Origin: an uncultured Gammaproteobacteria bacterium
GTDB lineage: Bacteria; Pseudomonadota; Gammaproteobacteria; Pseudomonadales; Pseudohongiellaceae
Direction: 5' to 3'
Assembly: GCA_913061515.1 (NCBI GenBank)
Contig: CAJXSF010000013.1
Coordinates: forward strand, 1 to 64,000
DNA length: 64,000 nt
Shown here piece by piece: positions 1-64,000 of this stretch. The notes below the pieces were generated by a model. It did not search any database, was not told the DNA's origin, and saw only the letters and a program-made list of their open reading frames with translations. The position numbers and the translations under genes were made by a program. Within the stretch, counting starts at the first letter, position 1. Each line of letters begins with the position of its first letter.

Positions 1-48
1 CGAGATGTAGAGAGGTCTCGTGGGCTCGGAGATGTGTATAAGAGACAG
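1..48 (+). other. Illumina Nextera i7 adapter (non-genomic)
   Basis: Bases 15-48 match the 34-base Nextera transposase read-2 adapter exactly, ending in the mosaic end AGATGTGTATAAGAGACAG. Bases 7-14 (GTAGAGAG) match the 8-base index N707 as written in the adapter, and bases 1-6 (CGAGAT) match the 3' end of the P7 primer. The full P7-index-adapter order is present, so this is library sequence left on a contig end. Genomic sequence begins at 49. Confidence 0.97.
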
Positions 49-266
49 GCCTTGTCGGGATCGCCAGTGAAAACAAAAAATTGGCACATTTCCATGATGA
101 CATTGAGTCTGGCAAATACCTTGTGCTGATCTATGCCAAGCAGCACCAAGAAGCCAAGATTCAAGAAATGATGAAATCCAAGCATTCCGAGGCCACCTTG
201 GCGGCGGTGGATGCAAGCTTCCTCAACCCATTTGCACAACTGAAACTTTCGCCAAAAACCGCGTAA
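49..266 (+). CDS. C-terminal fragment of an unidentified protein
   Basis: An open frame runs from the adapter junction (first full codon at 51) to TAA at 264-266, giving about 71 residues with no good internal start. The TTG at 81 has no ribosome-binding site, so this is the 3' end of a gene cut by the contig edge. The fragment reads LVGIASENKK, then HDDIESGKYLVLIYAK and a Glu/Lys/Met-rich helix, ending LNPFAQLKLSPKTA. I do not recognise the family with confidence; the GKYLVLIYAK strand followed by an amphipathic helix is reminiscent of small DUF1269-like domains, which is only a guess. A hairpin terminator follows 25 bases after the stop. Confidence 0.6.
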
Positions 267-290
267 GCAATCAGCTGCAAGTCACACTAC

Positions 291-333
291 CCCTTGCTTA
301 TAGGCATTATCATTCTGTAAGCAAGGGTATTTT
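291..333 (+). terminator. Hairpin terminator after the partial gene
   Basis: Perfect 10-base arms CCCTTGCTTA (291-300) and TAAGCAAGGG (318-327) enclose a 17-base loop and are followed by TATTTTA. The loop is long and the T-run is interrupted, so termination may be only moderate. Confidence 0.55.
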
Positions 334-519
334 ACCTTCCGTTCTTTCTACTCTTAGTTCTAAAAAGCGCTTTACATAAAAGAGCTTGCGGACATTTTGA
401 CAATCAGATACGATCGAAAAAGTTGAAATTTTCACTAGCTGAAGATTTCAGCTTCGACGATTTAAGTATGACGTTGAGTTACCCATCCATTTAATAATAA
501 TAAAGGAGGGAACGACGTT

Positions 520-648
520 GTGAACGCGATTTTCTGTACCGTTCGTAGTCAACTGCGTGACTTTAGTCTAAGCAAACATCACCAATACTGGAATTTTGCT
601 GGCAGTATCTCAAAGAGATCGTTAAGCCGCCCCTCAAGGCGGGATTAG
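520..648 (+). CDS. Possible 42-residue leader peptide
   Basis: A GTG at 520 opens a 42-codon frame ending TAG at 646-648. It is preceded by AAAGGAGGG at 502-510, close to the ideal ribosome-binding sequence, although about 10 bases separate it from the GTG. The product would be basic and polar (it ends SLSRPSRRD), with no signal peptide or membrane segment, and I recognise no family. The last codons overlap the first stem-loop of the structured leader, so translation could alter RNA folding. It may equally be a chance frame; only the ribosome-binding site argues for it. Confidence 0.3.
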   Translation: MNAIFCTVRSQLRDFSLSKHHQYWNFAGSISKRSLSRPSRRD

Positions 649-745
649 CGATGACACACCCAATTCCTAATTTCCGGAAACCTAAACTCCGGTTCTTAAA
701 AGCGTCTACCGATGCTAGACGCGGTATTGCATCTCAATACTGCGC
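622..745 (+). promoter_or_regulatory. Cluster of four stem-loops in the cox operon leader
   Basis: Four hairpins occur in about 115 bases: CCGCC (627-631) with GGCGG (638-642); CCGGA (674-678) with TCCGG (688-692); GCGTCTA (702-708) with TAGACGC (716-722); and GTATTG (724-729) with CAATAC (735-740). None is followed by a T-run. They lie 90-200 bases before the coxB start. The clustering suggests a structured mRNA leader or small RNA, but no known family is recognised. Confidence 0.4.
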
Positions 746-829
746 AAAACACTCTCGTTCAAAAAATACCGCACAGTTTTTTCCACTGTCGCCTGTCTTA
801 TACCCATTTTTCACAAGGATTATCAGCGT

Positions 830-2185
830 ATGGCTATAGCAGTTGCTTTGGTTTTATTGGTCGTTGGCTCGGTTATCTTCCACCTAATCAGTCCATGGTG
901 GTTTACGGATATCGCATCCAACTGGGGCAGTATCGACTTCACAATCAGCTTAACGTTTTGGGTAACAGGCGCAGTGTTTGTTGCTGTGAACCTTTTTATG
1001 GCCTACTGCGTTTATCGCTTTCGTCACAAAGCCGGTCACAAGGCTGCATACGAACCGGAGAACCACAAACTAGAAGTGGGGCTATCAGTTGTCACCGCCC
1101 TCGGCGTTATGGCAATGCTAGCACCGGGACTTTTTGTTTGGGCGCAATTTGTTACCCCACCCGATGATGCAACTGAGTACGAGGTAGTGGGGCAGCAATG
1201 GCAGTGGAGCTTCCGCTACCCTGGCAACGATGGCCAACTCGGCACCGTCGATACGCGCTTTATTAGCGAATCCAATCCATTTGGCATTAACCCTGAAGAC
1301 CCTAACGGCCAAGATGATATTCTCGTTAAAGATCCTGAAATGATGCTGCCAATCGGCAAACCAGTAAAAGCACTGCTTCGCTCAAAAGATGTTTTGCATA
1401 ACTACACGGTTCCGCAATTCCGCGTGAAAATGGACATGGTGCCAGGAATGGTGACCTATCTTTGGTTCACACCAGAGAAGCTAGGAAGTTATGACATTCT
1501 TTGCGAGGAGCTTTGCGGTATTGGCCATCACGTGATGCGTGGCCGCATTATTGTGGCCGAGCAAGCCGAGTACGATGAGTGGCTTTCGCGTCAAACAACT
1601 TTCGCACAACTTAATGCGCAAAGTGCGCCAGTGCCTGCTTCCGGACAACAGCAGTACGCAGTGTGCGCAAGCTGCCATGGCCAGCAAGGCGAAGGCAATC
1701 CAGAACTTAATGCGCCCAAGCTTAACGGGCTGCAATCTTGGTACATCGAACGCCAACTTAAGTATTACCAGCAAGGCATCCGGGGCGCTGAAGACGATGA
1801 TCCCTTTGGTCGGCAAATGGCGCCAATGGCATCGATGCTCAATAACGATGAGGCAGTCCGTAATATGGCCGCCTATATTAGCCAATTACCTATTACCGAT
1901 GCCCCAAGCACCATCAGTGGCGATGCCGCGCGAGGCATGAGCATCTATAACGCCAACTGTGCAGCTTGTCACAGCCCCGACGGCTCTGGTAGCTGGGCCA
2001 CGGACGCGCCAAGAATTGCCGGTATGAGTGATTGGTATATGGCCACTCAGCTGAAAAACTTCAAAGCGAAAATTCGTGGCGCTCATGCAGATGATGATTA
2101 CGGCGAGCAAATGGTGTCCTTCTCTACTGCCATGAAGAACGAGCAGCAAATGAATGACGTGATCGCCTATTTGAATAGCTTATAA
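830..2185 (+). CDS. coxB: Cytochrome c oxidase subunit II fused to two cytochrome c domains
   Basis: Subunit II accepts electrons at its CuA centre and passes them to subunit I. The 451-residue protein has three predicted membrane segments (about 2-24, 37-60 and 82-105), then a cupredoxin domain. The CuA ligands are visible in VLHNYTVPQ and in CEELCGIGHHVM near residue 224. The tail carries two heme c sites, CASCH near 279 and CAACH near 377. The two heme domains resemble each other (each has WY, QLK and an IRGA..DD..G.QM stretch), like a diheme cytochrome c4. This makes it a caa3-like enzyme with a built-in two-heme donor. The ATG at 830 follows an AAGGA. It heads an operon of five oxidase genes. 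The double heme tail is longer than in the second copy at 10766. Confidence 0.93.
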   Translation: MAIAVALVLLVVGSVIFHLISPWWFTDIASNWGSIDFTISLTFWVTGAVFVAVNLFMAYCVYRFRHKAGHKAAYEPENHKLEVGLSVVTALGVMAMLAPGLFVWAQFVTPPDDATEYEVVGQQWQWSFRYPGNDGQLGTVDTRFISESNPFGINPEDPNGQDDILVKDPEMMLPIGKPVKALLRSKDVLHNYTVPQFRVKMDMVPGMVTYLWFTPEKLGSYDILCEELCGIGHHVMRGRIIVAEQAEYDEWLSRQTTFAQLNAQSAPVPASGQQQYAVCASCHGQQGEGNPELNAPKLNGLQSWYIERQLKYYQQGIRGAEDDDPFGRQMAPMASMLNNDEAVRNMAAYISQLPITDAPSTISGDAARGMSIYNANCAACHSPDGSGSWATDAPRIAGMSDWYMATQLKNFKAKIRGAHADDDYGEQMVSFSTAMKNEQQMNDVIAYLNSL

Positions 2186-2223
2186 CAAACGAATAACAGT
2201 TTTTTAGCAGCATAAAAACAGCA

Positions 2224-2253
2224 CCCACACGAAGAGTAATTTCTTTGTGTGGG
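2224..2253 (+). promoter_or_regulatory. Intercistronic hairpin between coxB and coxA
   Basis: CCCACACGAAG (2224-2234) pairs with CTTTGTGTGGG (2243-2253) around an 8-base loop; in RNA the only non-Watson-Crick pair is one G-U. No T-run follows, so it is more likely an mRNA stability or processing element than a full terminator. A good ribosome-binding site (AGGAGG at 2272-2277) follows it and serves coxA. Confidence 0.45.
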
Positions 2254-2285
2254 TATAGCAGCAAGCGAGTCAGGAGGAATTACTA

Positions 2286-4064
2286 ATGGCTTACGTCCCC
2301 TTAGCCGATCAAGACCATGAGCTACACGATCCACATACTTTTATTACGAAATATGTTTGGAGTCAGGACCACAAAGTCATTGCGATTCAATATGGAGGCA
2401 CGGCTATTTTTGTGGGCTTAGTCGCTCTTTTCCTTTCCGCGATGATGCGCTTGCAACTCGGTTTCCCCGATACTTTCACGCTGATAGATCCTAGCTCCTA
2501 TTATCAAGCGGTAACAATGCACGGAATGATCATGGTCGTGTATTTGTTAACAGCATTATTCTTAGGGGGGTTCGGTAACTATCTTATTCCACTGATGTGC
2601 GGCACACGGGACATGGTTTTCCCATTTTTGAATATGCTGAGCTTCTGGGTGTATTTGCTTTCGGTTATCATTTTACTTTCAAGCTTCTTTGTCACCGGCG
2701 GCCCTACTGGGGCAGGCTGGACCCTCTATCCTCCGCAAACCATCACTCCCGGAACGCCCGGCCACGACACTGGCATCCTGTTAATGCTCATCTCACTCGG
2801 TGTGTTCATTATTGCTTTCACTATGGGCGGCTTGAACTACGTGACAACGGTACTGCAAGCGCGAGCTCGCGGCCTTACGATGATGCGTTTGCCATTGTCA
2901 GTTTGGGGGATTTTAGTGGCCACTATTCTCGGTCTTTTTGCATTCCCCGCGCTGCTCGTTAGCGCAATCATGATGACCTTCGATTTAACTCTGGGCACAA
3001 GCTTTTTTATGCCGGCTATCATGGCAGCAGGAGAGCAACTCGATTACAACGGGGGCAGCCCGATTCTGTTCCAGCATTTGTTCTGGTTCTTTGGCCACCC
3101 CGAAGTGTACATCGTTGCACTTCCAGCTTTTGGCCTAGTGTCAGACGTTTTAAGTACTCATGCTCGTAAAAATATATTCGGCTATCGCATGATGGTTTGG
3201 GCGATAATCGCAATTGGTGGGCTAAGCTTTATTGTCTGGGCACACCACATGTATGTAAGCGGAATGAATCCTTACTTCGGCTTCTTCTTCGCGACCACCA
3301 CTTTGATTATCGCAGTACCAACAGCGATGAAAGTGTATAACTGGGTACTCACCTTATGGGAAGGGGACATCCGTTTAAACACTCCTATGCTGTTTGCAAT
3401 CGGCTTTGTCTTCACTTTTATTCATGGCGGGCTCACTGGGCTCTTCCTTGGCAATGTCGTAATCGACCTGCCACTTTCGGACACCTACTTTGTGGTCGCC
3501 CACTTTCATATGGTGATGGGCGTGTCGCCCGTGTTAGTACTTTTCGCGTCTCTTTATCATTGGTATCCCAAAATTACCGGTCGCATGATGAACGAGACCT
3601 TAGGCAAGCTACACTTCTGGTGCACATTCTTGGGAACCTACGCGATCTACTTGCCTATGCATTATTTAGGGTTCCTCGGCGTGCCACGTCGTTACTATGC
3701 AATGGGCAGTACTGACTTTATTCCAGAGTCCGCGCAGGCACTTAACGCCAACATAACAATCGCCGCAATTTTCGTTGCTGTGGCGCAAGTCCTTTTCTTC
3801 ATCAATGTGTTCTGGAGCCTTCGTAATGGCAAACCTTCTGGCAATAACCCTTGGGGTGCTACAACCCTAGAATGGCAAACACCAGAGACGCCACCGAAAC
3901 ATGGTAATTGGGGTCCTGAAATGCCAGTCGTTCACCGTTGGGCTTATGACTACAGTGTGCCTGGCTATCATCAAGACTTTATTCCACAGAATGTGCCAGG
4001 GGATTTTGGTGTGTCAGAAGACCATGACCACGACACAGAAATGAAATCTCCGCAGGATGCCTAA
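2286..4064 (+). CDS. coxA: Cytochrome c oxidase subunit I (first operon)
   Basis: This is the catalytic heme-copper subunit that reduces oxygen and pumps protons in the inner membrane. The 592-residue protein has about 12 membrane segments. Visible ligands are MHGMIM near residue 79 (heme a), GHPEVY near 270 (CuB histidine, cross-linking tyrosine and the D-channel glutamate typical of A1-type oxidases), WAHHM near 317 (CuB) and HFHMVMG near 406 (both hemes). It is longer than the second copy at 9164 (528 residues), with an extended polar, His/Asp-rich C-terminus. It follows the diheme subunit II and precedes the two subunit III genes. The ATG has a strong upstream AGGAGG. Confidence 0.96.
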   Translation: MAYVPLADQDHELHDPHTFITKYVWSQDHKVIAIQYGGTAIFVGLVALFLSAMMRLQLGFPDTFTLIDPSSYYQAVTMHGMIMVVYLLTALFLGGFGNYLIPLMCGTRDMVFPFLNMLSFWVYLLSVIILLSSFFVTGGPTGAGWTLYPPQTITPGTPGHDTGILLMLISLGVFIIAFTMGGLNYVTTVLQARARGLTMMRLPLSVWGILVATILGLFAFPALLVSAIMMTFDLTLGTSFFMPAIMAAGEQLDYNGGSPILFQHLFWFFGHPEVYIVALPAFGLVSDVLSTHARKNIFGYRMMVWAIIAIGGLSFIVWAHHMYVSGMNPYFGFFFATTTLIIAVPTAMKVYNWVLTLWEGDIRLNTPMLFAIGFVFTFIHGGLTGLFLGNVVIDLPLSDTYFVVAHFHMVMGVSPVLVLFASLYHWYPKITGRMMNETLGKLHFWCTFLGTYAIYLPMHYLGFLGVPRRYYAMGSTDFIPESAQALNANITIAAIFVAVAQVLFFINVFWSLRNGKPSGNNPWGATTLEWQTPETPPKHGNWGPEMPVVHRWAYDYSVPGYHQDFIPQNVPGDFGVSEDHDHDTEMKSPQDA

Positions 4065-4094
4065 AACATTTGCACATCGACCTAGGAGTTTATG

Positions 4095-4709
4095 ATGAGC
4101 TTTTATAAGAATGTCACCTCAAAGCCTTGGGAGTACTCAAGCCCAACGCTTGGCAGCGGTCCGGAATCTGCATTCGAACTACCTAGCGAACGGATTGCTC
4201 TAACTATTTTCTTGGTAGTCGTCAGCGTGATTTTTTCGCTTTTAGCTGTGACTTACTATTTGCGCATGGACTTAGGTGACTGGGTACCAATGTCGGACCC
4301 TAATTTGCTGTGGGTCAATACTGGTGTGCTGATAGTGAGCAGTGTATTTCTCCAGTTTTCACGCAATACCGCCCAGGGTGAAAATTTTACGAAGGCACGA
4401 AATTTATTTCTGGCTGGCGGTTTGTTCGCCGCTCTCTTCGTCATAGGCCAGTTTGTGGTCTGGGAGCAACTAAGTGCAAGTGGCTCAGGCATATCAGCGT
4501 CTGCCGCTAGCTCTTTCTTCTTTCTACTTACAGGAATGCATGTCGCCCATATCATTGGCGGCTTGTATGTGTGGAGTAGAACTACGTTTCGTTTTTTCAA
4601 TAAAACCGAATTACCTGCAGTAAAACTTAGCATCGAGTTGTGTACGACCTATTGGCATTTCCTTCTCGTGTTATGGGTATTCATTTTTGCAGCTCTAACT
4701 AACACTTAA
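4095..4709 (+). CDS. Cytochrome c oxidase subunit III-like protein
   Basis: A five-segment membrane protein of 204 residues. The C-terminal half carries the subunit III hallmarks FLLTGMHVAHIIGGLY and TYWHFLLVLWVFIF, matching the same motifs in the next gene. The N-terminus is soluble (about 35 residues) before the first segment. AGGAG at 4084-4088 is better spaced for the ATG at 4095 than for the adjacent ATG at 4092. It sits between subunit I and a second subunit III gene, so either one is a specialised accessory subunit or both make up subunit III. The family assignment is firm; the division of labour is unknown. Confidence 0.85.
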   Translation: MSFYKNVTSKPWEYSSPTLGSGPESAFELPSERIALTIFLVVVSVIFSLLAVTYYLRMDLGDWVPMSDPNLLWVNTGVLIVSSVFLQFSRNTAQGENFTKARNLFLAGGLFAALFVIGQFVVWEQLSASGSGISASAASSFFFLLTGMHVAHIIGGLYVWSRTTFRFFNKTELPAVKLSIELCTTYWHFLLVLWVFIFAALTNT

Positions 4710-4755
4710 TTAATAATGCACTAACGCTTCGAATCATTTAAATGGGAACTTAGGT

Positions 4756-5439
4756 ATGAGTGAAACTGTAGCAAGTAATCTCGCAGCGCCCAGGACTGGA
4801 TTGCCAGGACTAGTTGACGACTGGTCCGTCGATAAACAGACCTATCATGTGCCTTGGGGCAAGGCGATGATGTGGATATTCCTAGTGAGTGACACATTCA
4901 TATTTTCCTGCTTCTTAGTAGGGTATATGACAGTGCGAATGACCACAGCTGAACCATGGCCGCTTCCTACTGACGTATTCGCATTGTCGTTGTTTGGCAG
5001 TGATCCAATACCGCTAATTTTGATTGCGATAATGACCTTCATACTCATTACTAGCAGCGGGACGATGGCCTTAGCGGTGAACTATGGTTACCGCCGAGAT
5101 AAACGCATGACAGCCATACTGATGATTGCCACTGCAGTACTGGGTGCTTCGTTTGTTGGGATGCAGGCTTTTGAGTGGACTAAGCTGATTTCAGAAGGCG
5201 TAAGGCCTTGGGAAAACCCTTGGGGCGCGCCTCAGTTCGGTTCCGTGTTCTTTATGGTCACCGGCTTTCACGGACTGCACGTTACCGGCGGGGTGATCTA
5301 TCTTTCGATAGTTGCATGGAAAGTGTCAAAAGGACATTACGATAAAAAGGGTTATGAAATCGTAGAAATTACTGGTCTATATTGGCACTTCGTCGATCTA
5401 GTGTGGGTTTTCATTTTCGCATTTTTCTATCTTTGGTAA
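4756..5439 (+). CDS. coxC: Cytochrome c oxidase subunit III
   Basis: A 227-residue protein with five membrane segments of the short (bacterial, ubiquinol/caa3-like) subunit III type. Motifs are VTGFHGLHVTGGV near residue 170 and LYWHFVDLVWVFIF near 208, the classic subunit III signature. It contains the conserved membrane glutamate region MQAFEW. Subunit III stabilises subunit I and its proton uptake. It lies 46 bases after the paralogue at 4095 and 12 bases before the subunit IV gene. It is closer to canonical subunit III than the neighbour because it retains HFVD. Confidence 0.93.
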   Translation: MSETVASNLAAPRTGLPGLVDDWSVDKQTYHVPWGKAMMWIFLVSDTFIFSCFLVGYMTVRMTTAEPWPLPTDVFALSLFGSDPIPLILIAIMTFILITSSGTMALAVNYGYRRDKRMTAILMIATAVLGASFVGMQAFEWTKLISEGVRPWENPWGAPQFGSVFFMVTGFHGLHVTGGVIYLSIVAWKVSKGHYDKKGYEIVEITGLYWHFVDLVWVFIFAFFYLW

Positions 5440-5451
5440 GGAGGAGAGCGT

Positions 5452-5826
5452 ATGTCGGCTGAAGCAGGTCAACAACATCCCCTAGGGATATACCTCAAAA
5501 TATGGATACTACTCTTCGTCCTAAGTACGCTGAGTTACCTTGTCGATTACATTGGCTTTCAAGGGTATTTACGTTGGACGCTGATCTTAGTGTTCATGTT
5601 TTTGAAAGCTGGTTTTATCCTTGCGATATTCATGCATGTGATGTGGGAACGCATGGCATTGGTGTTAACAATCCTAGGCCCACCTGTTGCCTTGTTGTTT
5701 TTAATTGGTTTTATGGCAGTTGAAGGCGATTATACCTTTGGAGCACGAGTAGATTATTTCGGTGCTGACCCGAATGCGGAGCCTTTACCGGTAACCCATA
5801 TAGGAGCCCACGAAGAAGAGCATTAA
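5452..5826 (+). CDS. Cytochrome c oxidase subunit IV-type small membrane protein
   Basis: A 124-residue protein with three predicted membrane segments (about 13-33, 42-65 and 71-92), matching prokaryotic cytochrome oxidase subunit IV (COX4_pro type), which aids assembly or stability of the complex. Features are MFLKAGFILAIFMHVMWER, typical of the family, and a short acidic, His-containing tail (AHEEEH). The ribosome-binding site GGAGGAGAG lies just before the ATG. It is the last gene of the operon, and a shared terminator follows at 5841. Confidence 0.88.
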   Translation: MSAEAGQQHPLGIYLKIWILLFVLSTLSYLVDYIGFQGYLRWTLILVFMFLKAGFILAIFMHVMWERMALVLTILGPPVALLFLIGFMAVEGDYTFGARVDYFGADPNAEPLPVTHIGAHEEEH

Positions 5827-5840
5827 TTGCTACACAAACA

Positions 5841-5878
5841 AAAAGGCCAGTGCGAATAACACCGGCCTTTTTTTATCC
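5841..5878. terminator. Bidirectional terminator between convergent operons
   Basis: AAAAGGCC (5841-5848) pairs with GGCCTTTT (5864-5871 and the T-run to 5874), with further GTG/CAC pairing inside and one mismatch. T-runs flank it in both directions, so it can serve the oxidase operon on the left and the minus-strand gene ending at 5873. Confidence 0.85.
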
Positions 5879-6523
5879 TAAACTTGAGTATTTAAGAAGC
5901 GTTTCAAGATCAGACATGATGTCTTCAGCTTCTTGGTCTTCAGTGTAATACATCATCACATTGCCAACTGGGTCTATAAGAATGACATAGCTCTGTTCTG
6001 TAAAATCTAACATTGCTCCAGCAGCTGCTAGATTAGCGGTAATCACTTCTTTGTCGCTCTGTGCAACTCCCATGCTCGGGTATTCGTTTCTAAACAGATC
6101 TGCGACTTCACTGCTAAGTGGATTGCCACTGACGTTCAAATAGTAGCGTCTAACACGCTGAATATTCTTTCCTAGAGCAATGTGTAGTTGTTGCAAATAA
6201 TGAATTCGCTCTTCACATGATTGCTCGCAATCACTACCGTTAGCGAAAACCAAAAGCCAAGGCTGTATCTCGTATTCTTCGTCGTCCGGCAGTGAGGCAA
6301 TGACTTCCTCAAAGCTTCTGAACACGGGATTATTGTCAGTATCTTGCATAGCAAGCGCACTGATATCAGCAGGTGGGTTGATTAACGTGCCTTTATTAGA
6401 GGTCGCGCTAAGTGCACCACTTTCAATCGCAGAGTTAAACGATAATGTCGCTAGTGTGACTGGCAAGGCAGTAATCAATAGCAAGAATGTAAGCTTCAGT
6501 TTGTTTTTTAATTCAGGAGTCAT
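5873..6523 (-). CDS. Membrane-anchored thioredoxin-fold protein near SURF1
   Basis: A 216-residue protein with one N-terminal membrane anchor (about 10-30) and a periplasmic domain. It has a SDCEQSC motif (cysteines four apart, as in SCO/thioredoxin-like copper chaperones) after the strand PWLLVFANG, and a late strand SYVILIDPVGNVMMYY typical of SCO-like folds. It matches in position the uncharacterised gene after SURF1 in Pseudomonas cox clusters. A role in cytochrome oxidase copper insertion is an inference. I chose the ATG at 6523, two bases after the SURF1 stop and preceded by SURF1 coding sequence, rather than an upstream start inside SURF1. The C-terminus meets the shared terminator. 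Confidence 0.75.
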   Translation of the reverse strand: MTPELKNKLKLTFLLLITALPVTLATLSFNSAIESGALSATSNKGTLINPPADISALAMQDTDNNPVFRSFEEVIASLPDDEEYEIQPWLLVFANGSDCEQSCEERIHYLQQLHIALGKNIQRVRRYYLNVSGNPLSSEVADLFRNEYPSMGVAQSDKEVITANLAAAGAMLDFTEQSYVILIDPVGNVMMYYTEDQEAEDIMSDLETLLKYSSLG

Positions 6524-6525
6524 TT

Positions 6526-7248
6526 CTATTCTCTGTTTCGCTGTAGACGAGGGTTCTTGAACCCAAAATAAATGTACATAGTGAGTAGGGCAATCAGCAT
6601 CGTGAACCACTGCACAGCATACCCACGATGTTTTTCTGGTTCCATATTAACTGTCTGCCAATTCGCTTGCTCTAACCCGGGGCTGCCATCGGCCAATCTG
6701 ACGGTATATGGAAACACTTCTCTTTGTAATTGTTCCTCTAGAAATTTGATGTCGATACTTTGAATTACTATAGGACCGGTAGCTTGAGATGTTTCTTCAA
6801 CAGCGCTTAGCAAGAACGGCTCTTCGAGCGGCACATAAATAGACCCTTGAATCTCTACAGATTGCTCTACAAAGTCTATATCTGGCAATTGCTGTCGGCT
6901 AAACCCTTGGGCGATCCATCCGCGATTGACAAGTAATAGCTGGCCTTGCATAGTCAAAAACGGATTGATAAGTTCATACCCGACTCGACCTTCATGAATT
7001 TTATTATCAAGAAGAAATATCTTGTCGTTTATAAACTGGCCGCTAGCCTTCACTTTCAAAAACGCCAAATCTTGCCTAGTAGAATCAAGCTCGTCGATTT
7101 CTATTTCCGAGGCGCTTTGTCGGCTGTCATAATCATTCTGAAGCTGAATTTTCTCTTGTTCACGGTCTAACTGCCATTGCCCTAATGTATAAAGCAACGG
7201 GCTAAGTAACAAGGTAAACAATGTCATCTTCCAGCCAGGTTTGAACAT
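6526..7248 (-). CDS. SURF1 family cytochrome oxidase assembly protein
   Basis: SURF1 helps insert heme a into subunit I. The 240-residue protein has the family layout: an N-terminal membrane segment (about 8-25), a periplasmic domain with LLVNRGWIAQG near residue 130, and a C-terminal segment (about 212-230) followed by a basic tail. The N-terminal LGQWQLDREQEK is the usual signature just after the first helix. The next gene starts 2 bases past the stop, so the two are translationally linked. It belongs with the second oxidase operon, although the plus-strand DUF2909 gene separates them. Confidence 0.93.
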   Translation of the reverse strand: MFKPGWKMTLFTLLLSPLLYTLGQWQLDREQEKIQLQNDYDSRQSASEIEIDELDSTRQDLAFLKVKASGQFINDKIFLLDNKIHEGRVGYELINPFLTMQGQLLLVNRGWIAQGFSRQQLPDIDFVEQSVEIQGSIYVPLEEPFLLSAVEETSQATGPIVIQSIDIKFLEEQLQREVFPYTVRLADGSPGLEQANWQTVNMEPEKHRGYAVQWFTMLIALLTMYIYFGFKNPRLQRNRE

Positions 7249-7344
7249 AAGCTTTCGTACACCTTTTCTAGCAACAGTGGAACATTATGCTGTGACTAAG
7301 TGGGTTTGCTATCATAGGGCGTCTTTTCAATACTAGGAATTACC

Positions 7345-7551
7345 ATGCTTAAGACCATCATTGTCCTATTACTTATAGGAATCCTAATTAGTCTCGTTTT
7401 TGGTTTTGTATTTTTTTATAAAGACAAAGGCAGGTCAAAACGCGTGCTTTATGCGCTAGGTGTTCGTGTGACGTTAGCAGTACTGCTAATAGCTTGTGTT
7501 TTCTACGGCTTAACAAGCGGTGAGTTAACTTTGAATGCGCCTTGGCTGTGA
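7345..7551 (+). CDS. Twin-transmembrane protein (DUF2909-like)
   Basis: A 68-residue protein with two hydrophobic helices (about 3-27 and 41-60) joined by a basic loop KDKGRSKRVLYALGVRV. The size, the loop and its position between SURF1 and coxC match the DUF2909 proteins of Pseudomonas cox clusters. Its function is unknown; a small assembly or stabilising role in cytochrome oxidase is a guess from context. It is transcribed opposite to both neighbours. The upstream AGGAATTACC gives a plausible ribosome-binding site. Confidence 0.8.
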   Translation: MLKTIIVLLLIGILISLVFGFVFFYKDKGRSKRVLYALGVRVTLAVLLIACVFYGLTSGELTLNAPWL

Positions 7552-7565
7552 GTGCAGGGCGATCA

Positions 7566-7597
7566 CTGCAGGAGTGAGCCTTGCTCGACTCCTGCAG
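7566..7597. repeat. Perfect 10-base inverted repeat between convergent genes
   Basis: CTGCAGGAGT (7566-7575) and ACTCCTGCAG (7588-7597) are perfect complements, with GAGC/GCTC pairing inside the loop. No T-run follows on either strand, so it is a strong hairpin but not a textbook terminator. It lies between the ends of the DUF2909 and coxC genes. Confidence 0.7.
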
Positions 7598-7616
7598 AAT
7601 ACAAAAAGTGATTGCC

Positions 7617-8543
7617 TTATAGTAGGTATACGAAGATAAATAGACCTACCCAAACCACGTCAACAAAGTGCCAATACCAAGAAGCCGCCTCGAAACCGAA
7701 GTGATCATCTGGCTTGAAATGGCCTTTGATTGCACGAATCAACATTACCGCAAGAATAAATGTTCCTAGCGTTACGTGGAAACCGTGGAAACCAGTCAAC
7801 AAGAAGAAAGTTGATCCGTAGATTCCTGAATCCAGTGTTAGACCATAATGACCGTAAGCTTCGATATATTCGAACGCCTGCAAGAACAAGAAGATCACAC
7901 CTAGAGCAACAGTCACTGCCAGCCACTGGATAAGACCCTTACGGTTCTCAGCTTTCAACGCAGTATGTGCAAAGTGAACAGTCACACTAGAAGTGATAAG
8001 AATCAAAGTGTTCCAAAATGGGAGGAACTTAGCAAAGAATGCTACCGTCCACTCATGCACATTTAGAGCTTCATGAGGGTTAGTAAAGATCGCGCTATTT
8101 GGATTCTCGATCACAGGCCAAACTGCTGAAAACTCAGGCCAAAGCATATCGCCACTGATACCTTTATCGCCTTCGCCGCCAAGCCAAGGTACTGCAAAGC
8201 TTCTTACATAGTACAAAGCACCGAAGAACGCCGCAAAGAACATTACTTCAGAGAAGATGAACCACGCCATACCCCAAACATAAGATCGTTTGAGTTGGTC
8301 GCTATTCATTCCCGCATGGTTTTCACGAATAACTGTGCTAAACCATTGGAAAATAATGAACGATAGAAGAGTAAAACCAAACAGTGAGATCCATGTAGAA
8401 GCAGTAGCACTCTCTGCAGCCTTCATATCATTTAGGGCAGCGCCTAAACCATAGACCATAAATACCAAACCAATCGATGCGAAGAACGGTAGTTTGGTCT
8501 GTTCGGGTACGTAATAATTTTCGTGGGAGCCTACGCTGGCCAT
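7617..8543 (-). CDS. coxC: Cytochrome c oxidase subunit III (second operon)
   Basis: A 308-residue protein with seven predicted membrane segments, the long mitochondrial-type subunit III, unlike the five-segment proteins of the first operon. Motifs are FFAAFFGALYY, LTGFHGFHVTLGT near residue 250 and WYWHFVDVVWVGLF near 288. It is the last core gene of the minus-strand coxB-coxA-ctaG-coxC operon, 35 bases after ctaG. Subunit III supports proton uptake and stability of subunit I. Confidence 0.96.
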   Translation of the reverse strand: MASVGSHENYYVPEQTKLPFFASIGLVFMVYGLGAALNDMKAAESATASTWISLFGFTLLSFIIFQWFSTVIRENHAGMNSDQLKRSYVWGMAWFIFSEVMFFAAFFGALYYVRSFAVPWLGGEGDKGISGDMLWPEFSAVWPVIENPNSAIFTNPHEALNVHEWTVAFFAKFLPFWNTLILITSSVTVHFAHTALKAENRKGLIQWLAVTVALGVIFLFLQAFEYIEAYGHYGLTLDSGIYGSTFFLLTGFHGFHVTLGTFILAVMLIRAIKGHFKPDDHFGFEAASWYWHFVDVVWVGLFIFVYLL

Positions 8544-8578
8544 CTTTCAATCTCCAATGGTGATCAATTCGGTCACGA

Positions 8579-9148
8579 CTATCTTTGTGTCACTGCTGTA
8601 GCTGACGACGAACTCTTCGTAATATCAAACAAAGAATAAGATAGGGTTAGTTTAGTTATGTGCTCAGGAATAGATTCATCGATAAAAAATCTGATTCCCA
8701 TATCAACTGTTTCACCAGCCTCTAAAGGCTGTTCTTGAAAGCAGAAACACTCTAGTTTTTTCAAATACTGTGCAGCTTCGTTTGGTGCAACACTAGGGAT
8801 TGCCTGTCCAACCATTGCATAACTATTGGGGTTGGCAGCATGGTAACTCACCACCTTTACCTCACCTGGTTGCACTTTTACTTGGGCATCATTGGCTGAA
8901 AACTCCCAATCCATTCCCGCTGCATTTTGAGCCAAAAATTGCACTGTAATCTGACGATCACTTTGTTGTGCATTTTCTTTTGGCTGCACCGATACAACCT
9001 GATCACCGGTTTTACCATTCAAACCGGTGATGTCGCAGATCACGTCATAGAGCGGCACCATTGCAAAACCAAAGCCGAACATGCCAACCACTGTAAACAA
9101 CAAACGTGTCACTAAGCGTTTAGTATTATTCTGTTTAGCTTGTTTCAT
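8579..9148 (-). CDS. ctaG: Cytochrome c oxidase assembly protein CtaG (Cox11)
   Basis: CtaG/Cox11 delivers copper to the CuB site of subunit I. The 189-residue protein has a single N-terminal membrane helix, a periplasmic immunoglobulin-like domain and the copper-binding CFCF motif (LECFCFQEQPL) near residue 130. Family motifs VPLYDVICDITGLNGKT follow the anchor. I chose the ATG at 9148, which has GGAG 9 bases upstream, over the in-frame TTG at 9163 directly after the coxA stop. It sits between coxA and coxC, its usual place. Confidence 0.95.
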   Translation of the reverse strand: MKQAKQNNTKRLVTRLLFTVVGMFGFGFAMVPLYDVICDITGLNGKTGDQVVSVQPKENAQQSDRQITVQFLAQNAAGMDWEFSANDAQVKVQPGEVKVVSYHAANPNSYAMVGQAIPSVAPNEAAQYLKKLECFCFQEQPLEAGETVDMGIRFFIDESIPEHITKLTLSYSLFDITKSSSSATAVTQR

Positions 9149-9163
9149 AGTGCCTAACTCCAA

Positions 9164-10750
9164 TTACTGATCGTGAATCAACTTAGGATCTGGCGGTGTA
9201 GCAAATGTATGGTAAGGAGCAGGGGACGCAACAGTCCATTCAAGACCTTGCGCGCCTTCCCAAACCTGATCAGTCGCTTTCTTTCCACCTTTGATGCACT
9301 TGATTACGACAAACAACAAGATCAATTGCGAGGCACCGAATAGGAAGCCACCAATACTTGAGATCCAGTTGAAGTCAGCAAACTGCAATGCATAGTCAGG
9401 AATACGACGTGGCATACCCGCAAGACCAAGGAAGTGTTGTGGGAAGAACAATACGTTCACACCGATAAACGACAACCAGAAATGCAGCTTGCCCAGTCTT
9501 TCGTCATACATATAGCCAGTCCACTTAGGCAGCCAGTAATAAGCAGCAGCCATAATCGAGAATACTGCACCTGGCACCAATACATAGTGGAAGTGAGCAA
9601 CTACGAAGTAGGTATCGTGATACTGGAAGTCCGCAGGCGTAATTGCCAGCATCAACCCAGTAAAACCACCCATTGTGAACAGAACAACGAATGCAATTGC
9701 GAACAACATTGGTGTTTCAAAAGTCATAGAGCCGCGGAACATAGTCGCTACCCAGTTAAAGACTTTCACACCAGTCGGTACTGCGATTAGCATGGTTGCG
9801 TACATGAAGAATAGTTCGCCGGCGATCGGCATACCCACCGTGAACATGTGGTGAGCCCATACGATGAACGATAGGAATGCGATAGACGCAGTAGCGTAAA
9901 CCATTGAGTCATAACCAAACAGACGCTTTCTTGCGAAGGTTGGGATGATCGCTGATACCACACCAAAAGCTGGCAGGATCATGATATACACTTCTGGGTG
10001 ACCGAAGAACCAGAAAACGTGCTGGAACAATACTGGGTCGCCGCCACCAGCTGCATTAAAGAAGCTAGTGCCGAAATGAATATCAAACAGCATCATTGTG
10101 ACCACACCTGCAAGAACAGGCATTACTGCGATCAACAAGTAAGCTGTGATCAACCAAGTCCAAACGAACAGAGGCATCTTCATCAATGTCATGCCTGGGG
10201 CACGCATGTTCAATACAGTTGCGATGATATTAATCGCACCCATGATGGAGGAGGCCCCCATGATATGGACTGCAAAGATAAAGAATGTCACCGAGCTTGG
10301 TGCATAGGTAGTTGATAGTGGGGCATAGAATGTCCAACCAAAGTTTGGCGCTCCAGACTCCATCAACAATGTTGATGAAAGCATCGCGAATGCGAAAGGA
10401 AGAATCCAAAAACTCCAGTTGTTCATACGTGGCAACGCCATATCTGGAGCACCGATCATCATCGGAATCATCCAGTTGGCCAAACCAACGAATGCAGGCA
10501 TTACTGCCCCGAACACCATGATCAAACCGTGCATGGTGGTCATCTGATTGAAGAAGTTAGGGTCAACTAACTGTAATCCAGGCTGGAATAATTCCGCGCG
10601 GATAACCATGGCGAATGTACCGCCAAGGAGGAACATGGCAAAACTGAACCACAGGTATAGGGAACCAATATCTTTATGGTTGGTAGTAAACAACCATCGC
10701 GATATTCCCTTCGCTGGACCGTGATGATGATCGTCGTGTGCTGCGCTCAT
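9164..10750 (-). CDS. coxA: Cytochrome c oxidase subunit I (second operon)
   Basis: Catalytic subunit of an aa3-type oxidase, 528 residues with 12 membrane segments. It has TTMHGLIM (heme a), FFGHPEVYI (CuB, tyrosine cross-link, A1-type glutamate), WAHHMF (CuB) and [12 protein letters not shown] (heme ligands). It has the typical N-terminus [21 protein letters not shown], unlike the divergent N-terminus of the copy at 2286. It begins 15 bases after coxB and is followed by ctaG with almost no gap, so it is part of one transcription unit. Confidence 0.98.
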
Positions 10751-10765
10751 TGTGTCTACTGTCCT

Positions 10766-11917
10766 CTACTGTGCTTCTTGTAAAAGTGCGTTAACGTCGG
10801 CTGGCTGCACAAGATCACCTGTGCTGTTGCCGAAGGAGTTTCTGATGTAAGTCACGATTGATGCTAACTCTACAGGGCTAAGCATGCGGTTATAGGCCGC
10901 CATCGCAGTACCAGGGACGCCATTTAGAATTAAATCAATGTTGTCAGTTAGATCGCCAGTCACAACACTGCTGCCTGCCAATGCAGGGAACGCAGGAGCT
11001 AGACCAGTACCGCCAGCTTGGTGGCATGCCACGCAAGTACGGTTATAGATCTCTTCGCCTTGCGCTAAAGCATCATCCATAGTGATGGTATTGTTTGCAG
11101 CAGCACGCGCCGCCGCAGCTTGTTCTTGCTGGCCGGCATACCACGCGTCATATTCGTCTTGCGGTAGGGCGTGAACCACAATCGGCATAAAGCCATGGTC
11201 GATACCACAAAGCTCGGCACACTGGCCGCGATACACGCCAGGCTCTTCTACGATTGTCCACATTTCATTGATGAAACCTGGGATCGCATCTTTCTTCACT
11301 GCGAAATCTGGTACCCACCAAGCGTGAATCACATCATTGGAGGTCAGTAGGAAGCGAACCTTTTTATTGATTGGAATAACCAAGGGGTTATCAACGTCAA
11401 GCAAGTAAGTTTCTTGCTTAGGCAACTGGTTGTTAATCTCTTCGCGCGAAGTTGACATATTACTGAAGAAACTTACTTCTTCTTCATTCATGTCATCACG
11501 CAGATAACGATACTCCCAACGCCATTGATATCCAGTAATCTGAATGTCTAACTCAGACTCAGAAGCGTCATAGGCTTCTGTCAAAACACGGGTTGCTGGA
11601 ATTGCCATCAAGATAAGAATAATGAACGGGATGACGGTCCATACAATTTCAACCTTAGTACTTTCATGGAAAGTAGCAGGCACCGCACCTTTGGATTTTC
11701 GGTGATTGATGATTGACCAGAGCATAACTCCGAATACGACTACCCCGATGGCTACACACCACCAAAGGATTTGCATATGCAGATCATATGTCTCGCGACT
11801 GATTTGGGTAACGCCTTGGGGCATATTTAAGTCCCAGGCGGCCTGGAGGCTAGTACTGAGCATTGAAGTCAATGCAGCAATTGTCAGTGCTAACCACAGC
11901 TTTGCTTTAGGCAACAT
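10766..11917 (-). CDS. coxB: Cytochrome c oxidase subunit II with C-terminal cytochrome c domain
   Basis: This 383-residue subunit II has a signal peptide (about 1-26, ending LQA), two membrane helices and a CuA domain with HAWWVPDF and CAELCGIDHGFM. It ends in one cytochrome c domain (CVACH near residue 295, with methionine candidates near the C-terminus), so it is a caa3-type subunit. I placed the start at the ATG at 11917 because GGAG lies 9 bases upstream; an ATG at 11932 is in frame but has no ribosome-binding site. It is the first gene of the minus-strand oxidase operon. It differs from the plus-strand copy in having one heme domain and a cleavable signal. Confidence 0.95.
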   Translation of the reverse strand: MLPKAKLWLALTIAALTSMLSTSLQAAWDLNMPQGVTQISRETYDLHMQILWWCVAIGVVVFGVMLWSIINHRKSKGAVPATFHESTKVEIVWTVIPFIILILMAIPATRVLTEAYDASESELDIQITGYQWRWEYRYLRDDMNEEEVSFFSNMSTSREEINNQLPKQETYLLDVDNPLVIPINKKVRFLLTSNDVIHAWWVPDFAVKKDAIPGFINEMWTIVEEPGVYRGQCAELCGIDHGFMPIVVHALPQDEYDAWYAGQQEQAAAARAAANNTITMDDALAQGEEIYNRTCVACHQAGGTGLAPAFPALAGSSVVTGDLTDNIDLILNGVPGTAMAAYNRMLSPVELASIVTYIRNSFGNSTGDLVQPADVNALLQEAQ

Positions 11918-11932
11918 TCGCCGTGTCTCCAT

Positions 11933-12248
11933 AGATTAGAAAAGGCTGAGTTAATATTATTTATTGCGACCTCTTTGTACTGAGGCCTTCGGCTTAGATT
12001 ACAGCGATGATCTGATTGAAACCTGAGGGTCTGCTACCTAGGCAGCACCTTATGACCCTGTGTCCATCTATGTGGATTCATATGACAGGACAAACAACCC
12101 AAACCGCATACAGCGAAGAAATCTACCCTTGGAAATGGCCAAGGAGAAATAAAAACTTCTTCAAAATCACGCGGGCGCAATAAAAGCGCGGGGATTATAG
12201 CAAAATCTCTTTTAAAAATACCATCCTACAATACTCGAATTGTCATCA
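11933..12248. other. Intergenic region upstream of the second oxidase operon
   Basis: About 315 bases between coxB and the prlC terminator without a gene. It holds an extended -10 element at 12194-12202 reading leftward and, in the likely 5' leader, an imperfect stem-loop with arms AGGGTC (12026-12031) and GACCCT (12054-12059) and inner CTGC/GCAG pairing. Nothing else is recognisable. Confidence 0.5.
12194..12203 (-). promoter_or_regulatory. Extended -10 promoter for the coxB operon
   Basis: Read on the minus strand the bases are TTGCTATAAT, a consensus TATAAT with the TGn extension. The -35 region at optimal spacing is poor, as is common with extended -10 promoters. It would start transcription near 12187, giving a leader of about 260 bases before coxB. 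Confidence 0.5.
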
Positions 12249-12292
12249 AAAAGCGCCGGTAATGCCAACAAGTTGTCATCATCCGGCTTTTT
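12249..12292 (-). terminator. Terminator after prlC
   Basis: On the minus strand AAAAAGCCGG and CCGGCGCTTTTT flank a loop of about 23 bases; the stem pairs with a small bulge and ends in a T-run. It lies immediately downstream of the prlC stop. Confidence 0.65.
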
Positions 12293-12298
12293 ATTGAT

Positions 12299-14350
12299 TT
12301 ACTTCAACAATCCGTCTTGCCGTAACAAAGAGTCGAGCGATGGTTCGCGACCCATAAAGTTTTTAAACAATTCCAATGGCTCATCTGAACCACCCTTGGA
12401 CAAAACACTGTTTAAGAATTTCTGGCCGGTCTCTTGGTTAAACACTCCCGTTCTAGCAAACACAGAGAAAACATCGGCCGACAACACCTCTGCCCATTTA
12501 TAACTGTAGTATCCCGCTGCGTATCCTCCTGCGAATATATGTGAAAATCCATTCTGAAAGCGGTTGAATGCTGGCACCGCATAAACCGAAGTGAGCGCTC
12601 GCACACCGGACATCGTTTCATTCACAATGGCTTGACTGTAGGGGCCTGCCAATTGATGGAGCTTAAAGTCGAAGCTTGCGAACTCTAACTGCCTGACAGT
12701 CTTCATGCCAGACTGGAAATTTTTCGCTAACAAAAGCTTTTCGAGCATAGCATCAGGTAATGCTGCCCCAGTGGTATAGTGACCCGAGATCAAGCTAATT
12801 GCTTCCTTGTCCCAACACCAGTTTTCCATTAATTGGCTTGGTAACTCTACCGCATCCCACGCTACACCGTTGATTCCAGAGCAGCGCAAATCTATTTCGC
12901 TGGTAAGCATATGATGCAAACCATGACCAAACTCGTGGAACAGGGTAGTGACCTCGTTATGGGATAATAATGCAGGCGCCTCTTTGCTACCTTTTGAGAA
13001 GTTGCACACTAGATAAGCGACAGGCGTTTGCACTTTATCGTCGCCCAACAAGCGCCGAGAGCGGCACTCCGCCATCCAAGCCCCTGAGCGCTTGCCCTCT
13101 CGCGTAAATACATCGAAGAAGAAACGGGCCACTAAAGCACCGTCGCGACACACATCAAATGCCTGAACGTGTTCGTGCCAACGACTCATCTGCTGATTCG
13201 GAACAATCTCAATACCATAGATTTTACTGGCTATTGTAAACAGCCCCTCTTGCACCTTTGGTAATGGGAAATATGGGCGAAGCTCTTCTTGAGAAATATC
13301 AAAACTGCTTTTGCGAAGTTTTTCACTGTAATAAGCCACATCCCAAGCCTCTAGGCTATCCATTGCATGCTCTTTCTTTGCATATTGTTTAAGCGCTTCG
13401 TACTCTCGCTTTGCAGCAGGCACGGCTAAGGAAATCAAGTCTTCGAGAAACTCATTGACTCGTTGTACTGATTTGGCCATTTTTCGAGCGACCGACACTT
13501 CTGCGTAATTACTGTAACCAAGCAACTGGGCAAGTTGCGCGCGGCAATCGAGTATCTCGACAATAATTCCAGCGTTGTCGAACTTAGGGTTGTGCCCACC
13601 TTGGTCCGAAGCGCGCGTTTGGTAGGCGGTATACATCTCTTGGCGCAAAGCACGATTGTCCGCGTTGGTCGACACAGCGATGTAGCAGGGGGCATCGAGT
13701 GTCAGTAGGTATCCGGTCAACTCTTTGCTCTGGGCAAGCTCGGCGGCAGTATTGATGCTCGCCTCCGGCATTCCCGCCAGCTCGTCCAAATTTTCTACAT
13801 GTTTCGACCATGCCATGGTGGAGTCCAACACGTTATTGCTAAACTTTGTCGTTAAATCACTTAATTTTGCTTCTAAGTCGGCGAACTTCTTCTTTTTCTC
13901 GGGATCCAGATCGACACCGGCAAGACGGAACTCCAACAAATAGTCTTGCAATACTTTGCGCTTAGCGCCGCTCAACTCCAAAGACTCTGCCTGTGCATTG
14001 AGCGCTGAAATTAGCTCAAATAGCGCGCGATTTTGGCCAAGCTCTGTGTAGTACGCCGTGATTAGCGGCTGACATTTATTGTATGCCTCCCTAATTTGCG
14101 CGGTATTATTCACTGCATTAAGGTGGCTTACGGTTGACCATACTTTGCTCAAACGATCTTCCATATCCTCGAGAGGCCCCATCAAAGTTTGCCACTGTGG
14201 ATTGCGCTGCAGCGCTTCATCGGCGGTTAATTCGGCAAGAGCCTGCTTATTCTGTTCGAGCACACTCGTCACAGCAGGTTCGATATGTTCCGCTTTAATA
14301 TTTGGGAAATCAGGTAATTCATCAAACTTGAGTAATGGATTGTTGCTCAT
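12299..14350 (-). CDS. prlC: Oligopeptidase A (M3 metallopeptidase)
   Basis: A cytoplasmic zinc peptidase of 683 residues that degrades oligopeptides, including cleaved signal peptides; the E. coli protein is about the same length. The zinc motif HEFGHGLHH near residue 470 contains HExxH. The N-terminus NPLLKFDELPDFPNIKAEHIEPAV is characteristic of the family. I chose the ATG at 14350, preceded by AGAGG, over the in-frame start 10 codons upstream. It is transcribed alone with its own terminator at 12249. The next gene, yrdA, is divergent. Confidence 0.96.
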   Translation of the reverse strand: MSNNPLLKFDELPDFPNIKAEHIEPAVTSVLEQNKQALAELTADEALQRNPQWQTLMGPLEDMEDRLSKVWSTVSHLNAVNNTAQIREAYNKCQPLITAYYTELGQNRALFELISALNAQAESLELSGAKRKVLQDYLLEFRLAGVDLDPEKKKKFADLEAKLSDLTTKFSNNVLDSTMAWSKHVENLDELAGMPEASINTAAELAQSKELTGYLLTLDAPCYIAVSTNADNRALRQEMYTAYQTRASDQGGHNPKFDNAGIIVEILDCRAQLAQLLGYSNYAEVSVARKMAKSVQRVNEFLEDLISLAVPAAKREYEALKQYAKKEHAMDSLEAWDVAYYSEKLRKSSFDISQEELRPYFPLPKVQEGLFTIASKIYGIEIVPNQQMSRWHEHVQAFDVCRDGALVARFFFDVFTREGKRSGAWMAECRSRRLLGDDKVQTPVAYLVCNFSKGSKEAPALLSHNEVTTLFHEFGHGLHHMLTSEIDLRCSGINGVAWDAVELPSQLMENWCWDKEAISLISGHYTTGAALPDAMLEKLLLAKNFQSGMKTVRQLEFASFDFKLHQLAGPYSQAIVNETMSGVRALTSVYAVPAFNRFQNGFSHIFAGGYAAGYYSYKWAEVLSADVFSVFARTGVFNQETGQKFLNSVLSKGGSDEPLELFKNFMGREPSLDSLLRQDGLLK

Positions 14351-14481
14351 TCTTGCCTCTTTCAAATCAAAATGGGTCACGCACTTGGGGTCGTTCAGGT
14401 GTTCTTAGCGTCTTGGCTGTCTGTATACTACTGCAACGCAGACCCAAATTACCAAACTAGTCCATCTAGCAAACGAGACTC

Positions 14482-15027
14482 ATGATGCCAATACGAAATT
14501 TCGCCAAGCAACGCCCAGCCATTCACAACAGTGTATTCGTAGACCCACTAGCCCTAGTGATCGGAAAAGTGAGTATCGGTAAGGACTCTTCTGTTTGGCC
14601 ATTTACAGTAATCCGCGGAGACGTTAACACTATCTCGATAGGGGAGCGCTGCAGCGTGCAAGATGGCACAGTTATCCATGTCACTCATGATGGTGCGAAT
14701 ACGCCTGGGGGTTTTCCAACTCGAATCGGCAATGAAGTGACGATAGGGCACAAGGTCATGCTGCACGGCTGCACGATTCACGACCGCGTTTTGATTGGTA
14801 TGGGCGCCATCGTAATGGACGGGGTAATAATCGAATCAGAGGTCGTCGTTGGCGGGGGCAGCCTTGTTCCCCCAGGCAAAACGCTAGAAAGTGGGCATCT
14901 CTATGTGGGTTCACCCGTGAAAAAAGTGCGCAAACTCACCGAACAAGAAATCGCCTATTTCCCCTATACCGCCGGGATATATGTGGATCTCAAAGAGGCC
15001 CACAAACAATCACAATCAGAAGATTAG
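14482..15027 (+). CDS. Gamma-carbonic anhydrase family protein (YrdA-like)
   Basis: A 181-residue left-handed beta-helix protein with hexapeptide repeats from about residue 15 to 130. It carries the three histidine positions of the family (in VIHVTHDG, IGHKVMLHGC), which bind a metal in active gamma-carbonic anhydrases; YrdA proteins often have no proven activity. Its last codon overlaps the end of the convergent aroE gene by 4 bases. Pseudomonas has the same yrdA-type gene beside prlC and aroE. An ATG 3 bases downstream of the first is an equal start candidate. Confidence 0.9.
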   Translation: MMPIRNFAKQRPAIHNSVFVDPLALVIGKVSIGKDSSVWPFTVIRGDVNTISIGERCSVQDGTVIHVTHDGANTPGGFPTRIGNEVTIGHKVMLHGCTIHDRVLIGMGAIVMDGVIIESEVVVGGGSLVPPGKTLESGHLYVGSPVKKVRKLTEQEIAYFPYTAGIYVDLKEAHKQSQSED

Positions 15028-15854
15028 GGCTTAGCCATCATCTGTCGAAGCTGCTGAATAACCGCAGCGGTTTCAGGCTCACACTTGCGCCAAATTTTAA
15101 ATGCTTCGGCGGCCTGTTCAACCAACATGCCTAGGCCATCAAGGGCCTTTTCCGCCCCTTGTTCAGCCGACCACTGCTGAAACACAGTGTTGCCTTGCCC
15201 GTAGATCATGTCGTAACACCAAGTGTGAGCGCTCACTATCTCGACAGGTATTGGAGGAAGGCCGCCTGTTAATCCAAGCGACGTACCATTGATAACAAAA
15301 TCATAGGGAGTTTTGGGCAAATCGTTATAGGCAAACACTGCAATAGAGGTTTGCTCTGCGTAGATTTTAGCGATCTGCTTGGCTTTATCGACTGTGCGAT
15401 TCGCGATGCTAAGCGATGCAGGTCTTTGTGCTAGCAGTGCCGGCACTATGCCTTTAATTGCACCGCCGGCCCCCAGCAACAAAACCGACCTATTGGTCAA
15501 ACTTGCGCCATGGTTGTTTGTAAGATCTCGCAATAAACCATGGCCGTCGGTATTGTCTCCGCACAGCTTCCCTGCGCTATTTAGATATAGCGTGTTCACG
15601 GCACCAGTTAGCTTAGCAACATCACTTAAGTTGTCTGCCAAAGCCCAGGCCCGCTCTTTGAAAGGTACGGTAATATTTAGCCCGGCACCGCCCGAGGCGA
15701 AAAACGAGTGAACTTGCTCTTCAAAAGCATCGAGCTCGACAAGTTGTGCAATGTATTCAAGAGCTTGATCAGTCTGCTTAGCAAACTGCCCATGAATCCA
15801 AGGCGATTTGCTCTGGCCTATAGGGTTTCCGAAGACCGCGTAATGATCCATCAC
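15024..15854 (-). CDS. aroE: Shikimate dehydrogenase
   Basis: It reduces 3-dehydroshikimate to shikimate with NADPH in aromatic amino acid synthesis. The 276-residue protein has the substrate-binding SKSPWIHGQFA near residue 14, NITVPFKE near 61 with the catalytic lysine, NTDGHG near 101 with the catalytic aspartate, and the cofactor loop LLGAGGAIKG near 126. NRT at about 150 is the NADP-preference region. It follows hemF by 22 bases on the same strand and probably shares its transcript. Confidence 0.96.
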   Translation of the reverse strand: MMDHYAVFGNPIGQSKSPWIHGQFAKQTDQALEYIAQLVELDAFEEQVHSFFASGGAGLNITVPFKERAWALADNLSDVAKLTGAVNTLYLNSAGKLCGDNTDGHGLLRDLTNNHGASLTNRSVLLLGAGGAIKGIVPALLAQRPASLSIANRTVDKAKQIAKIYAEQTSIAVFAYNDLPKTPYDFVINGTSLGLTGGLPPIPVEIVSAHTWCYDMIYGQGNTVFQQWSAEQGAEKALDGLGMLVEQAAEAFKIWRKCEPETAAVIQQLRQMMAKP

Positions 15855-15876
15855 TTACCTCGTAGGGCGTCTTGGC

Positions 15877-16794
15877 TTAAACCCATTCTCTAAAACGCAG
15901 ATAGTCCGTATACAGTTTCTCTTCGGCGCTACCTGGCTCTGGCTGCCAGTTGTATTCCCAGTGCACCACCGGCGGCAATGACATTAAGATCGACTCAATG
16001 CGCCCAACACCGGATTGCAGGCCAAACAAGGTTCCTCGGTCAAACACCAAGTTGAATTCGACGTAGCGACCGCGGCGATAACATTGGAAATCTTTATTAA
16101 TGGCGGTGAAAGGCAGATCTTTGCGGCGCTCAACGATTGGTGTGTATGCCTCTAGGTAACTATCGCCCAGCTGTTTTACTAATTCGAAACACTGCTCAAA
16201 ACTGCCTTCGTTGAAATCATCGAAAAACAGCCCACCAATGCCACGCGGTTCTTTTCTATGCTTTAAATAAAAGTATTCATCGCAAGCTTTCTTGAAGCGT
16301 GGATACAACGACGGGTCAACTTTATCGCAGGCATTTTTGGCCGTGCGATGCCAATGCTCACAATCTTCGTCGAAACCGTAATAGGGCGTTAGATCGTAGC
16401 CACCACCAAACCACCAAACTGGCGCCTCACCTTCTTTTTCTGCAATAAAAAAGCGAAAATTAGCGTGAGAGGTCGGCACCATCGGGTTATCCGGATGGAT
16501 TACCAAAGAGACTCCCATTGCTTGAAAAGAACGGCCGGCGAGCTCTGGACGTGTCGCGGAAGCTGAGGGGGGTAATTTGTCACCGAATACATGCGAGAAA
16601 TTCACACCGCCTTTTTCGAACACCGCACCCTTACTGATAACACGACTGCGGCCACTGCCGCCTTTATCGCGTTCCCAAGCATCTGTGGCAAATTTAGCGC
16701 TTTGATCGACGCGTTCGAGCTCAGCACAAATGCGTTCTTGAAGTCCTAACAAATACTCCTTCACTAGGCCGATTTGCTCGCTGTTAACGCTCAT
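15877..16794 (-). CDS. hemF: Oxygen-dependent coproporphyrinogen III oxidase
   Basis: It converts coproporphyrinogen III to protoporphyrinogen IX using oxygen in heme synthesis. The 305-residue protein is the usual length and shows the family blocks [53 protein letters not shown] and [15 protein letters not shown]. The conserved histidines in SHANFRF are present. In Pseudomonas hemF is preceded by tsaC and qor after dprA; here dprA lies only 86 bases upstream and neither gene is present. Aerobic heme synthesis fits the two terminal oxidases nearby. Confidence 0.98.
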
Positions 16795-16880
16795 GATTCT
16801 CTAGACTCTTGCAATGCTTTGTCCATAACCAAACCTCTAAACCATAGGGGGGGAAATTGAGCGCAGAAATTACAGCAGTA

Positions 16881-18044
16881 TCAATTACCTTTCAAGTCCA
16901 TGGCTTCGCACAAAACATATCGACCTAGGTGGTTGCGAACATGTCCGGCAAGCTCGAGCCGCAAAAGATAAGTCTGAACTGTCGCTATGGGTAATTCCGA
17001 GCGTTCCACTATAGTATCTAATGCTACTGGATCATAGCCCATCGCCCGCAACACGCACCTAGCTTCGGGTTCTAAGCCTTGTAGCTTGGCCTCTTGTTGC
17101 TGTTCGCTCTTGGCGATTTGCAACAAGGAAACCTGCCCACTTAACAAACTATCTAGCTGTTCTAACACTTGTTCGGGGGAATCAATCAACGCGGCCCCTT
17201 GCTGAATTAGTCGATGACAACCGATGGACAATGGATTGCGTATCGAGCTGGGAATCGCGAAAAGCTCTCTATTATGTTCGAGTGCGAGACGTGCGGTAAT
17301 CAAAGACCCGCTGCGCAATGCCGCCTCGACAACAATTACGCCAGCACTCATGCCACTGATAATTCTATTGCGCTTGGGGAAATGCGACGCGATCGCCTTA
17401 CTGCCAAGAGGTAGTTCGGAGATCAGCGCACCATTATCGCTAATTTGCTGCGCTAGTACCGCGTTACTTTTCGGATAAACTACGTCCACACCAGTACCGA
17501 GCACTGCGACTGTGACTCCTTTTGTCGCCAACGCAGCCTCATGGGCGCAAGTATCGATTCCCCGCGCCATACCACTGCAAATACTCAAGCCTTGCTCGGC
17601 AAGAAAGCCTGCAAAACGCCTAGTATTGCTCTTGCCATCCACACTGCAACGCCTACTGCCAATCATCGCAATTTGCGGCGCTAATAAAGCTTGCGTCTGC
17701 CCAACAACAAAGAGCAGTGGCGGTGGGTCGTGAATCTCTCGCAACAAGGGCGGGTAGTGCGTATCGCTCAACAAGACAATATGGTGTTTCGGTGAAGCGT
17801 CAAGCCACGTCAAGGACTGGGCAAGCTGTCGCTGCACATCACTGTCGCTCTGACAAAGACGAATGGCTTGGATTTGCGTTTCTTTTAGGCCAGCGCCGCG
17901 AAGCGCGGATGCCTCTGCACCGACTATTTGAGAAGGAGGTCCAATGGCGCTTAATAAGCGGGCAAAGCAGCTATGCGGCAGCGCTTCAAGAAAGTACAGC
18001 GTTAAGGCTGGGGCGATTTCAGTATTTAGCATCTTAAAGATCAT
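16881..18044 (-). CDS. dprA: DNA-processing protein DprA
   Basis: DprA binds incoming single-stranded DNA and loads RecA during natural transformation. The 387-residue protein has an N-terminal helical region, then the Rossmann-like DprA domain (about 90-295) with IGSRRCS, SGMARGIDTCAHEAAL and AVLGTGVDVVYPKSN, GSLITARLALEHNRELFAIP, and a C-terminal winged helix (about 320-385). No other competence genes are in the window. It follows the LysM gene by 34 bases on the same strand, the same pairing seen in Pseudomonas. The start lacks a clear ribosome-binding site; an ATG four codons further in is an alternative. Confidence 0.95.
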   Translation of the reverse strand: MIFKMLNTEIAPALTLYFLEALPHSCFARLLSAIGPPSQIVGAEASALRGAGLKETQIQAIRLCQSDSDVQRQLAQSLTWLDASPKHHIVLLSDTHYPPLLREIHDPPPLLFVVGQTQALLAPQIAMIGSRRCSVDGKSNTRRFAGFLAEQGLSICSGMARGIDTCAHEAALATKGVTVAVLGTGVDVVYPKSNAVLAQQISDNGALISELPLGSKAIASHFPKRNRIISGMSAGVIVVEAALRSGSLITARLALEHNRELFAIPSSIRNPLSIGCHRLIQQGAALIDSPEQVLEQLDSLLSGQVSLLQIAKSEQQQEAKLQGLEPEARCVLRAMGYDPVALDTIVERSELPIATVQTYLLRLELAGHVRNHLGRYVLCEAMDLKGN

Positions 18045-18078
18045 CCGTGATCAAGGGTGCTTCTACAGGGTTGATTAA

Positions 18079-19131
18079 CTAGGGGGAGCTGAGTTTGTCT
18101 CCTACAGCTGAAGGCTCTGTCAAAGACAGAATGACGCCATAACTCAATTTCGCGAATGTTTTATAAGTCAGAACAACACCAATATCATTGGCGGGTAGCG
18201 ACACCCATTTATTGGTGATTGGGTCACGAACTGGCGCAACGCTCTTTTGAATCGTGAGAATATCGCCAACGCGCAGCCCTTGGGTTTCACCAATATCAAA
18301 AATGATGGTTTCAAACTGCGCCGCCTTACTCTCATTGTCTAGCAAACCAATAATCTCGCCACTGATTGCTTGTTCGGGCGTTGTTGGGAAAAACTGCGAG
18401 TCGATAACGCTGGTTTGTCGAGCCAATAGGCGATCACCCGCTTTCAACTCTTCTTTGCTATTAAGAATGAGAGCTTTCTTTATTCCGTCACCCTCATCAG
18501 AGGTGATGCGCAACGCCCCTAAATTGACTGCCTCTTGGCCCAAGGACTCTCTAGTCTCTGCATCGATATAGGCTGCGCCCAAACGAAAAACTTCATACTG
18601 ATTGATATTATTGGCCCACTCGCCGGTCACATAGACCTCGTGACCCGCTCCCATGAGCAAATTGCCGTTTACGCTTGAGAGTATATAAGGGGCTGTTTCG
18701 AATGCTTCTTTGTCGACAATGCGGTTATTGGCCAGAAAGCCATCGATCGCGGCGCGAGGAATAACCGGAATTGGGCTCGTCAGCGGGCTTTCGCGCACTT
18801 GCGGGCTTAATCGCACAACTTGCCGGCTGCCACGCTCCATCACAATACGGGGGCGGCCGTTGATATACACCAAATTGAGCACATCGCCGGGATAAATTAA
18901 GTCGGGATCCTCGACGTTTGGGTTTTGCTGCCAAATCTCTGGCCAACGCCAAGGCTCCTCAAGAAAAGTTGTGGAGATGTCCCATAGTGTATCGCCTTGT
19001 TTCACCACATAGGTGTCGGGGGAGTCGGCAGATAATGTTAAATTTTGTGCATGAGCACTAAATATGGCGCAAGAAATGACGGCACCGGCAAGGCATTTAT
19101 GTAGCAAGCTCTTTAGTCTTGTCGTGATCAT
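18079..19131 (-). CDS. LysM peptidoglycan-binding domain protein
   Basis: A secreted protein of 350 residues with a signal peptide (about 1-28, ending SAHA) and one LysM domain (about 40-90: YVVKQGDTLWDISTTFL ... NPDLIYPGDVLNL). LysM domains bind peptidoglycan. The remaining 250 residues form a domain found with LysM in gammaproteobacteria beside dprA; its role is unknown. Its start region is divergent from def, with a 121-base shared control region. Confidence 0.92.
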   Translation of the reverse strand: MITTRLKSLLHKCLAGAVISCAIFSAHAQNLTLSADSPDTYVVKQGDTLWDISTTFLEEPWRWPEIWQQNPNVEDPDLIYPGDVLNLVYINGRPRIVMERGSRQVVRLSPQVRESPLTSPIPVIPRAAIDGFLANNRIVDKEAFETAPYILSSVNGNLLMGAGHEVYVTGEWANNINQYEVFRLGAAYIDAETRESLGQEAVNLGALRITSDEGDGIKKALILNSKEELKAGDRLLARQTSVIDSQFFPTTPEQAISGEIIGLLDNESKAAQFETIIFDIGETQGLRVGDILTIQKSVAPVRDPITNKWVSLPANDIGVVLTYKTFAKLSYGVILSLTEPSAVGDKLSSP

Positions 19132-19252
19132 CTTTACAATCCAAGCTCTTGACGGGGTTAGTTATCTTAGCAATAAGGTATACTTAGCACTAGAAGCAGT
19201 TCACAGTCCAAAAATTTAATTTATTAGTCATCGACTTTTGGCACCCTTTACT

Positions 19253-19759
19253 ATGGCAATACTAGATATTTTAGAGTTTCCTGACTTGCGCCTACGCAAG
19301 AAGGCGGCTCCAGTGACTCAGTTCGATGAGGCGCTTAGCAAAACTATCGACGATATGTTCGAAACGATGTACGACGCCCCGGGTATTGGCTTAGCTGCCA
19401 CTCAGGTCAATGTGCATAAGCAGCTGATCGTAATCGATATCTCTGAGAACAAAGACGAACCTCTAGTGTTTATCAATCCTGAGATTGAAATTATAGACCA
19501 GACTCCCGAAGAGTATGACGAAGGGTGTTTATCGGTTCCTGGTTACTACGAAACTGTTGCAAGACCAAGAATGGTAAGAGTAAAAGCCCTAGACCGTGAC
19601 GGCAAACCGTTTGAAATTGAAACAGACGGCTTGTTAGCTACCTGTATACAGCATGAAAAAGACCATTTAAACGGCAAGTTATTTGTCGATTATTTGAGCA
19701 CTCTCAAGCGCGAACGCATTCGCTCTAAGCTGGTGAAAGCCCACAAAGAGTCCGCTTAA
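19253..19759 (+). CDS. def: Peptide deformylase
   Basis: It removes the formyl group from the N-terminal methionine of new proteins; the active-site metal is Fe(II) or Zn. The 168-residue protein has all three signatures: GIGLAATQ near 45, EGCLSVPG near 90 (metal-binding cysteine) and QHEKDHLNG near 132 (HExxH-type ligands and the catalytic glutamate). I chose the ATG at 19253, giving [11 protein letters not shown], the common N-terminus. It is followed by fmt, which formylates the initiator tRNA, so the two act in one pathway. Confidence 0.97.
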
Positions 19760-19814
19760 ACGACCATCATATGAACGATGCGCGCCTAGGGTGCGCATCG
19801 AGTTCGGATAATAC

Positions 19815-20780
19815 ATGCACGCTTTAAATATAGTTTTCGCCGGCACGCCTGAGTTTGCGGCTCAACATTTAGACGCTTTAATTGATTCCCCCCACAATAT
19901 TGTGGCGGTGTATACCCAGCCGGATCGTGCGGCAGGGCGAGGCAAGCAGCTACAGGCTAGTCCGGTCAAAAAACTTGCTTTAGAAAACGCCATCCCAGTT
20001 CACCAACCCCTTAATTTTAAAGCCGAAGAAGATAAGCAAGTACTTGCTTCTCACAATGCTGACGTCATGATTGTCGTCGCCTATGGCTTGATCTTACCCC
20101 AGGCTGTGTTGGATATTCCGCGGCTAGGCTGCATCAATGTTCATGCTTCTATATTGCCGCGTTGGCGCGGCGCAGCGCCCATTGAACGTGCATTATTAGC
20201 TGGCGACACGCAAACCGGTGTGACGATCATGCAAATGGATAAGGGGCTCGATACCGGCGCCATGCTAGTAAAGGCGACCACACCCATTTATGACGAAGAT
20301 GATCGCCAGACTCTCGAGGAGCGTTTAGCCGAAGTCGGTCGCGAGGCGCTTGTATCAGCACTGGCCCAAATCGACACATTACGCGCAAATGCCCAGACGC
20401 AAGACGATAGCCTAAGCACTTATGCCAGCAAATTAAGCAAAGATGAGGCGCTTATCGACTGGGAACAAAATGCTAGCGTCATCAACCGCACCATTCGCTG
20501 TGGAATAGGGCGCACACCCGCCTATTGCTTCTTGAATGGTGAAAGGGTGCGTATCTTGAAAGCTAAGGCCTTGCCTAAGCGCGGCGATGGCAAGCTCGGA
20601 GAAATAATCGAGCTTCAGCGTGAGACGCTGTACATCGCCTGCCAAGACTCCACTCTTGAGGTTAGTGTTATGCAGTTTCCAGGCAAAAGCGCACTATCCA
20701 TTCGCGATCTCCTTAACTCCAAGCGTGACGCGCTAGCCCTAGGCGTGTGTTTCACCAGCACAGATGTCAGGAGCTCATGA
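19815..20780 (+). CDS. fmt: Methionyl-tRNA formyltransferase
   Basis: It formylates initiator Met-tRNA with 10-formyltetrahydrofolate. The 321-residue protein has the N-terminal Rossmann domain with VFAGTPEFA, the HASILPRWRGAAPI block near 110 that holds the catalytic Asn/His/Asp region, and MDKGLDTG, plus the C-terminal OB-like tRNA-binding domain. Its stop TGA overlaps the ATG of rsmB (ATGA at 20777), indicating translational coupling. It is in the def-fmt-rsmB-trkA-trkH run. Confidence 0.97.
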   Translation: MHALNIVFAGTPEFAAQHLDALIDSPHNIVAVYTQPDRAAGRGKQLQASPVKKLALENAIPVHQPLNFKAEEDKQVLASHNADVMIVVAYGLILPQAVLDIPRLGCINVHASILPRWRGAAPIERALLAGDTQTGVTIMQMDKGLDTGAMLVKATTPIYDEDDRQTLEERLAEVGREALVSALAQIDTLRANAQTQDDSLSTYASKLSKDEALIDWEQNASVINRTIRCGIGRTPAYCFLNGERVRILKAKALPKRGDGKLGEIIELQRETLYIACQDSTLEVSVMQFPGKSALSIRDLLNSKRDALALGVCFTSTDVRSS

Positions 20781-22138
20781 AACCCAGCCAACTTAGGGCG
20801 AAAGCAGCCAAGACTCTTAGCCAATTGCTCAAACAAGAAGGATCCTTGGCGAGCCTTTTACAACGGGGCGATAGTGCTCAAGATCAGCAAAGCTTTCCAC
20901 TTCTACAAGAAATCATCTTCGGCACCTGTCGTTGGTATTTTCAGCTAGACGCCATTCTTGTCCAGCTTTTGAGCAAGCCCCTAAAGGCCAAAGACAACGA
21001 TATTCGCTGCCTTTTATTAATTGGGATTTATCAACTTCATCACCTGCGCGTTCCCGAATACGCTGTGGTCAACGAGACTGTCGGTGCCACCAAGATACTC
21101 AAGAAAGAATGGGCGAAAGGTTTAACCAACGCCATTTTGCGTGGGTTTATTCGTGAACAAGACTCTCTTGTTGAGAACAGCTTGAAAAAGCCGCAGGGCA
21201 AATATGCTCACCCGAAATGGTTAATCAAACGCTTGCAGGGCGCATGGCCTACCCAGTGGCAGCAAACTCTCGAAAACAATAATCTGCGCCCACCAATGAC
21301 ATTACGTGTGAACACGCTAAGAGTCTCAAGGGAGCAATTCTTAGATCAGCTCGCAAGTGCGGGAATAGGGTCTAGGGCAGGGGAGCTAGCCACAACCAGC
21401 ATCTACCTCGAACAGGCCTGTCCAGTGCACGAGATCCCAGGCTTTGCCGAAGGTCTATTCAGCGTGCAAGATGAGGCATCCCAGCTCATCCCCGATTTAA
21501 TGGTGCTTGCCCCGGGGCAGCGCGTGCTTGATGCTTGCGCGGCGCCAGGAGGTAAAACCTGCCATATTCTCGAAAGTGGCCATGCCTTCACCTCAGTCCT
21601 CGCTTTAGATAATGACGCACGCCGATTAGAACGTCTGCACGAAAACCTTGCACGGCTGCAATTATCAGCACAGGTAAAAACAGGCGATGCCTCAGACCCA
21701 AGCCAATGGTGGGATGGCAAACCCTTTGATCGCATTCTTTTGGACGCCCCTTGCTCTGCAACGGGAATCATTCGGCGCCACCCTGACATCAAACTATTAC
21801 GCCAAGATGCCGATATTCCTAAACTACAGGGTATTCAATCGCAGATATTGGAAACCTTATGGTCTTGCTTGGCCCCAGGGGGAGTATTGCTGTATTCCAC
21901 ATGCTCGATATTGCCCGAAGAAAACAACACAATAGTTGAAAGATTCCTTACGCAACATAGCGATGCGAAAGTGGAGGGAATTTCTGCGTCATGGGGAGTA
22001 GAATGCCCAACAGGCAGGCAGTTGCTTCCCCAGGCGGATGGTAATGACGGCTTTTTCTATGCTCGATTAAAAAAATCGGACCTCGCTGCTTCCAAAGCGC
22101 CGGTCGAATCAAGCACAGCACTGGAGAACTCGCAGTAA
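20777..22138 (+). CDS. rsmB: 16S rRNA m5C967 methyltransferase RsmB
   Basis: It methylates cytosine 967 of 16S rRNA with S-adenosylmethionine. The 453-residue protein has an N-terminal NusB-like RNA-binding domain (about 1-140) and a Rossmann methyltransferase domain with DACAAPGGKTCHILE, DAPCSATGIIRRHPDIK and the catalytic cysteine in YSTCSILPEEN. The ATG at 20777 has AGGAG upstream and overlaps the fmt stop; an in-frame GTG at 20747 lies inside fmt and is less likely. trkA starts immediately after the stop. Confidence 0.97.
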   Translation: MKPSQLRAKAAKTLSQLLKQEGSLASLLQRGDSAQDQQSFPLLQEIIFGTCRWYFQLDAILVQLLSKPLKAKDNDIRCLLLIGIYQLHHLRVPEYAVVNETVGATKILKKEWAKGLTNAILRGFIREQDSLVENSLKKPQGKYAHPKWLIKRLQGAWPTQWQQTLENNNLRPPMTLRVNTLRVSREQFLDQLASAGIGSRAGELATTSIYLEQACPVHEIPGFAEGLFSVQDEASQLIPDLMVLAPGQRVLDACAAPGGKTCHILESGHAFTSVLALDNDARRLERLHENLARLQLSAQVKTGDASDPSQWWDGKPFDRILLDAPCSATGIIRRHPDIKLLRQDADIPKLQGIQSQILETLWSCLAPGGVLLYSTCSILPEENNTIVERFLTQHSDAKVEGISASWGVECPTGRQLLPQADGNDGFFYARLKKSDLAASKAPVESSTALENSQ

Positions 22139-23512
22139 ATGAAGATTATTATCCTCGGCGCAAATCACGTCTCCATCTCTTTGGCAGAAAACCTTGCAAG
22201 TGAGGCCAATGACATCACCATTGTCGACCCTGATGCAGAGCTGCTTCGTGAAGTAAAAGACCGAATTGATATCGGCACGGCAGTAGGTCAGCCATCCTAC
22301 CCCGATGTCTTGCGTTTTGCTGGCGCTGAAGACGCCGATATGTTGTTAGCGGTGACAGAGAATGACGAAGTTAATCTCGTTGCTTGTCAGATTGCCCAGG
22401 TACTATTCAAAACTCCAAAGAAAATTTGCCGCCTTCGCTCAGCGTCCTATATGGCCACAGAAAACTTGTTTGGCCCAGGCGCGCTAGCCGCTGACGTTGT
22501 CATCAGCCCAGAACAATTGGTCTCTCATTACATCGAACGGCTAATTGACCTGCCCGGCTCTTTGCAGGTGTTGGACTTTGCCGAAGGCAAGGCGCAGCTT
22601 GTTGCCGTAAAAGCTTATTATGGCGGCCCATTAGTTGGCCAAGAGATTCGTTTCCTGCGTGAGCATATGCCCTCTGTCGACACTCGTGTCGCCGCTATTT
22701 TCCGTCGCGACACGGCCATCATGCCCGAAGGCTCAACGGTAATTGAAGCCGATGACGAAGTATTCTTTATCGCTGCACAGAAAAATATTCGCGCGGTGAT
22801 GGGCGAGCTGCGGCGCTTAGACAAACCTTATAAGCGCATCATCATCGCAGGCGGTGGCAACATTGGCTCCCGTTTGGCAGAGGCCGTTGAAAAGCGCTAT
22901 CAAACGAAGATTATCGAACGCAACCCAGAGCGTTGTGCCTATCTTTCTGAGAAACTCGATCGCGCAATTGTGCTCAATGGAGAATCTTCAGACCAAGAGT
23001 TGCTGCTTGAAGAGAGCATCGCTGATACGGATGTTTTTCTTGCGCTAACCAATGACGATGAAGCAAACATCATGTCATCAATGCTTGCCAAGCGTTTAGG
23101 CGCGCGCAAAGTGATGACCCTGATTAACAACCCAGCCTACGTCGACCTAGTGCAAGGCGGCGAGATCGATATCGCAATCTCGCCACAGCAGGCGACCATA
23201 GGAAGCTTGTTAACACATGTACGCCGCGGCGATATCGTCAATGTTCACTCTTTGCGACGAGGTGCAGCAGAGGCACTAGAGGCGATCGCCCATGGCGACA
23301 AACATTCCTCGAAAGTAGTAGGGCGAGCGATTGAAGATGTCGAGCTGCCTAACGGAACGACTATCGGTGCTATCGTGCGCGATGACGAAGTGCTTATTGC
23401 TCACGACAATATTGTCGTGCAGTCGGGCGATCATGTCATCTTGTTCCTCGTCGACAAGAAACGCATACCCGAAGTAGAACGTCTTTTCCAAGTTGGCCTT
23501 ACCTTCTTCTGA
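22139..23512 (+). CDS. trkA: Trk potassium uptake regulatory protein TrkA
   Basis: TrkA is the cytoplasmic nucleotide-binding regulator of the TrkH potassium channel. The 457-residue protein has two RCK-N/RCK-C repeats (about 1-225 and 230-457). The second Rossmann motif, [15 protein letters not shown] near 233, is canonical. The first reads [15 protein letters not shown] near residue 4, where the usual GxGxxG (as in E. coli LGAGQVG) has lost its second and third glycines, so nucleotide binding at the first site may be altered. It starts directly at the rsmB stop and precedes trkH. Confidence 0.96.
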
Positions 23513-23519
23513 GAGAGTT

Positions 23520-24971
23520 ATGCACTTTTCGATTGTTTGCAGAATACTAGGCGTTCTCTTGATGCTCTTCAGCATCTTGGCCAACCTTCCTTCAATTATT
23601 ATCTCGATCATCTATGCCGATGGCGAGATCGCTTCTTTCGTAACCTCTTTGCTCATCACGTTTATCACTGGTTTTGTCTTGTGGTTTTTTACCCTAGGGT
23701 CAAAAAAAGAGCTGCGCACTCGTGATGGCTTCTTAATCGTAACGCTATTCTGGACAGTGCTCGGGGTGTTTGGGGCGCTACCTTTTTTCCTGTCGTTCGA
23801 TCTGCCTTTATCGGTGACTGACGCGGTATTCGAATCGATCTCTGGCTTGAGCACAACAGGGGCGACGGTGATTGTTGGGCTTGATGTTCTCCCTAAATCA
23901 ATTTTGTTCTATCGTCAGCAACTGCAGTGGTTAGGCGGCATGGGTATTGTGGCATTGGCCGTCGCCGTACTGCCAATGCTCGGTATCGGGGGGATGCAGC
24001 TATACAGAGCGGAAAGCCCAGGCCCCGTTAAAAATGATAACTTGGTGCCGCGCCTAGCCGAAACGGCCAAGGCTCTTTGGTATATTTATCTTGCTCTCAC
24101 TCTCGCCTGCGCCTTGTTTTTCTGGGCAGCGGGTATGACACTTTTCGATGCGATTTGTCATAGCTTCACTACCGTCGCAATCGGAGGCTTCTCTACTCAC
24201 GATGCTAGTTTGGCCTATTTCGACAGCTCACTCATTAACATCATCGCCACGGTGTTTATGTTCTTGGCGGGCATCAATTTCGCTTTGCACTTTACTGCCT
24301 GGCGCGCCAAGAATATCTCGCAATACTGGAAAGACCCAGAACTGCGCTTCTACGCCGTTATGCTCTTAGTCTTGAGCCTTATTACCATTGGGGTTCTGTA
24401 TTTTTCACAAACGCACACGCTATTTGATTCCATTGTGCATGGCGCTTTTCAAAGTGTATCAATTGCCACTACGACTGGGTTCACCACTGACGATTTCAGC
24501 ACTTGGCCCTCGATGCTGCCATATATGCTGATCTACGCCTCTATCATTGGCGCTTGCGCTGGGTCTACCGGTGGCGGCATGAAAGTCATTCGCATACTGT
24601 TGATTTTGAAGCAAGGTCTGCGCGAGATTCAGCGCTTAATCCACCCCAATGCCGTCATCCCAATTAAGTTGGGCAGCACCCTCGTACCCGATAAAGTGAT
24701 TGAGTCGGTATGGGGGTTTTTCGCGATGTATGTAATGGTATTTCTAGCGTTACTACTAGCGATGCTTGCCACTGGCTTGGATGTAGTCACGGCTTTTAGT
24801 GCAGTCGGTGCCGCCATCAATAATCTTGGGCCAGGCCTTGAAGGGGTGGCTAAAAACTACGCAGAAGTCACCGATACAGGCAAATGGATTCTTTGTTTCG
24901 CGATGCTATTAGGGCGCTTGGAGATCTTCACCTTGTTAGTGCTTTTCTTGCCTATGTTCTGGCGCCGTTAA
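23520..24971 (+). CDS. trkH: Trk potassium uptake channel TrkH
   Basis: The 483-residue membrane channel subunit for potassium uptake, with four pore-loop repeats (for example SGLSTTGATV near 110, AIGGFSTHD near 220, TTTGFTTDDF near 315 and GNLGPG-like AINNLGPGLEGV near 430). It works with TrkA immediately upstream. The ATG at 23520 follows GAGAGAG; the longer in-frame TTG at 23493 lies inside trkA. Its stop overlaps the end of the convergent acyltransferase gene by 3 bases. Having trkH next to trkA makes a complete uptake unit. Confidence 0.96.
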   Translation: MHFSIVCRILGVLLMLFSILANLPSIIISIIYADGEIASFVTSLLITFITGFVLWFFTLGSKKELRTRDGFLIVTLFWTVLGVFGALPFFLSFDLPLSVTDAVFESISGLSTTGATVIVGLDVLPKSILFYRQQLQWLGGMGIVALAVAVLPMLGIGGMQLYRAESPGPVKNDNLVPRLAETAKALWYIYLALTLACALFFWAAGMTLFDAICHSFTTVAIGGFSTHDASLAYFDSSLINIIATVFMFLAGINFALHFTAWRAKNISQYWKDPELRFYAVMLLVLSLITIGVLYFSQTHTLFDSIVHGAFQSVSIATTTGFTTDDFSTWPSMLPYMLIYASIIGACAGSTGGGMKVIRILLILKQGLREIQRLIHPNAVIPIKLGSTLVPDKVIESVWGFFAMYVMVFLALLLAMLATGLDVVTAFSAVGAAINNLGPGLEGVAKNYAEVTDTGKWILCFAMLLGRLEIFTLLVLFLPMFWRR

Positions 24972-25846
24972 CGGTATAAGGTGTTCTTAGTATTGTCCGC
25001 CTGACGCTTGAATCGACGATACTCCCACTGATATTGCGCCGGCGCCAAGCGTACGCAATCTTCCACAGTGTCGTTCAATGCTTGTGTTGCAATCGCAACA
25101 TCTGCATTGGCAACATCGGCCCGTGCCGGTTGAATAACTATCTCAAAACCTGCACTGTCTTCTAAACGTTTGGCAAAAATACTCAACACGCTGGACTCGG
25201 TGCGATTGGCTAGCTTGGCGACCAATGTCATGGTCAACGCCTCAACACCAAAGAAAGGCGCAAACACGCCACTTTCTATACTAGGTTCTTGATCTGGCAG
25301 AATTCCGACTAACTCACCTCGTGCTAATGCCTTCAAGAGCATCGCTACCCCTTTTGCGGAAGTAGGGGCGAGTTTCGCGCCTAAACGAGAACGGTATTGA
25401 AGCATTTTCGGTTCGAATGCCGTGAGCTTGGGGGGTTTGTAAAGATAGGTGCTTTGCGCACAGCTATCCAGATAGAGTCCGCAGAGCTCCCAATTGCCAA
25501 GGTGGGGAGCTAGCACGATAATGCCCGAGCCCTTGGCTAGCGCGGCATCCAAATGTTCTTTACCGGTGAAGCCAACAATCTTGGACAATGCCGCTTTTGG
25601 CGAATTAATCCATATTTGCCCTAGTTCACAAGCCGTTCTGGCGGTCTCAATCAAGCTACGCTTGGCTAATTCGTCCTGTTCTTGCTGGGACAGCTGGGGA
25701 AAACACAGCGCTAGATTGATTCGCGTGATACGACACGACTCTGTTTGCAACTTCCAAGCTGCCCAACCGATAAGCGCACCCAAGCGGTGAGCGGCCCTTA
25801 GAGAAAGCCAACTGCACACACGCAGCACTGCGTTGAGTAATATCAC
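24968..25846 (-). CDS. Lysophospholipid/lipid A acyltransferase family protein
   Basis: A 292-residue LpxL/LpxM-family (LPLAT) acyltransferase, which typically adds secondary acyl chains to lipid A at the inner membrane. It has an N-terminal hydrophobic segment and the catalytic HLGNWE (HX4E) near residue 114, followed by YKPPK, GILPDQEP near 183 and a VAPFFG-like region. The position beside glyQ matches the acyltransferase beside glyQ and tag in Pseudomonas; tag is absent here. Start codon GTG at 25846 without an obvious ribosome-binding site. The exact acyl donor and acceptor cannot be told from sequence. Confidence 0.87.
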   Translation of the reverse strand: MILLNAVLRVCSWLSLRAAHRLGALIGWAAWKLQTESCRITRINLALCFPQLSQQEQDELAKRSLIETARTACELGQIWINSPKAALSKIVGFTGKEHLDAALAKGSGIIVLAPHLGNWELCGLYLDSCAQSTYLYKPPKLTAFEPKMLQYRSRLGAKLAPTSAKGVAMLLKALARGELVGILPDQEPSIESGVFAPFFGVEALTMTLVAKLANRTESSVLSIFAKRLEDSAGFEIVIQPARADVANADVAIATQALNDTVEDCVRLAPAQYQWEYRRFKRQADNTKNTLYR

Positions 25847-26060
25847 TTTGACAGTTTGGATAGAAAACCCCTTATCTGGCTAGCTGCTTGCTCTTTATCG
25901 ACTATGGCCAAGTTCCACCGGATGAGGGCGAATTCTATAGTACGCGAGCCAGAGCGGCAAAAGCGATTCAGCTCTACGCCCCCTATGCCCTTGAGTATGG
26001 ATATTGACTATAGAATCAAGGATAATCGCCAACTCTTTAAAATGATCTTCGGAGTGATTC

Positions 26061-26999
26061 TTGTCTGCTACAACACCGCAGCCCGACCTTGGAACTTTCC
26101 AAGGCCTAATCCTAGCGCTACAACAATTTTGGGCAAATAAAGGCTGTGTACTAATGCAGCCTCTCGATTTAGAGGTTGGCGCCGGCACATTTCACCCTGC
26201 AACATTCTTGCGCGCAATTGGCCCAGAAAGTTGGAATACAGCCTATGTGCAGCCAAGCCGTCGCCCTACAGACGGGCGTTATGGGGAAAACCCTAACCGT
26301 TTGCAGCACTATTACCAGTTTCAGGTCATTCTTAAACCTTCCCCTCCCAATATCCAAGAGCTTTATCTTGAATCGCTCGTTAGCCTTGGCATCGACCCCA
26401 AAGTGCACGATATTCGCTTTGTTGAAGACAACTGGGAGTCGCCAACACTTGGCGCATGGGGTTTGGGTTGGGAAGTCTGGCTCAATGGCATGGAAGTGAC
26501 CCAATTTACCTACTTCCAGCAGGTTGGCGGATTAGAGTGTTTCCCTGTCAGTGGTGAGATCACTTACGGAATCGAACGCATTGCCATGTACTTACAGGGC
26601 GTCGATAGCATTTATGACATCGTGTGGACGAAAGGGCCAGAAGGTGTTGTGACTTACGGTGATGTATTTCGTCAGAATGAAGTCGAAATGTCTGCCTACA
26701 ACTTCGAGCACGCCAATGTCGAGAACCTATTTCGCTATTTCGATGACTGCGAACAACAGTGCGAGCAATTGATCGAAAAGGGTCTGGCGCTGCCCGCCTA
26801 TGAGCAAGTTCTCAAGGCATCGCATTATTTTAATTTGCTAGATGCGCGCCACGCGATTTCCGTGACCGAGCGACAGCGCTTTATTTTGCGCGTGCGCACA
26901 CTGTCACGACAAGTTGCCGAAGCCTATTACGAAAGCCGCAAGGCCTTAGGTTTCCCTTTGGCGCCCGAAGCATTGCGTAAGCAGTACCTCGATAAGTAA
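26061..26999 (+). CDS. glyQ: Glycyl-tRNA synthetase alpha subunit
   Basis: It activates glycine for tRNA-Gly as part of the alpha2-beta2 enzyme with GlyS. The 312-residue protein has [65 protein letters not shown] and the FQVILKP and [14 protein letters not shown] blocks of class II synthetase motifs. The start is TTG at 26061, supported by GGAG 6 bases upstream and by alignment to the usual N-terminus. glyS follows after 53 bases. Confidence 0.97.
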
Positions 27000-27052
27000 A
27001 CACCAATACAGCCCATTGGCTGACCAACTCGATTCAGACATTGCAGGACATC

Positions 27053-29128
27053 ATGGCAACTAAAGATTTTTTGGTAGAGATAGGGACCGGTGAACTCCCC
27101 CCTAAAGCCCTTCGACAACTATCCCAGGCGTTTACTCGGGGCATTAAAACTGCACTCGAGTCAGCGGGCCTTGGATTCGGAGACATCAAATCCTTTGCTA
27201 CCCCACGCCGACTAGCGCTTTGCATTATCGCACTCGACGAGAAGCAAGAAGACAAAGCCGTCGAACGCCTTGGCCCTGCAGTAGCCGCTGCCTTTGATAA
27301 AGAGGGTGCCCCGACCCCTGCAGCAAATGGTTTTGCTCGCTCTTGTGGCGTTGCTATCGAAGACTTAGAACAAAGCGACAAAGACGGCACCTTAAAACTT
27401 TGCTTTCGCTCTGTCACCAAAGGCAGTGAAACAAAAGCCTTGCTGCCAGAGATTGTTGACCGCGCTATCGCCTCGCTTCCTATTCCTAAGAAAATGCGCT
27501 GGGGCAGCAGCCGCGATGAATTCGTTCGTCCTGTACATTGGGTCGTTATGCTCTTTGGCGACACCGTCATTCCAACAACGATTCTTGGAATAGAATCCGG
27601 AAAAGTGTCACGCGGACATCGATTTATGTCTAGCGGTGACATTCAGATCAATAGCGCACAATCTTATGAGTCAGCATTAGCAGACGCGTTTGTTGTGGCC
27701 GACTTTGATGTTCGAAAAGAGCGCATCCGTAGTCTTATCGAAGAAGAAGGCAAGAAGCTCAATGCGAATGTAGTAGTCGACGAAGACCTCCTTGAAGAAG
27801 TGACCGCCTTGGTTGAATGGCCAGTGGCACTAACAGGCCGATTCGAAGAACACTTTTTGTCTGTACCAAAACAAGCCTTGGTGTCTTCAATGAAAGTTCA
27901 CCAGAAATGTTTTTATGTGCTCGATGACAAAGAGCAGATGCTGCCTTATTTTATAACGATCAGTAATATTGAAAGCAAAGACCCAGCGCAAGTCATCGCT
28001 GGCAACGAGCGTGTGATTCGCCCACGCCTTTCTGATGCGAAGTTTTTCTTCGACACCGATCGTAAGCAGACTTTGGAGTCTCGACAAGCACAGCTGAAAA
28101 CCATCGTGTTTCAAAAAGAGCTTGGAACAGTTTTTGAAAAATCTCAGCGAGTTGCACAGCTCAGCGCGTTCATTGCCAATGAATTGTCGGTTAACGCCGC
28201 ATGGAGCGAGCGCGCCGCCTTACTTTCAAAATGTGACCTCGTAACGGATCTAGTTTCAGAGTTTCCAGAACTGCAAGGTTTAGCGGGTTATCACTACGCC
28301 TTGAACGACAACGAAGAAAATGAAATTGCTGTGGCACTGAATGAACAATACATGCCACGTTTTTCTGGTGACCAGCTCCCTACAACAAATACCGGTGCGG
28401 TCTTAGCGATTGCCGATAAACTCGACACCATCGTTGGTCTCTTCGCCATCGGGCAGCCACCAACCGGTTCTAAGGATCCTTTTGCCCTGCGCCGCGCGGC
28501 ACTAGGGGTGTTGCGAATCATCGTTGAGAAAAAACTCGACCTCGATTTGCTGCGCTGCATTGAGCAGGCATGCACTCAATTTGCGTCGCTCAAATTAGAG
28601 GACGGTTTGGCTGCACAGGTGTTTGACTTCCTTCTCGACCGATTCCGCGCCTGGTATCAAGCCGAAGGCGTCAGCGCCGAAGTCTTCCAGTCCGTCTATC
28701 ACTTGAAGCCAAGCAAGCCTTTGGATTTTGCATTGCGTATCAACGCCGTTAATCAATTCAGTCAGCTTGCGCAAGCTCAGTCTCTTGCCTCGGCCAATAA
28801 GCGCGTGTCGAATATTCTGCAAAAGCAAGCGGCCGACGGCGCATTAGGCCCTGTGCGCAACGAGCTTTTAGTTGAAGACGCTGAGAAAGAACTTGTCAGT
28901 GTTATTGCCCAATGCCGACTGAAAGCCGAGCCGCTGTTCCAAAAGCGTGAGTACACAGAAGGCTTAGAAGCATTGGCCACGAGCAAAGACGCCATTGACG
29001 AGTTCTTTGAAAAGGTTCTTGTCATGGATGAGAACCAAGAGCTTCGAGACAATCGCATCAATCTATTAGGCGAGCTGAGGACATTGTTCCTACAAGTTGC
29101 TGATATTTCTTATCTCCACCGAAGTTAA
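27053..29128 (+). CDS. glyS: Glycyl-tRNA synthetase beta subunit
   Basis: The beta subunit of the tetrameric glycyl-tRNA synthetase, which binds the tRNA. At 691 residues it matches the bacterial length. It shows FLVEIGTGELPPKAL at the N-terminus, GPAVAAAFDKEGAPTPAANGFARSCG near 85, MRWG...FVRPVHW near 148, and the HD-like region with ADKLDTIVGLFAIGQPPTGSKDPFALRRAALG near 455, with a C-terminal anticodon-binding domain. ATG 27053 has AGGA upstream; the TTG at 27041 is less likely. Confidence 0.97.
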   Translation: MATKDFLVEIGTGELPPKALRQLSQAFTRGIKTALESAGLGFGDIKSFATPRRLALCIIALDEKQEDKAVERLGPAVAAAFDKEGAPTPAANGFARSCGVAIEDLEQSDKDGTLKLCFRSVTKGSETKALLPEIVDRAIASLPIPKKMRWGSSRDEFVRPVHWVVMLFGDTVIPTTILGIESGKVSRGHRFMSSGDIQINSAQSYESALADAFVVADFDVRKERIRSLIEEEGKKLNANVVVDEDLLEEVTALVEWPVALTGRFEEHFLSVPKQALVSSMKVHQKCFYVLDDKEQMLPYFITISNIESKDPAQVIAGNERVIRPRLSDAKFFFDTDRKQTLESRQAQLKTIVFQKELGTVFEKSQRVAQLSAFIANELSVNAAWSERAALLSKCDLVTDLVSEFPELQGLAGYHYALNDNEENEIAVALNEQYMPRFSGDQLPTTNTGAVLAIADKLDTIVGLFAIGQPPTGSKDPFALRRAALGVLRIIVEKKLDLDLLRCIEQACTQFASLKLEDGLAAQVFDFLLDRFRAWYQAEGVSAEVFQSVYHLKPSKPLDFALRINAVNQFSQLAQAQSLASANKRVSNILQKQAADGALGPVRNELLVEDAEKELVSVIAQCRLKAEPLFQKREYTEGLEALATSKDAIDEFFEKVLVMDENQELRDNRINLLGELRTLFLQVADISYLHRS

Positions 29129-29146
29129 CGGTAGGCGAGGCAAAGA

Positions 29147-29698
29147 GTGAAACTAATAGTTCTGGATAGAGACGGCGTCATCAACGAAGACTCCGACGAC
29201 TATGTCAAATCCGTGGATGAATGGGAACCGATCCCTGGCAGCATCGAAGCGATAGCGCGACTTAGCAAAGCTGGGTATACCGTGGCTGTTGCGACTAATC
29301 AGTCTGGCATTGCCCGCGGTTATTTCGATGAATTCGAACTGGCCGCAATGCACCAAAAGCTATGCACGCTGGTTGAGCAGGAAGGTGGCGAAGTAGACGG
29401 CGTGTTCTTCTGCCCCCATGGGCCAGACGACGACTGCGATTGCCGCAAACCTAAAACTGGATTGCTCGAACAAATCGAATGTGAGTTTGGCACCAGTGTC
29501 GATAAAATCCCCTTTGTAGGCGACAGCGCCAAAGACCTACTTTGCGCAAAGCTTGCTGGCTGCACCCCCGTATTGGTGCGCACTGGGAAAGGAGAACGCA
29601 CATTTAGCGAATCGACAGAAAATGAACTCGACGGCGTATTAGTTCATAACAATTTGCAGGAGTTTGTCGATTCCTTCTTAAACTCACAAACTCACTAG
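29147..29698 (+). CDS. gmhB: D-glycero-beta-D-manno-heptose-1,7-bisphosphate 7-phosphatase
   Basis: An HAD phosphatase in the ADP-heptose pathway for the lipopolysaccharide core. The 183-residue protein has the nucleophile motif VLDRDGVIN (DxD, residues 7-9), ATNQSG near 49, a zinc-binding CPHGPDDDCDCRKPK loop near 87 and the closing FVGDSAKDL near 123. It begins with GTG, 18 bases after glyS. It and the neighbouring acyltransferases suggest a lipopolysaccharide-type outer membrane. Confidence 0.95.
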   Translation: MKLIVLDRDGVINEDSDDYVKSVDEWEPIPGSIEAIARLSKAGYTVAVATNQSGIARGYFDEFELAAMHQKLCTLVEQEGGEVDGVFFCPHGPDDDCDCRKPKTGLLEQIECEFGTSVDKIPFVGDSAKDLLCAKLAGCTPVLVRTGKGERTFSESTENELDGVLVHNNLQEFVDSFLNSQTH

Positions 29699-29710
29699 TG
29701 ATAAACACCC

Positions 29711-30445
29711 ATGTTTAGTCGTGCAATAACCGCTCTTCGTTCGCTTGTTTTCTACGCAGGTTATTTTGTCGCGACAATCTTAATCTCTTTGATCTGCATG
29801 ACAGTGTTTTGGTTTATCCCTCTGAAGCGCCGTTTCTTCCTCTATTCTCTTTGGTGTCAGTTTGTGCTTTTTTGGCTGCGTGTGACTTGTGGCGTACGCT
29901 ACGATATACAAGGCCTAGAACATATCCCTAAGACACCCGTTGTCGCTCTGAGCACCCACCAAAGCGCGTGGGAGACGATATTCCTGTATTACCAGTTATC
30001 GCCTGTGTGCCCAATTCTTAAGAAAGAGCTTTTGAAGATCCCCTTCTGGGGCTGGGCCATGCGCCTGCAAAAGCCCATAGCCATTGATAGAAGCAAACCG
30101 CGCGAGGCAGGGCGCTCTTTACTGGTACAAGGCAAAGCGCGTTTGAATGACGGCCTCTCGGTGGTTATTTTCCCTGAGGGTACTCGTAGCCCAGTGGGCA
30201 CCATCAAAGCATTTTCGCGCGGCGGGGCAAAACTGGCCGTTTCCGCTAAAGCCACTGCGTTGCCTGTAATCCACAATGCCGGCTATTGCTGGCCTGCGCA
30301 TACTATGATGAAAAGACCCGGCGTCATTCGAGTTCGCTTTGGCCCTACGATCGACACTGAAGGTAAAACAGCTAGCGAGGTTGCTCAAGCATACGCAACC
30401 TGGGTTGCAGACAACCAAGAAGTGATCACCCAAGACTCCCAATAG
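29711..30445 (+). CDS. plsC: 1-acyl-sn-glycerol-3-phosphate acyltransferase
   Basis: It acylates lysophosphatidate to phosphatidate in membrane lipid synthesis. The 244-residue protein has an N-terminal membrane segment (about 12-35), the motif STHQSAWE near residue 80 (HX4E here in place of the usual HX4D), KKELLKIPFWGW near 100 and FPEGTRSPVG near 155. It starts 12 bases after gmhB, as in Pseudomonas where gmhB and the plsC-type gene lie next to gyrB. Here gyrB is 3.5 kb further on because an ABC transporter pair intervenes. Confidence 0.94.
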   Translation: MFSRAITALRSLVFYAGYFVATILISLICMTVFWFIPLKRRFFLYSLWCQFVLFWLRVTCGVRYDIQGLEHIPKTPVVALSTHQSAWETIFLYYQLSPVCPILKKELLKIPFWGWAMRLQKPIAIDRSKPREAGRSLLVQGKARLNDGLSVVIFPEGTRSPVGTIKAFSRGGAKLAVSAKATALPVIHNAGYCWPAHTMMKRPGVIRVRFGPTIDTEGKTASEVAQAYATWVADNQEVITQDSQ

Positions 30446-30548
30446 CAATATCCTGCTTTTTGACTTGAGCTCCCGTCATATTTGGAATAAGGTGTTTCGA
30501 TCAAATTTTAGATCGTTCAGCTAATAACAATAAGAACGGATCAAGCCT

Positions 30549-30656
30549 ATGATTATGGACACCCTCGTCCCGAAACAACGCACCCACCCTTTGTGTGCTT
30601 ACTATCTCATTCAAATTACTCTGAAGCTAACCCTGATACGGGAGCCCGCGCTATGA
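30549..30656 (+). CDS. Possible 35-residue leader ORF of the ABC operon
   Basis: An ATG at 30549 opens 35 codons ending TGA at 30654-30656, overlapping the ATPase ATG at 30653 in an ATGA arrangement that allows translational coupling. The ribosome-binding site is weak (CGGA, 9 bases before). An inverted repeat CGATC (30498-30502)/GATCG (30511-30515) lies upstream and could be an operator. The product resembles no family I know and may be a chance frame. Confidence 0.25.
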   Translation: MIMDTLVPKQRTHPLCAYYLIQITLKLTLIREPAL

Positions 30657-31348
30657 TCACGCTCAAGAATATCTGCAAGGTACACCGCACAGAAGAGATT
30701 GAAACTGCCGCACTCGATAGTATCAATCTCACCGTCATCGATGGTGAGTTCGTCTCCATTATGGGCCCCTCTGGCTGTGGTAAATCAACTTTATTGAATA
30801 TTTTGGGCCTATTGGATACTCCAAGCAGTGGTCACTATTTTTTCAACGACGAAGACATCGCCAATTACAAAGAGTCCCAACGCGCGAGTATTCGCAAAGC
30901 CAATATTGGCGTTATATTCCAAAGCTTTAATCTGATTGATGAATTAACCGTCGCCCAGAACGTCGATCTAGCGCTTCTTTATCAAAAAATCCCAGCAGCA
31001 CAACGCAAAGCTCGGGTGGACGCGGTGCTAAAGCGCGTAGCCATAGACCATCGCAGTAAACATTACCCACAACAACTTTCGGGTGGGCAGCAGCAACGCG
31101 TCGCTATTGCACGGGCTATTGTCAGTAACCCTAAGGTTTTATTAGCGGATGAGCCAACCGGGAATCTCGACACTCGCAATGGCGACGAAGTCATGGCCTT
31201 GCTAAAAGAGCTTAATCAAGAGGGGACGACTGTCATCATGGTTACCCACTCGGAACACTATGCCACTTATGGTTCACGAATAGTGCGACTACTCGATGGC
31301 AAGATTGTGAGCGCTCAAACCGAAGAGGCCGCAGAAGTGGCCCTTTAG
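30653..31348 (+). CDS. ABC transporter ATP-binding protein (MacB/LolD type)
   Basis: A 231-residue cytoplasmic ATPase with Walker [10 protein letters not shown] near residue 38, Q-loop FQSFNLID, signature LSGGQQQR near 142, Walker [12 protein letters not shown] near 162 and the switch [12 protein letters not shown] and the family blocks place it with the MacB/LolD/FtsE group that powers FtsX-type permeases rather than importers. I chose ATG 30653, with GGGAG 8 bases upstream; the long frame from 30593 lacks support. The permease gene follows after 34 bases. Substrate is unknown. Confidence 0.93.
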
Positions 31349-31382
31349 TTTCTTGTAAGCCAAATAGAATGAGGAAGACATA

Positions 31383-33836
31383 GTGTTTCTTAATTATCTG
31401 ATCGTTGCTTTTAGAAACCTTCGCAAACAACCCGGCTTTACTGCGATCAAAGTACTTAGTCTCAGCCTAGGTTTAGTCTGCAGCATTTTAGTATTGCTAC
31501 ACGTCCAGTATGCCAATAGTTATGACAAGCACTTTGATAACTGGCAAAACATTTATCGAGTGGTCACTAGCATTACATCTAGTTCAAGTCAGTTGATCGA
31601 TAGTAGTTATATAGCAGAGGGAATTTATCACCCATTGGTGCAAGATTATGGGCAGATAGAACAAAGTGCAAAAATTCGCTACTCATCCGGTCTTTTCATT
31701 CAGGGTGAGAACGCCTCTAGTAATAGTTTTCTTTGGGTAGAAGAAGAGTTTATCAAAATCTTTTCTTTCGATTTTCTGCAAGGCAGTGCTCAAACAGCAT
31801 TGGCTGATCCTAATACTATTGTATTGACACAAAGCACTGCGCAAAAATATTTTGCCAATGAAGATCCAATTGGCAGGGTGCTTACCTTAGACCAGAATAC
31901 CGACTTACGTGTTACCGGTGTGATCAGAGACTTGCCCCCAAATACTCACTTAGACATTGAGGCTATGATCAATGTCGATACTGGCCGGCAAATTTATGGT
32001 GAAGAATTTTTAGATGGTAGTGCTTGGGTAGGGTTTGGCGGCACAATGCTTTATCTAGTGATACCTGTCCCCAGTTCAGCACAAGCACTCCGTACCGATT
32101 TTCCTAACTTCGTAGAACGCAACGTACCAGATACGCAACGACCTTTTCTTGAACGAGTCGATCTGAAATTAGACCTAGAACCTTTGGCTGATATCCACCT
32201 CTCGCCACGACAAGGCTTCGAAGAAGCAGACTATTCCCGCGTTATAATTCTAGCTGGTCTCGTTAGTTTTGCTGGGCTTATCTTATTAAGTTCCTGTATT
32301 AATTTCGCCAATCTTGCGTTGGCACAAATGCAACAGCGGGGCAAAGAAACGGGCGTGCGTAAAACCTTAGGCGCAAGCCGTGCTGATTTATTAATGCAGT
32401 TTTTAGTCGAATCAATGTTACTGACATTGATTGCCTTGCTGGCAGCGATTCCTATCATTTATCTTGCCGTCGGCCCTTATACCGCGCTCACCGGCACAGC
32501 ATTTAGTTTTACGAGTATGTTTGCATCATCGCAAATAGCGCTTATCGTTGCCTTCGTGCTTCTCATTGGCTTTCTCTCTGGTTTGGTTCCGGCACTTCGA
32601 ATGTCGCGCTTCGCTGTCACTGCTGCCATCAATGGCAAGCGCGATGGGGGAAAGTCTAGCCGCCTGATGCGCTCAGTGTTCACCGTGATTCAGTTTACCT
32701 TCGCCGTGGTCTTAGTCATCCTAGCGGTTGGGATTAGTTTGCAAGTACGCCATTTGAACGAACTAGACATAGGTTTCGATCGCCATAATCTCGTTGTGCT
32801 CGACACTATGTACAATCCGAGAAACCCAGAACAGTTCAGTTATGACGCGTTGGTAGATGAGTTGCGGCAACACCCTGGGGTTTTAGAGGTAGGCAAAACC
32901 CAAACCCCTCCGCCCAATAACGGTGGCTTTAACCCCTGGCGTCATTCAAGTTGGTCTGAAGATCAATCTAGAGCTGCAAGCCATTTAGGAGTAGACGAGC
33001 ACTATGTCGATGCTATGGGGTTAGAGATTCTTGCAGGACGCAATTTCTCTTTGGACTTTCCTGCGGACTACATGCCAGAGGGTCAACCGGATCAAGAGCA
33101 AATCTATGGCATTGTTATCACACCACAAGCAGTGTCTTTTTTTGACCTTGGAAGCAATGAAGAAGCGCTCGATGAAATTCTTGTTATTGGCAATATTAGT
33201 TTCAGGGTAGTGGGGGTAGTGAATAGTTTCCGTCTGTCTGGCGGGCTTGAAGACAATTTGCGGTCTACGACAATTTTGCGCGCTGTAAACCAACCAATGC
33301 GCACACTTCTAATAAGAATAGACCCTACTCAAATGGATAGCGCGCTAAACCATATCGATACAGTTTGGGATCGGCACCGTTCCGATGCTCCCATTAGAAG
33401 AGAGTTTTACGAGCAATCATTTGATCAGCAAATATATGAGCAAACCAATGGAATCAATAGAGCAGCGCAGTTTGCTGCATTAATTACTGTCATCATTGCA
33501 GCCTTGGGTTTGTACGCATTGGCATTCTATTCGACCGAGCGCAGAACCAAAGAAATCGGTGTGCGCAAAGTACTGGGGGCTTCCGACCGCTCAATAGTCG
33601 TATTGTTGAGTGTAGACTTTCTCAAACCCGTTTTAGTTGCTTGTGTGCTAGCGAGTGTATTGGCTTACTACGCAACCAACTTCTATTTTGCGCAATTCTC
33701 TGACTCGGCGAGTATGTCGCCAATAGTCTATATAGAAGTGTTAGTGGGGTTCCTGCTGCTGTCGGTGTTAACCGTGTCAGCACAGTGCATCAAAACAGCG
33801 AAAGCAGACCCCGTACAATCTTTACGCTCAGAATAA
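31383..33836 (+). CDS. FtsX-family ABC transporter permease with duplicated core
   Basis: An 817-residue membrane protein with two FtsX-type halves. Each half has an N-terminal helix, a large periplasmic domain and a helical core with a GVRKTLGASR-type box near residue 320 and EIGVRKVLGASDRS near 720. Helices cluster near 20-40, 290-400 and 430-460 in the first half and near 695-800 in the second. It pairs with the preceding ATPase. Such large permeases typically extrude substrates or drive mechanotransmission; no membrane-fusion protein gene is beside it. GTG start at 31383 with GAGGAAG upstream. The coding sequence looks more AT-rich than its neighbours by eye, consistent with a later insertion between plsC and gyrB. 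Confidence 0.88.
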   Translation: MFLNYLIVAFRNLRKQPGFTAIKVLSLSLGLVCSILVLLHVQYANSYDKHFDNWQNIYRVVTSITSSSSQLIDSSYIAEGIYHPLVQDYGQIEQSAKIRYSSGLFIQGENASSNSFLWVEEEFIKIFSFDFLQGSAQTALADPNTIVLTQSTAQKYFANEDPIGRVLTLDQNTDLRVTGVIRDLPPNTHLDIEAMINVDTGRQIYGEEFLDGSAWVGFGGTMLYLVIPVPSSAQALRTDFPNFVERNVPDTQRPFLERVDLKLDLEPLADIHLSPRQGFEEADYSRVIILAGLVSFAGLILLSSCINFANLALAQMQQRGKETGVRKTLGASRADLLMQFLVESMLLTLIALLAAIPIIYLAVGPYTALTGTAFSFTSMFASSQIALIVAFVLLIGFLSGLVPALRMSRFAVTAAINGKRDGGKSSRLMRSVFTVIQFTFAVVLVILAVGISLQVRHLNELDIGFDRHNLVVLDTMYNPRNPEQFSYDALVDELRQHPGVLEVGKTQTPPPNNGGFNPWRHSSWSEDQSRAASHLGVDEHYVDAMGLEILAGRNFSLDFPADYMPEGQPDQEQIYGIVITPQAVSFFDLGSNEEALDEILVIGNISFRVVGVVNSFRLSGGLEDNLRSTTILRAVNQPMRTLLIRIDPTQMDSALNHIDTVWDRHRSDAPIRREFYEQSFDQQIYEQTNGINRAAQFAALITVIIAALGLYALAFYSTERRTKEIGVRKVLGASDRSIVVLLSVDFLKPVLVACVLASVLAYYATNFYFAQFSDSASMSPIVYIEVLVGFLLLSVLTVSAQCIKTAKADPVQSLRSE

Positions 33837-33871
33837 GCTGATGAGTCTCGAATCACTAATTGGGGAGAGGG

Positions 33872-33920
33872 GTAAAAAATTTGCGGGCTTAGGTTAAGAC
33901 ATTGTCTTATCCAAGCCCGC
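33872..33920 (-). terminator. Terminator after gyrB
   Basis: On the minus strand a long hairpin with arms GCGGGCTTGGATAAGAC and GTCTTAACCTAAGCCCGC (33883-33920) has only one or two mismatches and is followed by AAATTTTTTACC. It lies 46 bases past the gyrB stop. Confidence 0.85.
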
Positions 33921-33966
33921 TATCTGGCGAAGCAGTTTATGGGTTACATACTATGGTAACTAATTG

Positions 33967-36417
<2,451 letters not shown>

Positions 36418-36471
36418 CTAATTCAAAACCCATTGGCAACTGCCAAGACAGCTAGGGCTGTTCTAGCGATG

Positions 36472-37551
36472 TCATAGGGTTACTATTTTACCATGTTCCA
36501 CGTGGAACTTACCGGTACTTATGTCTGTAGACCAACAATTTTCTATCTCATCCGCATCTACACAGGTGATGAAGATTTGGCAGCCCAGCTCTTCAAGTAG
36601 CTTGCAAATAAGAACTCTGTTTTCATTATCTAATTCAGAAGGAAGGTCATCGATTAGATAGACGCCTTTCTCCTCTGTAAGCTTGTACAACAATTGGCTT
36701 TGCGCGATTTTCATTGCACTCACTAGCAGCTTTTGCTGCCCTCTAGAAAGAACATCTGCTGCTGCATTGCGACCGATCTTTATGGAAAGGTCAGCTCTAT
36801 GAGGTCCTGTCTGAGTGGCACCATAGCGAATATCGCGATCCAGACTAACCGCTAGCGCTTGAGCCAAAGTAGCATCTGCGTCCCAGCCACGCTCATAAGT
36901 GATTTTTAAATCTGGAATCTCTATTAAACGGGGAAGGGCATCGTTTAAGATAGGCAGGAATGTCTCCATATAGACCTTACGCTGCTCATCGATCTGAGTG
37001 CCCAATTGCGAGAACTCCGTATCCCAAGCCTCTAATTGGGTTTTATCTAATCGTTTTTGTTTAAGAAGTAGGTTCCTCTGAGCAAGGCATTTATTCGCTT
37101 TACGCCATGCGAGAGCAAACTCATGTTCCACGTGGAACACTCCCCAATCTAAAAACTTGCGCCTTATCTTAGGGCTACCTTCTAATAGTGAGAAACTATC
37201 TGAATTAATAATCTGCAAAGGTAAATGGCGAGCGGTATCAACCCAGCTTTTCTGCCTTTCACCCAAGAGCTTCAGAAGGTGCCCTTGCTTACGGCTTTTA
37301 TTCAAACCAATGCTTACACCGGCATCTAGCTCTGCAAAAATAACGCAGTCGTCAGACTTAGTATCAATCACCGATTCAATTTTTGAACTACGAAAGGACC
37401 GCCCGAGACCGAGCATATAGATAGCTTCAAGCAGGCTTGTTTTGCCACTGCCATTATTGCCAAAGATGATATTGACTCTATCTGCGGGCCGAATCTGTAC
37501 TCCAGAAAGATTCCTGACTCGTAAAACATCCAGCCTGCAGATAGTCGCCAT
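36472..37551 (-). CDS. recF: DNA replication and repair protein RecF
   Basis: RecF is an SMC-like ATPase that loads RecA at gapped DNA with RecO and RecR. The 359-residue protein has Walker A FGNNGSGKTS near residue 30, the LSRGQQKLLVSA signature near 268 and Walker B LIDDLPSELD near 300. Two peptides FHVEH, near residues 138 and 348, are encoded by parS palindromes. It sits 43 bases after dnaN and 85 before gyrB on the same strand. Confidence 0.98.
   Translation of the reverse strand: MATICRLDVLRVRNLSGVQIRPADRVNIIFGNNGSGKTSLLEAIYMLGLGRSFRSSKIESVIDTKSDDCVIFAELDAGVSIGLNKSRKQGHLLKLLGERQKSWVDTARHLPLQIINSDSFSLLEGSPKIRRKFLDWGVFHVEHEFALAWRKANKCLAQRNLLLKQKRLDKTQLEAWDTEFSQLGTQIDEQRKVYMETFLPILNDALPRLIEIPDLKITYERGWDADATLAQALAVSLDRDIRYGATQTGPHRADLSIKIGRNAAADVLSRGQQKLLVSAMKIAQSQLLYKLTEEKGVYLIDDLPSELDNENRVLICKLLEELGCQIFITCVDADEIENCWSTDISTGKFHVEHGKIVTL
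36494..36509. promoter_or_regulatory. parS site in recF 3' end
   Basis: TGTTCCACGTGGAACT contains the 14-base palindrome GTTCCACGTGGAAC, the ParB-binding sequence known from Pseudomonas parS. It lies near the recF stop and encodes FHVEH in RecF. The parA-parB genes are 11 kb away on the other side of the candidate origins. Confidence 0.85.
37124..37139. promoter_or_regulatory. parS site within recF
   Basis: TGTTCCACGTGGAACA is a perfect 16-base palindrome identical to the Pseudomonas-type parS core. It also encodes FHVEH in RecF. It is 630 bases from the other site. Confidence 0.9.
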
Positions 37552-37593
37552 TACTAGTAGATCAGTTTTGCTGTGTAGGTTTGCAAAATACGC

Positions 37594-38703
37594 TTATAGC
37601 CGCATTGGCATAACTACATAAACAGCTTCTCCGGCACCATCGGCTGACTCGAGAAGGGCGCTGGAGTTAGAATCGAGAAGGGTCATTTTAACTTTTTCAG
37701 AAGAAAGCACCGTCAGCACATCCACTAAATAGCTCACATTAAAACCAATCTCTAAAGACTCGCCTTCGTAATCGACTGAAACTGACTCTTCCGCCTCTTC
37801 CTGATCAGGGTTATTGGCAAGAATTTTCATTTCAGCATTGCTGAGCAACACGCGAATTCCGCGATACTTCTCGTTGGAAAGAATAGAGGTACGCGCAAAA
37901 GCCTGTTTAAGCTCTAGACGATCACCGATAACCAACTTGTCTCCACCTTTAGGAAGCACTCTGTTGTAGTCAGGGAACTTGCCATCGACAAGCTTAGAGG
38001 TAAACGTAGTATCAGAAGTGCGCGCACGCACATGGTTTCTACCAAAGACGATCGAGATATCGGCTTCTTCACCTGTTAGAAGGCGGCCAAGCTCGATGAC
38101 CCCTTTGCGAGGCAGAATTAATTGAACTGGCTCACTGACATCATTTGTCATTGCTACTGTTTGCATGGCTAAGCGATGACCATCTGTTGCGACAACGCGC
38201 AAATAATCAGCTGCCAGCTCAAACAACATACCATTTAGATAATAACGAACATCTTGCTGCGCCATAGCGAATGAAGTGCCATCTAACAAAGACTTTAATG
38301 CAGACTGAGAAAGGCTTAATTCAATCGTCCCTGGCTCTTCTTCTGTATTAGGAAACTCACCAGCTGGCAGGGTAGCCAGGCTAAACCGACTTCTGCCTGA
38401 CTTAATGATCATTTTATTCTCGTCTACCGTGAACTCTAGCATTGCATCGTCTGAAAGTGACTTACAAATATCGACCAGTTTTCGCGCTGGTACTGTAATT
38501 TCGCCAGGTTTTGTTGTGCCTTCTACCTGCACACGACCAACCAACTCCACCTCCAAGTCAGTCCCGGTTATGGATAACTCCCCATTAGGATCTAAAGACA
38601 GCAAGACATTTGAAAGAACTGGAAGAGTTTGTCGACGCTCGACAACACCAGAGACTAATTGCAAAGGTTTAAGAATGGCTTCTCTAGAGATTACAAAATA
38701 CAT
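37594..38703 (-). CDS. dnaN: DNA polymerase III beta subunit (sliding clamp)
   Basis: DnaN is the dimeric ring clamp that tethers polymerase III to DNA. The 369-residue protein matches the E. coli length of 366 and has three repeated clamp domains, with the N-terminal REAILKPLQLVSGVVERRQTLPVLSNVLL, TGTDLEVELVG near 50 and the C-terminal YVVMPMRL that forms the binding pocket for clamp-binding proteins. It lies 66 bases downstream of dnaA on the same strand. Confidence 0.99.
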   Translation of the reverse strand: MYFVISREAILKPLQLVSGVVERRQTLPVLSNVLLSLDPNGELSITGTDLEVELVGRVQVEGTTKPGEITVPARKLVDICKSLSDDAMLEFTVDENKMIIKSGRSRFSLATLPAGEFPNTEEEPGTIELSLSQSALKSLLDGTSFAMAQQDVRYYLNGMLFELAADYLRVVATDGHRLAMQTVAMTNDVSEPVQLILPRKGVIELGRLLTGEEADISIVFGRNHVRARTSDTTFTSKLVDGKFPDYNRVLPKGGDKLVIGDRLELKQAFARTSILSNEKYRGIRVLLSNAEMKILANNPDQEEAEESVSVDYEGESLEIGFNVSYLVDVLTVLSSEKVKMTLLDSNSSALLESADGAGEAVYVVMPMRL

Positions 38704-38769
38704 AGCTATGTCACTCAGTCAGTTTTATTAATATGGCAATACGTTCATTATCGCATGAAGCAACCGCTA

Positions 38770-40242
38770 TCAGGTGGCCAACGCTCTTAGTAAATTATTG
38801 TAATCTTCAGAAAAGTCCGAAGACGTTGTTCGTAAATGCTTCACTTGTTTGCAGGCGTGCAACACGGTTGTGTGATCTCTTCCACCAAAGGCATCGCCAA
38901 TCTCAGGCAAGCTATGATTGGTCAACTCTTTCGAAAGACTCATCGCCATTTGCCTAGGTCTTGCCACCGAACGATTACGACGCTTTGAAAGCATGTCCGA
39001 CATTTTGATTTTATAGTATTCCGCCACCAATCTCTGAATATTATCGATCGTGACCATCTTATCGTGTAGCGCAAACAAATCCTTCAGCGCTTCTTTTACA
39101 AGCTCTAGGTCGATAGGGCGGCCAACAAAGTTCGCGTGCACAATCACCTTCTTTAACGCGCCTTCGAGCTCGCGTACATGAGAGCGCAGTCTTTGCGCGA
39201 TAAACATCGCGGCATCACTGGGCAACTCAACATTACTTTGTTCTGCCTTATTAATAAGGATCGCCGCTCGCGTCTCCAGCTCTGGTGGTTCAACTCCGAC
39301 AGACAGACCCCAACCGAATCGAGACTTGAGCCTTTCTTCTAAGCCATTGATTTCTTTATGATATCTATCGCTTGTTAGAATAATTTGTTGGCCACCTTCT
39401 AGCAAAGCATTAAAGGTGTGGAAGAACTCTTCTTGCGAGCGCTCTTTGCCAGCAAAGAATTGTATATCATCAATCAAAAGTGCATCTACTGAGCGATAAT
39501 AGCGTTTGAATTCATTAATCGCGTTTAATTGCAGCGCCGTCACCATCGTAGCAACAAAGGTTTCAGAGTGCAGGTAAACGACTTTCGCATCTGGCTTTCT
39601 GGCAACAAGGTAGTTACCTATCGCGTGCATTAAGTGAGTCTTACCTAAACCTACACCACCATATATAAAGAGTGGGTTATAAGCCCCCCCTGGATTCTCA
39701 GCCACTTGCATCGCTGCAGCACGAGCCAGTTGGTTCGACTTGCCCTCAATGAAATTATCAAAAGTATTTTCTGGGTTCAGGCTGCCTTTATGTCTGAGCT
39801 TACCATCGATTATCACCTCCATATTCTTGGAGCTGCGTTTAATCAGGCTAGTCGCTCGATTTGGCGGTTGAATGATGTCACGGCTAGGAGGAGTGACTAT
39901 TACAGACTCATGCCCGGCATTTCGAGAAAGGGTGTTCTCAAGCTTTTCAACGGTCTCTAATGGCACCGCTTGCTCTGCTGAATTTTGCTCACGCTGGCTT
40001 TGTGACCCAATCGCAAAGACGAGGTCTACATGATCGTTATCAGAATGCTCTTTTAGCAGTTCGCGTATCCTGCCCAGAAACTTCTCTTTTACCCAATCCA
40101 ACACAAAACGGTTAGGAGCGTACAAGCGAAGTTCATTGGGTGCAGTTTCTGCATGGAGGGGTCTTATCCAAGTATTAAACTGTTGGGAGGGCAATTCATT
40201 CTTTAGACTACTTACACAATTTTGCCAGTTTAGCGAATTCAC
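38770..40242 (-). CDS. dnaA: Chromosomal replication initiator DnaA
   Basis: DnaA binds oriC and opens the duplex. I place the start at GTG 40242, giving a 490-residue protein beginning [29 protein letters not shown], the usual DnaA N-terminus; the longer ATG frame at 40290 adds an unlikely 16 residues. Domains run from the N-terminal interaction domain (1-80), a variable linker (80-150), the AAA+ domain with Walker [10 protein letters not shown] near 195 and Walker [10 protein letters not shown] near 255, to the C-terminal helix-turn-helix with [15 protein letters not shown] near 450. The gene points away from the dnaA-rpmH candidate origin. Confidence 0.98.
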
Positions 40243-40311
40243 TCTTCTTATTACCTTCAATAAATCATTTGGAGTTTTAATAAAGAGCAATTCTAGCTTG
40301 GCTGCAAATAG

Positions 40312-40320
40312 TTATCCACA
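40312..40320 (+). promoter_or_regulatory. DnaA box (exact consensus)
   Basis: TTATCCACA matches the consensus DnaA box exactly. It lies 70 bases upstream of the dnaA GTG and may also mediate autoregulation of dnaA. Confidence 0.8.
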
Positions 40321-40450
40321 CACAATACATTCTAAAGCGATGTTTTTCGAAAAAATTAATTATTTATATTTCAATAACTTATAACAACAAACCCTGTAAA
40401 ACACAGTGCAAATATCACCATAAAAACCGCCATTGTGTAAAAATATAAGC

Positions 40451-40459
40451 TGTGGATAA
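40451..40459 (-). promoter_or_regulatory. DnaA box (exact consensus, reverse)
   Basis: TGTGGATAA is the reverse complement of the consensus box. It lies on the rpmH side of the AT-rich stretch. Confidence 0.8.
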
Positions 40460-40550
40460 GATGTTATTAACAACGTATAAAACGTAACTCACTGTATTTT
40501 TTACAATATCTGCTAGCGAAGATATTTCCTTGTTTTTCTTCTCTAAATAA

Positions 40551-40579
40551 TTGCATTAAGCGCTTGAAACATCTAGAAT
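40551..40579 (+). promoter_or_regulatory. Likely promoter of rpmH
   Basis: TTGCAT (40551-40556) and TAGAAT (40574-40579) are separated by 17 bases, each matching the sigma-70 consensus well. Transcription would start near 40586, about 50 bases before rpmH. Confidence 0.6.
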
Positions 40580-40635
40580 TCGCGCTCGGTTTAAATCCGG
40601 CAAATACACTTTTAAGAAACATTCTGGACATCATC

Positions 40636-40770
40636 ATGAAAAGAACCTTTCAGCCAAGCAGAATTAAGCGCGCTCGTACACACGGTTTCCGTGCACGTAT
40701 GGCGACTAAAGGCGGCCGTCTTGTAATCAAGCGTCGTCGTGCATGCGGTCGAGCCAAGTTAACAGCCTAA
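40636..40770 (+). CDS. rpmH: Ribosomal protein L34
   Basis: The 44-residue protein is a small basic component of the 50S subunit. [22 protein letters not shown] and [19 protein letters not shown] are the standard L34 sequence, with a lysine/arginine content typical of the family. I trimmed the start to the ATG at 40636. The rnpA gene follows at 40812, the usual rpmH-rnpA pair. Residues ACGRAKLTA replace the common RAKGRKRLS-type end, normal variation. Confidence 0.98.
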
Positions 40771-40811
40771 GGCTCTCTCTTCCATCTGCGGTACTCAAGA
40801 AAGAAGAACCT

Positions 40812-41204
40812 GTGTCTGACTTTGGCTTTAGCAAGAAGCTGCGTCTGCTGGGTGCCGCAGATTTCCAACCTGTATTTAAGAACACCCGCTATAAAGTCTC
40901 CTGTCAGCAATTGCTTGTACTAGCGACTGACAGCGGCACTCCGTTCCCTCGTCTAGGCCTTGTGATCGCAAAGAAGAATATCGCAAAGGCAGTGCAAAGA
41001 AATCGTGTAAAACGACTATTGCGCGAGTCGTTCAGGCACAATCAAAGTTTGCTCCCTACTCTGGACATCGTTATCCTAGCTCGTGGTGGCTTAGGCGCAC
41101 TTAGCAACGAACAGATTAGAAGGAAAATTGAACGACATTGGGTGGATATCACTCAAAAAGCACGCAAAAAATCCGACACACGAGAAACCGAGAATGCTGG
41201 ATAA
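40812..41204 (+). CDS. rnpA: Ribonuclease P protein component
   Basis: RnpA assists the catalytic RNase P RNA in trimming tRNA 5' ends. The 130-residue protein has the family core RLGLVIAKKNIAKAVQRNRVKRLLRESFR near residue 50 and DIVILARGGLGAL near 88. I placed the start at GTG 40812 after the purine run AAGAAAGAAGAA, aligning with usual N-termini; a longer frame from an ATG at 40743 overlaps rpmH and is less likely. The 3' end overlaps yidD by 11 bases. The C-terminal tail is basic and variable. Confidence 0.95.
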   Translation: MSDFGFSKKLRLLGAADFQPVFKNTRYKVSCQQLLVLATDSGTPFPRLGLVIAKKNIAKAVQRNRVKRLLRESFRHNQSLLPTLDIVILARGGLGALSNEQIRRKIERHWVDITQKARKKSDTRETENAG

Positions 41205-41448
41205 ATTTGCTATTGGATTAATCACACTGTATCAGCACACTTTAAGTCTGCTGATTGGTCGGCAGTGTCGTTTTTACCCTACTTGTTCGCATTACACTCA
41301 AGAAGCTATTGAAAAACACGGTTTAAGCCGTGGTATTGGTTTAGGAGCTAAACGCATTATGCGATGCCACCCTTGGCATCCTGGTGGTATCGATCTAGTC
41401 CCTGAACCAAAAATCTCCATTGAACCCTCAAAGTCATCAACTCTGTAG
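41194..41448 (+). CDS. yidD: Membrane protein insertion efficiency factor YidD
   Basis: An 84-residue protein that aids membrane-protein insertion with YidC. It shows the invariant QCRFYPTCSHYTQEAIEKHG and GAKRIMRCHPWHPGG motifs. The ATG at 41194 overlaps the rnpA stop; the longer frame from 41128 lies in rnpA. It is 9 bases before yidC, its functional partner. Confidence 0.96.
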   Translation: MLDKFAIGLITLYQHTLSLLIGRQCRFYPTCSHYTQEAIEKHGLSRGIGLGAKRIMRCHPWHPGGIDLVPEPKISIEPSKSSTL

Positions 41449-41457
41449 TAGCAAAAC

Positions 41458-43146
41458 ATGGACTCTATTAAATATCTGATTTTTGGTGGCTTGGCCGTCG
41501 TTTCTTACTTACTCCTTCTTGCCTGGCAAGAGGATTATCCGCGAGTTCCCGCTACAGAGCCGGTACAACAGCCTGTTCTAAGCGCAGATCAACAGGCTCC
41601 GCAGAGCGATTTGCCCTCTGTTGCAGTGACCAATAGCTCTGCAGTGGATATCCCTACTGTTAATAATGCACCGACAGTGTCTATCTCCCAGACCGACACA
41701 CGAATCACGGTACACACCGATGTTTTGAATGTGGTCTTGGATCGCAATGGTGGTGACATCATTGAAGTGTCTTTACCGGAGTTCAAAAAGAACATAGATG
41801 TAGAGGATGACCCGTTCGTCTTATTGGAAAGTAACCCGCAAAGACTCTATGTCGCCAAGAGTGGTTTAGTCGGGCGTAATGGCATCGATTCTAGCCAACG
41901 CGCTTTGTATGAGACCCAAGCGGAGACTTATACACTTGAACAAAACGCCGATACATTAGAAGTAGCGATGCGCCATACCGATGCTAACGGTGTCGCGATT
42001 ACTAAGCGCTTTACCTTCGAGCGTGGTAGTTATTTGATCGACATCACTTATGAGATTAATAACAACACCAATGCTCCGTGGAGCGCTAATGTGTTCGGAC
42101 AGATCAACCGTACTAATTACCCCGATCCAAGTGCCTCAGGTGGAGGCATTGGTGCGTCATCATTTCTAGGTTTTGCTTCTACTGCCGACGATGACCCATA
42201 TGCTAAAAACAGTTTCGATGACGTTGACGATGGTATTGAACCATACCAGATGACGGGTGGCTGGATTGCCTTGAGCCAACATTATTTTATTTCTGCTTGG
42301 ATCCCCGCAGAGAACGCCAACAACACCTACTCAATGCGTAAGAATCCACAAAATAGCAACGAGTATATCGGTGGCTTCACTAGCGCTGAGTTCACAGTGG
42401 CTCCTGGTCAAAGCGGTACGCAAAACGTCGAATTTTATGCCGGCCCGAAAGACCAGTATGTTCTAAGAGATATTTCACCAAACTTAGACCTCACCATCGA
42501 CTATGGTTGGCTTTGGTTTGCAGCATCGCCTATATATTGGTTGCTGCGTCAAATCAATTCCATTGTAGGCAATTATGGTTGGTCTATATTGCTTCTAACA
42601 CTTACGGTAAAGGTGATCTTCTACAAATTATCCGCTACCAGTTATCGATCCATGGCCAATATGCGTCGTGTTATGCCGAAAATGACGCAATTGAAAGAGC
42701 GTTATGGCGATGACCGCATGAAGTTACAAAAAGCCACTATGGAGCTTTATCAAAAAGAAAAGATCAATCCGTTCGGCGGATGCTTGCCGATGCTCGTGCA
42801 AATGCCGGTGTTTATCGCATTGTATTGGGTACTAATGGAGAGTGTAGAATTACGTCAGGCACCTTTCATGTTGTGGATTGACGACCTCTCTGTAATGGAT
42901 CCTTTCTTTGTGTTGCCACTTTTAATGGGTGCGTCGATGTATGCGCAGTCTCTTTTAAGCCCAGCACCTGCAGATCCAATGCAGGCAAAAATAATGCGCT
43001 TCATGCCTGTTGTCATGACTATCTTCTTCTTATGGTTCCCAGCCGGGCTTGTACTTTACTGGCTAGCTAACAGTGTACTTGGTATTGCTCAGCAGTATTA
43101 TATTACGAAGAAAATAGAGAAAGAGTACGAAGCAAAGAACGCGTAA
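41458..43146 (+). CDS. yidC: Membrane protein insertase YidC
   Basis: YidC inserts proteins into the inner membrane, alone or with Sec. The 562-residue protein has an N-terminal helix (about 4-22), a large periplasmic domain (about 55-350) and the five-helix C-terminal core with IYWLLRQINSIVGNYGWSI near 355 and MYQKEKINPFGGCLPMLVQ-like region near 435. The length matches E. coli YidC. It is followed 5 bases later by mnmE. Confidence 0.98.
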   Translation: MDSIKYLIFGGLAVVSYLLLLAWQEDYPRVPATEPVQQPVLSADQQAPQSDLPSVAVTNSSAVDIPTVNNAPTVSISQTDTRITVHTDVLNVVLDRNGGDIIEVSLPEFKKNIDVEDDPFVLLESNPQRLYVAKSGLVGRNGIDSSQRALYETQAETYTLEQNADTLEVAMRHTDANGVAITKRFTFERGSYLIDITYEINNNTNAPWSANVFGQINRTNYPDPSASGGGIGASSFLGFASTADDDPYAKNSFDDVDDGIEPYQMTGGWIALSQHYFISAWIPAENANNTYSMRKNPQNSNEYIGGFTSAEFTVAPGQSGTQNVEFYAGPKDQYVLRDISPNLDLTIDYGWLWFAASPIYWLLRQINSIVGNYGWSILLLTLTVKVIFYKLSATSYRSMANMRRVMPKMTQLKERYGDDRMKLQKATMELYQKEKINPFGGCLPMLVQMPVFIALYWVLMESVELRQAPFMLWIDDLSVMDPFFVLPLLMGASMYAQSLLSPAPADPMQAKIMRFMPVVMTIFFLWFPAGLVLYWLANSVLGIAQQYYITKKIEKEYEAKNA

Positions 43147-43151
43147 TGTGA

Positions 43152-44552
43152 ATGACTCTAAATACTGACAGCGACACTATTTGCGCAATCGCGACACCAC
43201 CTGGTAGGGGTGGTGTCGGCGTCCTTAGGGTTTCAGGCCCTTTATCGAAACACATCGCCAATACCCTTCTGCATTTCACTCCCGACCCACGACACGCCCA
43301 TTACAGCAAAATCTACGACTCAAATTCTGAACTGATCGATCAAGGAATCGTAATTTATTTTCCGGGCCCAAACTCGTTCACTGGCGAAGATGTTCTTGAA
43401 CTGCAAGGTCATGGTGGCTCCTACATTCTCGATCGCCTTCTTAAAGAAGTCTTATTATTAGGCCCACGCCTGGCTCGTCCAGGTGAGTTTTCCGAACGCG
43501 CCTTTATAAACGGCAAGATGGATCTTACTCAGGCAGAGGCCATAGCAGATTTAATCGAATCCAGTAGTGAAGAGGCCGCTCGTAGCGCAATAAGAACTTT
43601 GCAAGGTGATTTCTCAAAACTGATTTCATCTTTAAGCCAGTCTATTGTCGATCTTAGAGTTTACATTGAAGCCTCCATCGATTTTGCTGAAGAGGAAATT
43701 GATTTTCTAACAGAAGGCAAGACAGCTCAAACTCTCGAATCGATTCTTATAGAGCTTGATTCAATACTAGCGCAGGCAAAGCAGGGCGCAATTTTACGAG
43801 AAGGTATGTCTGTGGTGATCGCAGGTAAACCCAATGCTGGCAAGTCTAGTCTTCTTAATGCGCTTGCTGGAAAAGACAGTGCCATCGTTACCGATATCGC
43901 TGGGACGACCAGAGATACCCTTGTAGAGCAAATCAATGTCGACGGCATGCCTGTACATATAACCGACACAGCAGGGCTCAGACAGAGCGATGATGTTGTT
44001 GAAAAGGAAGGGATACGCCGTGCAATAAAGGCTATAAGTGATGCAGATAGGATCATGCTTGTACTAGATGCATCCCAAGATGACGTTGAGCTTTCAATGT
44101 TGCCGGCGTTCTTAGCCTCTCTAGGACTAGATGACTTATTCGCCCAAGCGAACATCAATCGCCTTAGTATTGTTCGAAATAAAATTGATCTCATTGATCA
44201 GGACAGTTCGGTACGCACTCTGCATTCTGACAATATGGCCATCACCGAAATCTCGCTTTCAGCAAAGTCTCAACAAGGCTTAGAGCTATTAAGACAGCAT
44301 TTAAAAGACTGTATGGGCTTCTCACCAAGCGGGGAAGGCGGATTCATCGCCAGACGCAGACATCTTGATGCTTTAAAAAGAACAAAGACGTTTTTAGAAC
44401 AAGCCAAAGCGCAACTTGAAGGGCAACGAGAAGGCGAAATAGTTGCCGAAGATTTGAAGCAAGCCCACCGTTGTTTAGGTGAAATCACTGGTGAATTCAC
44501 AACAGATGACCTATTAGGCAAAATTTTCTCTAGTTTTTGTGTCGGAAAATAA
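43152..44552 (+). CDS. mnmE: tRNA uridine modification GTPase MnmE
   Basis: MnmE works with MnmG to add the carboxymethylaminomethyl group to wobble uridine 34 of certain tRNAs. The 466-residue protein has an N-terminal folate-binding domain with TPPGRGGVGVLRVSG near 13, a helical domain and an inserted G domain with GKPNAGKSSLLNAL near 228, DIAGTTRDT near 252 and DTAGLR near 275. It ends FCVGK, matching the conserved FCIGK that carries the catalytic cysteine. MnmG is encoded 400 bases downstream. Confidence 0.98.
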   Translation: MTLNTDSDTICAIATPPGRGGVGVLRVSGPLSKHIANTLLHFTPDPRHAHYSKIYDSNSELIDQGIVIYFPGPNSFTGEDVLELQGHGGSYILDRLLKEVLLLGPRLARPGEFSERAFINGKMDLTQAEAIADLIESSSEEAARSAIRTLQGDFSKLISSLSQSIVDLRVYIEASIDFAEEEIDFLTEGKTAQTLESILIELDSILAQAKQGAILREGMSVVIAGKPNAGKSSLLNALAGKDSAIVTDIAGTTRDTLVEQINVDGMPVHITDTAGLRQSDDVVEKEGIRRAIKAISDADRIMLVLDASQDDVELSMLPAFLASLGLDDLFAQANINRLSIVRNKIDLIDQDSSVRTLHSDNMAITEISLSAKSQQGLELLRQHLKDCMGFSPSGEGGFIARRRHLDALKRTKTFLEQAKAQLEGQREGEIVAEDLKQAHRCLGEITGEFTTDDLLGKIFSSFCVGK

Positions 44553-44961
44553 GTTTTTTTCCACTGTATAAGCCGGTGACAAGCTGTGTATAAAGCTGTC
44601 TATATCTAGTAACAATCGGTGGATGGAATTTAGGCCAAAATTTGCTTATGTATAACTTCGCTTGTTCTCCACAGATTGCAAAGCTGTTCTAAAGACCTTA
44701 AACATGTTTCGCCCACTGACTTATGTATAGCTTAACTTGTTGTAATTAAAGGGTAATAATAGGTTCTCCACAGAAAATAGCCTTACCATTAATAACATCA
44801 GTATTAATATCTTTAAGGTTTTATTAACTATTTATAACTTAATACTAATTAAATCTTTAAAAAGCATTTCACGTTTTCTTCAATAAAATTAAATACTTCA
44901 AATTTAGATTCTAAGGCTTATACTTATCGACCCTTTGTATTTGCCCAATGACAGGTGTTTC
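44553..44961. other. Candidate second origin region between mnmE and mnmG
   Basis: 409 bases without a gene. Near-match DnaA boxes are TGTGTATAA (44585-44593), TTCTCCACA (44665-44673) and TTCTCCACA (44764-44772), each one mismatch from consensus. A 22-base repeat with three differences occurs at 44645-44666 and 44720-44741, spaced 75 bases. From about 44780 to 44910 the sequence is almost wholly A and T. This is the setting of oriC in E. coli, next to mnmG. A TATACT at 44919-44924 may be the mnmG -10. Confidence 0.65.
44645..44741. repeat. 22-base direct repeat in the mnmG-upstream region
   Basis: The copies CTTATGTATAACTTCGCTTG plus TT (44645-44666) and CTTATGTATAGCTTAACTTG plus TT (44720-44741) differ at three positions. 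The 75-base offset is close to seven helical turns. They flank the TTCTCCACA near-boxes. Confidence 0.7.
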
Positions 44962-46863
44962 ATGGATTTTTCAAAAAAGTACGATGTGATTGTCGTCGGT
45001 GGTGGCCATGCCGGCACTGAAGCGGCTTTGGCAGCTGCGCGCATGGGCGTCAGTACGATTTTGATTACCCATAACATCGAAACTTTAGGCCAAATGTCCT
45101 GCAACCCAGCAATTGGTGGGATTGGTAAAACCCATTTGGTGAAAGAGATCGATGCCTTGGGTGGCGCCATGGCTAGGGCCACAGATCGGGCGGGCATCCA
45201 ATTTCGCGTTTTGAATAGCAGCAAAGGGCCAGCAGTGCGCGCCACACGTGCGCAAGCTGACCGAGTATTGTACAAAGCCGCTATTCGAGAAATGCTCGAA
45301 AACCAAGAAAATCTCGATATTTTTCAACAGGCTGTCGATGACCTGATCGTTGAGAACGAGGCGGTGGCAGGGGTAGTGACACAGATGGGGCTGAAGTTTT
45401 GTGCGCCCAATGTTGTATTGACTACAGGCACGTTCTTGGGCGGAAAAATACATATCGGAATGGAAAATAGCTCAGGTGGTCGTGCAGGAGATCCGCCCTC
45501 GATCGCCCTTGCGCAAAGACTTCGTGCATTGCCATTTCGAGTCGCTCGTTTGAAAACGGGCACGCCTCCTCGTATCGATGCTAGATCTGTTGATTTCTCG
45601 GTCATGCAAGCGCAGGCCGGTGACACCCCGATTCCTGTGATGTCTTATATCGGCAGTGCCGACGAACACCCGGAACAAGTCAATTGCTACATCACCTCGA
45701 CAAATGAGCGTTGCCACGAAATTATTCGCGGTGGTTTGGACCGCTCACCGATGTATACCGGGGTGATCGAAGGTCTAGGCCCACGCTATTGCCCGTCCAT
45801 TGAAGACAAAGTCATGCGCTTTGCTGATAAGGCGTCGCACCAGATTTTTGTTGAGCCAGAAGGGCTGAACACCCATGAACTCTATCCGAACGGAATCTCA
45901 ACGAGCTTGCCTTTTGATGTACAGATAGAACTCGTGCGTCAGATTAAAGGCTTTGAAAACGCCCATATCACTCGTCCTGGATATGCTATCGAATACGATT
46001 TTTTCGATCCACGAGACCTAAACTACTCTTTGGAAACGAAATTTATAAAAGGCCTATATTTCGCTGGCCAGATCAACGGCACCACAGGCTATGAAGAGGC
46101 TGGGGCCCAAGGCTTACTAGCAGGTTTAAATGCGGCCTTGTCAGCACAAGGCAAACCAAGTTGGTGCCCGCGTCGCGATCAAGCCTATATCGGTGTGTTA
46201 GTGGATGACTTGATCACCTTAGGGACTAATGAGCCTTACCGAATGTTCACTAGCCGAGCGGAATACCGCTTATTGCTGCGTGAAGATAACGCAGATCTTC
46301 GACTAACACCCATTGGCCGTGAGTTAGGCTTGATCGATGATCATCGTTGGGCGTTATTCAGCGAAAAAAGCCAACAGATCGACAATGAGCTAAAGCGACT
46401 GAAGAAAGTTTGGATTCAAGCAGACTCAGAGCCGGCCAAAAAGATTAACGCGCTTTTAGACAAACCAATAGGCCGTGAATACTGCCTAGCTGATCTGCTT
46501 GCTCGCCCTGAAATTAAGTACGATGCCTTACAGCAAGCTGTCGCAGTCGAAGGGGAGCAGGGCAATGAGCTTCCTAGCGATGTCAAAGAACAAGTCGAGA
46601 TTCAAATAAAATACAAAGGCTATATCGATAGGCAGGAAGAAGATATTCAGAAGCTGCGCCGTCAAGAAAACACGGAGTTGCCCCATGATTTCGATTACCA
46701 GCAAATGCAGGGGCTCTCAAACGAGTTAAAACAGAAACTCGAGAGTGTCCGCCCAGAGAATATAGCGCGGGCATCAAGAATCCCAGGGATGACCCCAGCG
46801 GCTGTGTCGCTTTTGTTGATTTATCTTAAGAAATATCAAGCTGTACGTGCAAAAACCGCATGA
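44962..46863 (+). CDS. mnmG: tRNA uridine modification protein MnmG (GidA)
   Basis: The FAD-dependent partner of MnmE in wobble uridine modification. The 633-residue protein has the Rossmann [19 protein letters not shown] near 15, [20 protein letters not shown] near 53, [12 protein letters not shown] near 155, the FAD-binding [23 protein letters not shown] near 368 and the C-terminal helical domain. I trimmed the start to the ATG at 44962, giving [15 protein letters not shown]. Its stop overlaps the rsmG ATG (ATGA), so the two are coupled. Confidence 0.98.
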
Positions 46864-47528
46864 GTATGGGAAGTTCAAGCGAGCAACTGGATGCGGGCAT
46901 TGCCAAACAACTGCAGTCAGGGTTAAAAGACTTAGGCTTGTCTTTGTCGCAAGAGCAACAAGGCAAATTACTAGAATATTTAGGTTTGCTGCTTAAATGG
47001 AATAAGGCGTTTAATCTGACGAGTGTGCGCGACCCAGCTCAGATGCTGTCTCGTCATATTCTGGATAGCCTCACCATGGTCGACTATATGCAGGGAAGCC
47101 ACATTTTGGATGTTGGCACTGGCCCAGGTTTACCGGGCATCCCGCTAGCCATCTGCTTTCCAGAAAAACAGTTTGGTTTACTCGATAGTAACGGCAAAAA
47201 AACCCGTTTTGTGTTCCAAGCGAAGCTACAACTTGGGCTTAATAATGTTGAAGCCATCAATGCGCGAGTAGAGAGCTATCAAAGCGACCAGCCACTAGAC
47301 ATCATTGTAAGCAGAGCTTTTGCGACATTGGAAGATATGATTAATGTCACGAAACACCTAGTAGTGGCAGAGCAAACGCGTCTCGTTGCCATGAAAGGTT
47401 TGTACCCAGAGGAAGAGCTTGCTGCAATTCCTAGCGGATTTGTGATGACGAAGGCTGATCGAGTAAATGTTCCTGGATATATTGGTGAACGACATATCAT
47501 AGAACTGACAGCCCAGGCTGCGGAGTAG
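46860..47528 (+). CDS. rsmG: 16S rRNA m7G527 methyltransferase RsmG (GidB)
   Basis: It methylates G527 of 16S rRNA. The 222-residue protein shows [28 protein letters not shown] near 40, the SAM-binding [17 protein letters not shown] near 82, [11 protein letters not shown] near 108 and [10 protein letters not shown] near 148. It starts at ATG 46860 overlapping the mnmG stop; an ATG two codons later is an alternative. The parA gene starts 5 bases after its stop. Confidence 0.97.
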
Positions 47529-47533
47529 GTTTC

Positions 47534-48319
47534 GTGTCTAGAATATTGGCAATTGCGAATCAGAAGGGTGGCGTCGGTAAAACCACGACCTCGGTGAATT
47601 TGGCTGCGTCTTTGCAGGCGACACGCCGTCGTGTCTTATTAATCGACCTCGACCCACAAGGCAATGCCACGATGGGCAGCGGAGTGGATAAAGCGGATCT
47701 CGAACGCTCTATTTACGATGTGTTGATGAAAGAATGTACAGCCCGAGAAGCTATAGTGGAAACCCCTGGTGGCTGTCATTTATTGCCCGCTAACGGGGAC
47801 CTTACAGCGGCAGAGATTGCACTTCTCAACGTTGAGAATCGCGAACAGCGCCTAAAAGAAGTGTTGGCCAGTGTTGATGAGGACTACGACTACATAGTCA
47901 TCGATTGTCCGCCATCTCTAAACATGTTAACTATCAACGCCTTAGTGGCTTCCCATGGGGTCATCATTCCAATGCAATGTGAATATTATGCATTGGAGGG
48001 GCTATCGGCACTGATGGATACCATTGGCGCAATCAGCGCTACCGCAAACCCTGAATTACAGATTGAAGGGATCCTGCGCACGATGTATGACCCGCGCAGC
48101 AAATTAACGCTTGAGGTCTCCGGGCAACTCTTCACCCATTTTGGTGATAAGGTTTACCGCACAGTCGTGCCTCGTAATATCCGTTTAGCGGAAGCGCCAA
48201 GTTACGGAATGCCCGTGCTGCAGTACGACAAACAATCCAGAGGCGCTGTTGCTTATCTTGCGCTAGCAGGGGAAATGCTCCGCAGAAATGAACAGCTACA
48301 AGCTAAGCAACAAGCTTAA
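47534..48319 (+). CDS. parA: Chromosome partitioning ATPase ParA (Soj)
   Basis: ParA is a deviant Walker ATPase that moves ParB-parS complexes to segregate the origin. The 261-residue protein begins SRILAIANQKGGVGKTTTSVNLAASL, with the Walker A signature lysine, and has VLLIDLDPQGNATMG near 36 and DYIVIDCPPSLNMLTINAL near 119. GTG start at 47534 with GGAG upstream. The gene lies between rsmG and parB, as in Pseudomonas and Bacillus. Confidence 0.98.
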   Translation: MSRILAIANQKGGVGKTTTSVNLAASLQATRRRVLLIDLDPQGNATMGSGVDKADLERSIYDVLMKECTAREAIVETPGGCHLLPANGDLTAAEIALLNVENREQRLKEVLASVDEDYDYIVIDCPPSLNMLTINALVASHGVIIPMQCEYYALEGLSALMDTIGAISATANPELQIEGILRTMYDPRSKLTLEVSGQLFTHFGDKVYRTVVPRNIRLAEAPSYGMPVLQYDKQSRGAVAYLALAGEMLRRNEQLQAKQQA

Positions 48320-48337
48320 AACAATACGGAAATAAAA

Positions 48338-49240
48338 ATGACGTCGAAGAAAAAACTGGGAAGAGGGTTAGATGCGCTATTGGGCGGGAGTAAACCTAAA
48401 GCACCTGCTGCTCTAGGAGACTTGCCTGCACTAAGTACTCAAACAAAAGAGAAAGACAAAGATGGTACTTTGCGCAATATTCCAGTTGATCTGATACAAC
48501 GAGGAAAATATCAACCTCGGACAGACATGCATGAAGAGGCTCTGCAAAATTTAGCCGCCTCTATTAAAGCGCAAGGCGTTATGCAGCCCATCGTACTGCG
48601 TCCTATTTCCGATACCCGTTATGAAATTATCGCCGGTGAGCGACGCTGGCGCGCGACGCAAATAGCGGGGCTGGACACAATTCCGGCCATCATCAAGCCG
48701 GTCTCCGATGAAAATGCCATAGCAATGGCATTAATTGAGAATATTCAACGGGAGAATCTCAATCCCATTGAAGAGGCAATGGCGTTAAAACGGCTACAAG
48801 AAGAATTTGAGCTGACTCAGCAAGAAGTCGCTGATGCCGTTGGCCGCTCGCGTGCCTCGGTTACAAACCTGCTGCGTTTGATTTCACTGACCCCAGACGT
48901 TCGTCTAATGTTGGAGCATGGTGATCTAGAGATGGGCCATGCGCGTGCTTTATTGTCGCTTTCTGAGGCTCAACAAAGCGAGGCAGCCCAGCTGGTGGTG
49001 GGCAAAGGCTTGTCAGTAAGGCAGACAGAAGCACTGGCTAGAAAGCTTTTAAGTGACGATGGGCAAGCGAAAAAACCCACAAACGTCAGCGATCCAGATA
49101 TCCGCAAACTAGAAGAAACACTCTCCGAAACCCTAGGCGCAAAGGTCCAAATCCTGCATACAGAAAAGGGTGCAGGCAAATTGACATTGAAATACAACAG
49201 CCTAGACGAACTAGATGGCATCCTCGCGCATATAAAATGA
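48338..49240 (+). CDS. parB: Chromosome partitioning protein ParB (Spo0J)
   Basis: ParB binds parS and spreads as a CTP-dependent clamp. The 300-residue protein has RGLDALLGG at the N-terminus, the ParB/Srx domain with GERRWRA near 108 (the CTP-binding arginine patch), a helix-turn-helix TQQEVADAVGRSRASVTNLLRL near 165 and a C-terminal dimerisation domain. The parS sites in recF fit its expected targets. It follows parA by 18 bases. The atp promoter lies just past its stop. Confidence 0.98.
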   Translation: MTSKKKLGRGLDALLGGSKPKAPAALGDLPALSTQTKEKDKDGTLRNIPVDLIQRGKYQPRTDMHEEALQNLAASIKAQGVMQPIVLRPISDTRYEIIAGERRWRATQIAGLDTIPAIIKPVSDENAIAMALIENIQRENLNPIEEAMALKRLQEEFELTQQEVADAVGRSRASVTNLLRLISLTPDVRLMLEHGDLEMGHARALLSLSEAQQSEAAQLVVGKGLSVRQTEALARKLLSDDGQAKKPTNVSDPDIRKLEETLSETLGAKVQILHTEKGAGKLTLKYNSLDELDGILAHIK

Positions 49241-49252
49241 GCGCAAGTGATG

Positions 49253-49281
49253 TTGATTAGAGCCATCAAACTCCCTATAAT
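49253..49281 (+). promoter_or_regulatory. Promoter of the ATP synthase operon
   Basis: TTGATT (49253-49258) and a perfect TATAAT (49276-49281) are separated by 17 bases. Transcription would start near 49288, about 55 bases before the atpI GTG. This placement makes a TTG start at 49290 unlikely. Confidence 0.8.
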
Positions 49282-49343
49282 GCGACGCTTTGGATGGCAG
49301 CGAAGGCGCCACAAAGAGCGCGTTAAGGAAACTTAACTACATC

Positions 49344-49727
49344 GTGTCGACCATTAAAGCTCCTCCCATCTATAAGATAATAGCCAGCCAGTTAATTGCT
49401 GTTGGTGTCATAACAACAGTCGGATACACGACGCTGGGCTGGATAAGTGCTTACTCTTTGCTATTAGGTGGCTTGATTTGCGCAATACCGAATGCTTATT
49501 TCACAATAAAAGCGTTTCGGTATAGAGGTGCGAGAGCAGCACAGAGAATTGTCAGAGCGTTTTATGTCGGAGAGGCCGTCAAGATTTCATTGATGTGCGC
49601 CGGTTTTGCTTTGAGTTTTGTTTATGTCGAGCCTTTAAGCTCACGAGCACTGTTTGCAGGGTTCATTTTGGTATACATAACCGGTTTGCTGGCAACTTCT
49701 CAGCTAATCGATAAAACGAAAAACTAA
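49344..49727 (+). CDS. atpI: ATP synthase subunit I (AtpI)
   Basis: A 127-residue protein with four predicted membrane helices that aids assembly of the c-ring. It is the usual first gene of the atp operon. I placed the start at GTG 49344 because the promoter at 49253-49281 would start transcription about 49288; the longer frame from the TTG at 49290 would leave no leader. An AAGGA lies 14 bases upstream, a little far. Family assignment rests on size, helices and position. Confidence 0.85.
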   Translation: MSTIKAPPIYKIIASQLIAVGVITTVGYTTLGWISAYSLLLGGLICAIPNAYFTIKAFRYRGARAAQRIVRAFYVGEAVKISLMCAGFALSFVYVEPLSSRALFAGFILVYITGLLATSQLIDKTKN

Positions 49728-49749
49728 CACAGTGAATTCAAAAGACTAA

Positions 49750-50598
<849 letters not shown>

Positions 50599-50645
50599 AC
50601 CCTTTAATCACAACTGTGATCCTTTTGTAAAACTTGGAGATAAAA

Positions 50646-50888
50646 ATGGAAACTGTACAGGCTTTTTCTTTGATCGCTGCTGCCATCATTTTCGGCATCA
50701 GTGGTGCTGGCACCGCTGTAGCGTTCGGTAACCTAGGTGGCAAACTGATTGAAAGCTCAGCACGTCAGCCAGAATTGGCCCCTAAACTGCAAACTCAGTT
50801 CTTCTTGGTTGCAGCATTCGTGGACGTTATCTCCATCATCGGTGTTGGTATGGCGTTCCTGTTCATTTTCGCGAACCCATTCGTTTAA
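50646..50888 (+). CDS. atpE: ATP synthase subunit c
   Basis: An 80-residue two-helix lipoprotein-like subunit of the rotor ring. The loop ARQPE near residue 39 is the conserved polar loop and the ion-carrying residue is Asp60 (FVDVISII), as in proton-driven enzymes rather than the Glu of sodium types. GGAG upstream of the ATG at 50646. It lies between atpB and atpF in the standard order. Confidence 0.98.
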   Translation: METVQAFSLIAAAIIFGISGAGTAVAFGNLGGKLIESSARQPELAPKLQTQFFLVAAFVDVISIIGVGMAFLFIFANPFV

Positions 50889-50956
50889 GATCGAACGGAT
50901 AGTCGGGCGGTTAGCTTTTAGAAGTTAACGACAACTATTTATTTTGAGGTACCTGC

Positions 50957-51427
50957 ATGAATCTCAACGCAACCATAATCGGACAATCGATTGCATTCTT
51001 CGTATTCGTCTGGTTTTGCATGAAATATGTCTGGCCTCCGATCACTGCCATATTGGAAGAGCGCCAGAAGAAAATCGCAGACGGACTCGAAGCAGCTGAT
51101 CGAGCACAACGTGATTTGAATCTTGCGCAAAACAAAGCGGCAGACGAATTGCGTGAAGCCAAGCAGCAAGGTGCTGAGTTAATCGAGCAAGCTAACAAGC
51201 GCGCTAATCAAATCGTCGAAGAGGCGAAAGATAAAGCACGCGAAGAAGGCCAACGATTAATCTCTGGTGCTAAAGCTGAAATAGAAATGGAGCTACAAAG
51301 AGCGAAAGAAGATCTTCGTGCTCAAGTAGCGGCTATAGCTGTAGCTGGCGCTGAAAAGATTCTGGAATCCTCGATCGATCAGGCGGCTAACGAAGAGCTA
51401 ATGAAGAAGCTCGCATCTGAGCTATAA
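50957..51427 (+). CDS. atpF: ATP synthase subunit b
   Basis: A 156-residue stator subunit with one N-terminal membrane helix and a long Ala/Glu/Lys/Arg-rich coiled coil that joins F1 to Fo. The start [29 protein letters not shown] is typical. It follows atpE and precedes atpH. Length equals the E. coli protein. Confidence 0.97.
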
Positions 51428-51441
51428 AAGGCGATAAGTAA

Positions 51442-51978
51442 ATGGCAGAGTCAATTACATTAGCCAGACCGTATGCGAAGGCAACTTTCGAAGTTGCTTT
51501 GGCTGCGAACGAGCTGAGTGCCTGGTCACAGGCACTAAAGTTACTGGCAAGCGTGGCAAAGAGTGAACAGGTGAGTAGATTTTTACTCTCGCCTTCGCTT
51601 ACTGCACAGCAACAAGCAGACACGCTGATCCAGATTTGCGGTGACGAGCTTTCGCCAAAAGCGCATAAGCTAGTTCACTTACTCGCTGAAAATAAGCGTC
51701 TCGTTTTAGTAGGAGAAATCTCCGAACTATTTGAAGCGTTGAAAGCGAATCAAGAGCAGACAGTCGATGTTGAACTGTCTACCGCTTTTGAACTGAACCA
51801 AGAAGTTGTGAACAAAATTACCCAGGCACTCAAGACTCGCTTGAACAGAGAGATCAATTTGCAAACGCGAGTTGATCAGTATCTGATCGGTGGCGCAGTC
51901 ATACGCGCAGGCGATACCGTTATCGATAGCTCTGTCCGGGGAAAATTGACCAAATTAGCCGAAGCAATGAATTCCTAG
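51442..51978 (+). CDS. atpH: ATP synthase subunit delta
   Basis: A 178-residue stator protein linking the b subunits to F1. It has an N-terminal six-helix domain starting [14 protein letters not shown] and the C-terminal [24 protein letters not shown] motif typical of delta/OSCP. It is 14 bases after atpF and 25 before atpA. Confidence 0.97.
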
Positions 51979-52003
51979 AAAAACTGGGAATGAGGGAAAA
52001 AGC

Positions 52004-53548
52004 ATGCAACAACTGAATCCATCAGAAATCAGTGAAATCATTAAGCAGCGTATCGACAATCTCGATGTTTCCGTGCAAGCGAAAAACGAAGGCACGATCG
52101 TCAGCGTTTCGGACGGTATTATCCGCATCCACGGCCTAGCTGACGTGATGTATGGTGAGATGATCGAATTCGACGGCGGCGTTTTCGGAATGGCGTTGAA
52201 CCTAGAGCGAGATTCAGTGGGCGCGGTAGTTCTTGGTGACTACAAAACTTTAGCAGAAGGGCAAACAGCTCGCTGTACTAAACGTATTCTTGAAGTGCCT
52301 GTTGGTCCTGAGTTGGAAGGTCGCGTTGTCGACGCACTCGGTAAGCCAATCGACGGTAAAGGCGCAGTCAACGCAAAACTAAGCTCTCCAGTAGAGAAAG
52401 TGGCGCCAGGTGTAATTGCACGTCAATCAGTTGATCAGCCAGTACAAACTGGTTTGAAAGCGATCGATGCGATGGTACCGATTGGTCGAGGCCAGCGTGA
52501 GTTGATCATTGGTGACCGTCAGGTTGGTAAAACGGCTGTAGCCGTGGACGCGATCATTAACCAAAAAGGCAAAAACGTTAAGTGTGTGTACGTTGCAATC
52601 GGACAGAAGCAATCGTCTATTGCGAACGTAGTACGTAAATTAGAAGAGCACGGCGCAATGGAGTACACCATTGTTGTTGCTGCAAGTGCTTCTGATCCTG
52701 CCTCTATGCAGTTCATCGCTCCTTACGCGGGTTGCTCGATGGGCGAGTACTATCGTGACCGCGGCGAAGACGCATTGATCATCTATGATGATTTGACTAA
52801 ACAAGCATGGGCTTACCGTCAAATCTCCTTGTTGCTACGTCGTCCACCTGGTCGTGAAGCTTACCCTGGTGACGTATTCTATTTGCACTCACGTCTACTA
52901 GAGCGTGCATCACGTGTAAACGCTGAATACGTAGAAAAGTTCACCAACGGTGAAGTGAAAGGCAAAACTGGTTCGTTGACGGCATTGCCAATCATTGAAA
53001 CACAAGCTGGTGACGTATCTGCATTCGTACCAACTAACGTAATTTCGATTACAGACGGGCAGATCTTCCTAGAGTCAGACTTGTTCAACTCTGGTATCCG
53101 TCCTGCGATCAACGCTGGTCTGTCTGTATCGCGTGTAGGTGGTGCAGCACAAACTAAGATCATTAAGAAGTTGGGTGGTGGTATTCGTATCGCATTGGCA
53201 CAGTATCGTGAGCTTGCAGCATTTGCTCAGTTCGCCTCTGACCTAGACGAATCGACACGCGCCCAGTTAGAGCACGGTCAACGTGTAACAGAGCTAATGA
53301 AACAGTCTCAGTACTCACCACTTTCAGTGGCAGAGATGGGTCTAGTTTTGTTCGCGGCTAACGAAGGCTTCTTGAAAGACGTTGAACTAGACAAGATCGT
53401 AGCATTTGAAAAAGCGCTACTTTCCTATGCAAACAGCGAACATGCTGCAATGCTAGCGTCTATCAACGAGAAAGGTGATTTCAACGACGATATCGCAGCA
53501 CAACTAAAAGCGACTATTGAGAAGTTTAAGTCTACCCAGACCTGGTAA
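52004..53548 (+). CDS. atpA: ATP synthase subunit alpha
   Basis: The 514-residue non-catalytic nucleotide-binding subunit of F1. It shows [19 protein letters not shown] (Walker A) near residue 160, [41 protein letters not shown] near 260 and [17 protein letters not shown] near 365 with the catalytic arginine. Length and motifs are canonical. It is followed by atpG. Confidence 0.99.
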
Positions 53549-53569
53549 TTGATATTTAAACGGTGAGAT

Positions 53570-54430
53570 ATGGCTGTTGGCAAAGAGATTAGAACAAAGA
53601 TCTCCAGCATTAAGAATACACAGAAGATTACCAGCGCAATGGAGATGGTGGCTGCGAGCAAAATGCGCAAAGCCCAGGATCGCATGGAGCTAGGTAAGCC
53701 TTACGCGAAACGTATACGTGACGTGATAGGCCATGTGGCGAATGCAACACCTGAATACCACCACGTTTATTTCAATGAGCGTGAAGTTAAGAACGTTGGA
53801 TACATCGTTGTATCTTCCGATCGCGGTTTGTGTGGTGGCCTAAACATTAACGTCTTTAAGGCGACAGTTAAGGCAATGTCAGAGTGGAAGCAAAAGAGTG
53901 TGGGTGTTGAGTTTTGTGCCATTGGTGCGAAAGCCACTTCTTTCTTCAATAACTATGGCGGCAATGTTGTTGCGTCTATTCGCGGAATCGGTGAAGCGCC
54001 GAAAGTGGAAGACGTTATCGGCGCTGTGAAAGTCATGTTAGACAAGTTCGCCAACGGTGACATAGACAAGCTCTATATCGTTGGCAATGAATTTGTAAAC
54101 ACAATGGTGCAGTCTCCGACAGTAGACCAGTTATTACCACTTGAAGCGTCGCAAGACAAAGCATTTAAGTATCACTGGGATTATATATACGAGCCAGAGC
54201 CACAAGAGTTGTTAGACGCATTGCTCGGGCGCTACATCGAGTCGCAAGTTTACCAAGCCGTTGTAGAAAACAATGCTTGTGAACAAGCCGCTCGCATGAT
54301 GGCTATGAAGAATGCCACGGATAACGCTGGCGACATTATCGAAGACCTTGGTTTGATTTATAACAAGGCTCGACAAGCATCAATTACGCAGGAGCTTTCT
54401 GAAATTGTAAGTGGTGCAGCAGCGGTATAA
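53570..54430 (+). CDS. atpG: ATP synthase subunit gamma
   Basis: The 286-residue central rotor shaft. The N-terminus [32 protein letters not shown] and the C-terminus [42 protein letters not shown] are diagnostic, forming the coiled coil within the alpha/beta ring. [11 protein letters not shown] near 83 is conserved. Confidence 0.99.
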
Positions 54431-54503
54431 CGCGGCGCGGTGCAATTGGAAAGCAAACATTTAGTAAAAAAGAATTCAGCTAGATATTGGATTTAGACCT
54501 TAA

Positions 54504-55913
<1,410 letters not shown>

Positions 55914-55941
55914 TTGTTAAACGCTAAAAGAGAGCTATGAA

Positions 55942-56355
55942 ATGGCTATGACTATGCACTGCGACATCGTAAGCGCTGAAGAGAGTATCTTTAGTGGATT
56001 GGTCGAGATTCTGGTCGCAACCGGCACATTGGGTGATCTAGGTATTGCACCTGGTCACGCACCACTACTGACTGCCCTGATCCCAGGGCCAGTACGTGTT
56101 GTGTTACAAGACGGTTCTGAGCAGATCTACTATGTTTCTGGTGGTTTTCTTGAAGTGCAAAGCGGTGTGGTCACCGTATTGGCGGATACAGCATTGCGTG
56201 CTGACGATGTTAATGAAGCGGCTGCATTGCAAGCAATTGAAGACGCTAATGACGCTATCGCGAATAAGGATTCGGAATTCGAATACTCACGCGCAGCGAC
56301 TCAACTAGCTGAAGCGGCAGCCCAACTGCGTGCATTGCGACAAATTCGCAAATAA
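55942..56355 (+). CDS. atpC: ATP synthase subunit epsilon
   Basis: A 137-residue regulatory subunit with the N-terminal beta-sandwich ([42 protein letters not shown]) and a C-terminal helical hairpin that can inhibit the enzyme. It is the last gene of the atp operon, with a strong terminator 22 bases later. Confidence 0.98.
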
Positions 56356-56376
56356 GCGCAGCGCTAGTTGATCGAT

Positions 56377-56407
56377 AAAAAGGGTAGCTTAGGCTACCCT
56401 TTTTTTA
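56377..56407 (+). terminator. Terminator of the atp operon
   Basis: AAAAAGGGTAGC pairs with GCTACCCTTTTT around a TTAG loop and is followed by more T residues, a textbook rho-independent terminator. Its core lies at 56381-56400. Confidence 0.95.
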
Positions 56408-56500
56408 TGTCCCACAAAAAGCAAGTCACCAGTAAGCCATAAACTCGGTTAAACTACGTGCAGTTATGGCAATCGATCATAGATGCTAGGAGCAAAACCA

Positions 56501-57865
56501 ATGAACACCCTAGAAGTTGTCATCCTTGCTGCAGGCAAAGGCACGCGGATGTATTCAGACACTCCAAAGGTCTTGCATAAGATTGGGGGTAAGGCCTTAA
56601 TTGCCCATGTCATTCAATCGGCACAAGACATCGACGCTAGGGCGATTCACGTAGTCGTAGGTTTTGGTGGCGAACAAGTAAAACAGCAAATCCACGGTGA
56701 CAATATCAAATGGGCAGTACAAGCCGAACAACTTGGTACTGGTCACGCCGTAGCGCAAGCGCTTCCACAAATCGATCAAGAAAGTATCGTATTAGTACTA
56801 TACGGTGATGTGCCACTCATTAGGCATGAAACTCTGCGAGAACTGGTAAAATCATGCAATGCCGATTCACTCGCATTGCTGACTGTAAACAGCAGCAATC
56901 CTAGCGGACTAGGTCGTATCATTCGCAATGATCAGCAACAGGCAGTGGCGATAGTAGAAGAAAAAGACGCAAGTTCCAGCCAAAAGCAAATCAAAGAAAC
57001 GAATAGCGGAATTTTGGCAGCCCCGGCAAAGAGATTGGCGCAATGGTTAACAGCATTAAGCCCAAAGAATGCCCAAGGTGAGTATTACTTAACTGACATC
57101 ATTGCAATGGCAGTAGAAGATAATTGCACCGTGGAAACATTAACTTTAGATGATGAGTTAGAAGTGCTCGGTGTTAATAACAAAGTTCAGCTCGCACAAT
57201 TAGAAAGGCATTATCAACGCAGGAAATCTGCAGAGTTATTGCGCTCTGGTGTCACGCTATTTGATCCAAGCCGTATAGATATTCGCGGCCACCTTGAGTG
57301 TGGAAAAGATGTTGAGATTGATATTAATACGATATTCGAAGGAACAGTAAGTCTAGGCAATAATGTACGAATTGGCCCTAATGTAGTAATCAAAGATTCG
57401 GTAATCGGGGATAATACGCAAGTCTTCGCCAATAGCCATATTGAAGAAAGCACAGTAGCTAACAGTTGTTCTATAGGTCCATTCGCAAGATTAAGAGCCG
57501 GAACGCACCTAAACAATAGTTCCAAAATAGGCAATTTTGTAGAAACTAAAAAAGCAAATATTGGTAAAGGGTCTAAGGTCAATCACCTAAGTTATGTCGG
57601 CGATGCGATTGTTGGTGAGAACGTCAATATCGGCGCAGGCACAATATTTTGCAATTATGATGGCGTAAATAAATTTCAAACACGCGTGCACGATAGCGTA
57701 TTCATTGGCTCAAATTCAGCGCTAGTGGCCCCTGTTCAGATAGGCAAAGGCGCATCAATTGGGGCTGGCTCTACTGTGACTAAAGACGTCGGTGAAAACG
57801 AGCTGGCAGTCGCGCGAGCTCGTCAACGGAATATAGACGGTTGGAAGAGACCCGAGAAAAAATAA
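56501..57865 (+). CDS. glmU: Bifunctional UDP-N-acetylglucosamine pyrophosphorylase/GlcN-1-P acetyltransferase
   Basis: It acetylates glucosamine-1-phosphate and joins it to UTP to make UDP-GlcNAc. The 454-residue protein has the pyrophosphorylase domain with VILAAGKGTRM near 7 and LYGDVPLI near 101, and the left-handed beta-helix acetyltransferase domain (about 250-454) with RIGPNVVIKDS, ETKKA near 348, HLSYVGDA and FCNYDGVNK. I chose the ATG at 56501, with AGGAG upstream. It is followed 17 bases later by glmS, which provides its substrate precursor. Confidence 0.97.
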   Translation: MNTLEVVILAAGKGTRMYSDTPKVLHKIGGKALIAHVIQSAQDIDARAIHVVVGFGGEQVKQQIHGDNIKWAVQAEQLGTGHAVAQALPQIDQESIVLVLYGDVPLIRHETLRELVKSCNADSLALLTVNSSNPSGLGRIIRNDQQQAVAIVEEKDASSSQKQIKETNSGILAAPAKRLAQWLTALSPKNAQGEYYLTDIIAMAVEDNCTVETLTLDDELEVLGVNNKVQLAQLERHYQRRKSAELLRSGVTLFDPSRIDIRGHLECGKDVEIDINTIFEGTVSLGNNVRIGPNVVIKDSVIGDNTQVFANSHIEESTVANSCSIGPFARLRAGTHLNNSSKIGNFVETKKANIGKGSKVNHLSYVGDAIVGENVNIGAGTIFCNYDGVNKFQTRVHDSVFIGSNSALVAPVQIGKGASIGAGSTVTKDVGENELAVARARQRNIDGWKRPEKK

Positions 57866-57882
57866 AGGCTCAGGAGAATAGT

Positions 57883-59718
57883 ATGTGTGGAATAGTAGGC
57901 GCCGTGGCGCAAAGGGATGTATCCGGAATTCTTCTAGAAGGCTTGAGACGTCTTGAGTACCGAGGCTATGACTCTGCCGGTATGGCGCTATTGAACAAGC
58001 AAGACAATTCCGTTGACTGCATTAAAGCCCTGGGCAAAGTTGAAAAACTGGCCCAGTCCATGAGCAAACGCGAATTCGAAGGCCATATCGGCATCGCCCA
58101 TACTCGTTGGGCCACTCATGGCGTTCCAAGTGAAAAGAATGCCCACCCGCACCTATCCGATGACGACATAGCCTTAGTACATAATGGTATTATTGAAAAC
58201 CACGCTGTACTACGTGAGCAGTTAATCAAAGATGGCTATGCCTTCCAATCAGATACTGATACAGAAGTGGTTGTTCATCTAATCAAGCAGCAATGCAAAG
58301 ATAATGGCCACAATCTTTTAGACGCGGTCAAAGAAACAATCAAGAAACTCCATGGTGCCTATGGTCTCTGTGTTATCTCGAGCAATGAGCCCGATAAGAT
58401 AATTGTGGCCCGTAGTGGCAGCCCTCTTGTTATTGGCGTGGGAATTGGTGAAAATTTTATTGCGTCCGATGCTTTAGCGCTTGGCCAAGTTACCGATAGG
58501 TTCATCTACCTTGAAGAAGGTGATGTGGCTGAACTAAGCCTTAAAAATATCCGCATATGGAACGCTGGCAAGAAAGTCACAAGGCCTACAACTCATATTG
58601 CTAGCGAAGTGGCAGAAGTTGAAAAAGGCGAGTTTGGTCACTTTATGCTTAAAGAGATCTACGAGCAGCCAAAAGTGATCCGCGACACCTTAAGTGGCCG
58701 AGTGAGTGATACCCATGTGCTAGAAGAAGCTTTTGGTGTGAAAGCCAAGGCCATCTTTGATCAAGTAAAAAGCGTACAGATAGTGGCATGTGGCACTAGC
58801 TTTCACGCCGCGATGATCACCAAGTATTGGCTGGAAAACATCGCAAAAATTTCCTGTTCTGTCGATATCGCCAGCGATTATCGCTACCGTAATATCATTG
58901 CTCAGCCTGGCTCGCTATTTGTCACCATTTCTCAATCGGGCGAGACCGCAGATACCTTGGCAGCCCTTCGATACTCGCGTGAACTTAATTATGTAGGCCG
59001 TTTGGCAATCTGCAATGTCGCGACAAGCTCGCTAGTGCGCGAATCAGATTTCTGCTTGCTCACTACTGCCGGAAGAGAAATAGGCGTGGCGTCTACCAAA
59101 GCATTCACTACACAATTATGTGCACTACTTTTGATGACACTGGTAGTGGCGCGTCGCAATGGTATGCCTGAAGAGGTGGAACTAAAACACGTCAAAGCCT
59201 TGAACGAATTGCCTGATTTGGTGGCGAAGACACTCAAGCTTGATGATGAAATCAAAGAGTTGTCTCGCAATTTGATCGACAAGAATCATGCACTATTCCT
59301 TGGTCGCGGAATTCAATACCCTGTTGCAAAAGAGGGTGCGCTAAAACTTAAAGAGATCTCATACATACACGCTGAAGCCTATCCTGCAGGTGAGTTAAAA
59401 CACGGCCCACTAGCATTAGTCGATGATAAGATGCCCATTATTGCGGTAGCACCAAACGATGAATTGCTCGGAAAATTACGGGGCAATCTAGCAGAGGTGA
59501 GCGCAAGGGGCGGAAAGCTTTTCGTCTTCGCCGATGAAAGTGCAGGTTTCGAGAATGACAGTAATTGCAATGTTGTTAATGTGCCGTCCATTCCAGAAAT
59601 ACTAGCCCCCATTGTGTACACGATTCCATTGCAGCTGCTTTCCTATCATGTCGCAATCTTCAAAGGCACCGATGTAGACCATCCTCGTAATTTGGCAAAG
59701 TCGGTCACTGTTGAATAA
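57883..59718 (+). CDS. glmS: Glutamine-fructose-6-phosphate aminotransferase
   Basis: It makes glucosamine-6-phosphate from fructose-6-phosphate and glutamine, the entry step to cell-wall amino sugars. The ATG at 57883 gives the mature Cys1 nucleophile as MCGIVGA. The 611-residue protein has the Ntn glutaminase domain, with GIAHTRWATHG near 72 and HNGIIENH near 100, and two SIS domains with CGTSFHAA near 305, SQSGETADTL near 350 and the C-terminal KSVTVE. No glmS ribozyme is seen, as expected in Gram-negatives. Confidence 0.98.
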   Translation: MCGIVGAVAQRDVSGILLEGLRRLEYRGYDSAGMALLNKQDNSVDCIKALGKVEKLAQSMSKREFEGHIGIAHTRWATHGVPSEKNAHPHLSDDDIALVHNGIIENHAVLREQLIKDGYAFQSDTDTEVVVHLIKQQCKDNGHNLLDAVKETIKKLHGAYGLCVISSNEPDKIIVARSGSPLVIGVGIGENFIASDALALGQVTDRFIYLEEGDVAELSLKNIRIWNAGKKVTRPTTHIASEVAEVEKGEFGHFMLKEIYEQPKVIRDTLSGRVSDTHVLEEAFGVKAKAIFDQVKSVQIVACGTSFHAAMITKYWLENIAKISCSVDIASDYRYRNIIAQPGSLFVTISQSGETADTLAALRYSRELNYVGRLAICNVATSSLVRESDFCLLTTAGREIGVASTKAFTTQLCALLLMTLVVARRNGMPEEVELKHVKALNELPDLVAKTLKLDDEIKELSRNLIDKNHALFLGRGIQYPVAKEGALKLKEISYIHAEAYPAGELKHGPLALVDDKMPIIAVAPNDELLGKLRGNLAEVSARGGKLFVFADESAGFENDSNCNVVNVPSIPEILAPIVYTIPLQLLSYHVAIFKGTDVDHPRNLAKSVTVE

Positions 59719-59734
59719 AGGCGAATAGGAACCA

Positions 59735-60544
59735 TTGAAGAAACACTTGATCAAAGCGCTCTCGAATATATTTCCTGAAACGTTTACCAATATCGCCTAC
59801 GACAAACTCGCGAATCCGCAGAGGATGAAACTGCGCGATCACGAACTTGTTGTATTAGATACAGCAAAGCAGCGCGATATTGCATTCAAGGGTTTTCAGA
59901 TTCGCACCTATGAGTGGGAAGGTGAGGGCGAGGCTGTTCTGTTGATTCATGGTTGGGAGGGCCAGGCAGGAAACTTCAGTGACCTAATAGAAAAACTGCT
60001 CAGCAAAGGCATGCGCGTTTATGCCTTCGATGCCCCCGCCCATGGTTATAGCAGCAAGGGCGAAACCAGCCCCTTAGAGTTCGCGCAGTTGGTGGCGCAT
60101 TTGCTCTTTGAGTTGAAGGTGCAGCGCTGTATTTCCCATTCCTTTGGTGGTGTTGCAGTCACTTATGCCCTTTTTCACAATAAAACTCTGTCTTTAGAGA
60201 AATTAGCGCTGATCACGACGCCAGACCGCTTTTCAGAACGAATTAGCGATGTTGCCGATCGTGTTGGGGTGTCCCAAAAGGTTCTGCAACGGCTATTAAA
60301 GCGTATGGAAGACATGAACGTGGACGTCTCTAGCCTCAATGTGAGTGATTTCGTCAAACAAATAAATGTTTCTAAGGCTTTGATTTTGCATGATATTAAT
60401 GACAAGGTGTTGCCGTTTGAGCAATCACGTAATGTCCATCTGAACTGGCCGCAATCACGTCTTATTGAGGTCGAAGGAACCGGGCATTTTAGGATTCTGA
60501 GAACCGAATCAGTGCTTGATCAAATAGTGGATTTCATCGCTTGA
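59735..60544 (+). CDS. Alpha/beta hydrolase with variant nucleophile elbow
   Basis: A 269-residue alpha/beta hydrolase of unknown substrate. It has LLIHGWEGQ (oxyanion region) near 70, FDAPAHGYSSKG near 98, a nucleophile elbow SHSFGG near 136 where the usual first glycine of GxSxG is serine, a candidate acid in HDINDK near 223 and the catalytic histidine in GTGHFRIL near 248. It starts with TTG at 59735 with AGGA upstream, 16 bases after glmS, so it may be cotranscribed. No signal peptide is seen. The substrate cannot be told. Confidence 0.82.
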   Translation: MKKHLIKALSNIFPETFTNIAYDKLANPQRMKLRDHELVVLDTAKQRDIAFKGFQIRTYEWEGEGEAVLLIHGWEGQAGNFSDLIEKLLSKGMRVYAFDAPAHGYSSKGETSPLEFAQLVAHLLFELKVQRCISHSFGGVAVTYALFHNKTLSLEKLALITTPDRFSERISDVADRVGVSQKVLQRLLKRMEDMNVDVSSLNVSDFVKQINVSKALILHDINDKVLPFEQSRNVHLNWPQSRLIEVEGTGHFRILRTESVLDQIVDFIA

Positions 60545-60655
60545 TGGCTTGCAACTTGATCTGCTGCAAAGCCAATGGTCAAAGCGGTTGAGGGGGTCTC
60601 GGGCGATAGTGTAGTATTGGCCTCCTTAGTTTTCTGGAGCTCTTCACCCCCCTGT

Positions 60656-61669
60656 ATGAGTTTGCTCATCGCTTTTGTAGTAATTTCCGTCTCCATATCC
60701 TTTATTTGTTCACTTCTAGAGGCCGCGCTTTTGAGCGTGACGCCTAGCTATGTGGCGCAACTGAAAAATGAGGAGTCTCCCAGTTACCCAGTATTTAGAC
60801 AGCTTAAAGATAAGATTGACCAGCCTTTGGCGGCCATTCTCACGCTGAACACCATTGCGCACACTGGCGGTGCTGCAGGGGTAGGTGCTCAGGTGACTGT
60901 CCTCTTTGGTGATGGCTATCTAGGGATCGCCTCAGCAGTCATGACAATGGTGATTCTGATCTTCTCTGAGATCATCCCCAAAACTCTTGGTGCCCGTTAT
61001 TGGCGAAGTTTTGCGCCATTCCTGCCATCTATTCTTACTTTACTAATCTTAATGTTAAGACCCTTTATTTGGCTCTCAGATCACATTACTTCTTGGATGG
61101 GAGAGACGCATCAAACCCCGGATCTTCGTTCCGAAATTAAGGCGATGACCAGTTTAGGGCGTGAGTTAGACGAGCTCGATATCGATGAGCAAAGAGTGAT
61201 CGCCAACATCCTCGATCTGCACGACATTAAGGCCAGAGATATCATGACGCCAAGAACGGTGTGTGAGTATGTCTCTACAACTACAACCGTCACAGAGATG
61301 ATCGAGCTATCTAGAAAAGACCAATTTTCCCGTTACCCAGTCTTGGACGAAGAGGGTCACCCTCATGGCGTGGTGTTCCGCTCAGATCTCGTAGAGGCAG
61401 AGCCCGATCAGCAAGTTAGTGAGCTGATGAAGCCGGTGAAGGTGATTACGGATAACGAAAGCGCTGAGAATGTGCTCACGAGTTTACTGAAAGAGCACCA
61501 ACACATGTGTTTGGTCTATGACGACTATGGCACATGGTTAGGCTTGTTGACGATGGAGGACATCATCGAAACGATTCTCGGCCAAGCGATTATGGATGAG
61601 ACCGACGATATTCCCAATATGCGTCGATTCGCGCGCCGGCGTTGGGAACATCGTATGAAGAATATGTAA
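60656..61669 (+). CDS. CNNM/DUF21 and CBS domain membrane protein
   Basis: A 337-residue protein with an N-terminal CNNM (DUF21) membrane domain (about 1-165; four segments, with FSEIIPKTLGARYW near 115) and a pair of CBS domains (about 195-310; DIMTPRTVCEYVS and FSRYPVLDEEGHPHGVVF). It lacks the C-terminal CorC/HlyC transporter-associated domain found in the larger CorC-like relatives. Family members have been linked to magnesium or cobalt efflux; the activity here is unknown. I chose the ATG at 60656, matching usual N-termini; a longer frame at 60575 has no ribosome-binding site. Confidence 0.85.
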   Translation: MSLLIAFVVISVSISFICSLLEAALLSVTPSYVAQLKNEESPSYPVFRQLKDKIDQPLAAILTLNTIAHTGGAAGVGAQVTVLFGDGYLGIASAVMTMVILIFSEIIPKTLGARYWRSFAPFLPSILTLLILMLRPFIWLSDHITSWMGETHQTPDLRSEIKAMTSLGRELDELDIDEQRVIANILDLHDIKARDIMTPRTVCEYVSTTTTVTEMIELSRKDQFSRYPVLDEEGHPHGVVFRSDLVEAEPDQQVSELMKPVKVITDNESAENVLTSLLKEHQHMCLVYDDYGTWLGLLTMEDIIETILGQAIMDETDDIPNMRRFARRRWEHRMKNM

Positions 61670-61690
61670 GGGTAGTGGGGCGAGGCGGCC

Positions 61691-62545
61691 CTAACTCTTA
61701 TAGGTTCGTAGTGTACGCAGGTTCTTATTCATACGTTTTAAGTGGTCTTTCAGCATGGTTTTGCGGAATCTTGCCACGCCCATTGCCAACACATCGATTA
61801 CCAATAGGTGGGCAATGCGCGATGAGACGGGCGTAAACTCATGCTGATCCTCTTCAACATTGACATGTATGGCAATGCTGCATAGCTCGCTTAAGGGCGT
61901 GCCAGCAGGCGCCAGGCCTATTACCGTAGCACCGGCCTCAAGCGCCAAGTTAACGCTTTGTATTAAAGCCTTGGTGCGTCCTGATTGGGAAATCGCCACC
62001 ACTACGTCTTTTTCTGACAATGAAATAGCCGACATGAGCTGAATATGCGGGTCGGTGTAGGCGGCGGTGGATACCTGCAAGCGGAAGAACTTATGCTGGG
62101 CATCGGCAGCCACCGAGCCTGACGCGCCAAAACCGTAGAATTCTACACGGCCGGCATGGCTTAATTTGTGAATCGCGGTTTCTAGAATCGTCGAATCCAG
62201 CTGATCACGAACCGTAAGCAATGAACCGATAGTGGAATCGAAGACCTTATTGCAGAGGTCGGACGCGGTATCGTTGTCATCGACCGAGAACTGGGAATAA
62301 CTGCCATTCGCCCCAAGGTGTTGAGCGAGCTGTAGTTTAAAGGATTGAAAACCGTCATAACCGATGGCGCGGCAAAAGCGCAAAACAGTGGGTTCGCTAA
62401 CCTGCGCCTTTGACGCAACATCAACGATTCGCATATTGATCAACGCGGCACTGTTGTCCAGAATGAAGTCGGCGACCTTGCGTTCTGACTTACGCAGGGC
62501 TTCTCGGTGTTCCTTGATTTTATTGATCGGGTTGTGCGATTCCAC
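61691..62545 (-). CDS. hexR: RpiR-family regulator, HexR-like
   Basis: A 284-residue transcription regulator with an N-terminal RpiR helix-turn-helix (RKSERKVADFILDNSAALINMRIVDVASKAQVSEPTVLRFCRAIGYDGFQSFKLQLAQ) and a C-terminal SIS sugar-phosphate domain (GFGASG near 135, SQSGRTKALIQ near 183). HexR represses glucose-metabolism genes and responds to 2-keto-3-deoxy-6-phosphogluconate in Pseudomonas. I chose GTG 62545, with AAAGGA upstream; the track's longer ATG frame is unsupported. The assignment to HexR rather than another RpiR member is by overall resemblance. No zwf/edd genes are beside it. Confidence 0.8.
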   Translation of the reverse strand: MESHNPINKIKEHREALRKSERKVADFILDNSAALINMRIVDVASKAQVSEPTVLRFCRAIGYDGFQSFKLQLAQHLGANGSYSQFSVDDNDTASDLCNKVFDSTIGSLLTVRDQLDSTILETAIHKLSHAGRVEFYGFGASGSVAADAQHKFFRLQVSTAAYTDPHIQLMSAISLSEKDVVVAISQSGRTKALIQSVNLALEAGATVIGLAPAGTPLSELCSIAIHVNVEEDQHEFTPVSSRIAHLLVIDVLAMGVARFRKTMLKDHLKRMNKNLRTLRTYKS

Positions 62546-62641
62546 GCGAATTCCTTTAGCACGGTTAAGCCCGCAATATAGCAGGAAATACAGGCTGTTA
62601 ACTACCATCACGCCTATACAGAGATAGATAAGAGAAAGACA

Positions 62642-63865
62642 TTGACCGCACAATTAGCATTTCGTTTCCATCCGAGTATCCAGCAGCTTCCAGCATCGAC
62701 TTGGAACGGCCTTGTAGGCTCGGGCAACCCTTTCCTAAGGCATGAGTTTTTAGCGGCTTTAGAGACTAGCGCAAGTGTGTGTGCAGATACTGGCTGGCAG
62801 CCACATCACCTAGAGGTTATTCGAGAAGATCAAACTGTAGCCGTGATGCCGTTGTATATAAAAGGCCACTCCTACGGAGAGTATGTGTTTGACTGGTCTT
62901 GGGCCGATGCTTATCGCCAGCATGGCTATCAATATTATCCTAAGTTGCTAACAGCCATTCCCTACACGCCGAGCCAGGCGCCGCGATTATTAGTGGCTAG
63001 CTCTGAGGATTTTGAGCAGATGTGTGCAGCGATCACCAAGTCAGTGGTGCAGGAAGCACAGAGATTGGGGGCAAGCAGTTGGCATACATTGTTTCCCACT
63101 GCCTCACAGAGCGCATGCTTGGCAAACAATGGCGCCCATCAACGCATGGCGACTCAGTTTCATTGGTTCAATAGAGACTATGAGTCGTTTGAGCATTATC
63201 TAGAGAGCTTTAATTCTCGTAAGCGTAAAAACCTGCGCAAAGAGCGTAAAGCGGTGCGCGAAGCGGGCATCACATTCGAGCGACTTTCAGGTCAAAACAT
63301 TAGCGCCCAGTTGTGGGATACGTTCTATCAATTCTACGAAAACACCTATCATGTGCGTGGCCAGCAAGCCTATTTAACGAAAGGCTTTTTCGAAAGCCTC
63401 GGGCGAACAATGCCCCAGAATCTTGTTCTGGTAATGGCGATGAAAGAGGCAACACCCATTGCTGCAGCGCTTAGCCTGCGTGACGAAAATACACTCTACG
63501 GGCGTTACTGGGGCTCTTTAGAGGAGTATCAATTTTTGCATTTCGAGACTTGTTACTATCAAGGCATCGAATATTGTATTGAGCAGAAGCTGAAATCTTT
63601 CGACTCAGGGGCGCAAGGCGAGCATAAGATTCAACGCGGTTTTGAACCGATAAGTACTTATTCCAATCATTGGATAGCCGATGAACAGTTTGACGCCGCG
63701 ATTGCCGACTTCCTTGCAAAAGAGAAAACCTATATAGAGCAATATAAAGAGAATGCTTCCGACTACTTGCCCTTTAAGTCGCAAGTAAAAATGGGTATCC
63801 GGAATTTCTGGTTGATAAAATGCCAAAGATGTAAAGAAGAAAATCTTTCTCAGCGGATTATCTGA
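62642..63865 (+). CDS. GNAT/FemAB-like acyltransferase (COG3146-like)
   Basis: A 407-residue cytoplasmic protein resembling the peptidogalycan/FemAB-like acetyltransferases (PF04339 type). It has SGNPFLRHEFLAALETS near 27, PLYIKGHSYGEYVFDWSWADAY near 75, SRKRKNLRKERKAV near 190, and a C-terminal region with LYGRYWGSLEEYQFLHFETCYYQGIEYCI near 280 and GAQGEHKIQRGFEP near 322. Its substrate is unknown. Start TTG at 62642 with GAGAAAG upstream. It is divergent from hexR with a 96-base shared control region. Confidence 0.82.
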   Translation: MTAQLAFRFHPSIQQLPASTWNGLVGSGNPFLRHEFLAALETSASVCADTGWQPHHLEVIREDQTVAVMPLYIKGHSYGEYVFDWSWADAYRQHGYQYYPKLLTAIPYTPSQAPRLLVASSEDFEQMCAAITKSVVQEAQRLGASSWHTLFPTASQSACLANNGAHQRMATQFHWFNRDYESFEHYLESFNSRKRKNLRKERKAVREAGITFERLSGQNISAQLWDTFYQFYENTYHVRGQQAYLTKGFFESLGRTMPQNLVLVMAMKEATPIAAALSLRDENTLYGRYWGSLEEYQFLHFETCYYQGIEYCIEQKLKSFDSGAQGEHKIQRGFEPISTYSNHWIADEQFDAAIADFLAKEKTYIEQYKENASDYLPFKSQVKMGIRNFWLIKCQRCKEENLSQRII

Positions 63866-63880
63866 TTGATCCTCTTCAGC

Positions 63881-64000
63881 CTACTCTACTGCCAATTTTC
63901 TGTTTCCACCTTCGCCTGAGTCTTCATAGCGATGCTGACTAGGGAGGACAGCGAGAGCTGGGCAAGCGTCAAAGCGGTTCTGGTTCATGCGCAATCCGGA
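63881..64000 (-). CDS. C-terminal fragment of an unidentified minus-strand gene
   Basis: A minus-strand frame runs from the right edge to TAG at 63881-63883, 39 codons without a stop. It is convergent with the GNAT-like gene ending at 63865, leaving only 15 bases. The product (ending GEGGNRKLAVE, with MNQNRFDACP upstream) shows no family I recognise. It may be a chance frame in a short stretch. Confidence 0.3.
   Translation of the reverse strand, partial: SGLRMNQNRFDACPALAVLPSQHRYEDSGEGGNRKLAVE

Follow-up and report, generated by a model that had tools for sequence, protein, structure and literature searches.

Known chromosomal origins and the setting of the mnmE-mnmG gap

The closest described counterparts of the region reported here are the chromosomal origins of Escherichia coli K-12, Vibrio cholerae and Pseudomonas. 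In E. coli, oriC occupies the mnmG-mioC intergenic region with its DNA unwinding element (DUE) on the mnmG side, and, with mnmG on the plus strand, its R4 DnaA box (minus strand) lies at -356 and its R1 box (plus strand) at -176 from the mnmG start. The V. cholerae origin oriI is located between gidA and mioC and contains DnaA boxes, an AT-rich region and an IHF site (PMC2865523). In Vibrio loci mnmE and mnmG are separated by about 1 kb that includes mioC, a slot that is syntenic with, and equivalent to, the gap described below. The experimentally known Pseudomonas oriC adjoins dnaA (PMC3642087).

The window analysed here, a stretch of 64,000 nucleotides from an uncultured member of the Pseudohongiellaceae, is part of contig C13 in a draft genome of 3.23 Mb, whose nearest named relative by MnmG is a Pseudohongiella metagenome-assembled genome (78% identity). 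The genes gyrB-recF-dnaN-dnaA are on the minus strand and are followed on the plus strand by rpmH-rnpA-yidD-yidC-mnmE, the gap, and mnmG-rsmG-parA-parB-atp; the gap, between the end of mnmE at 44552 and the start of mnmG at 44962, spans 44553–44961. From the comparisons presented below, this gap is very probably the chromosomal replication origin (oriC), of the E. coli and Vibrio type, at which replication would fire; its orientation (plus) would be that of E. coli, with the DUE on the mnmG side, and its other neighbour is mnmE rather than mioC. We note that positions 1–48 of the window are a Nextera adapter remnant (GTCTCGTGGGCTCGGAGATGTGTATAAGAGACAG) at the contig start, and that TTATACACA is repeated near the ends of many contigs of this genome; because adapter remnants at contig ends inflate genome-wide counts of DnaA boxes, such counting was dropped as a criterion.

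Organization and conservation of the gap

The first-pass annotation of this DNA had described three DnaA boxes with one mismatch, and these are present relative to TTATCCACA at 44585–44593 (minus strand), 44665–44673 (plus) and 44764–44772 (plus), where 0.12 are expected and none of 2000 dinucleotide shuffles reaches three. When the usual E. coli consensus TTATNCACA is used, the R4-like box at 44585 (TTATACACA) is perfect, and a fourth box with one mismatch, TTATACATA, emerges at 44647–44655 (minus) and is kept in most congeners. Both plus-strand boxes read TTCTCCACA; the position of that at 44665 is conserved, and that at 44764 is R1-like and adjoins the AT-rich tract. The R4-like and R1-like boxes lie at -377 and -198 from the mnmG start and face each other at 179 bp, compared to 180 bp in E. 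coli, a match in box-to-box geometry that had been overlooked. The inner boxes depart from the E. coli arrangement, being 117 and 99 bp from the R1-like box, whereas the E. coli R2 box is at 106 bp. An IHF-like site (44733–44745, minus) with two mismatches to WATCARNNNNTTR ends 18 bp before the R1-like box, and the E. coli IHF match, likewise with two mismatches, is also at -18 from R1. The gap and E. coli oriC are both detected by one sequence model. A motif unrelated to DnaA boxes, AAGAnCTTAAAC (44692–44704), has columns that are invariant in 11 genus sequences, and across the genus its conservation equals that of the DnaA boxes.

The AT-richest 150 bp of the window (44772–44921, 80% AT) is the putative DNA unwinding element. 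The AT tract and the boxes are situated beside mnmG as in E. coli oriC, as had been proposed, although the tract is AT-rich rather than AT-only, its longest run of A and T alone being 14 bases. A predicted and conserved sigma70-like mnmG promoter, TTCAAA-16-TATACT (44897–44924, plus), is a consensus match only. By eye, no clean run of three N-A-N units (DnaA-trio) is seen within 16 bp of the R1-like box, and E. coli itself scores weakly for this element (PMC8287927).

By analogy with initiation in E. coli (PMC8407004, PMC4285127), DnaA would bind the two outermost boxes, R4-like and R1-like, together with the weaker boxes between them, and IHF, of which the alpha subunit is encoded in this genome, would bind and bend the DNA at the site 18 bp inside the R1-like box. 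Assembly of DnaA would then melt the AT-rich stretch at 44772–44921 on the mnmG side, where the helicase would be loaded and from which both forks would start.

Sequestration through GATC sites, Dam and SeqA serves to regulate enteric and Vibrio origins, and an origin as such can do without it. The gap contains no GATC, compared to 15 in 420 bp of E. coli and the GATC enrichment in Vibrio, and a SeqA gene was not found in the window's genome, although a Dam homologue is present (contig C39, 3981–4757); sequestration of the enteric type is therefore unlikely at the gap.

The gap is 380–425 bp long in 11 genus members, and both the DnaA boxes and the AT tract are kept in relatives. The blocks of invariant columns comprise the boxes, AAGAnCTTAAAC, a CACCAT motif after R1 and the mnmG promoter, and a 145-bp core, also overlooked previously, is constant in length in eight of the members and has lost a single base in the other three. 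Identity to the nearest relative is 0.86 over the gap, compared to 0.49 at the fourfold sites in five genes nearby. A 22-bp direct repeat at 75-base spacing (44645–44666 and 44720–44741, both plus), which formed part of the original argument, is real, with 19 of 22 positions identical and about 1 in 1000 shuffles as good. It matches, however, at just 12 of 22 positions in the closest relative, whose MnmG is 95% identical, and at 7–12 of 22 in ten congeners, so that we regard this repeat as recent or accidental, and it is ruled out as an iteron. The earlier suggestion that the origin reading would fall if neither repeats nor near-boxes were conserved is thus half borne out, as the repeat is not conserved and the boxes and their spacing are.

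Homology to proven origins

Facing boxes (minus, then plus) at 177–183 bp are found in 50 of 121 mnmG-upstream regions, including those of Vibrio, Aeromonas, Alteromonas and Pectobacterium, compared to a mean of 0.1 in shuffles. When an nhmmer profile of the genus gap is searched against 2.6 Mb of DNA belonging to other genera, the matches of clear significance are immediately upstream of mnmG, among them those in Halomonas, Alteromonas, Photobacterium and Aeromonas. A model of 145 positions built from the genus (model R1) matches the genome to which the window belongs at one place only, the mnmE-mnmG gap. Of the 13 other genus members, 12 are likewise matched once each, and in the remaining one, a genome that is 76% complete, mnmG was not found either. 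A second model of 137 positions (model R2), built from 54 matches in other genera, at mnmG as well as at dnaA, and with the window's genus excluded, recognises a module at 44649–44782 (plus) with 71.9 bits (E 9.7e-20), the next-best place in the genome scoring 14.6 bits. Model R2 also matches the annotated K-12 oriC (21.4 bits, E 1.8e-4 in 1 Mb), at 2301–2416 of the E. coli locus L188 and inside the annotated oriC at 2245–2476, as well as the mnmG-upstream regions of Vibrio, Aeromonas and Pectobacterium. Homology, geometry and uniqueness in the genome thus strongly support the initial proposal that the gap is an origin of the E. coli type. That it is a 'second' origin does not hold, as the module occurs once in the genome, in this gap, and the dnaA-rpmH gap has two DnaA boxes and no module.

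Two addresses of the module in the order

Model R2 has matches in 130 of 145 genomes of the order, and addresses were assigned from mnmG and dnaA coordinates. Among the matches listed, 84 are 125–417 bp upstream of mnmG on the mnmG strand, and 45 are 46–564 bp upstream of dnaA on the strand opposite to dnaA. Counted by genome, and again among the matches listed, the module is solely at mnmG in 73 and solely at dnaA in 34, while 11 of the 119 genomes in which a match could be placed have it at both. These counts are approximate, since the start of dnaA was in some cases moved outward manually to accommodate partial protein matches, and a second copy may go unseen in draft contigs. The same type of module is present at dnaA, the address of the Pseudomonas origin, in many genomes of the order, whereas in the window it is at mnmG. 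Because model R1, built from the genus only, already showed two addresses (48 matches at mnmG, 26 at dnaA and three more across contig starts, with both in G055, G063 and G162), this picture is independent of the training of model R2 on both sites. Genome G107, which is outside the R2 training set, is matched at both sites (E 4e-12 and 2e-10). Weak R2 matches at both addresses are seen in genomes of clade f21, which is among those with both sites and is probably Pseudomonadaceae. Its GyrB matches PDB chain 7ptf, which we take to be from P. aeruginosa, a lead rather than a test.

The modules at the two addresses are alike in several respects. A weight matrix of the 61 bp preceding R1, made from mnmG-site modules with R1 itself excluded, gives dnaA-site modules an average of +16, compared to -34 when these modules are shuffled and -36 at 450 perfect DnaA boxes elsewhere in the same loci; the dnaA-site modules had been chosen by the sequence model and high scores are partly expected, although location played no part in the choice. 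In 26 of 40 mnmG-site and 17 of 27 dnaA-site modules, a match to the IHF consensus with no more than one mismatch has its end exactly 18 bp ahead of R1. A DnaA tree of 79 genomes requires about 6 changes of address, at least three of which are forced by well-supported branches, compared to a mean above 20 when shuffled, and the clade containing the window is uniformly of the mnmG type. The orientation of the module is identical at both addresses, which suggests that switching involves a directly duplicated segment and subsequent loss, and not an inversion.

On these sequence comparisons we somewhat favor the view that a single homologous oriC module, with mnmE-mnmG and dnaA-rpmH as its alternative addresses, underlies both the E. 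coli-type and the Pseudomonas-type origins, and that there have been several switches between these addresses in the order; at least 11 sampled genomes with both would be living intermediates, perhaps with two usable origins at least 4 kb apart. No paper stating this idea was found in a literature search that covered mainly open-access journals.

In Porticoccus sp. W117 (L055, 5451–9238) the segment rnpA-yidC-mnmE, between dnaA and mnmG, is inverted, and its breakpoints coincide with the two origin addresses. Module matches at neither standard distance are present in G170 (C12, 66378–66508), G139 (C19, 168218–168320) and G150 (C43, 41570–41688), at 1.7 kb from mnmG or, upstream of dnaA, at about 5 kb, and have perhaps been split from the neighboring gene by inserted DNA or rearrangement.

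The dnaA-rpmH gap and alternative readings

The dnaA-rpmH gap (40291–40636) lacks the oriC module, the best match to model R2 in an unfiltered search being 9.0 bits, and contains two perfect DnaA boxes. One, near the dnaA start (40312–40320, plus), is conserved throughout the genus, and the other (40451–40459, minus) is also conserved and faces it at 139 bp. Two facing perfect boxes fit autoregulation of dnaA, as one perfect box is kept in the E. coli dnaA-rpmH gap, about 42 kb from oriC. This gap is most likely a promoter region under DnaA autoregulation, in which two boxes have been retained, and may be a remnant of the other origin address.

GC skew was rejected as a means of deciding between the two gaps, since sites 4.3 kb apart are inseparable and the contrast between address types is weak. 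Local cumulative minima are spread from -20 kb to +25 kb of mnmG in the relatives examined, and fall within 2.5 kb of mnmG only in the window's genome (G000), G001 and G032. The fourfold skew of yidC and mnmE is lagging-like in mnmG-type genomes (mean difference -0.18), but four dnaA-type genomes are also mildly negative (-0.08), and a gene-specific effect is therefore possible.

If the origin were instead in the dnaA-rpmH gap, as in Pseudomonas where this address is proven (PMC3642087), the mnmE-mnmG gap would be an inactive relic or a site for DnaA titration or mnmG regulation. The two dnaA-rpmH boxes are perfect and strictly conserved, whereas in the mnmE-mnmG gap neither the R1-like boxes (TTCTCCACA) nor the IHF site, with its two mismatches, are perfect, and 34 genomes of the order carry the module at dnaA only. 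We nonetheless consider this placement improbable. Apart from the missing module, the stretch around the second box is 0.98 identical in the nearest relative but most of the DNA between the boxes has drifted to 0.63, compared to the 0.86 of the mnmE-mnmG gap; the most unstable 50 bp is also less unstable (-50.7 kcal/mol, compared to -46.9 in the mnmE-mnmG gap), and by its sequence the genus-wide conservation of the latter is unlike that of a relic.

A bipartite or dual origin, in which the DnaA clusters of both gaps cooperate or either can fire, would account for the conservation of both clusters throughout the genus, and has parallels in the bipartite origins known to flank dnaA (PMC4285127) and in the genomes of the order with the full module at both sites. 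The separation of 4.3 kb exceeds that of described bipartite origins, which reaches about 2 kb (PMC4285127), and with the module at one site only in this genome we regard such an arrangement as very improbable; the likening of two origin-like regions 4 kb apart to a pseudomonad pair, made at first pass, applies well to those other genomes of the order. It is scarcely credible that the mnmE-mnmG gap is simply a DnaA-regulated mnmG promoter region that resembles an origin by chance, for although a conserved promoter-like sequence does lie just upstream of mnmG, the homology to a proven E. coli oriC, the uniqueness in the genome, the spacing statistics and a constraint far exceeding that of a promoter all argue otherwise.

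Implications

The placement of oriC in the mnmE-mnmG gap locates the replication origin of a little-studied gammaproteobacterium, and for the window it sets right the common expectation that the origin is marked by the DnaA boxes next to dnaA. The gap is an ordinary kind of element, and it is the use of two addresses across the order that is of specialist interest. If there is indeed one module with two addresses, and some genomes have both, then natural intermediates would allow the movement of a bacterial origin to be tested directly, and the traditional split into E. coli-type and Pseudomonas-type origins would need restating.
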